NCBI GenBank assembly: GCA_025024175.1
Contig: QCXZ01000138.1
Coordinates: 46,347,092 to 46,411,091, forward strand
Source of the DNA: Rhyzopertha dominica
Lineage: Eukaryota; Arthropoda; Insecta; Coleoptera; Bostrichidae
DNA length: 64,000 nucleotides
Direction: 5' to 3'
Shown: positions 1 to 64,000 of the stretch, in pieces
How positions within the stretch are numbered: the first letter of the stretch is position 1
How the letters are laid out: each line of letters begins with the position of its first letter
Made by a program: the position numbers and the translations under genes
The notes under the pieces: generated by a model
Told to the model about the DNA's origin: nothing
What the model saw: only the letters and a program-made list of their open reading frames with translations
Databases searched by the model: none

Positions 1-814
1 AAATTGTGGGGTACAAATCAGGGGAGTGTAAAGGGTGCCATATTCATTGTTTTGCTGTCAAAAGCTGGACAATCAAACCCACCATCACGCTGTATCATCT
101 TAACCACCTATTGTTTTTTTTGTTCACCATTGTTGAAAGGCATGCGTCCAAAGAACAATCGTCCGTTTGTACATAATTTTCATGGCACCTGTACGTACCC
201 ACAAAAGCTCGGATCATCTTGTGTTGTCGTGGCATTATAATCTTTTCCGTTTCTTTGCACAGAGTTGTCTTGGCCACCAAGAAAAAAGGCAGACACTGTC
301 TTAGGTTATGAGCGTGATGCTGCAAGGAGACTTGAGTATTTTCTTTTTCTGTCTTTTGTTCTTTTCCTATCTGCTTGCCGGTAAGAATCGCTTAAATTCT
401 TTCCGTCCCTCTGAAAGCATGCCGTATTTTGCATCTTGGACTTTTGATACTTTTATGTCACGTGAATGTTTCATTAATATATGTCAATTGGGTGTACATT
501 ATTATTTTTTTAATGAAATAACAGTGTTATTAATCGTTTTAATGTAATCTTTGTTGCCTGCTCTTAAGAAAAATTAATACTTTTATTAACTGTAAAACAT
601 CTTTCACTCAGTATATTGAGTTATAATAATATCTAACAGTTTTATATGTTTATATCTTTCATTTTTAGCAAAGTTGTCTAATGTATAGAGACTTGATAAG
701 ATTCTGAAAAGCAAACATATTAGTAAAAAGCATCAAATTTTGTAAAAACAAACAAATTATGATGTCATTTAGACTTTATTACTCAGAACGATATAATAGC
801 GAAAGGTGCCCCCA
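1..814. other. AT-rich flank, no gene seen
   Basis: I see no exon, RNA gene or repeat that I can support here. A frame beginning after a possible acceptor near 271 stays open to about 400, but its product resembles nothing I recognise. Upstream exons of the Myoblast city gene presumably lie further left, so this is probably intron or intergenic DNA. Confidence 0.4.
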
Positions 815-2245
815 CTGGGTTCTTAATTAAGAGTAGATCTCACACACCTAATTCCAGATCCCAGTTCCACTCCACTTTCCAGTTTTTGCCATTCAATCTT
901 AAACCTTTAATTTTTTTTATCTCGGAAATCAGCATAAATAAAAGTCTTAAAAAAAAGAAGAGCTTATGTAGTTTGATTTGGTTTATTCTTAGCTAAATTA
1001 ATAACCCTTTACCATTACGGTACAACCTCCTTTCAGGGATAAAAACACATAGTACATAGAAGTATTAAAAATTAAACTGACTTTTAACAGATTCATCAAT
1101 TTAATTCGTGTTGTTATTTTTTGAACACCCTGTCTTAATTATTATTAAAATATTGTACAATGTCTGCTCTAGAATTCTTCAGTAGGTTCTTTATTATTTC
1201 TTATAGAGAAAAGGTACATAAACAAATTTTATCTTTTTAAATTATCAATTATCAAGTATCTAATCGTTCAACTTGAACACTTTGAATTAAATATTTGCTA
1301 TTATTTCTTTTTGATCCTTTTTTAATAATTTTAGTTTTACTAGTTGAATGTCATTTATGTAAAAGTAGAATAGATTGTTTTGCTTTCTTTTCATTAATTG
1401 TTTTTCTTATTTCAATATAGCAAAAAAGAAAGTGCAAAATAGAAAATTTATAATTTAGTAAGAACCTCTAAAGATAGGCCTAAAAGTGTAGTAATAACTT
1501 TCAAAGAGGACAAAATCCATGTCTGCTCATGTAAAAAAATACCTTTCTATTTAAGAAAATCAAGTTATCCAAGATACAATTTTTCAAGAATTAATATGCA
1601 AAAAATCTATATTTCACAAATGTTTTTTAAAACACATTTGTTTGATTTTTCATGTACTTTTGAATGGCGAAAACTGCCGTTATTCATTTTATTTTGTGAA
1701 ATATTAGTAATTTTTGAATGGTGTGGCCAAGCAAAAATAGAAAACCCTGTAGAAATTAAAATATTTTGATGTGGTAGTGTTTTACAAATATGGCAGAGTT
1801 TGTTCTTCACTTTTTCTCTACAATAATAAATAATGAAACACCTACAGACTTATTCCAAAGCAGTGGTGAATCCGGTATTGAATGAAGTGTAATAATATTT
1901 ATATATTGCAAGTATTTTAGGAGCAAAAATTAAACTAGAATTATTTTTTACTGTATGAGGTATGTATCTCTTTATAATGCACATGATTATATGTACTATA
2001 TACATTAGAGAAAAAAAGTTGTCCCTCAAGAAACACTATGCAGAAACCACTTCTGAACTCTAAGGGTAGTAATGATAGAGGGTTGATAATTTTTCTAAGA
2101 AAAAACCTTTAAAATGTTATCTCTGATAATATTCGAGAAAAAAATGTTAAAGGTCAAGGGTTTAATAGCAAAAACTGGAAAACAAGGTCTATTGGGGTCT
2201 GAAATTAGGTGTGTGGGATATTATACTGTTAATTAGGAACAATAT
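815..2245. repeat. Foldback element with diverged ~200-bp inverted arms
   Basis: The arms at about 815-1035 and 2055-2245 are inverted copies of each other. Shared blocks include CACACACCTAATT, TTTCCAGTTTTTG and CCTTT..CATTAC, in reversed order on the opposite strand. The roughly 1-kb centre is AT-rich and has no recognisable coding capacity. The divergence between arms suggests an old non-autonomous DNA element lying upstream of the first visible Myoblast city exon, probably in an intron. Confidence 0.55.
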
Positions 2246-3651
2246 TATATTAATCTGAGCCAAATTCCAGAAAAGTTATTGTTTACTATCGTATCGCGCA
2301 TTTGCAAAAATTATCGCAATAGTTATAAACTCCTTAACTACATAAAGTATAAACTGAAGCTTTGGAATAATTTACTCAGTCATAATAATAGTAAATCTTT
2401 TTCCAATGTACTTATTCATTTCTAAAAGAAATATTTTACTATAGAATCTTATCAGTCATTTTTATACCGTAGTTTTGCTGTAGTGTACTATTTTATAGCT
2501 CAAGTAGCCTTTTTTAGTTGACTATTTTGCAGTTTTTATTTTAGTTAGTTATTTACCCACATCTTTAGGATAAGCGAAAAGTACTGGTTTGAATTGACAT
2601 GTAAAAATATAAAAGTTTGGCTCAACACAATAAATAATGTAAACTTTAATTGTTGAGTAATGAAATTTGCACATATTGTAATGTCATTTTTGTTACCTTG
2701 ACAGCTCAGATGTTGAATATACACTAATTTTTCATAAATACCCAAGAAGCTTGACCAGTTCTTTTCGTTTATCCTCAAAGTTTGTGAACTGATAGTGGGT
2801 AGCCGATTGTTGGTACGTTTGGGATTTATAGGGTATTGCAATGTCCAGGCAAGATGGCAGAAGGCTGAACCGTTCGGTGGCCAAGGTGGCTCGTGTGTTA
2901 GGTGCTACGGAGCACTGTCTTAACCAACACAGAGGATATTCGGAGGAGGTGAAACAAAAAAATTTTTCAGGAACTTGCGTTCACATTTGTCGCTTTTGAT
3001 AAGCAGCAGCCTATCGGTTCATTGTTCCTTCATGGCTTTTTTTTCATTTCAAGTAAATTGACAAAAGAAGAGGTCAGATAGAGACACATAAGTAACCAGT
3101 CATTTATACTCAGATTTTTGCCTATTTTTGAATGCAGTATTTTATTAGAAGTTAAATTTTAGTTTAGTTTGTATGGCAATCATTTATAATAAAATTTTAG
3201 TTTGTCATTTATATTGAAAACATTCAAATTGTCAGTCTTTGCAGCAGCAATCAGCAGTCGATGTTTAGAATAATTCTGCCTACTATATGTTTTGAGAAAC
3301 TATATACTTCCAAATCTTTGAATAGGTCTGTCTGCAACTAAAAAGTTTCCAGTTTGAGGTATAAGTTCCTTGACTTTTTCATACCTATCTCAAAATTTTA
3401 ATGGAATAACTGATTTGTAATCTAAAAATCTGAAAGTAAGATTTTTGATCTTGTATGTGTTATTCCAGTTCATTATTTATTGAGGAAAATTTAATTTTTT
3501 AAAGTAAAATATTTGAAATGAAACAGCAGATGTTTTGTGTTATTGAGTCTCTATTGCATAATATGATACATACAGGCTCATAAAAATGGATACTTTTATA
3601 ATTATTGTCTTCACCAAACACCATGCTTATTCAATAACATTTCCTTCACAG
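2246..3651. other. Probable intron of Myoblast city, nothing else seen
   Basis: The stretch is AT-rich with a slightly GC-richer patch at about 2840-2960. No frame here resembles DOCK proteins or a transposase. It ends at the acceptor TTCCTTCACAG, which opens the first visible Myoblast city exon at 3652. Confidence 0.4.
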
Positions 3652-6600
3652 ATTGAACTCTGCATAAAAATATTGAGCGACATACTCAATTTGTTGTTCC
3701 AATTCAAGGAGAACAACATTGTGTACAATGATATAAATGAAATAATGCTCTCAGTGCTTAGGACTGTCATACAGAGCCATATAAATATGGACAGGGAAAG
3801 TCCCTACGCAGTAAGAAGCCACCACACTATAACTAGTCAAATTTTTATAACTTTTTCTGCCTTTGTAGGGTAATTTAGTAGCTGTGATGATTGATATTTT
3901 CCGACAGATGACTTCCTACCATTACGAAGACTACATAAAACACTTTGCCACAAGAACTGATATTTTGGACTTCCTCATGGAGATATTAGTGGTCTTCAAA
4001 GAACTAGTGAATCAATCTGTCTTCCCTTCGGATTGGTGTGAAATGATAATGCTCCAGAACAACATAATCCTCAAATCTCTGAGATTCTTCTCCCACACAA
4101 TTCGTGATTATTTTTTCGAACGCTTCGACCATCAAGCCTGGAGCAACTTCTTCCACTGTGCGATTGCTTTCATGACGCAACCGGCTCTGCAGCTCGAAAC
4201 CTTCTCCCCCAATAAACGCGCCAGAATCGTAAAACGTTACGGAGACATGAGAAGAGAAACTGGTTTCGAAATCCGCTCGATGTGGTTCAACCTTGGCCAG
4301 CACAAGGTTCAATTTGTTCCCAGCCTGGTTGGATCCATTCTGGAGATGACCTTGATCCCGGAAACTGAGCTCAGGAAGGCCACGATTCCAATTTTCTTCG
4401 ACATGATGCAGTGCGAGTTTTACTCTTCGAAGTACCTGGTTGAAAGTTTCGGCGATACCAAAAGGGATTCCTCACACATCAAGGGGAATTTTAACGATTT
4501 CGAAAATGAGATGATTGCTAAACTGGACATGTTGATTGAAGGTGGAAGGGGAGATGAGGCCTTCAAGGATCTTTTCCATGAGATCATGATGAATTTGTGC
4601 AAGAATCACACCACTATGAAAGATGAAGGCGTGAAGTTTGTTAGTATCGTGACCAGGCTGATTGAGAGGCTTTTGGAATACAGGTGCATCATAAATGATG
4701 AGAACAAGGACAACAGAATGAGCTGTACTGTTAGTTTGTTGGTAAGTTACTGTAAAACATGATTTGGTAGGCTATCTTACTAGCTTATCCTGATCTCCTA
4801 TGAAATGTTAAAGTGTAAGTAAAGACTCGTTTATGTAGGTATCTCTTTCTATCTCACTTTAGTTTCTGACAAAAAAAGATAAAGCTGGTTCGTTCGTCAA
4901 GGCTAGATCTTTTTTGAAAAATGATTCCACTGCAGCATTGACAAGCGTATGATTAAAAAACGATTTTTTCAGTGGCCATAGTTCAAATAAAAATTATATA
5001 CTTTTAACATTTATTACTATAAAATACATATAAATCATTCTCATCTTCAAAGTCATTATCTGTGCTGTCATCACTGTCTTCAACACATGTACTAATAATA
5101 ATAATAATAAATTTTTTAAGAGGGATACGAAGTACCGAAATTTAGAGCTTTACGGGATTTACTGTACATGGCTCAGTTTTGCACCGATTTTGACAAGCGA
5201 GGACTTAGTCGAAAGATGAAAGAACGTTCTACAGTTTGGCTTGATTACATTTCTGATAAATGTCACAGCTGATCGTTAAGAAATTATTGAAATTGGCTAA
5301 TTATATCCACATTTGATAGCCACATAAATCGCTTTCAACAACAGTTAATGAAAATTTAATCAAGCCAAACTGTAGTTCAATGTTTCCATTACGTATGTTT
5401 CAAATCTGGACGGGATTGAAAAAAGAACAATTTAGTTATGTTAAACCCAGTAATGGTCTACACGCCGATATTTTTGGTGTTCAGCGGCCCGTCGCTATCC
5501 CCACTATTTTCTTCTGGCAGCTGCCAGGCCGGTGTTGTCGATGAGCGACGGGAACCGGAAATGTCCGAGCGTGAACAATCACTTCATGATTTGGTTACTT
5601 GTTTTGGCGCGATATTACAAATCTAGCCAACTTTTGTAAAGTCAATATGGGTAAAAGCGAAAACAAATGTACGGCAAGGATCACACACGAAAAAATGAAG
5701 GAAACGTCACAAACAAAAAAATAGCTTACGAAGTTTGTACAAGGAATTCTATAATATATAGACGATAGCGATATAAGTATAATACAAATCCAACATATTA
5801 AATTATAATGCAGACACTTATTTAAGATCGTGCAACTGCCTATAAGTCGCAATAGTGAAATGAATACCGGTAATATAATATTATTGAACAAATAAGTCGT
5901 TATAGCGTATTTATTCCCAAAAACTCTAAATGTTATTTCCTAAAAATGGTTGGCCTTGCTATTGTTATGTTCTGCACTTTCAGCTGCATTTTGTACTGAC
6001 AGTTTACTAAGTCAGCTTTTAAACTATTTGAGCAAAAATGTTGCGTTCTTCCACATGTACCTGTATACTGTATTAAACAAAGTTCTCAAGTATTATATTT
6101 ATTTAGTTAATAATCTCTACAATATGAATATTTTACTGTTATAATGGGATCGGTTTTGAAGTTTAATGAGACCTCATCCGCAAGCCACTTGTTATAATTT
6201 AATAAAATATACCTACACATACATAATATAACCATTAATACAACTTAAAAATAATTATTCCTGTCATTAACTTTCTTTTTAGCAATATGTTGGACACGTT
6301 TCGAAAATGTCATTAATTAATAACTTAGGTAAAAGATTAGTACTGTGTGTGTTTAAAGTTGCCTTATTGAGATATTTCCAATAAGTTTAATGATTGCCTG
6401 AAGATAGAAAATTTTAACAGTGGTATTAAATTAAAAATTGTGTTCTGTGTATCTAAAAGATATTTCACAGATAATGATTAATTTTGTGCCATGAGATCTT
6501 CATTTATTGTCGTTTTAAATTTCTGTATGTTTCCAAAGTTACAGTATTTGCATCTTAACTTGAATATTCAATTTTTGTCTGGCTTCTAAACTATATTATC

Positions 6601-9600
6601 TTTATTAATTAAAAGAATTTTGCCTAATGTTATTTATTTTTGTTACCTAGTAAATGCAAAAGAATATTTTATTTGACTAAATTAATTTTTATATACATTT
6701 ATTACGTAGTATTATTTAATACATTACCAATTTGTTTTATTACATGTAATAATAATTCTTGATTACATTTAGTCTTATGTTAAGGTAGTTATATGGGTTT
6801 ATTTAAATTATTAGACAAAATAGCTGAAGTATATTGCATTGGTTGCAGTGCGTAATAGTATGGATATTTTAGTGGTAGAGAAAATTCTCTTTGATAACAA
6901 AGTCTGGAAGCTGGAAAGATGTGGAATATACGAATTAAGATGCAACAATTGGCAGAGTCTATAGGGATTTTATTTAGAAATGTTAAAATGAGAGTAAAAG
7001 AACATCTCAAGTTATGAAGATTGCTATAAAATTATTCGAGTTATATCTAAACGTCTTGGGATACAAGACATAATTTTGAAATAATACCGATACTGAAATT
7101 TTACATATTCAGCAAAAGTAGGTATTAAACTTACTAGAAATTTTAAAGATAAAAACACGATCTTGATGAGGCTTTTTTGAGAGTTTGACGAACAGGCTCA
7201 ATACTGCGATAAGAAATTTTCTAATAGTTATATGGTCAAAATTTAAGTTACTTGCAGAAATAATTAAGTTCCATTAATAACTGTTTTGTGTTTAATGGCT
7301 TAGTTATTATTTATATCATGCTTTATTCAAATGTAGATGTGATTTAAGGAAGAGGTCTCATCATAACTTTGATTAAAAATAAGGATCGCAACTTGTTGAT
7401 TGTTCAAGCTTCAGAAATAGGGGGTATTCGACCTTTTGGTTTAATAAATTAATTAAACCCTTTTTTCAGTGCCAAGCTTTAGTCTTTGTTTAAGACGTCA
7501 TCAGGGCTTCTACTATAAATTTGCAATGGACTAAGCATATAATAACAATAATAGGTTTTACGTAAATCTTACCGAAAGTGAAATTAATTTTAAATGAGTT
7601 TTATGTTGTGAATGATTTTCCCAATATAGGTACCATGTAATTTCTTCTTCTTTCTGTGTTTCAGTAGTTCGTATTAACAAGACATAGATGGATTAATCGT
7701 AGAATATTAAAATACAGCTTAAAATTGTATCTACGTTTAAATTCAACACAACTCAACTGAAAAGACAGAAATATAGACAGTGTAAATATGTCGGCGTCAA
7801 AAATCACAGCAACATTTTCTAGTATTTTATATACAGTTAATTATTCAAAATCTGTTCAGATTTGAAAGTTCTGATAAGTTTTTTTTTTGTTCTGTTGAAA
7901 TTAAACGTACAATTTTAAGCTGTACTTTAATGTTCTGCGATTAATTCATCTGTTTCTTCTTAATACGAACTACTGAAACACAGGAAGAAGAAGATATATA
8001 TTGGGAAAATAATTAACAACATAAAACTCCTTCAAATTAATCTCACTTTCAATAAGATTTACGTAAAACTTATTATTGTTATTATATGTTTACTCTATTG
8101 TAAATTTATTGTAGAAGTTCTGATGATGTCTTAAATAAAGACGAAAGCTTGGCACTGAGAAAAGAGTTTACTTAATTTATTAAACCAAAAGGTCGAATAC
8201 ACCCTATTTCTGAAGCTTGGTCTCATTATATATAGATATCGAAACTGGTCGCACCAAAACATTAAAATGAGTTAACACTATAACACGTCTTGTTATACAT
8301 ACTTATCTTGCAATGATATGAAGCTCCAAAGTTGGGTATATTTTACCATTTACCAAACCAAAATACGATTTAATAAGAATCATGGGCAATCCTTTTAGTT
8401 TAAGGCTAATTAGGTTTGTATTTTTACTTCACTATTACCGCATTGCCCTAAATAACATGTAATATGTGTGTAACAATGCATATTACATTGTCTTATCAGA
8501 AATACTACAGAAGAAACCAGAACGGGACAAATATAGTTCATTCGAAGGCCTTATTAAAATCATTTCCGAGTTTTTACATCGGTCAAATTACCATTTTTAT
8601 ATGTGGATTTATGAAATTAATGTTTTGATAACAACGGTCGCATTTTGTTTAAGATTTAATAATTTTTGTTGGTTAGTTTCAAAAACTACCTACGCACTCG
8701 AAGGGTTCAAACACTGATTACCGCTGGCGAGTACCCTGTAGGTAGAAATAGAAATGCAAATGTTACACAAAAAAAACAGCCACCCTCCGGTAAGTAATTT
8801 CATTACTATTGGTAATAAATGAAATACGCAATTTTATGTAAGCGAGTCTTTGACAACAGGTTAGCAACCTTCCAATAAAAATGGAAAACAAATACTCATG
8901 TAGGTACAACATTTTCAGTGATGCATCGAAATATGCTACAGAAAATGTGCGTTTAAAAATAAAGTTGCATACTGCGCTGAAATATTTAACATTGTATGTT
9001 TGACAATATATATTTAGAAAATATCAGTATTCATAAACTTCGATTTGATGTATTACAAATTTCTGTATAGAAAGCCTTAGAGATTTCGCAGTAATGACTA
9101 ATTTATGATCAAGCAGTTTGAGAATATTAATTTTAATATTAAAAAAGTAAATTAATTAGTGTTAAAAATAGCCATTTTAGTAGTGGAGCGTGTAGCACAA
9201 CAGTCCGAAATATGGCTAGGCATCAGCAAAAAAAATGAGAACCACTATAATAATACTGATCCTGTAGACGCGCCACAGATATTCGTCCACATGCCAAAAC
9301 CGGCCAGTGCAGCGCTATGATTTTACGGCGAGAAGTATTCCCCTGACTTCACTACACCCCTACTGTTGTATATTGGTGGGGACGCTCAGCGTCTTGAAAC
9401 GCGAATTCACGGCAACGCGCGGTCTTCGTATCCCTCTTAACAGATACACTAAGCACAAATTAAGTAAATAAAAATTCGAACAATTAATAAATTAAGAAAT
9501 CATTTAAACGATAGATACATATTATGTGGTAGACTAAAATTTTATTTATTTATTAATAATTTTATACTGATGATGTTAAATTTTTAAACTCAGTGGTTGG

Positions 9601-12600
9601 TATTTGTAGAGTTATTACCTGAAATGAAAATAAAACCTAACCTATTAAAAAAATCATACTTTTAATATGTGGCGCCACCTATCACATAAAAACTTAAATT
9701 GGCTTGTATTCTTAGTGGACAATGCAACATTTTTGTGACATTTATGCATTTAAATAAGATTTTATTTTTGTCAGCAAGTCGTTAATCTGTCAAATGTCAA
9801 AATTGGACAGAAATGTATGTTTGCTTAAACAGTTTTATGGAAGAAAGGATAAGGATGACACTCAGTGTTATGAAGTCAGCAGTACAGTTTTAGAACAATG
9901 GTTTGTGTGTTTTACTTAAAAAATAATCACATTTTCATGTATTGATTATTAATGGATTAATTAATTTGTATCCTTCAGAATCGCCTGGGCAGTTTTTTTT
10001 TAATGGAANCTCAATATTGCCTTTTATTTGACAAACAAATTGTAGCCTTCTAGAGGAAAGTCCAACATTATAATAGTAATTTGCAATAATTTAAATGTCA
10101 TATTAAAAGAGCTTAAATTTTGTGATCATTATTATTTATATTTTAAGGATAATAAATTGCAAGTTTGTTTTGAGATTATTGCTGATTGCAAGATTAAAAA
10201 TTTTTGTTTGTAGTATCTTTGGTAACATTTTCTTCATTGTTAATTTGGACTTGTAGGATTTTTATTCCGAAATACATCGCAAAGAGATGTACATACGGTA
10301 CGTGAACAAACTGTGTGATCTGCATCTGGAGTGTGACAACTTCACTGAAGCAGCATACACTCTGCAGTTGCACACAAAACTTCTGCAATGGTCTGACGAT
10401 GTATTATCATCGTTGCTGAAGAGTAATCGATATCCAGAAGCACAGACCCACAGACAACTCAAGGAGTCTTTATATTACAGCATAATTGAACACTACAACA
10501 AGGGAAAGGTAGGTTTGTGTTCACACAGCTTAGATGATGTAAGTGTTTTGAGCTCTTTGGTTATCCTTTCATTCTTAGATGTGGGAGTGTGCCTTGGAAA
10601 AATGCCAAGAACTCGCTAAGCAATGTGAGGAAGAAACCTTTGATTATGAACAGCTCAGCATACTGCATAAACAGATGGCCACGTTTTATGAGAATATAAT
10701 GAAGAACGTTCGTCCAAAACCGGAATATTTTCGAGTGGGATATTACGGCAGGGGTTTCCCGCAATTCTTGCAAAATAAGGTTTTTATATACAGGGGTAAG
10801 GAGTACGAACGTTTGGGGGACTTTAACAGCAGAATCATGAATGAATTCCCGAAAGCTGAACTGTTGTGCAAGCTTACGCCACCGGGGGAAGATATTAAAG
10901 AATCAGAGAAACAATGTATCCTTTTTTTTCTGATTAGCATTTGTATAGAACTGAAACTCTTAAAGGATAACGTTTATTGACAACTCAAAATTGTTTTTTT
11001 GAATACTAGGTTTTGTATGTTGAACAGTATTACTGGAACCATGACAGCTTACTTTCCTTAACAATTTCCTCAGATATACAAATAAACAAAGTGGATCCCA
11101 TAATGGAAGAGAGAAAGCAACGTTTCTCTGGAAAGCCAGTAGCTGAACAAATCCTCAGCTACTACAAAGTAAACCACATCCAAAAATTCACGTATTCACG
11201 TCCCTTTACAAGAAAAGATCCATATTTAGAAAGTGAGAATGAATTTGCTAGCTTATGGTTGGAGAGAACTGTTTTGGTAACAACTTCACCCCTCCCTGGT
11301 ATTTTGAGGTGGTTTCCAGTCAACGAGCAACTTACTGAGGTCACAGAAATTTCTCCTCTGCACAATGCTATTGAGACAATGGAAAAGAGTAACAGAAACT
11401 TGAGGGACTCCATCATTACATATAAAAGAGATATTACTACATCTTTGAATCCCCTGAGCCTGATTCTGACAGGTTAGTGCCAAATTTTATATTATTATGT
11501 GTGTGAGTGAAAGTGCATTTATTGTGTTAGGAATTTTGGATGCTGCCGTCATGGGAGGTATAAAAAACTACGAGGACGCGTTTTTTATTCCTGAATATGA
11601 ACGACACCATCCAGAAGATGCTGTTCTCATCCGTCGCCTGAAAGATCTAATAGCGGATCAAATTCCCTTGCTAGACATATGTGTCAAAATCCACAAGCAA
11701 CGTGCCACTGGTAATTTGCTGCCTCTTCAGGAGAGACTGGAAGACTGCTTTGCAGTCATGCAGAAAAATGTAGAGGAAAAATATGGAAAGAAGGTGAGAT
11801 ACGAGAGCTGAAAATATTGTTTGTTTTTTCTATTGTACCACATTTACAGACTTGTGACATCAAGGTCAACAGTCAAGTGACTATGAGGAGACATTTCAGT
11901 ATTCAGAATGATTCAAGATTGTCTGAAATTTCACAAATGACTGAGTGAGTACAGCTTTTGGTTTGCTTTTTTTTATTGTGCTGATGGTGGGTCAGTGTTC
12001 CTTCTTTGTGTTTTAAAAAACAGTAGCTCAATTGGGTTTACCAGATGTTCGTGACGGGGTACAGGGTCATCGTATCCTCTATTGATTACAGTGTATTTAA
12101 TCACAGTTTTGTAAGAAACTAACGTTAATGCTATTAATATTACAGCAATAATCATCTTCAATAATTTGATTTCAAAATGTCTTGTCTTTCGGTATCCGGC
12201 CGGATATTGAGTTACTATCCAGTATTTGGCCGGATATCGAATAGTTACTGTGTATTCGCTTCATCTCTACTTTATACTGTTATAATTCCAAAAATTTTTG
12301 TAATATGATTAGTTTCAATAATTTTAGAATGAAAGTAAGAATTTAGGATGGCAATGCCATCTGTCAGCATTACACTGACATGATAACAAAGCCACCTAGC
12401 TGCAAAACCAGTTTTATNCCGTGTTGTCTACACTAGACCTAAACTGCACTGATGAGCTGTAATGACAGCGAAATAGTACTATCTGCAGTTGGTTGAGGTG
12501 TAGACAGCACAGCATAGACATGCATTTTAATTTTAGAATGGATCAAAAGTAGGTGTTAATATCAAGCAAATCAAAATGGAATACCGTTTACCCATTTTAT

Positions 12601-15600
12601 ATTATAATTTTTTTCTAAACTGTCTAAGTGTATTCTATAAATGGTGTGTTGACTTTGAGCAGCAACAGCTTCTGACTTGCTTATGTCTTGTTCAAGCTTC
12701 AGCGGTGAACGAAGCAGGGTGGCGAGCTTAACGAGATCGCAAGTAACGTCATTCAGACAGTTAACAGCTAATTTTAATTTTACCGCTTCGGCCCCTTTAT
12801 CTAACAACAGGTTCGTATTTGTGAGAGTAGCTGGCATGCGCACAATTAGGAATGTTTAACACTTTCGATTTTCAGACGACCATCACAGGCTTTTGGTCAG
12901 ACTAACACCTCCTTTGCGTAGTACACCCTTATTGTTAATTCTTTAACTCATATGCTTACTTATTTTAACTAAATGTAGTTTAATGGACTTTGGAGCGACT
13001 AACATGGTAATTATCTTTTTTGTTTCTAATTGCATGTGTCTTCTTTATACACCAAACATTTTTTATAGATTAATTTTGTAATTAAAATAATTACTCTCAT
13101 TTTGCTAAGATCTTGGAGGTCCATAAATGATTAAAAAATATAAATTTTCATAATTTATTGATGCTTTGTTTTGCAAAACATTTTTAATATTTTTTGATGT
13201 TGCTGCTTACAAAGGATTTAGCAAATTATTTGTTTTGCTGAAATCCAATGCTTAAACATATGCCCGAATTCGCTGTTTGTGCAATTTTTTAAGCAAAACA
13301 GTAATAAGGTTTGCAAATTCCGTTATTTAGGTAGTTGCTGGATCTCGAAGGGCTTAGCAAAATGAGTTTTAATACATTGAGAACAAGATTAAGCAGTAAA
13401 AAATGTTGGAAGACATTTGGAATTATTGATAATTGACTAGTTCTCTTAGATGATGACGGGAAATGATTTTTATGAAAGGATCAACATTTTCACATTAATT
13501 ACAACTAGTGAGGTTTTTGAACAATTATTATTATTATTTGCATGAATATGAACCTATTTAAAACATCTGCACCAAATGACAGATATTACAACTTCTCAAA
13601 TATTTGTTCTGGTTTATAACTTTGCATTTCTGTTTTTCAAACAAAATAAGTGTGAAGGTCAAAATACCTTTTATTTATAATACAAAATAATTTTCTTCAT
13701 TACAAATGATTGAATCACTTTTGCTGTTCAATAATCTTTAAACAAGCAAAAGATCAATTTATTTTACATTTATTTGCAGTCATGTAATGTAATAGTTTAA
13801 CCCTATGAAATGATCTCATAGATAAAAATCTAAGGATGTTATATCTGGTGGTCGGGGAGGGATACTTCCAAGAACCATTTTGACAATCAAATCAATATCT
13901 CTTGATGATTGTGTCAACCAAGGAGGTAAAAGATAACAGGAGGGAGCAATGCTACTTTGACAAGTAGACTTCTGTATGTGGTCGACTTCCTGTCTGAATT
14001 TGACACTTGCTTATGATATAAAATAAAAAATAACATTCACGACTCGATGAATTACAAAATTTTTTTTTATTTTTGCTATATTCAGGTTGAAAGATTTTTG
14101 TGTATTAAACATTTTGTTGATATTGTAAGATACTATTAAATGGGAATTATATGTTTGCTACTAATAAAAATATGTTATGCATGCAAGATATTTTCGTTAT
14201 TAAAATTTTGTGATCAGTTCAAATATAAGGCAATATAACTAACTTTTTGAAGGAGTAGTCATAGAACTTTTTCTATTTTCACACAGTGTGCTTATTTAAA
14301 TTTTTGATACATTTATTAATGTACAGAAATTGAATTTTTACTGGAATAAAGTAGGCTATTTTGTAATAATAATAATTTAATACAGAAAAAGTATACTTAC
14401 TAACGAAAAAATCGGTAAAACAACATACATATATAACTCAATATGGTTAACTTCCCTCAACAAATTTTATTACCCCCACTCCCTGTTTACTTCTACCTTC
14501 TGTTGACTTATACTTCTTCGTTACCAAATTATTTTGACACCTTCAGCAAATTAAAAATCTTATAATTTGACTGCAGATGAACTAGCACTAGCATTCACAT
14601 CTTATTTTAAGTATCCTGTTTCTTTTTTTGTGTTAGAAAAAAATCCTCTAACTTTTTCACCTTTTTGTAGCAAGTCGACACAAGGTACAAACCACTCAAA
14701 AAGTTTACTATCGCCAACAAAAAGCTTGTCTATTACCCCATCATCAACCATCAGGAAAAGCAAAGCACACAAGGAAAAGAGAAAGTCAAACAATAAAACA
14801 GAAAATACTTGTACATCACCAAATAACAACAGCAGCAGCGCACAATGGTATACTTCAGAAGGGGAAAGCCCAGTGCCCAACGGGACACCAGTCTTTGAAT
14901 TACGGCAGGAGGTAAGATTGGAAAATACTTGCATGCATGAAATTCTTAGCTTTGTATCTTGTAACTTCAATTTTTGTGACTATTTAAATTGTTTTGTAGC
15001 ACTTTGCCAAAAGACCACAAACTTATGCAAGTCCCACAAAGGTAAACAAGAATAATACTAAACTGTTGTTGGCATTTTCTAACAGGCAACATTATAATCG
15101 CTGTAAATAATAGCTAACAGATTGTGGTTCGTTTTAATTGTCATGTGTGTGTTTTTATTAACAACTTCAGTTCTGGCTTTTCAAAATCTATATTTGAATG
15201 AACTCTTACAGTTGACGCCAAAGAGACCACTTCGATCCGAAGTGGAAAAGGAAAAACGCCTAAGCCGTCCATCAAGTGGTCAGTTTTCTAGACCAGGCAG
15301 TATGTCAATTACTTTAAGAGCTGCTAGCAGTTCAGGTACTAGCAGCAACCGAGATTCAGTTGGTAAGAACCTAATTGCAGGCTAATACTTTGCTTTGGAA
15401 ATTGCAGCTGTTCTAAGTAAAAGAAGTTATTTACGTACTATTAGTTTTTCGGCTACCTTTACACTTCGGTCTGCAAACATGCAGCAACATTTTTTAGGCG
15501 AGCACCCAAAAAATTTATTCACAGGTAATATCCCTAGTGCATCAAATTTTCCATAGATAAAATTAGTTGCACGAAAGATAAGATTATTTTGTGAGTTAGA

Positions 15601-17495
15601 TAAAAATAACAAACAAAAGTTTGACATTTGGACGATGTTTATTAAATTTTTTTTAGCAGCAAAACTGCTGACAGCTAATGTCAAAATAATTTCCCACTTG
15701 AAAATTAAATAATATAAAATAAATATAACCAAGTAACACTTCATGCTGAGTATTCATAATGTCGGGGATTTGAAAAATGATGTAATATATCAAAAGAGAC
15801 AGGTAATATAAAATAATTATGTAAACTAAAACTTAAAAAAAATATAATGACAAAATATGTCAAAGAGTGAACAGATTTTAAAATTAGCATGTTTGCAAAA
15901 CCAAGTACTCGCAACATTGTACACCACAAGAGATGCGTTGTTCAGCTGTCTGTGTGTGTTGAATTTACCTTTTGTAAGTTTCCATCTAATTGTTAAAAAC
16001 AAATGCAAACACCCCCCATTTCGCAAAAGCACACACACTGCAGAGCTGACAGTTGCTCAGCCAGTACTTGGTGACATACATCTGACATAGAAGAGAAAGA
16101 AATTTAATTTCATACACAGTAACGTAGCTGCCACTTCGTGCATATTTTCTTCACTTTCAGCAAAAATTCCTAAATGATGTTACATGTGTTTGGCGCCTCT
16201 TATTTAAAAACTACGAAGCGAAAGAAATTTTTTTTGGTTATATTAACTTCCATTAGAATATACAACTAACTTATGCCATTAATAAAAAAACAGGCGTGAT
16301 CTCTATTGAATATTTAGCAGGGCAAATTGTAATAGTTACCTAGGTGACAAAATGATAAATTTCTGTCAGATTGCTACGTCTAATTAAAATATTTGGAGGA
16401 AGTGAACTGATTCATCTATGTGGAGTTTTAATATAAGATAAATTATGCAAATATTTAGTCTTATCTACTTTATTAAACACATTTCTTTAAATACATTGTT
16501 TCAGATGAAAGAAAGTGATAATGTTGGTGACTTCCTGCAAGTACAACCTAAAAATATAAATTTTAAGTCTAAATATATAGTAGTTGTTTTCATTTTTTGA
16601 CTTTGACTTCATGGTTTGTAATTTTTTGTAATATTTGTATCATGCACTGACGATAGCAATTTAACGCTGAAAACGCTTTGCACAATGAGTGGAAATGATA
16701 ATTTTCAAGTAGCCTTCCGGATTCCAAGTGGTGCAACGGTTTTGTTATCTGAAAAGTCTTGCCATATTTATGTGAAGCAATATAAAGCATAACCAGCATA
16801 AAGTGAACAATTTAACTAAAATTTGTTTCTTCCTTATTTTTTGGAGATATCAAAGATTGGATATTTGTAAATGGAGGGAAAGCCCTCCAATGCCGACCCC
16901 TGGATCATCAAGAACTGTGTCAATTTTTTGCTCTTATGCAGCGGTACCTATGCTGTTGATGTGATACGCAAAAAGTTATTTACTTTTTCTATTTGAAAGT
17001 AGAAAATGTACACAACCTTTTATTTTTCGCTTTAAGTTAGGAAACACCCTGTGTTCACCGGTCGTAAAGCAAAATCAGTTATAAAGTAATTTATGAGAAA
17101 TTGTAAAAAAAATTGCATTTTACAGCTGTCAATTCCGTAAAAGTAATGTTATGGTGCTCACCTAAAAAACCTTTTTTTATGTTATTTTGTCTTTTTTCTC
17201 TAATTCTCAAGAATTTTTAAAGTTTGTCATTGTGCTGTTTTTAATGTTAAATCACTTAATTCTAGATACTACTGATTCGAATGTCAGTGAAGAAGACGCA
17301 GTACCCCCACCATTGCCCATCAAAATGCGAGAGCAAGAATGTCAAAGTCTGCCCGTCGAAAATCAGAGTTTTCTTTACTCAGTCCGAAATTCTATGCGTG
17401 CCTCCCTCCAGATTAATTTTTCTCCCCCTGAATCGCCAGACCCCGAAGTACCCCCTTCTCCTCCGCCCAAACCACCCAGAAACAAATGTAATTGA
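3652..17495 (+). CDS. mbc: Myoblast city / DOCK1-class Rac guanine nucleotide exchange factor, 3' half
   Basis: DOCK1/2/5-class exchange factors load Rac with GTP downstream of ELMO and Crk in cell migration, engulfment and myoblast fusion. Eleven exons join in frame with GT/AG sites: 3652-3810, 3869-4741, 10257-10508, 10579-10915, 11074-11472, 11531-11793, 11850-11944, 14671-14911, 15000-15041, 15212-15362 and 17266-17495. They give 1,013 residues, so the N-terminal SH3 and DHR1 regions are left of the window. Exon 2 holds the helical repeat region with YGDMRRETGFEIR and LIPETELRKATIPIFFDMM. DHR2 runs from exon 3 (EMYIRYVNKLCDLH) through exon 6. DAAVMGG lies where the family has its lobe-C nucleotide-sensor valine (family knowledge). 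The Ser/Thr-rich tail ends with PPPLPIKMRE, which fits the Crk SH3 ligand PxLPxK, and PPSPPPKPPR. The residue GYYGRGFPQFL block is near identical to vertebrate DOCK1. DOCK3/4 fits less well. AATAAA at 17945 is a possible polyadenylation signal. Confidence 0.95.
5229..5375. mobile_element. 147-bp MITE with perfect 19-bp terminal inverted repeats
   Basis: The ends CTACAGTTTGGCTTGATTA (5229-5247) and its exact reverse complement (5357-5375) bracket an AT-rich core with no coding capacity. The perfect terminal repeats suggest relatively recent insertion by a DNA transposase supplied elsewhere. I could not identify a convincing target-site duplication. Confidence 0.75.
7406..8220. mobile_element. 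Palindromic MITE with ~320-bp inverted arms
   Basis: The arm at 7406-7735 is mirrored on the opposite strand by 7900-8220. Both ends carry AGCTTCAGAAATAGGG followed by a block around TCGACCTTTTGGTTTA. The arms also share CTGATGA..GTCTT..AAGAC..AAAGCTTGGC, which resembles a decayed hammerhead core. There is no open reading frame in the spacer. It is a non-autonomous element in a Myoblast city intron. Confidence 0.75.
12421..12510 (+). ncRNA. Hammerhead self-cleaving ribozyme, canonical core, type I
   Basis: Every required element is present in order. Stem I 5' strand AACUGCA (12442-12448) precedes core CUGAUGA (12449-12455). Stem II is GCUGU-AAUG-ACAGC (12456-12469), followed by GAA (12470-12472). 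Stem III is AUAG-UA-CUAU (12473-12482), then cleavage-site C17 at 12483. Stem I 3' strand UGCAGUU (12484-12490) pairs perfectly over seven bases. An outer helix of 13 positions (12421-12433 with 12498-12510, one G-U) extends stem I beyond an internal loop, as in natural type I ribozymes that use loop contacts. It lies sense in a Myoblast city intron, so self-cleavage after 12483 would cut the pre-mRNA intron. The fold is read by eye; activity is inferred. Confidence 0.88.
12571..12861 (-). CDS. Unassigned ~90-codon open frame inside Myoblast city intron
   Basis: The minus-strand frame reads MPATLTNTNLLLDKGAEAV and continues as a Leu/Lys-rich, helix-like chain (LKLEQDISKSEAVAAQSQ) to a stop at 12571. 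Its balanced composition is unlike the AT-rich junk around it. A stop lies just upstream, so it is either a short protein, an exon of a nested gene, or a retrocopy fragment. I do not recognise the family. No splice partner or promoter is apparent. Confidence 0.3.
13800..14000 (-). pseudogene. Mariner-type transposase relic (third-Asp block)
   Basis: The minus strand reads IPPRPPDITSLDFYL, then a stop and DHF. This matches the mariner-family block around the last catalytic Asp (PPRSPD..PLDFYLWG, seen intact in the element at the right edge of this window). The stop and loss of surrounding motifs show it is dead. Confidence 0.6.
15363..17265 (+). other. Myoblast city last intron, no gene seen
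   Basis: This is an AT-rich intron between the donor GTAAGAAC and the acceptor TTCTAG. A decayed CTGACGA-hairpin-GAAA motif lies at 16647-16672. The minus strand ending near 17056 begins CAGGGTGTTTCCTAA, resembling the terminus of a Tc1/mariner element. No coding sequence is recognisable. Confidence 0.5.
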
Positions 17496-18147
17496 GAGTG
17501 TGCAATTTCGTATTGGTGCTTTGTGCATTTCGACTAGTTACCGTAAGTGCCATTGTTAATTCAGGATTGGACCAATACAATTTTATTCGATCCTTTTTTT
17601 AAGGATTTTTATTTTGTTGCTTTTCTTTTTCGTAAAGTATTGGTTCAGTTCTGTACAAGTTAAAGTGTTATGAACATGATATATTATTTTGTAATAATGT
17701 ACAGTCTTGTATGTAAATTATTTGTAACCAAAGAATTTTTGCTATGAGAAAATATATAAATTTTTATATGTCATTAGTCCTTTTCTTAGCAAGTAGAAAA
17801 TTTCCAATACTTCAACAGAGTTCTGCTCATAGACAAAGGTAAGTATAACATTTTTCAGCACAACTTTCAATGTTTGTGATGCTGCATAACATTCCCCTAT
17901 TTTATTGCAATTAATTAAATTTTGAATGTTTCTAGCTGTAAAATAATAAACTGGTCATTTACTAATCAGTACTGCTTTGATATTTTTTTCAGAAAGTTTT
18001 CTTTGAACATCTATTAAATAACTATTTTTATATCAAAATGCATATTGTATAAAAAGTGAACTTCAGCAGTTGCAAAAAAGTGTATTTTACATTACAATGT
18101 AACATTTCCATTGATAGTACAATCAAATTGTTTAGAAAGAAAAAAAG
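17496..18147. other. Myoblast city 3' untranslated region and spacer
   Basis: This follows the Myoblast city stop. AATAAA at 17945-17950 is a possible polyadenylation signal. I see nothing else. Confidence 0.4.
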
Positions 18148-18716
18148 GGTTATCCAAACATCTATGGGTGGAAATGATAGACGCATATAATAAATAAAAA
18201 AACAAAACCTTCCCGAAGGGGGGGGGGGGTTGAAAAGGCAACAAAAATCACAGTATCTAATACAAAAGCTCAACAACTGCTGTCTGGTTACTTTTTAATG
18301 TAACCTTAAAATTTCCGAGAAAAATGGGAGTTTTCTTGCTTTTGCATTTTTATTTTTACAAAGATAATCCAATTTAAATGAAACTTGGTGAAAATATTCC
18401 TTTGTGTGCCTAAAATAACCACAATTCTTTGGGCTTAAAAAAATCAAGGCTTTTTCAAGATATTCACGTTTTGTGGTTATTTTAAAAAAATAATTATCCT
18501 AGAAAAAATTATCATAGAGTTCTGACAGTGGTAATTTTTTTCGTTTTAATGTATACTCTTTGGTAAAATAAAGAAACCTATAGTCACGATTTAAGAGTAG
18601 CAAAAAATGACTTACAACCATGAATTCTTCAATGATTGCCAATAAATTGGTAAAATTAAAGATAATATTTATTATATGTCCTTTTGTCATTTCCACCTAT
18701 AGATGTTTGGCTAACA
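18148..18716. mobile_element. ~570-bp MITE with ~50-bp inverted termini
   Basis: The left end (18148-18178) contains CCAAACATCTATGGGTGGA and the right end (18686-18716) is its near-exact reverse complement. CATATAATAAATA is shared just inside both ends. A run of twelve G at about 18219-18230 sits in the left part. No transposase frame is present. Confidence 0.65.
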
Positions 18717-18915
18717 CTTGGATATTTTTTCCTTTCAAATGAATTACTTCTATTAGTGTATAACTGTTAGATGATTATCTAAATTAATTTGACATTATAA
18801 AACTTTATTACCTAGTTGTAAAACTGCCAATAAGCAAAAGCAGGATTTAATATGAAATTTCAGGCATTTTGATACGTTTTTATAGCAGAAGGAGGTGAAA
18901 TCGAAACGAAATTCT

Positions 18916-18921
18916 TTTATT
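18916..18921 (-). terminator. Likely Ku80 polyadenylation signal
   Basis: AATAAA on the minus strand lies about 220 bp past the Ku80 stop. It is the best candidate signal there, by position and sequence only. Confidence 0.4.
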
Positions 18922-19142
18922 CACTGCAAAACATTATATATATTTACAGTGTATAAGGTGCATCCCATTATAGGAAAGCTTTTTGGTGAAACACAGCGAA
19001 TGAAACTATAAACAAAAGTTCCATATACAAAAGTGAGTAATGCATATACAATAAACACACATAAGTGCTAAAAGAAATAAAATATTGTAACTTATATTTA
19101 GTTTTAAGTTCTTTGTAGCTTAACACACAACTCACTTGTAGT

Positions 19143-22100
19143 TTAATTTCCTTCTAAAAATGACAAATCCATTTGCACCCTGATGTCCACTACGTCCTTT
19201 TCAGTGGCCACCATCTCCTGACCTGTAGCCTTCTTAGCAAACAGTTCAAAAGATTTTTTATAAACACTTCCATCCATAATAGTCGGATTCAATGGTAACA
19301 GCGAGGGATCTTTGTCTACATCCAGCTCACCTAAATATTCATAAATCTTATCTTTCAATTCACTTTTCTCCATCTTAGGCAGGAGCTTGACATCCTTCTC
19401 AACGTACGGAAAAATAACGGAATTGCCATAAACGAGTTCAACCATATTGAACAACCTTTCCTTTTTGTCAGGAATTAAAGCATATATTTTGCCCAAAGTA
19501 TTTTTCATGTACCTCCTCTTGACAATCACGTACATCTCCATATCAGCTAAGATATCAATGAGTTTGTGAAATGAATTTTCCGGATCATCGTCCCTGTCAG
19601 GTGCCAGAACCTTGTTACTGCCTTCGTCGTCGAAATAAATCTCTGGCACGTGTTGTTTGTGAGTGAAACCTATCAAGTCGAACATGCGAAGTCCATTGTC
19701 CTTGAAGATGGCATTACTGGTTTCATCAGTGATTACTATTAGTTTGTCATCGACCAGCAGGCCTTTGACCATGTTCTCAAAGTCTACTAGTTGATTTTGG
19801 TCTTCTTTTAATACCAGTTGTTTCTCTTCCATCNCATCCGTTTCTTCCTAAAAAACAAAATATTCGCTGGAGCTAGCTTTTATTCACAAGATGTGTTGAT
19901 AAGGGTGCAATTAAACGAACAGATATTTTGTCGGACACTAAAGCATGCTCTTCTAGTCATCGAGAACAATTTGAAGTAACTAGCATAATCCAAAATTAGT
20001 TCTCCACAGAGACGAGTGGATGATGCCGTATTGCCACTAGATGGCATGGTGTCATCCACACTGTTCCTACTTGAATTTGCAATTTTCTCAGTATCATAAC
20101 AAACAAAACAGAAACATAATCAACTATAGATGCTGTTCCTATCATCAATTATGCCTGAGGGCCCATTGAAAAATTTAGATTTTCCAACTTTCTGTAAATT
20201 TCTGTAAAATATCAATTTTTATCGAAATTTTCAAATGCAAAGTTGTTTACTTTATTAAATGAACAACTGAATATAGACTAAAATGGTGAAAACCGTACCA
20301 TTTACAAAATTCGAGAAAAATCGATATTTAGGTAGTAATTTCAGAAAACGCCCTCTTGCGGTTAACACACAAACTATGTTCAGACACTTAAAATTGCTTT
20401 TTATAAAGGCACATAAGCTCGTGAAGGTGACACCTCGCTGGTTGAAATCAGTCAAGCCAAACCCAAAATATTAGCGATTTTCTATATTAATATTCACCGG
20501 CCCCCACTCCTTTATTTGATATTTAAGAATAAAATGTCCTAAACAAAAATGGTGGATTTTAGTCCAAACAATCTTAATTTCTGGAAAATGTTTTCGAGTT
20601 GGTAAAGTGACCATCAGGAGACGCTGTGGGACCTCCAAATTACAAAGTTAATGTTTATATCATTTTTAGCCTAATAAATGTCTGCGGTATTAAAAATTTT
20701 AAGATTGCTTGGACTGAAATCTACAATTTTTATTTAGAACATTTTTTTGTTTTAAGTGTCACAACATAGTTTGTGTGTTGAGCGCAAGAGGGCGTTTTCT
20801 GAAATTACTACAGTAAATCGATTTTTCTCGAAATTTTTAAGTGGTGCGGTTTTCACTATTTTAGTATATATTCAATTGTTCTTTTAATGAAGTAAATAGA
20901 CTTATATTTTTGCATTTAAAAATTTCGAGAAAAATTGATATTTAGGTAGTAACTTCAGAAAACGCCCTCTTGCAGCCAACAGACACACTTAAAATTGCTT
21001 TTTATAAAGGCACATAAGCTCTTGAAAACGACACCTCGTCGGTTGAAATCGGTCAAGCCAAACCTGAGATATTAGCGTTTTTCTATATTAATATTCTCCC
21101 ACCCCCAACTCCTTTATTTGACATTTAACAAAAAAATGTTCTAAACAAAAATGGTAGATTTCAGTCCAAACAATCTTAATATGCTGAATACCGCAAACAT
21201 TTATTAGGCTAAAAATGACACAAACATTAATTTTGTAATTTGGAGGTACCACAGCGCCCTCTAGCTTAAGAAATTTTTTACCTCAAAGCTCTAGGGCTAC
21301 TGGTTTATGAGATATGACCGGCTACCTCTCTTATTTGCTCACCCTATACAAATGAATAAACATATATTATTATTATTATTCTTAAAGGAGCTGGTTCGTT
21401 TGTGGAGTCGTATATAGGAAAAATAAAAGACATATGTTCGCTTACCTTACGGTATGGTGCTGCGGGGTTATAGTGGTATGCGAGCACTGGAAGCAGCCGG
21501 CGGGAGCGATAACGGGAGCGAGAGAGCGAGAACACCAAAAGCAGGAACAACAGGAGCGGGACACTCATAAATAGGAGCAGCAGCGAAATGCAATGCACAC
21601 ACGGGAAAACATCTGTATTGAATTTGGTACTGTCTAATCCTAATTCTAATACAAAATGTGTGAATCGCCTGAACGGGCCTCAGAAATGTTCACATTACAC
21701 CATAGGAGTGTTCGAGTTCGAGCCCATACCCAGTGAGTATTATACGATTTTTAACGAAAACTTCACATATATGCAACCAGCCGACCACCATCTGGCCATG
21801 TGCCGGGAGTTATCCTGTCACTCTATATATTGGAGTTTACGAGGAAACACCCAACGGCAGCCAGATTTGGTGACCAGGGTGCACATAATCCTAAATTACA
21901 TCGCCAGGCGATAAACAAAGTTCTTATATTTATTTATTGTTTCACAAATTTATTCAGCATCACAATTATTTTCTTCATTTTTTAAAATCCACAAAGGAAT
22001 GGCTTCATTATGAGATGATAAAAGATTTAGTGCTCTAATGTCGAAAAAAATTCAATTCCTTTTGTTGTGTTGTGTAAACTTTGAGAGCGATCAACTGTTT

Positions 22101-22895
22101 TTTTTTTCATAAACAAAGAAATATTCTTACCTTGGGGAACTGTTCATCTTCAATATAACGCACAGATTTCTGTTCTAATTTCAGGTTGTTGCCGATGCTT
22201 AATGGTTCACTAAATGGCTGAGGCAAAACATGCTTCTTATAAAACGTAAAAATTTGCCATCCTACATCCAGATCGCATATAATTCCATGATCCAAGTGTT
22301 TAAGCATCTCTTTTGCCGCCTGTAAACCCTTATTTGTTTCATCGACAAACTTAACGTCACGAGACCACCTCCTAATGTCCGCAAAGCTATTAAGCATCTT
22401 CTCGTAAACAACTTGTGGCCCAATTATATACAAATACATATCTAGCCTATTCATTTCAGCAGCCAAACGCTTCAATGACGGCTCATTTTCATCACAATCC
22501 ATGTTTTTAAAATCCGATATTAAGATTATCTGTCGAGAAACGACTAATTGTGTAGTGTCCTCAATCAAATACGCCAGTTTCTCAACAGTCACTTCTAGTG
22601 CCGCAATCCATCCTTTACCTGCAACGGGTTCATTAGTGCTCTCATCAAAAACTTTCTGCGCAACCGACGGATGATATTCTATGAACGGGGTAACCTGTCG
22701 TATGTTTTTGTCTGCGAAGTCACCGCGATGTGTCTTCACGTTGAACATGAAGAAAGCAGACAAAGCCTTGACGTCGGAAAACCACATTTTCGCGTGCATG
22801 TTCCAAACGCACTCCTTTGCTGCTGTAAAAAATTCATCTGATACATTACGATCGAACAGAATCACAGACGCATTGATTTTGGAAGGCGGAGGCAT
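19143..22895 (-). CDS. Ku80: Ku80 (XRCC5) DNA end-binding subunit, short form
   Basis: Ku80 pairs with Ku70 to clamp broken DNA ends for non-homologous end joining. Two exons, 22131-22895 and 19143-19847, join in phase 0 across a GTAAGA donor and TTTTTTAG acceptor, giving 489 residues. I chose MPPPSK at 22895 because the VWA-like domain starts directly after it (ASVILFDRN); an in-frame ATG at 22937 would add 14 residues. The beta-barrel begins near residue 240 (EPLSIGNNLKLE). The core blocks FDLIGFTHKQHVPEIYFDD, DMEMYVIVKRRYMKN and LLPLNPTIMDGSVYKKSFE align with human Ku80 through about its residue 530. The chain stops there, so the C-terminal helical domain and DNA-PKcs-binding tail of vertebrate Ku80 (about 730 residues) are absent. 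One N at 19834 falls in codon 259. Ku70 fits less well because the SAP tail and Ku70-specific blocks are missing. Confidence 0.93.
20160..21345. repeat. Nested hairpin and tandem repeat in Ku80 intron
   Basis: A block containing TTTCAGAAAACGCCCTCTTG occurs three times: plus at about 20340, inverted at about 20795, and plus at about 20955. About 300 bp around the first and third copies are direct repeats, sharing CATAAGCTC..GTTGAAATC.GTCAAGCCAAACC. The region is a composite of inverted and tandem copies of one non-autonomous element. It ends near GCTCACCCTATACA. Confidence 0.65.
21588..21914 (+). other. Unassigned 108-codon open frame in Ku80 intron
   Basis: This plus-strand frame is antisense to the Ku80 transcript. 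It follows a GC-richer tract (21400-21600) with AGCAGC and GAGCGAG runs. The product has several Cys and Tyr residues (KCSHYTIGVFEFEPIPSEYY) but matches no family I know. It may belong to an unidentified transposon. Confidence 0.2.
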
Positions 22896-24049
22896 CTTCA
22901 GAGGTTCACACAGCTGAGGACAGTACGACTCGTGCAACTCAGTGATTAAGTTGCTTTTTAACTTAAGTTGTATTAAATTTTAACTTCGAACAACTCCACT
23001 CTGTCTTTAACAGTTAAAGATAGATAATACTATTAAGGTTATGTTGCCGGTGACAGACACGTGAGCACGTGACAGTTGCATATTCCCGCCAGTAATTTTT
23101 ACAGTTACATCAACCTCCAAGTTTCGGATATAAATGTCTGATAAAGGTCATTAATTCGTTTATTCGTGCAATTTCATAGTCATACATTAGAAAAATCTAA
23201 TTTGTTCTTGGATTTCTCATTTAATCCATTTTCTTTCATTTCATTCATTTTTTCTTGGGAAAAAAGGGTTTTTCAGATTTTTGTGAAAAGGACCCTACTT
23301 GTAATAGGTGACAGGAATTCTTTATTATTTTTAATAAAATTAATGCTGCCTCATTCTTTTATTGCCTCAATCCAAAAGTCTTTGTGTGCCGAACGTTTTC
23401 TAACTCACAGCGCAAGGGTTTTCCAATTTCGGGAAAAAATATTATTAATCCATTGATAGAGTCAAAAAACTTGTCCAAAAAAAGCATAAAATCAGCATCA
23501 GCAGTGTCAAGTGCCGAAGGCCGAAGTACCCACAGAACATCTATGGTAGTACCTACATTACAACTTGCAAAAGGATTAGACTCACTATGGATTAATAATA
23601 TGAAGAAGTATATTTATCATCATGTCTATAACTAATCATTGTGGATGAAAAGCTCTAAAACACCTGTGCAGCAATCTTAACTCATTTTTTTCCTGATGTT
23701 GCTATAGATGAGCACACTGTGAGTTTATTCAGCATTTTAGTAATGTGGTCGCCTATATTTGCTTCATATAAGGCGACAATATCTCTCAAAAATGCCACCG
23801 GAAAAAACAAAAAAAACAGTTACAACATAACTAACATGACATTATTACAGTATAACTACATTATTAACAATCGTGATAAATGATGGTTTAACAACCCAAA
23901 AACATATTATATTCTATAAAAGTGTTAAAGAAGATTATTCCTAATCCCTTTCACTATGAGTGCCGGGTAAAAATATAATNATAAGTACATAATGATAATT
24001 GATAAATAAGGTGTAAAGAATAAAGAACAGGCGGTTTCTCCGTACCCCT
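22896..24049. other. Ku80 upstream region, no confident gene
   Basis: This holds the Ku80 promoter side. A plus-strand frame at 23384-23635 encodes an 83-residue Ser/Lys-rich product that I cannot assign and consider unlikely to be real. No CpG-like or TATA-type promoter stands out. Confidence 0.35.
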
Positions 24050-24509
24050 TTCGAAAATTTTAGAGGCGACACCTCCCAGACTTTATCAAAACGAACAAAC
24101 GATTCGCTAGGGACCCTGTTTTCCGGCGAATTCGAGTTTTTACCGATTGCCGATAGGTAGCGCCTCATGTTGTATTTAATTTTTGAATAAGTAAAGCGCA
24201 CTATGACACAATTTCCTTTTTACTGGTTAAACGTTGGGTTTTATTTTCATTTTAAGTTATAAAACTACAAATACCAACCATTCAGTTTATCGTCACAAGC
24301 ATAAAATTGCCGTATAATAACAATGCTTATCGTAATTTAACAATTAAGAAGCTGTGTACCACGGCACAGTTATTTGTTTGTCTGTCTAAGCGACCTTAAA
24401 TTTCGCCAAATCGAATGTTAAATAACGAATTTAGCAAGATTCAAACTATGATAAACTCAAAAACAGTACTTAATTTAAAAAATTAAGCACCCAGCACTCA
24501 GTCATACTT
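24050..24509. repeat. Dispersed repeat, copy 1 (second copy near 58210)
   Basis: This block and 58210-58560 share ACAAACGATTCG, CGGCGAATTC, GATTGCCGATAGGTAG, GTTTTATTTTCATTT and AACAATTAAGAAGCT in the same order and orientation. The copies differ by substitutions and deletions. Copy 1 runs directly into the hammerhead variant at 24510. Copy 2 diverges just before that point. Confidence 0.7.
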
Positions 24510-24564
24510 GTTAAGCCACCGAAGAAGGCCGCTTGGCGGTTGAAATGCTGGCATTTGGCTTAAC
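24510..24564 (+). ncRNA. Hammerhead-type ribozyme fold with U4-to-C change
   Basis: Stem I pairs GUUAAGCCA (24510-24518) with UGGCUUAAC (24556-24564), nine perfect base pairs. The core strand is CCGAAGA (24519-24525) instead of CUGANGA. Stem II is AGGCCGC-UU-GGCGGUU-like (24526-24541, with G-U pairs), then GAA. Stem III AUGC-UG-GCAU (24545-24554) is perfect, and U17 is at 24555. The single deviation, C at position 4, normally lowers or abolishes cleavage. The preserved stems argue for descent from an active ribozyme carried by the adjoining dispersed repeat. Confidence 0.65.
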
Positions 24565-24785
24565 CAAAAATAAAAGTTTGGACGTAGGGTCATAAACAAG
24601 TGTTTTACATTTACTATCTAATAATTTAAAAAACTCTACCATTCATTATTAACAATGGTTAATGGTTATTTTCTCATCAGGCGCTCTGGTTGACCCAAAT
24701 TCCAGATCGCACGGTAGTCTCAACTCTCTTCCAAAGACTATCTTTGTTGGTGTCTCTCCCATGGTCACATGGATCGCTGCCCTAT

Positions 24786-26620
24786 ATAATAATAATAATA
24801 ATAATAATAGGTCTTCATTGAGTAATCATATACACAGGCGAAGTCTAGCATAACTATTCTACTTAACCTGTGTACAGAAATCAGTAAACTTAAAGGTAAG
24901 ATAACAGAAAAAAAGAGAACCTATCAATGATAAACGTAAAAACTATTGTAGCTCGACAAGTATATTCTTGATAGCCTTACGGAAGCTGCTGACATTGAAA
25001 CGCACTAAATCCTTACAAAAGCGGTTATGTAATGTTACAGCGTTATACGTAAATGACCTGGAAAATAATGACGTACAATACTTAGGCATATCGAGTGACG
25101 AGGAGGTGAAGCGCAACCCAAGCTGGTGAACACTACTTCTAAATTTCAATTTTTCTCTTAGATATGACGGAAAATCTGTAAGCAGTACTCTATGCACCAG
25201 AGAAAGCAACTGTAAGCGGTAGACATTAGACATTTTCAGCCATTTAAGTTCATTGATCTTGGCAGAAACATGATCAAACTTTCTTCAATAGCTAAACTCA
25301 GGTGTGATTTAACCAACTGAGTTATTACAGCAGGCGCAAAGCATATGACCTTACATTTATCAGCATTTAGTTTAAGATTGTGGTCCATGCTGTATTTAGA
25401 GATGGAGTCGAGATCGCAATTAAGCTGCTCGCATGCGGTAGTTGTGTCGCACATCTTAAAGGATAGGTACAGTTGGGTGTCATCAGCATATCCTAGAATA
25501 TTAGAAAATTTAACACGGCTAAATATATCTAAAGTATAGATTAAATATAGAAGGGGTCCCAGTACTGACCCTTGGGGCACACCACTAGTAACTGGCACCT
25601 TATCCGAAAGAAGCCCATTAACTCGAACTACTTGGAAGCGGTCTTTAAAGTAAGACACGAAAAATCTACATGCGATTGCATCAAGTCCAAAGTAAGACAA
25701 TTTGGCACACATTAGCTCATGATCGATTGTGTCAAACGCTTTAGAGAAATCAAGTAAAACGAGAGCCGTGCAGTTGCCCTTATCACGCTCTCTTATTATA
25801 TCGTCCAGGACTTTCAACAGTACCGTGGTAGTACTTTGATTTTTCTGAAAACCTGATTGGAACGGTGAAATTATATTATTCTCTAATGCGTAATTGTAAA
25901 GTTGCAGATGTACAACTTTCTCGATAATTTTTACAAATGTAGGTACTAAACTTATGGGACGAAGGTCACTAAGTTAACCGGATTGTTTATTTTTGGAATG
26001 GGAATAATAACGGAGGTTTTCCATGATACTGGGAAGTAACCGCTTTCGAGGCAACAATTAACTATATGTGTGATATGAGGAGCAAGTTTTGGCAAGCAAA
26101 AATTGATCATCTTCGCAGAAATGTCATCCCACCCAGGACTGGAAAGCTTAAGTTTAGATATTATATTTTTAATATCGTCTATGTCAGGAAGTACAAAAGA
26201 GAATACCGAGCCTTCCTTGTATTTAGTTGAAGTATAATGAGTAGTGGCTGGACGTCGATCATTAAGGCTTGAGAATACAGAACTAAAGTAATGATTAATG
26301 TCATTAGGATTGCGAAGCTGCAAAGGGATATCTGTACAGCGATTATTTTTAATTCCTAAGTGCTTTACAGTCCTCCAAAGCAGACCAGGGTCGCGAGATC
26401 GCTCGGCCGCACAGATGTAAGACTGTTTCTCACTCCTAATTGCTGAAACCGTCACGTTACGCATGATACAATAGTAATTCCAGTCTAGTGGGTCCTTAGT
26501 TCTTTTAAACTTTTAAACTATATGTCAAGAGAAACATAGGAAGGCATTTGTCCCACTAGTTTTGATGTCTTTCCGCAACTTTTTAGAGGAATGCTCCATT
26601 GTTTTGTTAAACCATTCGAC
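24786..26620 (-). mobile_element. 5'-truncated non-LTR retrotransposon (reverse transcriptase region)
   Basis: Minus-strand frames at 26464-25952, then 25817-25236 and 25233-24943, cover most of a non-LTR reverse transcriptase. Motifs in order are KLKLSSPGWDDISAKM, LSDLRPISLVP, LLDFSKAFDTIDHELM, TSGVPQGSVLGPLLYLIY and the catalytic YADDTQLYLSF, ending FRKAIKNILVELQ. A single-base shift near 25975 separates NNPVN from LSDLRPIS, and there are further breaks near 25235. The endonuclease domain is missing, as in 5'-truncated insertions. The 3' end carries an ATT-type microsatellite tail (24786-24810). The motifs suggest the CR1/Jockey group; the exact clade is uncertain. Confidence 0.88.
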
Positions 26621-26629
26621 CATTCGGTC

Positions 26630-27720
26630 ATATATAAACACAGTTGGTCAATATAACGACAAACTAACCATTTATTCAATGTAACCCGCTATCTTCTAAT
26701 GCCCAGCGGTAAGGAGTTGTCAGGTTACGGCGGCTGATTAAATAAATCAAGCATTTAATAATACGGTGGCTCAACAAAACAGTAAAACGACTACTTGGTC
26801 AAAATATAACTGGTCAAGCTGTATGCTTGGTGAGTACTGAGCTTTAAAGCTGCTTTGATTCGCCAAATAAATCGGCCATTTATAGAAACAATAGACCAAT
26901 ATAACAGCAAAACTGATCATTTATTCAATGTAAACAGGTATCCTTTTATGCTCAATGGCAGTCAATGGTAAAGAGCCGTCAGATCACGGCGGTTCGTCAG
27001 ATAAATCAAGCATTTAGTAACACGATGGCTCAACCTAAAAGCAAAACAACTAAATTGTCCAAAATAACCCGCCATCCTTTTATGTTTGGTGGGTACTGAG
27101 TTTTCAAGTTGCCTTGATTCGCCAGATAAATCGACCATTTATAAACAGTTGGTTAATATAACTTATAACAAATGGTACAGAGCCGCGAGAATATAGCAAT
27201 TCGCCTGATAAATAGACCATTTGTAAACTCAGTTGGTTAATATAACTTATAACAATTGGTATAGAGCTGTGAGATTACAGCAGTTCGCTAAATAAATCGG
27301 GCATTTAGTGATACTGTTGCTTAATCCAGCAGCAAAACCCGCCATTTGTTCAATGTAACCCGGAATCCTCTTAAGCCCAGTTGTAAAGGGCTGTCAGAAT
27401 AGCAGAATACGGCGGTTCGTCAGATATATGAAGCATTTAGTAATACGGTAGCTCAACCTAACAGTAAAACCGACCATTAGCCAATGTAAGTCAGCATCCT
27501 GTTATGCTTGGGCACAGCTTTCTCCATTTAGTAATACAGATGGTTAACCTAACAGTAAAACAGGTCACTTTTTCGATGTAACACAGCATTTCCTCTTGCT
27601 CGGTGGGTGGGTACAGTACCGTCAGTAACATGGGTACGTCAGATAAATCAAATACTTAGTAATATGGTTGCTGCATCTAACAGTAAATCGACCAGTTGGT
27701 CGGCGATGCGCAACCTCCAT
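26630..27720. repeat. Degenerate tandem repeat, unit about 120-135 bp
   Basis: The landmark ATAAATC..CATTTAGTAATACGG recurs near 26744, 26866, 27001, 27126, 27208, 27292, 27424, 27523 and 27642. Each copy is followed by versions of CAACCTAACAGTAAAAC, TTCAATGTAACCCG and a phrase like CTTTTATGCTTGGTGGGTAC. Spacings are mostly 119-135 bp, with shortened units of 82-99 bp. The copies are well diverged. It looks like an old minisatellite or satellite fragment. Confidence 0.7.
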
Positions 27721-28090
27721 TCTGGTCCCATGAACAGAATCATATGCTCCTTCCTGTCAGTTTTATATTCAAAGGTATATAACATGTATATACGTGGTAC
27801 CCCAAAACTAAAGATCGGCCGTGACCACGACAATAACTTGCTTCATGCTGAAAATACTTTAAATAACAATAGGGAATCGGCAATTCATTGGGTATTAGAT
27901 TGTTTATTTTTATTCGCTATTGGATATTTACCGTAAATACTAACTACTTACATGTTATTTTATTAATTCATATCTTCAGTACAGTTTTTAAATGACACAT
28001 GACTATTACAGATATTACATTATATTCATTACAGTATAAAATACGTACTTAAGTATATACATCTGTATACAAGCAGGATGTCTCCCTGGC

Positions 28091-31000
28091 TTATGAATAC
28101 TGCTGCTGCTCTCTTACTTTTTTGGCTAGTAGACATGAAAATATAATTCCAACGAGCTAGAACAAAATTATATAATTGAAAAATAGGATATATGAGTACA
28201 GAAAAAACTATTCTCGAAAAAACAAGGGCTGTACCAAATGAGGAGTGTGTTTTTTCTTCAGTACCAAACAAGGAAAGCGAAATGACATCTAGGTATACAA
28301 AGTGTATTTCACAAAAAAAGTCTACTTTGTTCTTCCTATACCTAATATGTCAATTTATTTATGTGATAACAATTTAAAATAAACGACAGAATGTGTTATC
28401 AAATCAGCTTATATATTATTTATAACTAGTTCGTTTAGTGATAATTCGACAAAAACTTATTGGTCTCTGCTTCTTCAATGTCATTTTTTATTAAGTTAAT
28501 GGAAGTTTGTAACACCATAATTTTCAAATGATATCACCATCCTGGTGTAAGAGAAGTTTGAATAAACTGTATCGAATCTGATACAAAGGGCACTAAAATA
28601 TAGAGATATTAGATTAGCATTTAATTCCACAAAAACATTAGTGCTTGCATTCACAAATAGTTGATAGGAATCAATCTCTAGGGACAGGATGAAGAACGAG
28701 ATTAAATACGCGTATTTACATCACGTTTCCTTAGTGTAGTGGCCAGTTTCATGAACAAGAACGCAAAAGACAAACTAAGCAAGCTACAAAGACTTGCTGA
28801 TGGTCTTTGGTAAGAGCAGTATATGGTTTAAAGAAACGATTAACAGGCAAATAGTAGGTACATGACCGAACAAATGCCTGAATGTGATTATCTTAAAAAA
28901 CGAAATGGATAAAGGATATATAATAAAAATTACAAAGTGCCAAACTTAGACAAAGTAAAATTTTATTACTAAACATCATCTCGTATTGCTTTGGAATTAG
29001 TGGTTATATGGTAAAGTTGGTGTCACAAGTTGGAAAATTCCTGTTAAAACAAGATCAAATAAAAAACAATGGCGACTTAACCATGAGGTTTGTGGGAGAT
29101 TTGGCTAAATAGAAGGTAGTTTGACATCGTGTCGAGAGTACGGGAATCAAAACGTTCAAAGAACTGAGTCAGTTAACAAAACTGCCGTCTTCAAAGCATA
29201 AAGCTCTCGTTTGAGCTGGAGTGATTGAATGTCGAATTCATCTGTTCCAAATTCTGGCACAAGAAAAAAGCAGTAGTATCTAGAACGCATTATTAATGAC
29301 TAATACCCTTGTGTATACATATTAATATGTATACACACAAGGCTAATACTAACAAAATATCTATGTTACATCTTTTAAAACTTGCTTCGGTCTATTATAA
29401 CAAATAACTACTAGGTAGTATTTTCGCAAATGTGTAGGTACATATTATTGTTAACATATTATTGTCAACTTTTCCTCAAGGTACCATTTACGGAATCTGA
29501 GGAGTAGGCTTTTGACACCAATAATGCAGTTGGAAACATTCTGTATTACCTTCCCTCGTCACATACCTGTATAAAAGCAAAAGCAATTCCAACGCCTCCT
29601 ATCGTTACAGCATGCGATTTGATGAAGTTCCCAAACGCACTAACACATCCGGTTTCGTACGGATCTGTGGTTTCGACTGTCGATGCTGTTGTTGCTTCGG
29701 CTATAGTGGAATCTGAAACTGTCGAATCTGTACTGCTCATCGAAGAGGATTCTGTTGACAAAGTAGTTTCTTCATCACCTTGTTCGTCTTCACCAGCTTC
29801 CAACTCATTGCCACTGGACTCTAGCAGGTTTCTACGAGTCCTTGAAGAATTAGTAGTGTTGAGAGCACATGTTAAGGTTCCGACAGCACCCACTGGAGGG
29901 GAGCAGCACGAAATGGGTATTTCATACCCGGTGGCATTGACATTAGTCCAGTCCGAGGGTCCTGTAGCACCACAACATTCAAACTAAAACAGAAACATTA
30001 TTTTTTCTTGCTTCATTCAAAGCTAAAAATTTGGCTGGATTTTGAAGTTGCATTTTGAAGGTTGTTTACGGATACGGAGAATTCGCTACATAGCTATCTT
30101 ATCTATTATCAGTTAAACTACATAAAGCTATATAGGTTGTTTCAAATAGATGATGCCACATTTGACACGGGACATTGAAATGGAGATTTTTGCGTATAAA
30201 CTCCTTCTCTGAAATGAGCCGTTTTATTTCTGTGGCAATTTTGATCTACCTCAAAATATCTTTAGCAATTCAACTTATGTGGCTACATGAGTTTCATAGA
30301 CCAAAGCTTTGATGTAAACCCAGAGAAAAAAATCCACTGATGTTAAACAACTACCGCTAATGTTAAGACAGTTGGTCTACTGTTGATAAAAATAGAAACA
30401 ACTTACAGATGATTAACTTTTGCCATCCTATGTGACTAGTGATTTATACCTAAAGTACTTGATGGACTGAGAAAAGATCTAAAGATTGTCATTACAACAG
30501 TAACAGTGGCTGGTTAGATGTGACGGTGTTTAATGATTGCCTTGAGAATCAATTGTTTCCTAGACTAAAATATCTAAAAATAAACTTATCGTTCAATAAT
30601 CTGTCATTCAACATAGCCGTGCAAACCCTTAAAAAGTCTCTGTTAGCTGTATCTTTGACGTGGACACGTTCATTTCAGTATGTGGTATGAGGTAGTTAAC
30701 TTTGAGCTAAAAATATTTCAAGGATTTATTACTCAAAGTGATTTTAAGTAGGAAATAGAGAGTGGAATAATAACNTTTATGGAAGGAACTGCGAAGGCAT
30801 GTCAAAAAAAGTATGTTGTTTTGACAATTTTTATATATATTTTATATATATTTATATATTTATATATAATAATTAGTGTTTAAATTATAGATCTGAACTT
30901 GTTGATGTAGGTATATTATATTTTGCCTTCACCATTTATGATAATATTGTGTTTAAAATATGGTTTCCCTGTACGATTGCGAATAGGAAGTCGCCCATAT

Positions 31001-34000
31001 ACAGGAGACACTTTTGTCATAATTTTCGTTTACTTGTCAATAATAACAACAATAACCGTACCAATCTATGTTGAAGTTCGTAAAGCAACCGCTAGACGAC
31101 GCATTACCGATTTTCACCAAATGACAAAATGGACGGCAGATAGTGTATCATCTGCATCTGTACTTACAGACCGTAATAACCAATTTTCATACACCTCGCA
31201 TTTTTCCGACAATTGAAAATTGCACTGACAGAAGGTCCTTTCAAAAAACACCATCTGCTTGTACTTTTACAGAAGATGCTGTTTATTATAAGGCCCAAAA
31301 TGCAGATTACTCAAGATTGGGCTTCTACGAAACGCTCACCATTGGAGAACATTAGAACTGAACGGACAGGTTCAGTTATTACTAGAAGGAAGACAATTAA
31401 TATTCAACCGCGCAAGAGTTTAGACCAGGGCTTGACGTAACTATTAATACAATGAAAAAATCCGAGAACATGTGAAAGTAGTCGCGCAAAAAAGAGAACC
31501 AAATTATTCACAGGCGGATGTGATTGTCGCAATAATCCTAAATTGATTGTAAGGGTAACATAAGGATTTATACAGTCAACAATACAGAAGCAAGAATGTT
31601 CAATAATTTAAAGTTACCTATACAGAAAAAACTGATATAATAATCAAGGATACTAAAACTTAATTTTCCAGGAAAAATACAAATACAGGAAATTTCCGAA
31701 AAAATTTGTATCAAACAGTTATTATAACAACTTGATCAAAATCAGTGAAGAATGAAATTAATTGCTCTTGTAAATAATAATACTACTACCTACTTCACAA
31801 ATATTGTTTCTTTTTTCCATTCCTCATCCGAATGAAATAAAGAATATAACAAAATCGTTAAAAGTAGAAAAAGCACCTGATGCAGATAATATAACCACAG
31901 GGATGTTAAAAGAATTAACAAAAATACTAACGGAGCCGATATCTAAATTAACAAACAAAATCTACTCGACTGACATCTGTCCTCAAACATTTAAAACAGT
32001 GATCATAAACCTGTTTGCAAAAATGGCAATAAACAACCAAGTGAACTACAGGTTGGTTTAAAAAACGAAAGTTTACTGTTAAAAATACGATAATGGAATT
32101 ATGAGACACCATATGCAATCGATTTGACAGAGCAAGACTTTCGCTGAGTGTTCCACAGATCTTGCAAAAGCATTTGTTGTTGTGATCCACATGCAGTTGT
32201 TAGATTGTTTGAACAACACTGGAATTCGTGGAGTGGTCCAGAATTCAAAGGGTAGAAATTAATAATACCTTACGCAACGAGATCATTGTTAGATGTGGCG
32301 TAGCACAGGGAACATACCTGGGGCAAATATTATTCTGCATGTACATTAACGAGTTAATCATTATAGGGTTAATTCGTGGAGATATTTAAAAGCAAAAGTC
32401 TAAAACCACCCTAGCGATGTTAAAGAATGGTGACCGTAAACTGAACGAAAACTAAAATACTTTGTCTGCATACTTAGCAGACAACACTCTTTATGAACGC
32501 TGCACTAAAGAATTAATAGTACCAAAGAAATGGAATACTTAGGAATATGAAGTTCACATAAATTCGCTCGCAAAAATCAAACTTTATAATGTAGAAAAAA
32601 ATCAAACCTATCCCTGCGTTTGGTGGCAATAAATTATAACGTACAATACTCAATAGGGGTAAGCTCTATCAAGTGCACTGCACTGACTGAGATATTTTCG
32701 AATGGTCTGGACAATGACATTACTAGAGAAGACATTTGCTAATTCTAAACCTTGTGGAGACCAAAATCACTTGATTATGTATTTTGTTTCATCTGTGAAC
32801 TTCATATTTATGCATATGTTGAATAACCATTTTTCAGCTTTGATTATTTTTTATGTCAAATGATATAATGGTCCAATTCGTTAGATAATAAAAGCTCGAA
32901 TGACTCAAAAAATATTAATATGGTTTTATATAAGAAATTTTTGACGTCATATCTTCGTTATAGTAGCAGACTATTCTGTTTCGAACAACGCAAAATAAGG
33001 CTCTGGTAGTCTTAGGTTACATGTTTCAGCGTATTTTTGAATTATTGTAAATAACTCTTACTTTGAATTTTATATGTATATGTTCCATGGTTATGTATGT
33101 ATTATGTACAGCTTTGGCTACGTCACATCAATAAATCAATAAATTCAGTTCAATTCAATCTCAAGGCTTGCTTAACATCAGTTTAGTAATTATTGTTATT
33201 TGTTTTGAAAATGTAATTTATACAGCATTAAGGTTAATGTTGGGTAGTACACCTATTCCACAGTTATTTTCAAGGTATACATAGGGAATGTCAAGAACAA
33301 ATTATCCTATTCTTGCTATCACAATAGATCCTTAAATAAATTGATATTGTTTTGTTAATATCTTAGAATAGAAATGTAAATAAAGTATTANAATAATTNA
33401 ACTCCAGAGAATGGGGCAAAGTAAACACGTTCTGCGGCATATTTAATAAAACTTAACTAAATATCAAAGTCCTTTTCGACTAATGGTTTATATGTAAAAA
33501 ATTCTGTTGTTATGCCTCACATTACCCTTTGGCGCCTTCCTTTTAAAACACCCGTTATATATAAAAAACAGTTACAGTGTAACCGCTATTTTTAATAACA
33601 ACCGGGGTACCCCATAACACAATTTTCATTTTTCTGTTTTGCTGTACAAATTACCTTAATAAGACTATGCGTAATAATATACAAATATCAGTCGTATTAG
33701 ATAAACGCTTGCGTTTTTACAAACTTTAATAGCTCGTTATCGCGTTGGTTTTCCTCGAAATTCATAAAAACAAAACCATAATAAAACAGGCGACCGTGTG
33801 CCTGGCTATAAAAATGAAACCAAGGTAAATTTGCATGACGGTGACTAAGGAATTACCTCCTTCTGAACCAGGTCCCATATCGTCGCAATTTCTGTTGTAT
33901 CGTAATTCTCCATGGATTCTGTAAGTCTGCTGGTCAAATAATCTGTTGTCGAATCTCTCAATGCGTATCCAGCTATACCAGCCGCTAGTTCTAGGATGAA

Positions 34001-36651
34001 TATCAGGATCATCAAGGTGCAGAACTGCAATTAAAATTTTTGCAAATTATTTTGCGATATGGCATACGGCAATTCGATTTTTACCGAGACGATCATGCAG
34101 AAATTCTCTTTGATGGCTCCACAACATCCTAGGAACGATATGAAGAAAATGATGGCCCCAATCGCTATTAATAAATTTGGCGTCGAAAAGTACTTTGTGT
34201 CTAAAAACGTGGAATAACTTTCATAATACGCTTTTACTGAGACCCCAACTGCTATGAGTATTATTCCACTTATCTGAAAAAAAGAGCGAAATCATTGCAG
34301 AGTAACAAAGGAAATAGACCGGTGTTATCGTACTTGAAAAAAATGATAAGATGGTGTGTACACTGATCGAGCGATAACTACGGAACCAGCGTTTAATTTC
34401 TAGCTCAGCTCTTAAAATTGTACACGTCAGGATAAAGTTTACATTATCAGCGTATAATAAAACGCCTCTGTGTCCATAAATACCCGTAATGGAGGCCAGA
34501 ACAAGTCATGACAGTGGCGCAGGTAGCGTTTAAAAATTACAGAAATTGGGCTTTAAGATGTAGGTACTTGCTACTTATCCTGTAGTATGGAATATCACAG
34601 AAAATTTTTTAATTTTGATTAGGTTATCGTCCAGATGAGTATTATTTTTTAGGTCTGGTGCATCTTGCAGTGGACTGTATGTCCCCTTAATTATTCGAAT
34701 AAAATATTGCGATCTAACTAAGCGTTTATTCATTCACTCTTGCAAACGAAAAACTACACTAATCTACGTTCATGCTCAACTGTCTGTTCGAGTGCTAAAA
34801 TGCAACTGTCATAACTTAAACTGAACACTCTTCGCGATGGTGGGCGCAATGGGCGTGCTTGAATTCGGCCTATTTAATCTTCTTTAAAGGTACCCTCACT
34901 TTACCTGCTCGATGTGCTCGAATTGGGCACCACATTTTATCAGCTGAAAAAGGATAATCCCTCGGTGGAGGTGTTAAGTTTACATACACAAAAGCTATAA
35001 AACAGAAGAAACGTTTTGGAGATATTATAAAGGAACATGCAGTGCAAAAGTGTGAACTTTAAGCCCTGAAAAAGTCGTCTCTAAAAGCGATTNAAACCAT
35101 AATCACCCCAAAAGTGACAAGTTGTTAAATCGACAAATAGGTATGTTTTCAATACTTTATTTTAAAATACTATTATTAAATACTTCATTATAAAATTTAA
35201 CTTGCTATGCACATTTATCTTACAATTGATTACAAATAAAATAAATTTATAATATTTATTGTTCCAGTCAGTAGCAGCGCAAAAAGAAAGGCAGAAGAAG
35301 ACATTAGGAAAAAAAACCATAAAAAAATATTCATTTGATTTTGAAAAATTTTATCGAAGCAATAAATACATTGACTGTAAAAGACATCAATTGTATAAGA
35401 AATAATAGATATTGCAAAAGAAGAAACATACAACCAAGTATGCCAACAAACGCAGAAGAAACAATCAAAATTTTGCAGGAAATGAATCTTACGGCACCGC
35501 TATCCTAAGAAACCAGAGCTTAACCCAGGTAAGAGGTGCCCAATTCAAGTAATTAGAAAATTCCTAATCCAAGGGCTGGTGCCGAATTAATACAGTCAGA
35601 GTAAAACCAGGTAACTGGTGCCCAATTCGAGGCCGCCCGGCGCTACATATTTATTTGTATGTAAATATGGCGGAGTGCGCCAACTTTAAATAGTACCATC
35701 TGTATTGCTTCTTTTTGTGAACTCTTTCTGGTTTATGGTTTTGTAGATTTCGTTGGACTGGGTCCTAAAATGATGACTCATTTGTTTGTCTTGTCTTGTC
35801 TTCAGGCATGTTGCTTTTATTTGTTTTGTCTTAACTGTTCACGTGGCTTGTGTACCCGTCATCTTGGCTTCATTTGTGCGACTATAGTCGGCTAAAGAAA
35901 CGAATCTACCTAAGCTAAACAAAACGAAATTTCTAGTTGCCCAAGAGATTGCCATGTCGTAACTTCACACGATAATTAGGAATAGAATGCGCATGGGCTC
36001 GAATCAAGCCTTCTACATCTTGGTCTACAATCGATCAATGCTAACCATGGGTCAAGTCTATTCCAAACACTCGAATGCCGATGGTTTTCTCTACGTAACC
36101 TATGCATCTCAGATGTTTGGCCAGAATGAGTGCGTGAAATAAATTTCGTACACAGGCCACGTGAACAGTTAAGACAAAACAAATAAAAACAACATGTCTG
36201 AAGAAGGCCCAACAAGAAGGGCTGAAACGTAGTTAAACAAATAAATGAGTCATCGTTTTGGAACCTACTCCCACAAAATCTACAAAACCATTTGAATTGT
36301 ACCGCGCTATGGAACGTTTAAAAACGAACAGAGATAGCAGAATACAGCAGCATCTTTTAAGATGTTGGTATCACAGGGTGGGCAGTTGAGAAACATTTTA
36401 CCCTCATCGCCGCCACTGTCTGTTAGGAATACCAGTTATCGAGACACTAGAGACGCAACCTGACGCTAACAAAAGCAGATATAGTGATAAAACCGGTAGA
36501 TAACGAAAAAATTTAGCTCATGAAGGAACAAAAATGAAACGTGACACATCCGGTAGGTCGTCTTTTTTGGACTCTCAATACTTACAACAAATAGAAAGTT
36601 CACCACGAACAGAGAGTACTTCACGAACTTAGCACCCCACGATAATCCCAT
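28091..36651 (-). CDS. Tetraspanin with a Ser/Thr/acid-rich insert in the large extracellular loop
   Basis: Tetraspanins are four-pass membrane organisers. Five phase-0 exons join cleanly: 36586-36651, 34085-34273, 33857-34024, 29567-29983 and 28091-28156, giving 301 residues. The start MGLSWGAKFVKYSLF at 36651 is the family's usual N-terminus; an ATG two codons upstream is also in frame. TM1 spans exons 1-2. TM2 ends in GCCGAIKENFCM. TM3 is LMILIFILELAAGIAGY. The large loop has the CCG motif (FECCG, residues 142-146), a PISCC motif, and a late Cys at about residue 254. TM4 leads into CLLAKKVREQQQYS and the stop. Most family members have 220-260 residues; the excess is the 70-residue insert at about 182-250, which holds NTT and NSS sequons and RTRR. 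The closest group seems CD63/CD9-like insect tetraspanins. AATAAA on the minus strand at 27959-27964 could end the transcript. Confidence 0.93.
28157..29566 (-). other. Tetraspanin last intron
   Basis: This is an AT-rich intron bounded by GTATGTG and TTGTTCTAG. A short plus-strand relic at about 28750-28800 (NAKDKLSKLQRLA) resembles the C-terminal part of a non-LTR polyprotein. A near-perfect palindrome (CTTGTGTATACATATT and its complement) lies at 29308-29342. I see nothing else. Confidence 0.5.
30822..30875. repeat. AT-rich microsatellite-like tract
   Basis: These are imperfect TATATATTTATA units within the large tetraspanin intron. Confidence 0.6.
31804..32560 (+). pseudogene. Non-LTR reverse transcriptase relic in tetraspanin intron
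   Basis: The plus strand reads EIKNITKSLKVEKAPDADNI and later NYRLV, then after frame breaks CGVAQGTYLGQILFCMYIN and LADNTLYER. These correspond to the KAPG.D, GVPQG.LGP and YADD blocks of non-LTR reverse transcriptases. Several stops and the altered YADD show it is dead. It lies antisense to the tetraspanin gene. Confidence 0.75.
32870..33165 (+). repeat. Dispersed repeat copy and LINE-like 3' end
   Basis: The block CGAATGACTCA.AAAAT and GACGTCATATCTTCGTTATA recurs at 52220-52350 in the same order. It is followed by a tail ending in repeats of AATAAATC near 33135-33150, as at the 3' end of a LINE. It may be the 3' untranslated region of the adjacent reverse transcriptase relic. Confidence 0.5.
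34274..36585 (-). other. Tetraspanin first intron
   Basis: This intron holds the inverted-repeat element at 35733-36287. The phrase GGTGCCCAATTC occurs at about 35537 and 35628, and inverted near 34920, hinting at another decayed element. No gene is seen. Confidence 0.5.
35733..36287. mobile_element. Foldback element with ~140-bp arms and a hammerhead-like hairpin
   Basis: The arm at 35733-35870 mirrors 36143-36287 on the opposite strand, sharing GGTTTTGTAGATTT, ATGACTCATTTGTTT, AACTGTTCACGTGGC and the intervening order. The right arm has an extra CTGAAGA-AGGCCC..GGGCT-GAAAC hairpin at 36198-36228 that is deleted from the left arm. It sits in the first tetraspanin intron. Confidence 0.7.
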
Positions 36652-37179
36652 ATTCATGATGTCGTAATTAGCATCCCCACTCAAACAGTTCTTGTTTGTA
36701 AATTGTTGAACACTACGGGAGTTCCACACTATAACATGCGTTTGCTAACAGTATGGATGCGTAACTGACTTTGTTACCTACGTAAAAGCGACACGTAGAC
36801 ACAATTAGGTACTGAGTTATCGAGCCTTAGTCAGGATCAGCGTGCATTATGATGATTTGATAAGGGAAAAATGATAAACAGCCAGAGATATACTTACAGG
36901 TGCTACCAAGCACAGATGGCAGTGTGTTGTGGAAGAGATTTGAGTCAAATGAATTATACAAATGAATAAGTTATTTGGGGAATAGCGTAGGTCACTTTGC
37001 TTGAAATTTACAGAAAGCAGTAAAAATTTTACCAATAGACTCTGTTGGTTAAAACAGTCAAAATATACACTAAAAACATGCTCTTATGCATTTTGATATA
37101 CATATAGGCACTTATAAAACCATGAAATAAAAAGTATTTTTACTTTACATTATTTATTGTGAAAGCTACATTATACAAC
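36652..37179. other. Tetraspanin upstream region
   Basis: This is the likely 5' untranslated and promoter region of the tetraspanin. I find no clear TATA box or initiator. There is nothing else to report. Confidence 0.35.
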
Positions 37180-39510
37180 ATAAAAATAAAAACCGCTGCA
37201 AATGGAATCAATACATCCACATCCAATTGTCAAAATGACATTTACGCTTTTATTCTTTATACTATACGATTAGTGATCAGGTTTTGAGCATTTTTTCTCT
37301 CTACACATTTTTTCTAAGACAAACAGTCCTCGTGACATTAGCAAAAATATATACATTTTAAAAATCGGTTTTTTCCAAATAACTCGAAAATTATTAACTT
37401 AACAAAAAAATTACAAGAGCGCTTTCTGATCAGAAATTCAAACAAATTTCGTTCATATAGCTTATCAATTACTATATTGGAATAAAGAAATATTTCACTA
37501 GATCAGAGTATCCAAATAATTGATTCGGATGATGATAAAAACCGCTGCAAATTGAATCAATACTTCCACATCCAATTGTCAAAATTTCATTAACGTTTTT
37601 ATTTCTTATACTATACGATTAGTAATCGGGTTGTGAGAATTTTTTTCTCTCTACACAGACAAATAGTCCTCGTGATATTAGCAAAACTTAACAAAAAAAA
37701 TACAAGACTGCTTTCTGATCAGAAATTTGATTTTCTATATAATACCAAAATTTAAAAAAAATGTACGAGCGGGGTCCAAAATAGGTTTTTCGGAAATATT
37801 TCGAAAATGTCAAAAGTTTGGATAAATTTCCTATCTGATGGCATTTTCATGTTTTGAATATATTAAATATATTCAGAGATATTTAAGAAAAACCGTTTTC
37901 TTTAAGTGACGTTTTTTTGCTAATATCTTCTAAACAGTTTGCTGTACCGAAAATTTATAAGAACTAATAATACTCGCAGTTATACTACTAATGAAGTACT
38001 AAAACGAAAAAAATATAAAAAATAACAATTTGCAAAAAGGGTAGTTACCACCCAATTTCGCCCCCTTCCCGATACCGTACTTACCTCACAAACAATAGGT
38101 CGCTTTTCAATTCAAGTTAATATATTAAGTCTTTCGAAAGTTATCGTGTCCACAAACAATACCACAGACACAGACACACAGACAAGAAATTTGTTTTTGC
38201 TCAAATTTTGTTTTTTTTTGCGTTTTCGACCATTTTAAAGCGATTGAGCAAATAAAAATTTTTGAAAATTTTTTTCGCGATACAATACTTCCCATCCGTT
38301 GGATGTGGAAGCAAAATTAATACAAATACAATATATCATTATTGTTTACAATATATAAGACACTAATCATTACATTTATTATTGTTGAAACAATATATTA
38401 CTAAGTGTTTTTCTAAGTTGTCTAAATTGAAACTTTGTCTTCTATCCGTTAAGATTAATTTGCAAGATGTCAATGGAGCAAATTGAAATTTATTTATTAA
38501 AGATAGTTCTTTATTATCATCACCGCAGAAATTCCCTGATTTGGTAATGTTAAATAATAAAGTTTTTGATAACATTATTTTTTTTTCAAAACAGTGCAAA
38601 GCTTTTTGTAGGTCTTAATATTCTTACCAAGATGTTTAATTTCTTCCACATCCAATGGATGGGAAGTATTGTATCGCGAGAAAAATTTTCAAAAGTTTTT
38701 ATTTGCTCATTCAATTTAGAATGGTCAAAAACGCAAACAAAAAAACAAAATTTCAGCAAAAAAATTTCTTGTCTGTGTGTCGGTGTGTCTGTGGTTTTGT
38801 TTGTGGACACGATAACTGACTTAATATATGAACGTATAAATCTCAACTACCCAAAGCGACCTATTGTTTGTGGGGTAAGTAGGGTATCGGGAAGGGGGCG
38901 AAATTGGGGGGTAACCCTTTCTGCAGATTTTTATTTTTCTTTTCGTTTTAGTATGTGATTAGTAGTATAACTGCGAGTATTAATCGCCCTTATAAATTTT
39001 CGGTGCAGCAAATTGTTTAGAAGATATTAGCAAAAAACCTTGACTTAAACGGTTTTTTTCTAAATATCTCCGAATACATTAAATATATTCATAAATTGAA
39101 CAAACCGTCAGATAGGAAATTAAATTTCTCACACAAAGTGACATTTTCGAAATATTTCCAAAAAACCTATTTTGGACCCTGCTCGTACGATTTTCTTTAA
39201 ATTTTGGTATTATATAGAAAATCAAATTTCTGATCAGAAAGCACTCTTGTAATTTTTTTGTTAAGTTAATAATTTTCTAGTTATTTGGAAAAAACGATTT
39301 TAAACATTTTATATGTTTTGCTAATATCACGAGGACTATTTGTCTGTATAGAGAGAAAAAAAATTCTCACAACCCGATTACTAATCGTATAGTATAAGAA
39401 ATAGAAACGTAAATGTAATTTTGACAATTGGATGTGGAAGTATTGACTGATCTAGTGACATATTTCTTTATTCCAATATAGCAATTGATGAAGCTATATG
39501 AACGAAATTT
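37180..39510. mobile_element. Pair of large inverted MITE copies around a 330-bp spacer
   Basis: Two units of about 750-800 bp, 37563-38313 and 38643-39441, are inverted copies of each other. Each is bounded by CTTCCACATCCAA and its reverse complement. Shared interior blocks include TTTTCTCTCTACACA, ATACTATACGATTAGT and GGGGGCGAAATTGGG. The left side carries an extra partial tandem copy at 37190-37500. The whole can fold into a hairpin more than 700 bp long. No transposase frame is present in the units. Confidence 0.75.
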
Positions 39511-39539
39511 GTTTGAATATGTGCCAAGTGGCGTTTCAA

Positions 39540-40570
39540 TAATGGATTTTTGAAAACATCAACACATTTTTATCGCATTAGAACTCTGCGTCGAAATTGT
39601 CAATTACATCTTGAATTCCTTCAAAATTATCTGTTAAAAATCTGCACAATTTAACCACATTTAAGCACATGCTTTCAAAAACACTTTTTTATATTTGAAA
39701 CAAGAGTATTTACAATTGGAATTCTGTCGTTACTACTTCAGCTACTCGATATAAAGCATGTGCTAAGCAAGTTGCATGTATTATATTTGGAAAAAATATT
39801 TTCAAATTTTGTCCTGTTCGTACCATATATGGCGCATCATCGCTTAACATTAACAATTTTTTTTCCTGTTGGTACGCATTTGATTAAAAAAAGGTTTGTA
39901 GGAGATTCGTTTATGAACCTACATATGGTTAAATTATTGGTTTTTTGCAACTCTTTAATAGCAATTAAATATCCATTGTTTTCACTACCTTTTAAACTTC
40001 CTATAATCAAGTTTGCAATATACCGTCCTTTAACAATCGCCGTTTCGTCAACTGATATCCATAAAGGATTATTTCCAATAGCAATAGCAGCCTTAATCGC
40101 TTTAACGGTAGATTGATAGCTGCAGGCAACATATTTTCTTCTTAAAGTCGTGGAAGAAGGCACGTTGATATCTTCTGTGCAATAATTTCTTAAATTTTTT
40201 TGAAACAATGGATTGCAACCCACCAGCAAACTACATAAATCCTGATTGAATTGGTTTGCAGTAATGATTTGTTGAACTAAATTTTGAGGCTTTTGTTGAC
40301 GACTTTTGTTTGTGATTAACTTAAAACTTCTGTTCAATACAATCTTTTTATTTATAAAATGTGGTGAAATAAATTAAAGAGCTAAATATAAAAATTCTTT
40401 TAGTTTTATAATAAAAATTTAGTAGAAGTGTACACATATTTAAAAAAATTAGACATAAAAAGGCTTACTTTTTTGTTGCAAACTGTAGAGAAAATATTGT
40501 TGTCATCAATGATTTTTAAATCGGGTCTTCTTGAGAAGAATGGATTTTTATTGTTTTGGCATTTTCACAC
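39540..40570 (-). pseudogene. hAT-type transposase relic (CGGBP1-like, BED finger)
   Basis: The minus strand starts near 40570 with pieces of a BED-type finger (DDNNIFSTVCNKKVS). It continues in the open frame 40337-39837 (PLWISVDETAIVKGRYIA), then shifts one base in an A-run near 39865 to LMLSDDAPYMVRTGQNLK and HATCLAHALYRVAE, and ends with FLTDNFEGIQDVIDNFD. This order is typical of CGGBP1-like hAT-derived proteins common in arthropods. Several stops and the shift show it is inactive. Confidence 0.75.
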
Positions 40571-43500
40571 ACTTCTCGTAATGACGAAAATGGAAATAAG
40601 ATACATCTAAATGGAAGTAGTAAAAAATGAATGAAATGATTTTATTGGTTAAAATGTAGGAATTTACAATTTACACCCAGTTATAAAAACCGAAAGTGAT
40701 TGCACTTTGGGAATTTTGGCCATTACTTATTTACTTATTTACTATTGGGTGTCCATTCTTTGTTTCTCCACTCCTTTATTAGTAAATTGTGTACTTGATT
40801 AGTAAATTCGTTATTAAACAGTGTTGTTTAATGACCAGCACGTAATTTTTTTATTACTTTACAGTTTCAACTTTGACAGAGGGTTCACTTTCACCCATTT
40901 CAGTTAATTGTTATAAATATTACAGGAAATAGCTAATGTTTGTTTCTGGCACTCGAAAGGTATTGACATCATATATAAATTAAAATTAAAAGGTTCTAAT
41001 TATTGTAAGCGATTGTAAGAAATAATATCCGATGAACCCCATTTTCAAAGTAGATCTGATGTCTGTCAATATTTCTAGTTATTACTGGCATTTACTGTCA
41101 CATTTACTGTCATTAACCTATTCGATTTCGCCGCAAAAAGGCAATATAAAATTATAACAATATAGGCGTCGCAGAAAAAGTATAGTATATTACTCGAGTT
41201 GTAAGGCAATTACGCACTCGTTGTGTAATATACTATTATAGTTAATGTATGCAATTCTATAGACAGCTTTCATTAAAGTAGGCCACAGATCAATTTTTGT
41301 GTTTCCGTTTTTCAAAAGCTAACCCTACTGTTTGTGTTTGGTATTCTAGCACGTACTTATTTTGGTACGCTAATAATAAACCTCCTCGTATATTATATCA
41401 ACAGAGACATTTCCTGATTAATGAAAAGTCCAGTGTNTTTACCCAGTACAAAAGTTTGTTGACCTCGTATTCAATGTCTCTCCAGCTTGCGAAACTACTA
41501 CTNGCCAAAATAGNATTTTCTTGTTTTGCATACGAAAGAAGCTATCACTTCCGCATGCATTATTCAAAATTGACACCTATAATTAAAATCCTGTAGAAGA
41601 ATTGCAATCTACAACGTAGGCATGGCTTTTGTCGAGTTATCAAGGTTACCGCTCGATGTCTGAATACAAGCCCAGGCGCAGCAAAAAAACGTATCCACAG
41701 TTTTTTATAGTGCAAACGAGTTCTTATGTGGAATACTAACAAAAACTGGACCATTCCATTTATTAAATTAGGTCGGGTAGAATAAAAATTGCGTATTGAT
41801 GGTCAGAATCTCGCATATTTAAAAACGGAAATTCTGTGATCTCTCAAGATGATTATTTGGTGCATCTCGTTATTCTATCATGTTGCCTTCTGTTACACCA
41901 ATTTATACTATTCGAGATGTTCTTTTATGTCTTTCTAGTCTTCTCGGCAGTTTTTTTATCGTTGGTCTTCGCTTCCCAAGCAGCATCAAAGTTGCGGTAA
42001 CTGAGATGGGGACTTTAAATAAATGTTTTTTACATAATTATTCCTTAAAAAGCGACTTTTAGGATTTTATTGCTCGATCTTAGAAAGCTCGGGTAATTAC
42101 ATAGTAATTATCACTACAAGTAGAAACTTTATGCTTTCAGTTCTTCTAAGTAGATTCTAAAGTTTGTGGGAAGGAATTGTTACGTTAGTCATATTTAACC
42201 GGTCGCAATTACTTAGTTGCACCACTTGTTTACAGTTTCTATCATTTTTATTTCTTTACAGTAATGATGAAATTAACTTCTACGTCTTTGTGGCTTTAGA
42301 AATTTCTTCAAGGTAACACAACTACTCAAGAAATCTACTACATGGAAGGTATTACTCCCTATTTCGATTTAAAATAACTACAAGGTTTCAATTACTACAA
42401 GAAAATACTTCAAAGTTACATCTACCTTCTATATGGACAAAAATAACTACTCATGGGAAACTACATTTAGTTTGAAGGGTTCGATCGTGTTTGTATAGCG
42501 AAAAAGGCACCCGGTAGGAAAAGAGCAATTATAGACACACATCCACATTTCATAGGAAATAGGAGCAGCGATTTTATAGAAAACAAAATAGCGGAGTAAT
42601 TTGACCTCTCAAGTTGTTACATTAATTTTCTAATTGATATAGATTGCTCCGATCGTAGTATTTTAAATTGGTGCAAGTTTCTTCAGCTTCCGGATATCGC
42701 TCCCCTTTTTATACACCAGTTTCTTAGCGGTGTAGTGTTTTTGAACGCATTTGTTACTGCTTCTAGAAGCACTGTGTTCCCGAATGTTCGTTAATCAAAG
42801 TTATATGTAATTATCGTTCTTGCGGATACTTTTTAACTAAGATTTTAAAAAGGTTCCCTACGATGTTATAAATAATATTTACGTGATATTGATTGCTCTA
42901 TCTTAGATGGAATGTCGATTTAAGATTGTACTCATTATTTTTACGCATGCTTGCATCTTTGAAAAAATGAAGATAATTGAATTTGTATTTATCCTTGTTT
43001 CTTTTTAGTCTTCCATTTATAATGGGCCTGTGATAAAAATCGAATACTTGTTTTTAATTCAAAAATAAATATAGTTTATTATCATTATTATTATTAGTGA
43101 GTAGCTTCCAACAAGTCTACTGTACATACAACAGGCCAGTGTTGTTCAGTACGCAATAATTCGTTAGGTGCGTGCTTTTGGCAACACAAGTGAAGTTTGT
43201 GCAACAATAAATTTCGTTAACCATGACGCACTGATACTACTGCAGCTTAACGTCACATAATACAAAATGTAAGCGAAATTTTTGTTTTGCATTGCTGCCT
43301 TGAGCAGTCTGCAATCTAAAGCTTCTAAATCCTTAAATAGGTATTTCATGAAATGGCAATCTGTTCATGCAAAATTTGCCTAACGTTTGGAGTTTATTTT
43401 GAGATATTTAAGCAAAAAACGTGCACTAGCAAATATTTTGTTAACGTGCCATTCCTTTTCCTAAAATAGTTGGCTTCGTCGTTGCGTTTTTTTACCAATT

Positions 43501-44216
43501 AATGGGGTCGTATTTATACCTTTCTTTTGTTTTTCTTTTAAGGTGTTGATGCAGATATTCGCATAATATAAATTCTACTTTTTGGTCTTAAAATGAGTTA
43601 TTGCTCTATATTCTACGTGTACCATTGTTTTGTTATCTTTGCCTGGCTAATCTCTTTTTATACAACCGTGTTCATACGTGTGGTGCCAATAAATCAATCG
43701 AGTGATTCCAAAAGTTCCTTTGTTATTTATTCAGGTAGTTTATACTAATTTTATTTGACAGCTCGTCTTGACAACTTAGAAAACTATTAAGCTGGAAATA
43801 GTTTAACTTGTAACGTATAACGTATTGTATTTATATTTATATAGGTATGTATTTTTAACGTATAATTAAATTTTTAATACTCTCTATCGTAACCATATTT
43901 TTCTTTATTTGTTCATTGGCTACTGATGGGGTTAACCAATATAGAAAACAATTTATACCATTTTGTGCTAAAAGTAAAAATACTATTGCTTTTCAAATTT
44001 TATCTTAGATTCGTGTTAAGTTTAAGGTTCCTTTTGTTACTAAAAATCTGGTTTAAATGGTTTAATTATGTAGTACGAGTTCTCACTGGATGGAAACATG
44101 CAAAAAGCTAGTTATTAACTACGAAGAATACTGCATTACACTTTATTTTCTCCTCAATCGTAATGGTTTTTATCACAGTGCCTTCTTAGATTTACCTAAA
44201 TTAAAATTTACTGTTA
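40571..44216. other. 3.6-kb intergenic stretch, no gene seen
   Basis: This is AT-rich spacer. A small inverted repeat (TATAGTATATTAC and its complement) brackets about 41180-41240 and may be a MITE remnant. Open frames at 41297-41596 and 41880-42062 have no recognisable product. Three ambiguous bases occur at 41437-41514. Confidence 0.5.
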
Positions 44217-46434
44217 CTAAACAGTATCGTGGACTAGAAGCTGTTCCATCGTTGTAATGGACGTCGTCGAATATTTTCTTTTTCCCATAGCAAAGGGCGA
44301 TGCTGGATTCGTTATGAAATAAAATTTGCCTCTAGCGTTCCAAGGAGTGTTCTCTCCAAAAATTATTTCTTGCCTCTTTGAACACTTGCCTTTTAGATAA
44401 TCATTCCAGGATTGACAGCTAGTCGCCTTGAAATTATCGGAATTTACAGACTCTATGAAGTAAAGGTTCGATCTGGCGTGGTAACAGTTTTCTGAAATCA
44501 AAGAGATAATTTTAGTATTGGCAGAAAAGGGTGAATGATGGTGCTCGAATCATCTAGCCTATGTGTTTTTCTAAAATAGTACATAATTTTCTAGTTTTTT
44601 TTTAATTGTTATTCTTATATATATCCTGAAATACGGAGGTAAATTAGGATGTGGTTTAGCTTGGTCGTTTACAATTAGTAGAGGTGAAGATTGAAGCATA
44701 CAAGAAGATGAATACATAGACAGTAACAGGTTTCTCAAAATGAGATAAAGCCATATATTTAAAGTGAATATTTAAAGCAAAAGATAGTACAAGAAAAGCA
44801 CATTTAGTTGCACGAGCACTCCAAGAAAACAACAGTCATTGCAGAAATGAATGGGTTATAAAACAATAGATAGTACCAACGGCTTTTTGAATAGTGAACT
44901 TGATATAAGATATATGAGAAGATACTAAAAGGTTTAAAACAAGAGAAAGGGAAGGTGTTGAACATGAATAAAGGACTTTATGTATTAAGATTAAGTCTGA
45001 AAAAATTCCGTCGGTTTGCAGAAGAAAATTGACTAATTTAATAACGATTTCTGCGTTTATATTGAAATTAAAGTGTGGCCCACTATTTTCGTTCGTGACA
45101 TATTAACAATATAACAAGAAGAAAGAGAAACACAAAATTTAATTAAAAAAAAACTTAAAAAGTGAATTTACAGCAAAGGATTTTGGAACAGTCAAACACT
45201 TCCTGGGAACGGAAACAGAAAGGGACCAAAAAGAACTGAACATAACAAAAGAAATGACAGATTAAGAAGATGTTAGAAAAGTTTAACTGGAAGACTGTAA
45301 AGGAGCCAAATCGGCGATCATAAAAGGATTTTGAGGTAAAGTTAATGAAGAAGATTAATGTCTTTGAGTACAGGGTACGTATATAAAAGCAAACAATAGT
45401 TTGGCAGACAAGTTTACTAAAAGTTTAACGAATGGACATTTCAGTGATCTAAGAAACTCTTTAAGTTCAATAGTTTAGTGTCACGTCATGAAAACGATTT
45501 TTCTTTGAAAAATGATGATCGTGATCACATTTTATGTGTGAAGCCACAAAGCAGAACAAAAATGGTAACAGTGTATGCATTTATATATGTGCAATAAAAT
45601 ATAATTAAAGTTTTGAAGCTCTAGTGAGTTTTTTTAAGTGACTAACCTGCGAAATGTTTTCTACTCACCGTCTTCTGTTAAAGGAGGACATCCAGGCTGT
45701 TTAGTCCCCCCATTGGGATAAAAATCTACATGCCCTATAGGCGCTATAAACCCATAATGTCCTATATCAGTGTGGACGACATCGACGAATTCTGCATCGT
45801 CTTTGCACAACCTGAAGTTCTGAGTAACCTCTTTCCTCTCGAAAAGTGGCCCCGCAGGATCAGTGGCAGTAATCCTTCCTACTTTCCTGCGAATTTTCCC
45901 AAAAACGTGTTTTCCCGCAAACCCTGCTACGTGGGCTCCCAACGAATGCGCGATTATGTGGATATTCTTAACGTTTATCTTCGAAGCCATGAAGAAATCC
46001 GCTATGAACTCCCCTACAGGTTTCGAATTCGCTGCAGATTCGTGGAAACTCTTGTTGGCTGGTCCTGACCAGTCGATGTAGAAAATGTTATAGGAACCCT
46101 TCCTGAAGTATGCGTCTCTCAAGGGATTGTACCAGTACGTTTCTTCGTTGGAGGTCCACCCGTGAATGAAGCACTTGGTTGGGAGGTCTCTGTACATATT
46201 GACGGTTTTCACGGTTTCCTCAGTTAGGATTTTCCCGTTCTTGTCTCCCCTCTTTTGAAATAAGCGAAATCTGACGTCCGTTTTTTTAGCATCGTGCGAA
46301 TTGAAATCTATTGGCTTCAGGTCCTTGTATTCCTTCGGATAATCGATCTTCGCTGAAAGCACGAAGTTTTTGGTGAATATCAACTGGTTGTTCATTTTCT
46401 TTGTAGTTGAAAATGACAGTCGAAAAGAATTCAT
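44217..46434 (-). CDS. Pancreatic-type (neutral) lipase paralogue 1
   Basis: This is an alpha/beta-hydrolase of the pancreatic lipase/phospholipase A1 family, normally secreted and acting on acyl esters. Two exons, 45669-46434 and 44217-44491, join in phase 1 (GTGAGT donor, TTGATTTCAG acceptor) to give about 346 residues. The HGW block is present. The nucleophile elbow reads AHSLGAH, with Ala replacing the usual first Gly. The acid residue is in ITATDPAGP and the catalytic His in ENCYHARSN. The C-terminus is longer than in its neighbour, including a Cys-containing segment (SCQSWNDYLKGKC). The part encoded by two exons in paralogue 2 is fused into one here. I find no signal peptide; the first exon is probably upstream and unrecognised, so the 46434 start is provisional. 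It is tandem with two other minus-strand lipases. Confidence 0.88.
44780..45479 (+). pseudogene. Ty1/copia pol relic inside lipase 1 intron
   Basis: The plus strand reads KAHLVARALQEN, then TAFLNSELD, FGTVKHFLGTETERD and finally LADKFTKSLTNGHFSDLRNSL. These match the copia reverse transcriptase and RNase H C-terminus in order. There are many stops. It is antisense to the lipase. Confidence 0.75.
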
Positions 46435-46559
46435 TTACGCATCTGTCAATTTGATAAGTTGTTTAAGAAGGGACACTTCTACCAACAATGAGAAAACTAA
46501 AATATATTTTAGTTCTAATTAAGTCACATACGCAAATTGGTGAGAACCTCTTCATCTCT

Positions 46560-47570
46560 TTCATTGATAACAAGAGTGCCACAAGGGGCCATACTTGGAT
46601 CGTTATTGCCTTTACTATTTGTATGGTTGAAAGAACACATACATGCAAATTTATAAGCAGACTCGTTTGTAGGATATTCTTGCGTAAACACGTGTTGGAT
46701 TTCAATACAAAAAATTTATACAAGGAATATTGTATTAAAAGAACATTTATAGAAATTGCAAGAAAGCTTAAATTAGTTTCAATATAGAGACGCACAAGAG
46801 GTTTACATATACCAGAAATTCAAATTACCGAATAGAATTCGCAACTATTTCAAATATGAGTTTGGAATTATGCATCTCAAAAGCGTCCCGTATACCAAAC
46901 ATTATGAAACTGAATGACGAGTGTTTACAGTAATTTTTCTTGTCATTTCTTTTCCACTTTGTAACAAATCGTAATGCGTCAACTACTAAACCGGAGAGCG
47001 GCTGTCGTTCATTATGATGTATAAACGCCATTTCAGCAGTGAAAAATATGGTTCTATAAGGAATTGGAGTGTAACAAATACATGAGAATTTTGACTCCAG
47101 ACTTGAGACAGACTGCGTTTAAACTGATTTCAGAAAAGCTTCAACAAAACCAGCCAATTATCAATGGCAAACTTTTTGAATTCTTAAATCAAAGATGACA
47201 CATTGCCCCATGGGTATAAAATTAGGATCTTTTAAATACAACATTCTGTTAATTCCTTCCGGTGTGCTACGGGGATCCCTTTACTGTATAGTATATACGT
47301 CAATTGCATTGCCGAATATTTATATATAAAACCGTTTTTCTTTTTGATTTTGATCATCTTTTCAGCCCGTCTAGGTATGTTAAAACTAGTTTTACTAGAA
47401 ATCAGAATATTACTACCTTTAATTATATGCTAGGAAATGTAATCAACTTGGGGATTATACTTGATTCTAAAGTATGTATAATATATAATTCGTATAGCTC
47501 GAGTTTTCAAAATGTTATGTCAACGAAATCTTGTATATGGCTTTTGTGCTTTGCTTCACCTGTGTAGTGC
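46560..47570 (+). pseudogene. Non-LTR reverse transcriptase relic
   Basis: The plus strand contains TRVPQGAILGSLLPLLFV, matching the GVPQGSILGPLLF block. About 800 bp later comes NYMLGNVINLGIILDSKV, matching the LGV.LDSKL block near the polyprotein C-terminus. Stops and deletions intervene. It lies upstream of lipase 1. Confidence 0.65.
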
Positions 47571-48899
47571 GGAATTCGCAATATCGCGTTTGTAATGAGA
47601 ACGGGTTTCTGAGACTTCTAGTTTTAAATATGTACTAAAGTTTCAAAACAAATACGAACATTTTTTGTGTCATCATTTAGATTATAGAAAGAACTATGAA
47701 AAAGGAAAAAAGTGGGGTTGCCATTAAAAAAAAGATGATGGCGTCATTGCTAAGTAAACCAGTGACTTCGTAACATGATGACCTTTTACTAAACAAGATT
47801 TTTGCAGCTCTATACCTATAATAACAATCATATGTCCCGAGTTCAATGTACTCTTACGTCAAAGGTATTTATATACATAAATATGGCAGAATAAAAAATT
47901 TCTATTCTTACCTTCCATACTGTGGTGGCGTGATGAAAATATGCGCAACTAAAGTTGCATCAACTAACGCAAGTCAGAAATTTGAATTTTACAAGTCAGC
48001 CTACAGATTAGATAAACCGATTCGACTTGTTGCTGCTAGGATACACACTGTTCATACACGGCCGGTTCATTAAAACAATCCTCGGAAGTTATTAAAAACG
48101 CCCAATATAGATATTTGATTTGATGAGACGCGAGTAGAACGCGTGCGAAGTGATAGATTTCGAATGTTTGATCAATAATAATAACCCTTGCGGTCAGTTT
48201 TGTATCTAAGAAATTTTTGTGGTTCCTACTTTTATATGCCATTCGATTACGGTGACTGAATCTCGTTATGAGTAATTCGTGTAAAGTTCATTCCAGGTTT
48301 CAGCATATTCTCACGTGTTATAATGTTACGTAATTGGAGTTATTATGGTTGCCTATATGTTAAGGGTACGCTTCTATTTCTTATTCATCGTTAAGGAAGT
48401 AAAATGCGTTGGGAATGCAGGCTAATTGAACTAAATTATCTCACATTGGTATTATTTAAATAAAATGGATTTCAGTCTTCACAGAAATAAAACTCCTTTA
48501 ACTCATGCCTAGCTTTCGAAAATTTATGTCTTCTTCTTCAGGGCCTATAACAATTTATTAAACAGCTTTACTACAAACCATATGAAAAATAAGATAATAT
48601 TTTGTCGGATCGATCGCTGTCTCTTGAAAACACTGACAAAAAAATTATAGTTTGACGTTTCGCTTACACCTGTAATCTTTGTCAAAGACGAAGAACCTCA
48701 AAATTTGCCTGACACAAGTTCAAACAAAATTTTGAAAGAGACAGCGATCTATCTGAGAAAATATTATCTTATATTATGGACTCTGAAAGCATTCACCCTC
48801 CATATGAAAAATACTTACAACAGAATTGAAATTATCCTAAGTGAAAGAGTAGCTTTATCTGGGTATAAATAAGACTAATAATTTTACTTAAATTCAGCT
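47571..48899. other. Spacer with a decayed hammerhead-like motif
   Basis: There is no gene. On the minus strand, CTGAAGA (48541-48535) is followed by a hairpin and CGAAAGCTAGGC, similar to the motif in the 7406-8220 element. Confidence 0.4.
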
Positions 48900-50640
48900 A
48901 CTATAAACTATTAATAATAATTATAAACACTGTTGACAAATATCAAAGCTTCTTTGATAATTAAAAATAACGAACTGCCAATAATATGAAATCTAGTAAC
49001 GACGAGAAATTTACAGAGTGTAAGTAGGAAGTTATGTTTACGAAAATGGTGTAAAATGAAGTAGATAGGAATAAATTTTAGAAAGATAATGAATATTACT
49101 TCATCTATTAATATTATGAATTTGTCTTTTAATGATTTTGAAAAATAATTTTGAATTTTCACAAGTGGGTTATAACAAACGTGATCATTTTTTATTTTTA
49201 ACAATATTTTTTTTATTTTGTCACTAAGACCTTCATATAGGGAATTACACGATATTTTGTATAAGTTTTAGAACAAATATTATTAATTGAAACCTCTTCA
49301 CTTGATCCCACACCATTCCTATCAATTTAAAAGATATTAAAATGTTTTTTTAATATATTCAAATTTTTGTTTAGCGTAGGGTGTGAATTTCTTTAACTCT
49401 GTTTATGAATTCCAAAATTACATTTATTTTAGTATTAAATTTATGATAAGAATGAAAATTTAGATAGTTACAAGAAGAAATAGGTTTTATGTATGTATGT
49501 ACCAATCTACAATTATAGAAATTTGATCATTTCCTATTAATAAACAGTTTTTTCTTTCCAATTGTAAATTGAATATGTTTATTATTTGCATTGAAAATTC
49601 TTAATAATTCATTATGTTTATCAAAAGGAATTGCTAATACAATATCATCGACAAATTTAACTAGAAATGGAACTTCAAAGTTTAGAGCATTTAAGCAATA
49701 TAAAACTATATCCATCCATTACATATTGTGCCAAAATAGCTGAAACTTTTCTATCCATTGGAGTACTAAATATTTGTTTATAAAAAATTTAATTTAACAT
49801 TATATGATCAAATACGAATGTATATCTAAAAAGGTATTTAAATTAATATTACAATGTTGTTGAATATTATCCTACTTATTACAAACAACATTTTTATAGA
49901 AAACTAAAGCAATATTAGTAAAAAGGGATAATTTAAACTTACTAAACAGTGATTGACAGGAAGGCAATGGTTACTAAATTTATTAGAAAACACAAAACGA
50001 GGGTTATCATAATTATAAGCTGATGATAAAACTTCCATAATAAGAGTAGATAAATCTTCTGTTGAAAAATCTGTTGAGGAAAATATTAGTTCTAAAAAAT
50101 AAATTTTATTTATGTACCTTAGGTAAAAAATAAAATTTTGGGACAACCCTATTATATTTAGCAAACCTTTCACTAACTGACAAGGAAACCATGTTATCAT
50201 CTTTTCACTTTGATTAAATTTATCGCCTTTTTTGTATGCACATAAAATGTTCTCTCACTTAGTAATTCAAGTTATTTCTTTAAATATGTTCTAATAATAG
50301 CTATAGTTACATTACCTTTATCTGATTTAACAATTAATATATTTGGATTACTTTGAAAAACATTTTAGCTTTAATTCTAATTTTATATAACCAATCAACT
50401 TTAATGCTTTGTTTATGTAAATGATTAGTAATAATGTTTGTAATTTTAGTCTTTAACATAACCTTTTTTTAAACCCCTTTCTAAATTAACAAAATGATCT
50501 AATTCAGATAACCACTTAAGCTTAGCTAAATTTGTCTCCTAATGCCAAAAATTTAACATCATTAGGAGTAGTTACATCTGTAAAATTCTTAAGTCATATA
50601 TTTTCTACATAAATTTTATTCAGTTGTGATAAATTTAATT
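48900..50640 (-). pseudogene. Penelope-like element reverse transcriptase relic
   Basis: Going down the minus strand, motifs appear in the Penelope order: DVKFLALGDKFS, then NPNILIVKSDKGNVTIAI and ELLSERTFYV, then STPMDRKVSAILAQYVMD, then the catalytic FVKFVDDIVLAIPFDKHNE. After that come IQFTIG and LVHTYIKPIS, followed by a SYHKFNTKINVI stretch. Frames are broken several times. The downstream region near 48900-49200 is where a GIY-YIG endonuclease should be, but I cannot identify it. The relic is on the same strand as the paired hammerheads at 51.5-51.9 kb. Confidence 0.8.
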
Positions 50641-50739
50641 AATTAGGTTTAGTAATATATTCTATTTTTCACTTTAGAGTAGATATTTTATACCTACTTG
50701 TTTGTCTCTAACTAATTAAGATAATAATAATTTTGTTGT

Positions 50740-51230
50740 TTTGATCTATAAGGTGCATGAGTGCATTTTCATTTCGCTTTATTCTTAAGCTTCTCAACGT
50801 TCTCCATGCCTCTGTCTGTTTAGCTTCTCCTATGTAATTATCTTTGTGCATACATCCCTTTTCCAACATAGTGTTTTTTTGCTTTATTGATAGCTTTTTT
50901 CACTTCTTTGTTATAGTACCTATACATTCTGTGATCTTCCGCGTTGTCTGTCATTATCGACTTGTTATAAGCTTTCTTTTTCTCTGCTATTAATAATTCT
51001 ATGTTTTTGTTTAACCATTCCTTATTGTTGTTTTACGTACTACTATTTTTTCTTCCAACGCTTCTTTTGCTGCTTCGTTTATGTATCTTATTGTGTTGTT
51101 ATACATGTCAATGCTTGCTGAATGGTGTACATCGTTTAATTTAGTGCTAAGTCGTATCTTATATAGAAACTTTGTTGAATCGTCAAGTAGGCTATCTTTT
51201 AAGCTGCGTCAATCATGATGTGTATCAATT
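50740..51230 (-). pseudogene. Non-LTR retrotransposon linker fragment
   Basis: The minus strand reads EKKKAYNKSIMTDNAEDHRM, then KEVKKAINKAKKHYVGKG. After a one-base shift it continues DNYIGEAKQTEAWRTLRSLR. This is the segment between endonuclease and reverse transcriptase in several arthropod LINEs. It is inserted between the Penelope-like relic and the retrozyme-like element. Confidence 0.6.
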
Positions 51231-51528
51231 TTTAGCTGTAATTTTATTCTAAATCTAAATTACTTGGTAAAAAATTATCATCGTGAATATTATATTTGAG
51301 AATTGTCACTGTTAATGTCATATTTTTACAAAGTTGCCTTTTATTAACTTTAGCATTACTTCAGGATAGACTAAGTACTGCTTGAACATCAACAATTCCA
51401 AAAATATAGCAAAAACTCAATTGGTATCAATAGACAAAGGGTTACCATCTATGGATACCGAATTCTTTCAGTTTCACTGGAATCTACTGATGATATTCTT
51501 AAATAAATAATCTGCCCTGGTCAGTTCA

Positions 51529-51585
51529 CTCTCATCCTGCGACTAGTTTCGCCCTGTTGGGGCTCATCAGGCAGGGGTAGAGAGC
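51529..51585 (-). ncRNA. Hammerhead ribozyme, retrozyme copy A
   Basis: On the minus strand: stem I CUCUC and CCUGC, core CUGAUGA (51570-51564), stem II GCCC-CAACA-GGGC, then GAA. A minimal stem III AC-UA-GU and C17 (51541) follow, then stem I partner strands GCAGG and GAGAG. Stem I has an internal loop, as in natural type I ribozymes. Cleavage is predicted between 51541 and 51540. The two-base-pair stem III is typical of Penelope-linked and retrozyme hammerheads, which often act as dimers. Confidence 0.85.
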
Positions 51586-51811
51586 AAACTGACCATGGCA
51601 GACCGTCACCTATAACCGCGGCGGGCGGACTGGTTGAAAGGAGAATAGGAGGGCAGATGCCCTCAGGGTCATCTATGCGGAACTCTGCGAGCTAGGCGGT
51701 CTATAACTCTGATAGACACCTACCTAGTGCAGGTTCCTAGCGATGACGATGATTCCGGGGAGGCTCCCCGTATAGCGTTGATTAAATAAATAATCTGCCC
51801 TGGTCAGTTCA

Positions 51812-51868
51812 CTCTCACCCTGCGACTAGTTTCGCCCTGTTGGGGCTCATCAGGCAGGGGTAGAGAGC
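51812..51868 (-). ncRNA. Hammerhead ribozyme, retrozyme copy B
   Basis: This is a second copy exactly 283 bp from copy A, with the same core (CUGAUGA at 51853-51847), stem II and stem III. It differs only at one base in the stem I internal loop (GU for AU). Cleavage is predicted between 51824 and 51823. Cleavage at both copies would release a 283-nucleotide monomer. Confidence 0.85.
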
Positions 51869-52012
51869 AGGGCAGATTATTTATTTAATCAATCATCGCT
51901 AGGAACCTGCACTAGGTAGGTGTCTATCAGAGTTATAGACCGCCTAGCTCGCAGAGTTCCGCATAGATGGCACTGAGGGCATCTGCCCTCCTATTCTCCT
52001 GATGATATTCTT

Positions 52013-52844
52013 GTCTAGTCGACGTTTTTGTTATTTTTGGAAGTGTCTTCCTTAATTCAAGATATTCAACAACTGATTATAGCCCACGTTACTCACTAGA
52101 ATATTTTTTAATGTGTCATATAGATCGCTTGCCTACTTCTCTATGTATCTCTTGAATGTTATTTTACGCACGTGTTAATAATAATTTTTCAGTAGTGCAA
52201 GTTTTGACTGTCTTTATGCCATATGGTATAATCGTTGAATTCTTTACATAAAAAGATTCGAATGACTCAGAAAATGCATATGGTTCTAGAAAAATAATAT
52301 TGATGACGTCATATCTTCGTTATAGTAACATACTGTTTTGTTTCCATCGTCTCAAAACAAATTTCTTCTTAAAGCTGAAGTAACTTGTTTTATTTGTGTC
52401 TTGAACACTTCGGTAATGTAAATGAATACACCAGAGACCAAGATACTTTGCCTTGGTATCTTTCTCTTCAATTACCCTGTATTCCAATATGTTACTACTT
52501 GATAATTTTCGTACAGGCATTATTTGCTATTTAGTGACAATTCAACTGTATTATCAATTCGTCTTTGCGGAGAACTGTGTGTCCACAGATTGATTTGATG
52601 CAGGCGTCATGGCATAGGCGTAATTTTATTATTAATATAATAATACATGCTTGAATAATCATTAATTGCATTAAAGCTTTATTGAAGACACTTAATTTTC
52701 TACTATAATGGTCAATCAACACTAAAACGTATTTTTATGATGTAATGTAATATAATAAAACGAGATCTATTAACAAGGTCTCTGTATTTGTACTGTGAAA
52801 CGCTGGCTTCGTCATAAAGATGGCTTCTGGCAACATCCGTGGAT
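52013..52844. other. Spacer with dispersed repeat copy 2 of 32870-33000
   Basis: At 52220-52350 the sequence shares CGAATGACTCAGAAAAT-like and GACGTCATATCTTCG blocks with 32870-33000. No gene is recognised before the lipase 2 stop at 52845. Confidence 0.5.
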
Positions 52845-53669
52845 TTATACACCTCTTTCAGCAATGCCGAATGGGGAAGAACTGGCCGTGGTAAGATAGA
52901 AAGCGCCACTTGCAGTGGTTGGTGCATTGTCTCCCATTAGAGCTTGAGTGTTGGATCTGCAGCTTCCCAGACTAAACAAGAAGTTGGAACTGCACTGGCG
53001 ACCGATCAGCGCGTTGCTGTTGATGCTTTCGATGAAATAAATCGGAGCGCGATTGTGACTGCAACCGACTGCAAAAAGAAAAGCGTTTCAACCTGAGGAT
53101 TCGCACAACTCTTTCTCATCATACTTTCGAGAAAACCGCATCCATTTTGGCTGGCAGTTCCTCCATTGGGGAAATAGTCAGCATCCGCCAATCTGTCTCC
53201 GTATCCAAGGAGATTTCCGTCGGTATGAATGGCATCCACAAAAACAGCGTCGTCGGGAGATAGCCTCTGGTCAGCTGGATTTCCGTTCCATGATGGGCCA
53301 GCCGGGTCAAGACCAGTGATCCTTCCCACTTGTCGCCCTGTTATTTGTTGTACATATTGACCTAGAAAAGGAAGAAGTTAAGTAAAAGTATCGTGCAAAA
53401 TATAATTATGAAACAACTATACATAGTTTTCAAAATTAGCAACCCGCATAATAGAACTTTGAGTTCTGAAAATTAATTTTCATACGGACTTTCAAGGCCT
53501 GATAGGCAAACATACTAATTTTCAAAATTAGGAAATATACAAGGTTCGCCACATAAAATTCGCCAAGCGAATTCTTGTAAATGTTTCTTATTTTCAAAGG
53601 ATTTCAAATGTTTTTTTTTCCATTAAATATTAATTAAGTACACATAAGAATTTGTTATTGTGTTTGTTA

Positions 53670-53721
<52 letters not shown>

Positions 53722-56700
53722 TAGATTAATTAATTACTAAAGTTAACGAAATTTTACATTTATAAAAATTGTTAAAAGAGTGTGGTATGGCGGCGATGAG
53801 TTTTCCTTGTTTTTTTTTTATTAAGAAGGACTTAAAAGTCTGCATCCAACTATAAAGCAATATTAATTATACCTGGTAAGATAAAAAATATTTACAAAGA
53901 TTAACTTTACTTGTGAAATATCATCATCTGCAAATATTTTTGGACACCCATTATGGCATTTTTAAAGACTTTAAAGAGACCTTCATTTTGACATAACACT
54001 TAAGGGAAGTTTTAGGTGGCGGACCTGTATACGTGCAGATAATGACAAGCTAACCTAATGGTAGGTACAATGGTAGGACACAAGTCATGAGATTAATGTA
54101 ATGTAAAAGTTTTAATAAATGCAGAAATGATGGTAGCCGAAGAAGTTAAATCAAAGAAAAAAGAATGACAACCAAGAAATATAACATTGAAAGAGACAGA
54201 CCTATAGTAGATACAATTTAGTAAAATCGTGGTAAGATTTAGCAACAGATGATATATTGAATGAGCGTATTTTTTTACTGTTCTCTGGATATTTGCAAAC
54301 ATGAAGAGCAAAAGTGGTTCCAATATAATATAATATAACTTTGGAGTGTGGATTATTTTAATTTGGAAGTACTTCTTCATTAAAATATAAAATAAAAAAA
54401 TATATATATGACTAGCCGATGATCGAAGTTTTGTTCGCCTAGAAGAAGATACCGAAATAAATTTATTTTGAAACAAGTGCTAAATATTAAATAAAATTGT
54501 AATTTTAACTAAACATTTTTAACTAAAAGCCTAAATGTTTAAATATTACTTATTAAACAATGAAAAGCTCACACTCATTTCCTTTTTACATTAACCCTTT
54601 TCTAGTAAAAGCGGCATTAGTGTTACGACTCTCGGGCTCGAAAACTGCGGTTTTCTGGCTAATTTGCTTTTCTTCAAAACACTTTGTATCAAATACACTA
54701 GGTCTAAACACAACTAGTTCACAACACTACTATTTTAACACTACTAATTCACTAAATCACTATACTGCACACACTTGAACTAAAAACAGCTCTGTTACAC
54801 TAAGCCTCGTTCGTTGGATTACCAGTATTTGAATTCAGAACTGCCTGCGCTCTCTCCGTTGGGCTATTTATACCCTTATCAAAAATTGTAGAAGCTACAC
54901 CTTCTAGACGCTAGCGAAACTTCGATTGATAGAATTCTCTAGAGAGTATCGACATTCCTTGCTATCTACCTGTCGTTAGCATAACCACTTGCGGTGTCCT
55001 ACTATACCGCATGTACACGCTTGCACCTTCGGTACACAGATGGCGCTGATTCCCGCAACATTATTATTGCTCATATTAAGCTAAGCAAAAAATATAGATG
55101 CAATTCGGTATTAAGGAAGCCACAAAGTCCTTCAAAAATTTTATGTGACTAAAGAATTTGTGGTTTTTCTATTTTAAAAGGTTTAGCCGTGTTGCGACAG
55201 TTGCAATGTAGTTAATATGGAAAGACTTCAGCAAAACTGCTTTCGTCCGATTCAGGTAAATATTTTCCTTCCTATGATTCCAGTAATAAAATAGCTATAG
55301 CTTTTGCGCTCGTTTTCTGAATAAAACATTGAGGTTTTCGGCTTCTTAGAGCGTCATCGGTTTCTTCCTAATGATTTGATTTTGTTTTCAGTAATTTCAC
55401 AGTACTTGCAGCCGAACACGAACATATATATCTACACTGCTGTCTAACCCTAGAACCACCTTTACTAAAGACATAGTAAATAATTAATGTCTTTGGAAAA
55501 TGGAAAATCGAAATTACCACAATTTTTGGGCATTTTTGTAATTTCGGATCAAATCTAATTTACGTGTTTGCATACGTTTAAGTTGCACAGGCGGTTCTGC
55601 GCTCGGACTAGAAAATAATTTTACTGACAGGTCTTGAATTTTATATAGGACAAGGAAACAATTCCGGAACTGGCTCTTCCTGTGAGAATTCCAAATATCG
55701 TATCCTATTGAGATTTTGTTCAAAGAATATTGGTCGATCTCCAACAATTTCTGCCCAAAAAGTGACTTCCTGGATGTTGAAAGAGGCCTTTCCTTATTTA
55801 GATTGGATTTCTCTTTGGCCAATTACGCCATACATGCATCACAAACAATGGTTAATCAGAAAACACCTTGTTTTCATACTGTTCGCGTCCAGTTGATCCA
55901 TCAGTTGCTTACAAAACTTGAAGTCTCATTCAGAAGTCAAAACCGTTCTTCACATTTGCTCAATCGAACGGAATCGATTTAGTCTTGTTTTGCTTGCTTG
56001 TTTTGCAAACCAAACAAAGAATTAGATGATACGTTAAAAGCGCGATTCCCCGATAAAACATGAGACTCACCAGTTAATCCGAAAATGTGCGCCCCCAACG
56101 AATGCCCAATGAGGTGCACGCTTTCTGGTCGCACTCCGAGCTTGTCGTTCAGTTCTTTAATGAACGTCGCATGGACTGAGGCAACGTCAAAGCTGGCCTC
56201 AACAGCCGACGAGTACAGTGCTTCGGCGAGCTCGTTCCAGTCGACAGCAATCACGTTGTAGTCTCCTTTCCTCAAGTACTCCGAAACGGCTGGAGCGTAC
56301 CACTCCGCGTCGATGCTGTCCTGCCATCCGTGACTCAGGAATTTGAACGGCAAGTTGGGATTGATCCCGGCCCGTTCGACGCTCCCGAGACTTACTATTG
56401 CTCCATTGGGATTGGCTCTGGTGTAGAGATAGTAAGTGACGGAGCTGGACGCTGCTGAAGCTGCAAATTGTTGAGCTAATTAGTATAGGCATACAACAGC
56501 TTGTTATTAACATTTGTAACATTAGTCAAGTGAAATAAAATGACAATTAGTTAATTAGAATTATGGCAAAAAGGGGAGGTTTTTACATGCTTACATACAT
56601 GTTCATACTCAGCTCTTGACAAACTGAAGAAAAACAATAAATAGACGCAGTAATTTCCTTCGATTGTGTTCTAATCAAAGTATAATGAAACAACCCTAAC

Positions 56701-59303
56701 CACAATAATGTAGAAAGCCTAAATACGTATTTAGAGCGCTAAGCTGCCATCTTCAGTACAGTCAAGGACTTCTTGGATGTACATATGTACGGATTAACCG
56801 GAGGATTTTCTCCTCTCCAGGTCTTCAGAGGAAGTGGAGTCAGGTCACAAATATCATGAATATCACGCTTGAATGAATCCCTTATCTAATTAGTTCAATC
56901 AATGAAAAAGGAAAACGGCAGCAATATCATCGATCTAACTTCAGCTTACGGTAGTTTGGAGAGAAGGGCTACTGCTGAAGTTAACTCGTATAATACCTTT
57001 TAAAAGAATATATACCTTGTTGAATAATTTACTATGTAACCGTCGTTTTAGAGTTCACATGAGAGACTCCGAGAGTCGCTGGAGAACACTATAAAATGGA
57101 TTACGACAGGGCTCTGTCGTCGCTCCTTTACTTTTCAAATTGTACACTCATGATTTGCCAGTTACCCTGTTTATTTCATCTCAATAATAGAGAAGTTCAT
57201 AGGCAATATCTAGGAATAACTCTAGATCGCTCTCTTACATTTTGAGATCATTTAGTTAATTTATCACAGAAGCTGAAGACCTGAGTGAATTTTCTGCAAA
57301 AGTTGGTAACCTGCGAGTGGGGTGCAGCAACTACGCTGAGCACAGCGGCTCTGTCTCTGATATACTCTATAGCCGAGAACTGCTGTCCGGTGTGGTTAAA
57401 CAGCGCGAACATGGAGAAGTCGATGTACAATTGAATAGAGCAATGAGAATAATTTCAACCAACTCCGTCAAATTAGCTTCCAGTTCTTATCAATGTTACA
57501 TTTGTTGGTGTCAAAGATGACAAGAATATCATAGACGTAAGGCAACCATAGGAGAGGGAAATACTAGTTTTTATTTTTGAAATCTGTTTCGAATCGACCC
57601 ATAAATAAGTTTGCCAGAAAGGGGGGCAGACTGTTTCCCATGGTTGTTCATTCGTGTTGTTCGAAAAGCTCATTGTTAATTTGGAAACAGTTCTGGGACA
57701 TGTATAAAGAGGTCAATTGTACATATTCTTGAATTGTAATTTTATCAATGTCGTTAATCACCAGTAGACCTTCAGGGTATTCCAGCGCTACATCTATAGG
57801 TACACTAAGGATGGCGATGTTGCATCAAATGAGACTAGTAACTCAACTTCTTCAAGCTTAATGTTCTTAATTTTATCCATAAACACTATGGAATTCTCAC
57901 CCGAAAAATCTATTGGAGATGTAAGCAAGCTATTAAACTCGTTAGCCAACCATTTTGAAACCAGGCAGCATTGCGTACATTTTGATTAAAGATACCCTTA
58001 TGCTACAAACGCGTACTTCGCTAATATATTAGATAAAAATCTGGTAATAGCAACATACCAAAAATTATCTCTTTTGTGGGTACAGCTTAGTTTTCTGATA
58101 TACTCATATAACTACAAAGATGCAATACTGCGATCTGGAAAAATATAATATGAGTGAGTGTTACATTTAAACTAAGAACAGCTCTGAAGCTGCAGTTGAT
58201 TTATGTTTTTAATCGCCCAATGATTTTGTATGCGAAGTTGAAATAACGTTCGATAACTCCACTAAGGATACCCAACAAACGATTCGGTAGCGTTACTGTT
58301 TTTGCCGGCGAATTCAAATTCTTACGGATTGCCGATAGGTAGTTCCACATATTAAAAGTATGGTTTTTGGATAAGTTAAGCAAATTGTGACACAATTTTC
58401 TGTTTACTGCGTAAACGTTAAGTTTTATTTTCATTTCAAATACCAACCATAATAAGAACACGTATCGTAATATAACAATTAAGAAGCTAAGCGACCTTGA
58501 ATTTCATCAAATTGAACCAATTTAGTCAAACTCAAACTAAAATTGAGCACCTAAACTATTTATATATTATAACTGCCCAAAGCATACATATTAGAAGTTT
58601 ATATGAAATGTGTGTTTCACTCTGAATATGATGACAAAGAAAGCGCAAAGATGTAAAAACCATATCTTTGTAAGTTGCTGCCATCTAAAGGGGGTCATAT
58701 TTGTAGTATAACAGATGGCAGAAATCGTTATCCTTAGTGGAGTTATCCATAGTATTAACAAAGAAGCAACACTATAGAGAAACTGAAAAAAAATAAAATG
58801 CTGTTAGCAATATAAGAACAACTTTTTGGGTTTACTATTACTGTTTTGTCTTTGTACTTATTATACTTTCGTAAGCGTCGTAGCGGCCAGTGATAATAAT
58901 TATAAGTAGAAATATAGTCAATGTTAACAAAAAATGAGAAAGCAGAGTTGGCTATAAATTTTATTTAAGAAAACGCAACTTTGCATCGTACTGTTAACAG
59001 TAGGAAAAATAATGAACACTAGACCATGCCATTGTACTCGTTTTTTAGAGAAAAGTGCTGTGTTATTAGTTTTTCTTTATTTTTAGAGATAAGCAAGATA
59101 ATTAATATTCTAGAAATAACTAGTAAGTTTTATAAAAAGTGGCTTCATAATTGGTTAACTACATTTCTTTACATATGTGTATTGACCAAAATTAACCTTG
59201 CACATCATCTAGTAAAAGCAAGCCTTTTTAGGTATCGCAAAAGTAAATACTCACCAGGTACTAGAAAGTATCCAAGTAGGACGATTATAGCGAAACGAAG
59301 CAT
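52845..59303 (-). CDS. Secreted pancreatic-type (neutral) lipase paralogue 2, complete
   Basis: Four exons join in frame: 59255-59303, 56071-56460, 53125-53361 and 52845-53068, giving 299 residues. The first exon encodes only a signal peptide (MLRFAIIVLLGYFLVPA); its phase-1 donor matches the next acceptor. HGWQDS forms the oxyanion-side block. The catalytic triad reads Ser137 in GHSLGAH, Asp165 in GLDPAGP and His230 in GCSHNRAP. The lid between NGCGF and GCSH is very short, which in this family suggests phospholipase A1-like rather than triglyceride specificity (inference). It ends GAFYLTTASSSPFG..GV. The last intron is 56 bp; the two others, about 2.7 kb each, are filled with retroelement relics. 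It is an intact member of a three-gene tandem array. Confidence 0.94.
53671..53719. repeat. TTA trinucleotide microsatellite
   Basis: About sixteen TTA units lie in the second intron of lipase 2. Confidence 0.95.
54559..55060 (-). mobile_element. Possible solo LTR in lipase 2 intron
   Basis: On the minus strand the block starts TGTTGCGGGAATCAGCGCC (55060 downward). It has a promoter-like GGGTATAAATAGCC near 54875 and is GC-richer than its surroundings, with no coding frame. TG..CA ends fit an LTR; TTATT after the right end and before 54553 may be the target duplication. No internal retrovirus-like region is adjacent. Confidence 0.4.
57010..57520 (+). pseudogene. Non-LTR reverse transcriptase relic in lipase 2 intron
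   Basis: The plus strand reads LRQGSVVAPLLFKLYTHDLP, then after a deletion of the YADD block RQYLGITLDRSLTF, and then EWGAATTLSTAALSLIYSI, with AENCCPVWLNSANM just beyond. The order is that of a Jockey-like LINE C-terminal half. Stops and the deletion show that it is dead. Confidence 0.75.
57480..57990 (-). pseudogene. Second Penelope-like reverse transcriptase relic
   Basis: The minus strand carries TTMGNSLPPFLANLFMGRFE and then YFPLLWLPYVYDIL. These match the GNPLSPFLANLFM and RYVDDI blocks of Penelope-like reverse transcriptases, with the first catalytic Asp changed to Tyr. Stops precede it. It is unrelated in sequence to the relic at 48.9-50.6 kb, so it represents another lineage. Confidence 0.65.
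58210..58560. repeat. Dispersed repeat, copy 2 of 24050-24509
   Basis: This shares ordered blocks with the copy at 24050 (GATTGCCGATAGGTAG, TTTTATTTTCATTT, AACAATTAAGAAGCTAAGCG). Similarity ends just before the position where copy 1 enters the hammerhead variant. Confidence 0.7.
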
Positions 59304-59753
59304 CTTGGTGAGTTAACACTGCTTGTCAATTTACTGCATTCACTGTTCTACACAGGATGTTAAACTAAAAAAGAATGCGAACAAAGGAGTTTTTACATCA
59401 GACGCCTTGTGATGTATTCCAAACTTTTAAGCCTTTTCACCACGCCTCTCAACTGGCTTAAGTTATCGGACTTTAAGATGGTATTTGAAAAAAAAAAGTT
59501 TGTAATGCTTAATAGACGATTTAGCAATAAATTATGTCGATAAGCGATGGATTATGCCATGCAGTAAAAAATGAATTATGGGGGGTAATGTTGTTTTTCC
59601 TATAGGGATTACCGGAAGTACTTGCTTTTAATTTAATGCCCAAATGATGAATTAAGTGCAAAACACGTACCATGCCAGGTTATGGACGTAATTAACAAAA
59701 ACTCTGCTTAATTTTTTTTATTTCTGTTTATTATAAAATTAAAATTACACTTA

Positions 59754-60417
59754 TTATATTCCACTTTCTCCCTTTACAAAAGGATGTACACTATTCGTTG
59801 TAAGATAAAATTTCCCCTGGACTTCTTTCGGTATGTGCTCGCCTATCACTATTTTTCGTTGTAATTACAAAACCCAATTAAAAACACTATATAGTAGCCG
59901 CATCTTCTGGCAATGAATTCTTTTGATGTAATGCTTTCCACGTAATAAGCTGCTGCCCTGTTTTGACTGCAGCCTATAAAACAAAAGACAAGGTTGTATT
60001 ATGGGGCTAACAATCCTTATTCATACTTTGTAATGACAATATTTAGTTACAACTATCTGAACACATAAAAAATTTAATTTATTTATTCTCAAATCACTAT
60101 ATTTTTGGCTATACAAGATATTTCGAACTTCCTTTTTTGATTTTGTGATTAAAGTGCTTCTTAGATTAATTCTAGCTTACTGGAAAAAACACTGCATCCA
60201 GGTTGAATGGCCAATCCTCCATTAGGAAATATGTCGACATCACCCAATACTCCACTAAAGCCTTCTTGGCCTACGCTAGAATGTATGACGTCTACGAATT
60301 TCGCGTCATCAGGTGACAATCTCTCATCTTGGGGCACAAACATCCAGAAAGATCCATCTGGATCCAACCCTGTTATCCTCCCTATTTTATCCTTAGTTTC
60401 GGTGTAAACATTTTGAC
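59754..60417 (-). pseudogene. Pancreatic-type lipase paralogue 3, 3' exons, probably inactive
   Basis: Two exons, 60181-60417 and 59754-59973, match exons 3 and 4 of lipase 2. The first has the same length (237 bp), the same GQ..GRITGLDPDG start after a TTTTTAG acceptor, and the same phase-1 donor. The catalytic Asp is kept, but the catalytic His is replaced by Gln (SCSQNRAA for GCSHNRAP). A five-T run on the plus strand (59852-59856) puts the reading out of frame, giving a stop at 59849. One more base would restore a C-terminus ending in FYLTTNSVHPFV. So it is a pseudogene, or a catalytically silent protein with an assembly error. The nucleophile exon and signal peptide should lie to the right, and I do not find them within the window. 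Confidence 0.8.
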
Positions 60418-61874
60418 CTAAAAATAGAACAGTGACTTAGGAATTGCATTTCTCTCTTTAATGGGACACAACGTTGAAACACGTAAACATCTACCTGTAC
60501 TTGAAGGCATCCAGCTATAAATTACTTTTCAATCTTCCCTAACTCCATGAAATTTATGGTAGCACAATAAATTACTCCGCGTGAAGGAGATCTTATCAGA
60601 AAACGCGCGGTTTTTTGCAAGAAACTGATTCATTACTAATTTTAAACTGGGGATCAATGTGGCGTGACTTTGCATACACGTTTACAAGAGCATATTTACT
60701 GTACTACCTATTAAGCAGTTGCTAAGAGAGACCAGCGAAGATGGTGGCGGATAAGATTTCAAAGAAGATTCGAAAACAAGGTTTCACATTTTTTTATCTA
60801 TTCATTATCAACGAGTGTTCAAAGCTGTACCGTTGATTGTTCGTGTTTTTCTTTCTTGGCTAATGTAATTTAGTTAGGACAAAAATTGGAAGATATTAAA
60901 AGTTGGCATACTGAGTGCCATTCTTAAACTGATGCAACTTCCGGTTATACTACAGGGCTTCTGTAAAGGAAAGTGTTGTATACTTGTCATCTGAGGAATT
61001 TTGAATTATTTGAAGTTTTTTAATATGAGAAAACGCTTAGGAGTGTGTATTTTCAACAAATTTGTAGTGTTTTGTCGGATAATTAACTTTAGGGTTGCAG
61101 AAAGTTCACATTTCGGAGCTGTGGTGTGACATTGATCTGCAAACTTCAATACTATCGCGGTGCTTATTATAATTTGGCAGCAGTACAAAAAGGCGGCACA
61201 AAGAATTCAGAAATCAACCCGCACGCGTTGCTAGAATCATTTATAGAAACCCTGTAGAAGAAGCCGGTAATGAAATACTCTGTATTTCTTTCCATATTTT
61301 TTAATTCTACGATTAATTTAAGGGTGAGTTTGTTCTAGATAATTTATATCTAAAATCAACGGTTCTAGAGATTTGATTTTTGTCTGGATTACTGGAGCAC
61401 TAAAAAAATAACATTCGGCTTTTCAAAAAAATGCAATTTATCAGTACCTTCCTATTTTGTTAAATACGAGGGTTGTTGGGGTTCTTCTCTGGGGTTTTGG
61501 TTTTTGTCGAATAATTCCACTGATTGTTTTTTTAAATGGACTGTATTATTTTAGGGGTCTTACAAATTGTTACACATTCGTTCAACAGTAGTAGTTGTCG
61601 AATGACGAATGATTCACAAGTATTCTAACAAGAGTGAACAAGTGATCAAGTTTTAGCGCTCGCGCACGTATTTATATTATTTGACATGGAGGGGGAACAC
61701 AGCAGGGATGCCATGGAACATTGAAATAAGTTTAAGCAAAACAATAAAGAAACTAAACAAGGGTCATTTCATAATTTCTGCACATATCAAGCTGGCGCTG
61801 AACAGACGATGGTGAAAAACAAGTGCTGCCAAATTATAAAAGTCTATCATTGGAACATCACTTGGATATATATA
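60418..61874. other. Spacer, probably intron of lipase 3
   Basis: This is AT-rich with no exon matching the nucleophile region of the lipases and no recognisable transposon. It ends at the TA before the mariner-type element. Confidence 0.45.
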
Positions 61875-64000
61875 CAGGGTGTCCCTGAACATGTGGGCAA
61901 TATCTCGGGATCTGATAGCTGAGCTAAAAACATCACTATTTTACAGTATAACTTTTTTTGATATATCGTTCGCCTACTGAGATATTCACCCCTAAAGCTC
62001 TTTTGAAAAAATTGGTTTCTCCGAAATATCTTTTATACCGCTTGATATAATTTGATGAAATTTTCGCCATTAATATTTAAAATGGAGGCGGTCAGAATAG
62101 TGCAGACACAGTTTTTGTAATTGCACGGGGAAGTTGGGGGTAAACTACCCTTCACCGTTTTTTTCTCTTAATTTTAAGGCGGGTAAGATTTTTTCCCCGA
62201 AATAGGCGTTTTTCAATTCTCTTAAACTTAAGAAGAAAAAAAGGTACTCTTTATTCATTACCCTAAAGTTAACCGTTTTCGAGAAAAATGTACTTGAATA
62301 ACATGGTTATAATTATTGTATTTATTAAATAATTACATAAATATAACATTACGAAGAACACTTAAAAACTACATGGAGCTACAAAAAAAAATTAAGAAGC
62401 TTCAACATGAGCTCCTCCAACTTCAATGCATTTTCGGGCCCGACGAATTAAAGACTGCCGGATTCTCCAAAACACGGCAGCGTTATTACGTATTTCATCA
62501 CAGTAAAATACTATACGTTCTATTAGATTATCCCTCGTTTCTACAGGAGTAGAGTAAACTAAGTTTTTCAGGTGCCCCCACAAATAGAAATCGAGAGGGT
62601 TAAAATCTGGTGATCGAGGAGGCCAAGCAACAGGTCCTCCTCGACCTATCCATCGATTTGGATACGCATTATTTAAAAATTGTCGCACAGCAATACTAAG
62701 GTGGGGTGGTGCGCCATCATGCATGAACCACATGTTTTTTCTTGTTGCTAATGGAACGTCTTCTAAAAGCTGTTGTAAGTTATTTTGAAGGAACTGCAAA
62801 TAGAGTTCCCCATTTAATCTTGGAGGTAGCACATATGGTCCTATTAAATGGTCCCCTATGATTCCCGCCCAAACATTAACAGACTGAAACTGGAACTGGT
62901 GTCTTGCAACCACTGTGGAATTAGGGTTTTCGTCCGCCCAAACATGTAAATTGTGTGAATTTATTACACCGTTTTTCGTGAAACCAGCCTCATCTGAATA
63001 AAGAATCGAACTAATAAAATCCCTGTTATTTGTGTGCTGTTCTAAGACCCAATTTGAAAATTCCACTCTAGCATGAAAATCTTCATGACTTAGAGCATGT
63101 ACCTTTTGAACATGAAAAGGGTGCAGTAATTGTTCTTGAAAAATTCTGGAAATAGTGTTTTTGGACACATTGTGTTGCACCGCAAGTTTTCTAATACTAT
63201 TGGTAGGATCCGCAGCCACGCTATCCAAAACGTTCTCCTCTAGGACCACTGTGCGTACTCTTCTTTGGACGCCACCGTTCAAGCTATCTTTTACAAATTT
63301 TCCTAATAATTACAAATTGATATAAACATGCCTTTATGGATAATTTTATGTCCCACCTGTCTCCCTTAAACGTCTATCAACCCGTTCAAAAGTTTTCCGA
63401 TCAGGAATCCTACGGTCAGGAAATCGTTCTGCGTACAACCTCACAGCTTCTGTACTATTACTAAGGGCTAGACCATACACTAAATGCATGTCAGCATATT
63501 CAGGAAATGAATATTCCATTTTAAAATGATTGTTGGATAACAATCACACCAGGAAAATTAAATGGAGTGACAGCTAATAATATTTTTTAGCGCCTACTAT
63601 AAAAATTAAATTGCTCGTGTGGACGCAAGTGAAAATGTGAACCATGTAATTCAACAGCATTTTTCTCGAAAACGGTTAACATTAGGGTAATGAATAAAGA
63701 GTACCTTTTTTTCTTCTTAAGTTTGATAGAATTGAAGAACGCCTATTTCGGGGAAAAAATCTTACCCGCCTTAAAATTAAGAGAAAAAAACGGTGAAGGG
63801 TAGTTTACCCCCAACTTCCCCGTGCAGTTACAAAAACTGTGCCTGCACTATTCTAACCGCCTGCATTATAAATATTAATGGCGAAAATTTCATCAAATTA
63901 TATCAGGCGGTATAAAAGATATTTCGGAGAAACCAATTTTTTCAAAAGAGCTTTAGGGGTGAATATCTCAGTAGGCGGACGTTATATCAAAAAAAGTTAT
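61875..64000 (-). mobile_element. Mariner-type element with 416-bp terminal inverted repeats, cut by window end
   Basis: The left terminus begins CAGGGTGTCCC after TATA, the usual TA target. The arm 61875-62290 is mirrored by 63658-64000 with few differences; about 70 bp of the right arm fall outside the window. The transposase described at 62392-63519 lies between the arms, transcribed on the minus strand. Near-identical arms and an unbroken transposase suggest recent mobility. Confidence 0.88.
62392..63519 (-). CDS. IS630-Tc1-mariner transposase with N-terminal DUF4817 helix-turn-helix
   Basis: It cuts and pastes the surrounding element. Two exons, 63357-63519 and 62392-63302, join in phase 1 over a 54-bp intron (GTGGGA..TTATTAG) to give about 357 residues. 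The start MEYSFPEYADM opens the DUF4817 domain (PDRKTFERVDRRLRETG); an ATG 24 bp upstream is also in frame. A second helix-turn-helix follows (KLAVQHNVSKNTISRIF). The catalytic triad is Asp in LYSDEAGF, Asp in MHDGAPPH and Asp in PPRSPDFNPLDFYLWG, with 36 residues between the last two by my count, so not the classic DD34D. Without the intron the frame is interrupted. There are no internal stops. Confidence 0.9.

Follow-up and report, generated by a model that had tools for sequence, protein, structure and literature searches.

A 498-bp insert on the minus strand (51501-51998), here called element A, likely represents a single insertion of a non-autonomous, non-coding, retrozyme-like retroelement, whichever enzyme carried it. 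This conclusion overlaps with the alternative of a LINE carrier considered below; the carrier that we modestly favor is a Penelope-like element (PLE). Element A lies in a 64-kb stretch of the Rhyzopertha dominica genome, the whole of which is termed the window, and consists of about 1.3 direct units of 283 bp plus a head-to-head inverted partial copy. The enzyme that mobilizes animal retrozymes is not settled, with PLEs standing only as a candidate in the excerpted text of PMC7229834. Because element A retains its junctions (the start of copying, 1.3 rounds of the unit, the inverted copy, the skipped hairpin, and the duplication), it serves as a record of the mechanism.

Anatomy of the insert

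Element A is bounded by a 14-bp target site duplication, CTGATGATATTCTT, whose left copy (51487-51500) is identical to the right copy (51999-52012). A 14-bp flank match of this kind was found in 2 of 20,000 random 498-bp blocks of the window. The direct part (51501-51869) spans 369 nt, equal to 283 + 86, the second unit being partial (86 nt). The direct copies themselves extend for 88 bp (51499-51586 and 51782-51869) at a spacing of 283 bp and are 99% identical, with a single mismatch (51535/51818).

The inverted partial copy (51868-51998, plus strand) reproduces 51641-51802 without 51747-51777 and is joined head to head, meaning that the direct and inverted parts abut at their 5' ends, as defined by the hammerhead RNA. 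Two inverted repeats, I1 (108 nt, 98%) and I2 (28 nt, 96%), make up this copy, which differs from the direct copy by substitutions at 51667 and 51669. The 31-nt segment 51747-51777, present in the direct copy and missing from the inverted one, contains a GC hairpin, predicted at -10.4 kcal/mol for the RNA strand. With three differences within it, element A is either not a perfectly fresh insert or the product of error-prone copying. Stem I of the hammerhead has an inner and an outer helix, whose axes have coordinate sums of 103677 and 103679; the inverted copy, with an axis sum of 103670, is centered 7 nt away from the first and 9 nt from the second, and by simple arithmetic a random offset of 9 nt or less in a 283-nt circle is expected in 19 of 283 positions, or about 7%. 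The insert starts at a different point of the unit at each end, 51501 and 51641, a separation of 140 nt.

At each end, 2 nt are common to the target and the unit (TT at 51499-51500 and CT at 51999-52000), bases 51999-52000 being compatible with both the unit and the duplication, and CA at 51868-51869 is common to the direct and inverted parts. These 2-nt overlaps are little and may have arisen by chance. The G+C content is 54.4% in the monomer and 52.2% in the insert, versus 33.7% in the window, and the longest stop-to-stop open reading frame (ORF) overlapping element A encodes 62 amino acids (aa). No other copy was detected in the 64-kb window by blastn.

A sequence-only reading of this stretch had described direct minus-strand hammerhead cores 283 bp apart in a 498-bp block with a 14-bp flanking duplication, together with an inverted partial copy that had lost its GC hairpin. 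The duplication proved exact, the inverted copy and its missing segment are seen in the alignment, and the cores are borne out by the repeats, by a structural descriptor, and by sub-threshold covariance matches.

Two type I hammerheads on the minus strand

Hammerhead 2 (51803-51870, minus strand), which lies upstream in the RNA, has its core at 51853-51824 and a predicted cleavage site at 51824/51823; hammerhead 1 (51520-51587, minus strand), which lies downstream, has its core at 51570-51541 and a predicted cleavage site at 51541/51540. As the sequence-only reading had it, the interval between the predicted sites is 283 nt, and it defines a monomer (51541-51823) whose RNA runs from 51823 to 51541. 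Judged from the sequence, both hammerheads are of type I topology with the conserved core intact.

The descriptor, which specifies CUGANGA, a stem II of at least 3 bp, GAA, the A15.1-U16.1 pair, H17, and a stem I of at least 4 bp, has three sites in the 64-kb window: the two hammerheads of element A and one at 12449 (plus strand). By chance, 4 such sites occurred in 150 windows (mean, 0.027) simulated with the first-order Markov statistics of the real one. The descriptor assigns hammerhead 2 a stem I of 6 bp and hammerhead 1 a stem I of 5 bp, each with a stem II of 4 bp and a stem III of 1 bp. As RNA, both have an internal loop in stem I, a 5-nt loop on the 4-bp stem II, and a stem III of just one A-U pair, on which the palindromic sequence CUAG forms a tetraloop.

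A hammerhead covariance model, the check put forward in the sequence-only reading, recognized the pair at sub-threshold scores. In E-value mode over the whole window, RF02275 (Hammerhead_HH9) matched 51803-51870 (minus strand) with 35.4 bits (E = 3.2e-5) and 51520-51587 (minus strand) with 33.4 bits (E = 1.5e-4), and the model aligned end to end with both hammerheads; but its gathering score is 52, so that both matches are sub-threshold, and the whole window contains no Rfam match at gathering score. Nine weak matches of other Rfam families (1,100 bases; E up to 10), of which the best was mir-3160 (E = 0.0087; 30.7 bits versus a gathering score of 80), were attributed to the long stem I and to chance.

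Predicted folding of the RNA

The 283-nt RNA is predicted to fold with a free energy of -124.9 kcal/mol (z = -6.78) when linear and -120.3 kcal/mol when circular, the latter lying below all of 200 shuffled sequences (mean, -82.9; lowest, -101.5). The antisense 283-nt circle (-115.3 kcal/mol) is close to the sense circle in stability. The fold of 51509-51603, across which stem I of hammerhead 1 is predicted to reach outwards, attains -54.1 kcal/mol (z = -9.18), and hammerhead 2 by itself (51803-51870) has a z score of -3.53.

In the minimum-energy folds, stems I and II are present and stem III is absent, the core bases being paired with the stem III side. A one-base-pair helix III with a palindromic tetraloop cap is also described for the axolotl hammerhead HHR_Amex1 (PMC7229834, as excerpted), which resembles element A in its single pair (A-U in element A) and palindromic loop (CUAG), a likeness by description only between an amphibian retrozyme with a 330-bp repeat and a beetle element of 283 bp. 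By this analogy, the one-pair stem III and palindromic loop make dimer action possible, and the ribozymes of element A may work best as dimers. The two-strand co-fold of hammerhead 2 reaches -56.0 versus twice -26.6 for the single strand, a small gain that is no proof of dimer action.

Comparison with known retrozymes

Metazoan non-LTR retrozymes, which the excerpted text of PMC7229834 characterizes by type I hammerheads, short tandem units, circles of about 170 to 400 nt, and target duplications that exceed 4 bp when present, have insects named among their hosts. Element A shares with them the type I hammerheads, a duplication longer than 4 bp, and strong predicted self-pairing. Its 283-nt monomer falls inside the size range of their circles, its tandem 283-bp unit with two hammerheads lies within the range of 150 to 450 bp and at least two hammerheads, and its longest overlapping ORF agrees with the absence of coding capacity. 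The retrozyme-like anatomy advanced in the sequence-only reading, with type I hammerheads and a very short stem III, fits.

The G+C content of the monomer counts against this assignment, exceeding the values of below 50% or below 45% given for metazoan retrozymes. Because this value (54%) lies outside the published range, element A would be filed, on its sequence features, as a variant working like a metazoan non-LTR retrozyme and not as a plain member. Such retrozymes are already known, insects included, and it is in its G+C content and its inverted copy that element A departs from them; the main text of PMC7229834 describes no inverted copies. The plant LTR retrozymes, with type III hammerheads and a 4-bp duplication, differ from element A in both respects (type I and 14 bp).

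The open-licence literature that we searched contained no beetle retrozyme, although one may be in print elsewhere. In its excerpted parts, a review of beetle satellites (PMC6309819) names hammerheads from salamanders, schistosomes, and crickets and mentions none for beetles. Judged by title, further papers retrieved on hammerheads and satellite DNA deal with cave crickets, and none of those on Penelope-like elements and twin priming deals with retrozymes. A 21-base piece of element A matched no stretch in viral contigs and a 20-base piece matched none in prokaryotic contigs; since these collections are viral and prokaryotic, the zero matches are uninformative about animals.

Carrier of element A

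A PLE is the most probable carrier, given that direct and head-to-head inverted copies inside a short duplication are on record for some PLE inserts. The sequence-only reading had gone further and presented metazoan retrozymes as dependent on Penelope-like machinery, which holds as a published hypothesis (PLEs are "a strong candidate" in the Discussion of PMC7229834) and was overstated as an established fact. In the quoted parts of PMC3846280, one insert of the rotifer Adineta vaga has, between the copies of a 9-bp duplication, two pseudo-LTRs (pLTRs) in direct orientation with an inverted one next to them, and two more rotifer inserts with inverted pLTRs have duplications of 10 and 8 bp; some other inserts have direct pLTRs only or no duplication. 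Element A, with its direct part, its head-to-head inverted partial copy, and its short duplication, has the layout of these inserts at retrozyme scale, a parallel that the sequence-only reading does not draw. From palindromes at head-to-head junctions, the authors of that study infer self-priming by PLEs, which in their view requires an antisense template.

The biochemistry of a purified PLE from the green anole (PAc; PMC11167929) points in the same direction in several respects. This enzyme, which cleaves AT-rich DNA, extends each of the two target strands and begins copying at an internal position of the RNA, and element A likewise has hammerheads, an AT-rich target, and a start inside the RNA. 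Other features tell against a PLE. The two starts of element A, 140 nt apart, are ill-suited to simple PLE-style priming on both strands, given that the purified enzyme uses a common start place in the RNA for both. In addition, no PLE protein was present among the 10 ORFs scanned against Pfam, of the 24 ORFs of at least 120 aa in the window, the sole reverse transcriptase being of the general RVT_1 type.

That reverse transcriptase (25236-25973; E = 2e-30) bears on the alternative that survives best, in which the same type of retrozyme was mobilized by a LINE-type enzyme through target-primed reverse transcription and twin priming. We regard this as rather unlikely. Target duplications of 13 to 14 bp are common for LINEs. 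Those in the window (14 bp in element A) exceed the 8 to 10 bp of the quoted Adineta vaga PLE inserts (PMC3846280), and LINEs as well as PLEs are mentioned as possible carriers in the excerpted text of PMC7229834. However, the insert terminates 3' in AU-rich sequence with no poly-A tail, its direct-plus-inverted, head-to-head layout is the one documented for PLEs in the quoted parts of PMC3846280, and an inverted copy centered near a hammerhead stem is not predicted by twin priming.

A distinctly less probable account makes element A a fragment of a PLE, namely a pLTR with its hammerhead, instead of a retrozyme. The pLTRs of PLEs do bear type I hammerheads, in direct and in inverted arrangements (PMC11167929 and PMC3846280, as quoted), but their motifs are described as minimal, lacking helix III or loop-loop contacts, whereas those of element A fit the canonical HH9 model from end to end. 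Also unlike PLEs, element A has no ORF for a reverse transcriptase or GIY-YIG domain (none overlapping it exceeds 62 aa), has its own bounding duplication, and starts at different points at its two ends.

An origin of element A from stray satellite DNA or from a rearrangement, its hammerheads being incidental, is very unlikely. Some animal hammerheads are known from satellites, such as pDo500 of Dolichopoda cave crickets, a family with one hammerhead per repeat (PMC2837043, as excerpted), and the two compare, by description, as insect repeats containing a hammerhead. Element A is represented by about 1.3 copies inside an exact target duplication, with no second copy in the window and no tandem array reported at the locus, and so falls short of the long array of a satellite. 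Also very unlikely is an origin of the inverted copy as an assembly or library artifact: inverted repeats can originate in amplified libraries, but the right duplication sits past the inverted copy, which, with two substitutions and without 31 nt, is no plain mirror of the neighboring sequence.

Proposed mechanism of insertion

If element A is a retrozyme insertion moved by a PLE, its anatomy can be read as a series of steps. A multimeric minus-strand transcript would fold its type I hammerheads and cut itself into 283-nt monomers, and a monomer would then be ligated into a circle. A borrowed reverse transcriptase, most likely Penelope-like, would prime at a nicked target and, starting cDNA synthesis in an AU-rich internal stretch of the RNA (near 51501), copy about 1.3 units. 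The 369-nt direct sequence passes the cleavage position twice, as expected of a copy made from either a circle or an uncut multimer, in keeping with the multimeric or circular template suggested in the sequence-only reading. For the purified PLE, cleavage is unneeded in vitro: templates with an inactivated hammerhead were inserted no less well than intact ones, the dominant substrate was RNA that had not been processed, and no reads started or ended at the cleavage site (PMC11167929).

The inverted copy could have been produced in either of two ways. In the first, the cDNA would stop soon after stem I, whose two sides are complementary, and its end would snap back on the copied stem and copy itself, skipping a few nucleotides at the fold, to yield the head-to-head inverted copy, with the hairpin also skipped. 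The snapped-back first cDNA would itself serve as the antisense template for self-priming. Alternatively, the second nicked target strand would also prime a cDNA, and the joining of the two cDNAs would yield the same inverted layout, again with the hairpin skipped. By either route, a final joining would leave the 14-bp duplication.

The position of the inverted-copy axis, 7 to 9 nt from that of stem I, suggests snap-back self-priming of the cDNA, and this closeness together with the separated starts favors snap-back over twin priming, a choice that one insert cannot decide. We tentatively propose that the hammerhead is doubly used, such that stem I, once copied into cDNA, self-primes the complementary strand and gives rise to a head-to-head repeat like those in Penelope-like inserts. 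If true, the ribozyme fold would be tied directly to integration, and element A would be physical evidence for the movement of animal retrozymes by enzymes of PLEs. Applied to other genomes, the proposal predicts that inverted copies of retrozymes should center near stem I of the hammerhead.

A second hammerhead element and other hammerhead-like stretches

The third descriptor site, which the sequence-only reading of element A does not mention, belongs to element B (12332-12527, plus strand), a single copy of 196 bp situated between 13-bp direct repeats, TAATTTTAGAATG (12319-12331 and 12528-12540). Its hammerhead (12433-12503, plus strand) matches HH9 with 28 bits (E = 0.0081; gathering score, 52) and, by the descriptor, combines a stem II of 5 bp with a stem I of 7 bp and a palindromic sequence, AUAGUACUAU, in stem III; a further complementary stretch lies outside stem I. 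The fold of this hammerhead is unremarkable (z = -1.59), 14 of 200 shuffled sequences being equally good. Element B shows no similarity to element A by blastn, and its G+C content of 41.3% lies within the low range of metazoan retrozymes.

Of 3,000 anchors drawn at random from the window, 2.2% have a repeat of at least 13 bp in a like position, so the duplication of element B is likely, not certain. Direct repeats of at least 13 bp spaced 100 to 600 bp apart form 16 runs in the window, three of them from element A; such repeats are not rare, so that the 14-bp repeat of element A counts for more than the 13-bp one flanking element B. That two dissimilar hammerhead elements with duplications of 14 and 13 bp occur within 64 kb suggests that the genome may hold many.

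A palindromic element of about 815 bp (7405-8219) has outer arms of 189 nt that are 90% complementary and carries a CTGATGA-hairpin-GAAA motif at 8120 (plus strand) and a TAAA variant at 7504 (minus strand), one near each end. We did not count it as a hammerhead, as stems I and III could not be drawn and the strict descriptor was silent; the motifs are perhaps a decayed hammerhead, or chance. Among viral contigs, the hammerhead core pattern occurs in two IMG/VR stretches, L001 (6687-6742) and L002 (near 2966), with the same CGAAACTAGTC letters. Rfam matches on L001 (Hammerhead_3, 31.4 bits; RAGATH-1, 25.5 bits) are both below gathering score. The two stretches, with a hammerhead of another stem III, were set aside.

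Surroundings in the window

Element A is located about 0.8 kb past the last exon match (52848) of a minus-strand lipase gene, in the same orientation. For the lipase at 45661-46434, the top match has 99% identity, and the best named relatives are beetle proteins (from Oryctes, Leptinotarsa, Onthophagus, and others), both among the best 120 of 177 matches. The DOCK-like protein at 3869-4762 has beetle matches in Aromia (77% identity, with 63% of the query covered) and Leptinotarsa (80% identity, with 61% covered) among the best 120 of 160 matches, within which some named non-insect matches rank higher through longer coverage. The neighboring proteins make a beetle the likely host. The tblastn matches to DOCK stop at 11474; a frame extending to 11811 and another from 14555 resemble what we take to be the following parts of DOCK, and if these frames do belong to it, element B is intronic and in the sense orientation.

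Other mobile-element sequences are present in the window. A LINE-like reverse transcriptase, a possible alternative carrier, occupies 25236-26512 (minus strand) in two overlapping frames, the first being the Pfam RVT_1 match given above and the second (25952-26512) having no Pfam match. A stop-to-stop frame of 305 aa at 62392-63309 (minus strand) resembles a Tc/mariner-type transposase, with matches to HTH_Tnp_Tc3_2 (28.1 bits) and DDE_3 (27.7 bits) that are both slightly under the Pfam cut-offs.
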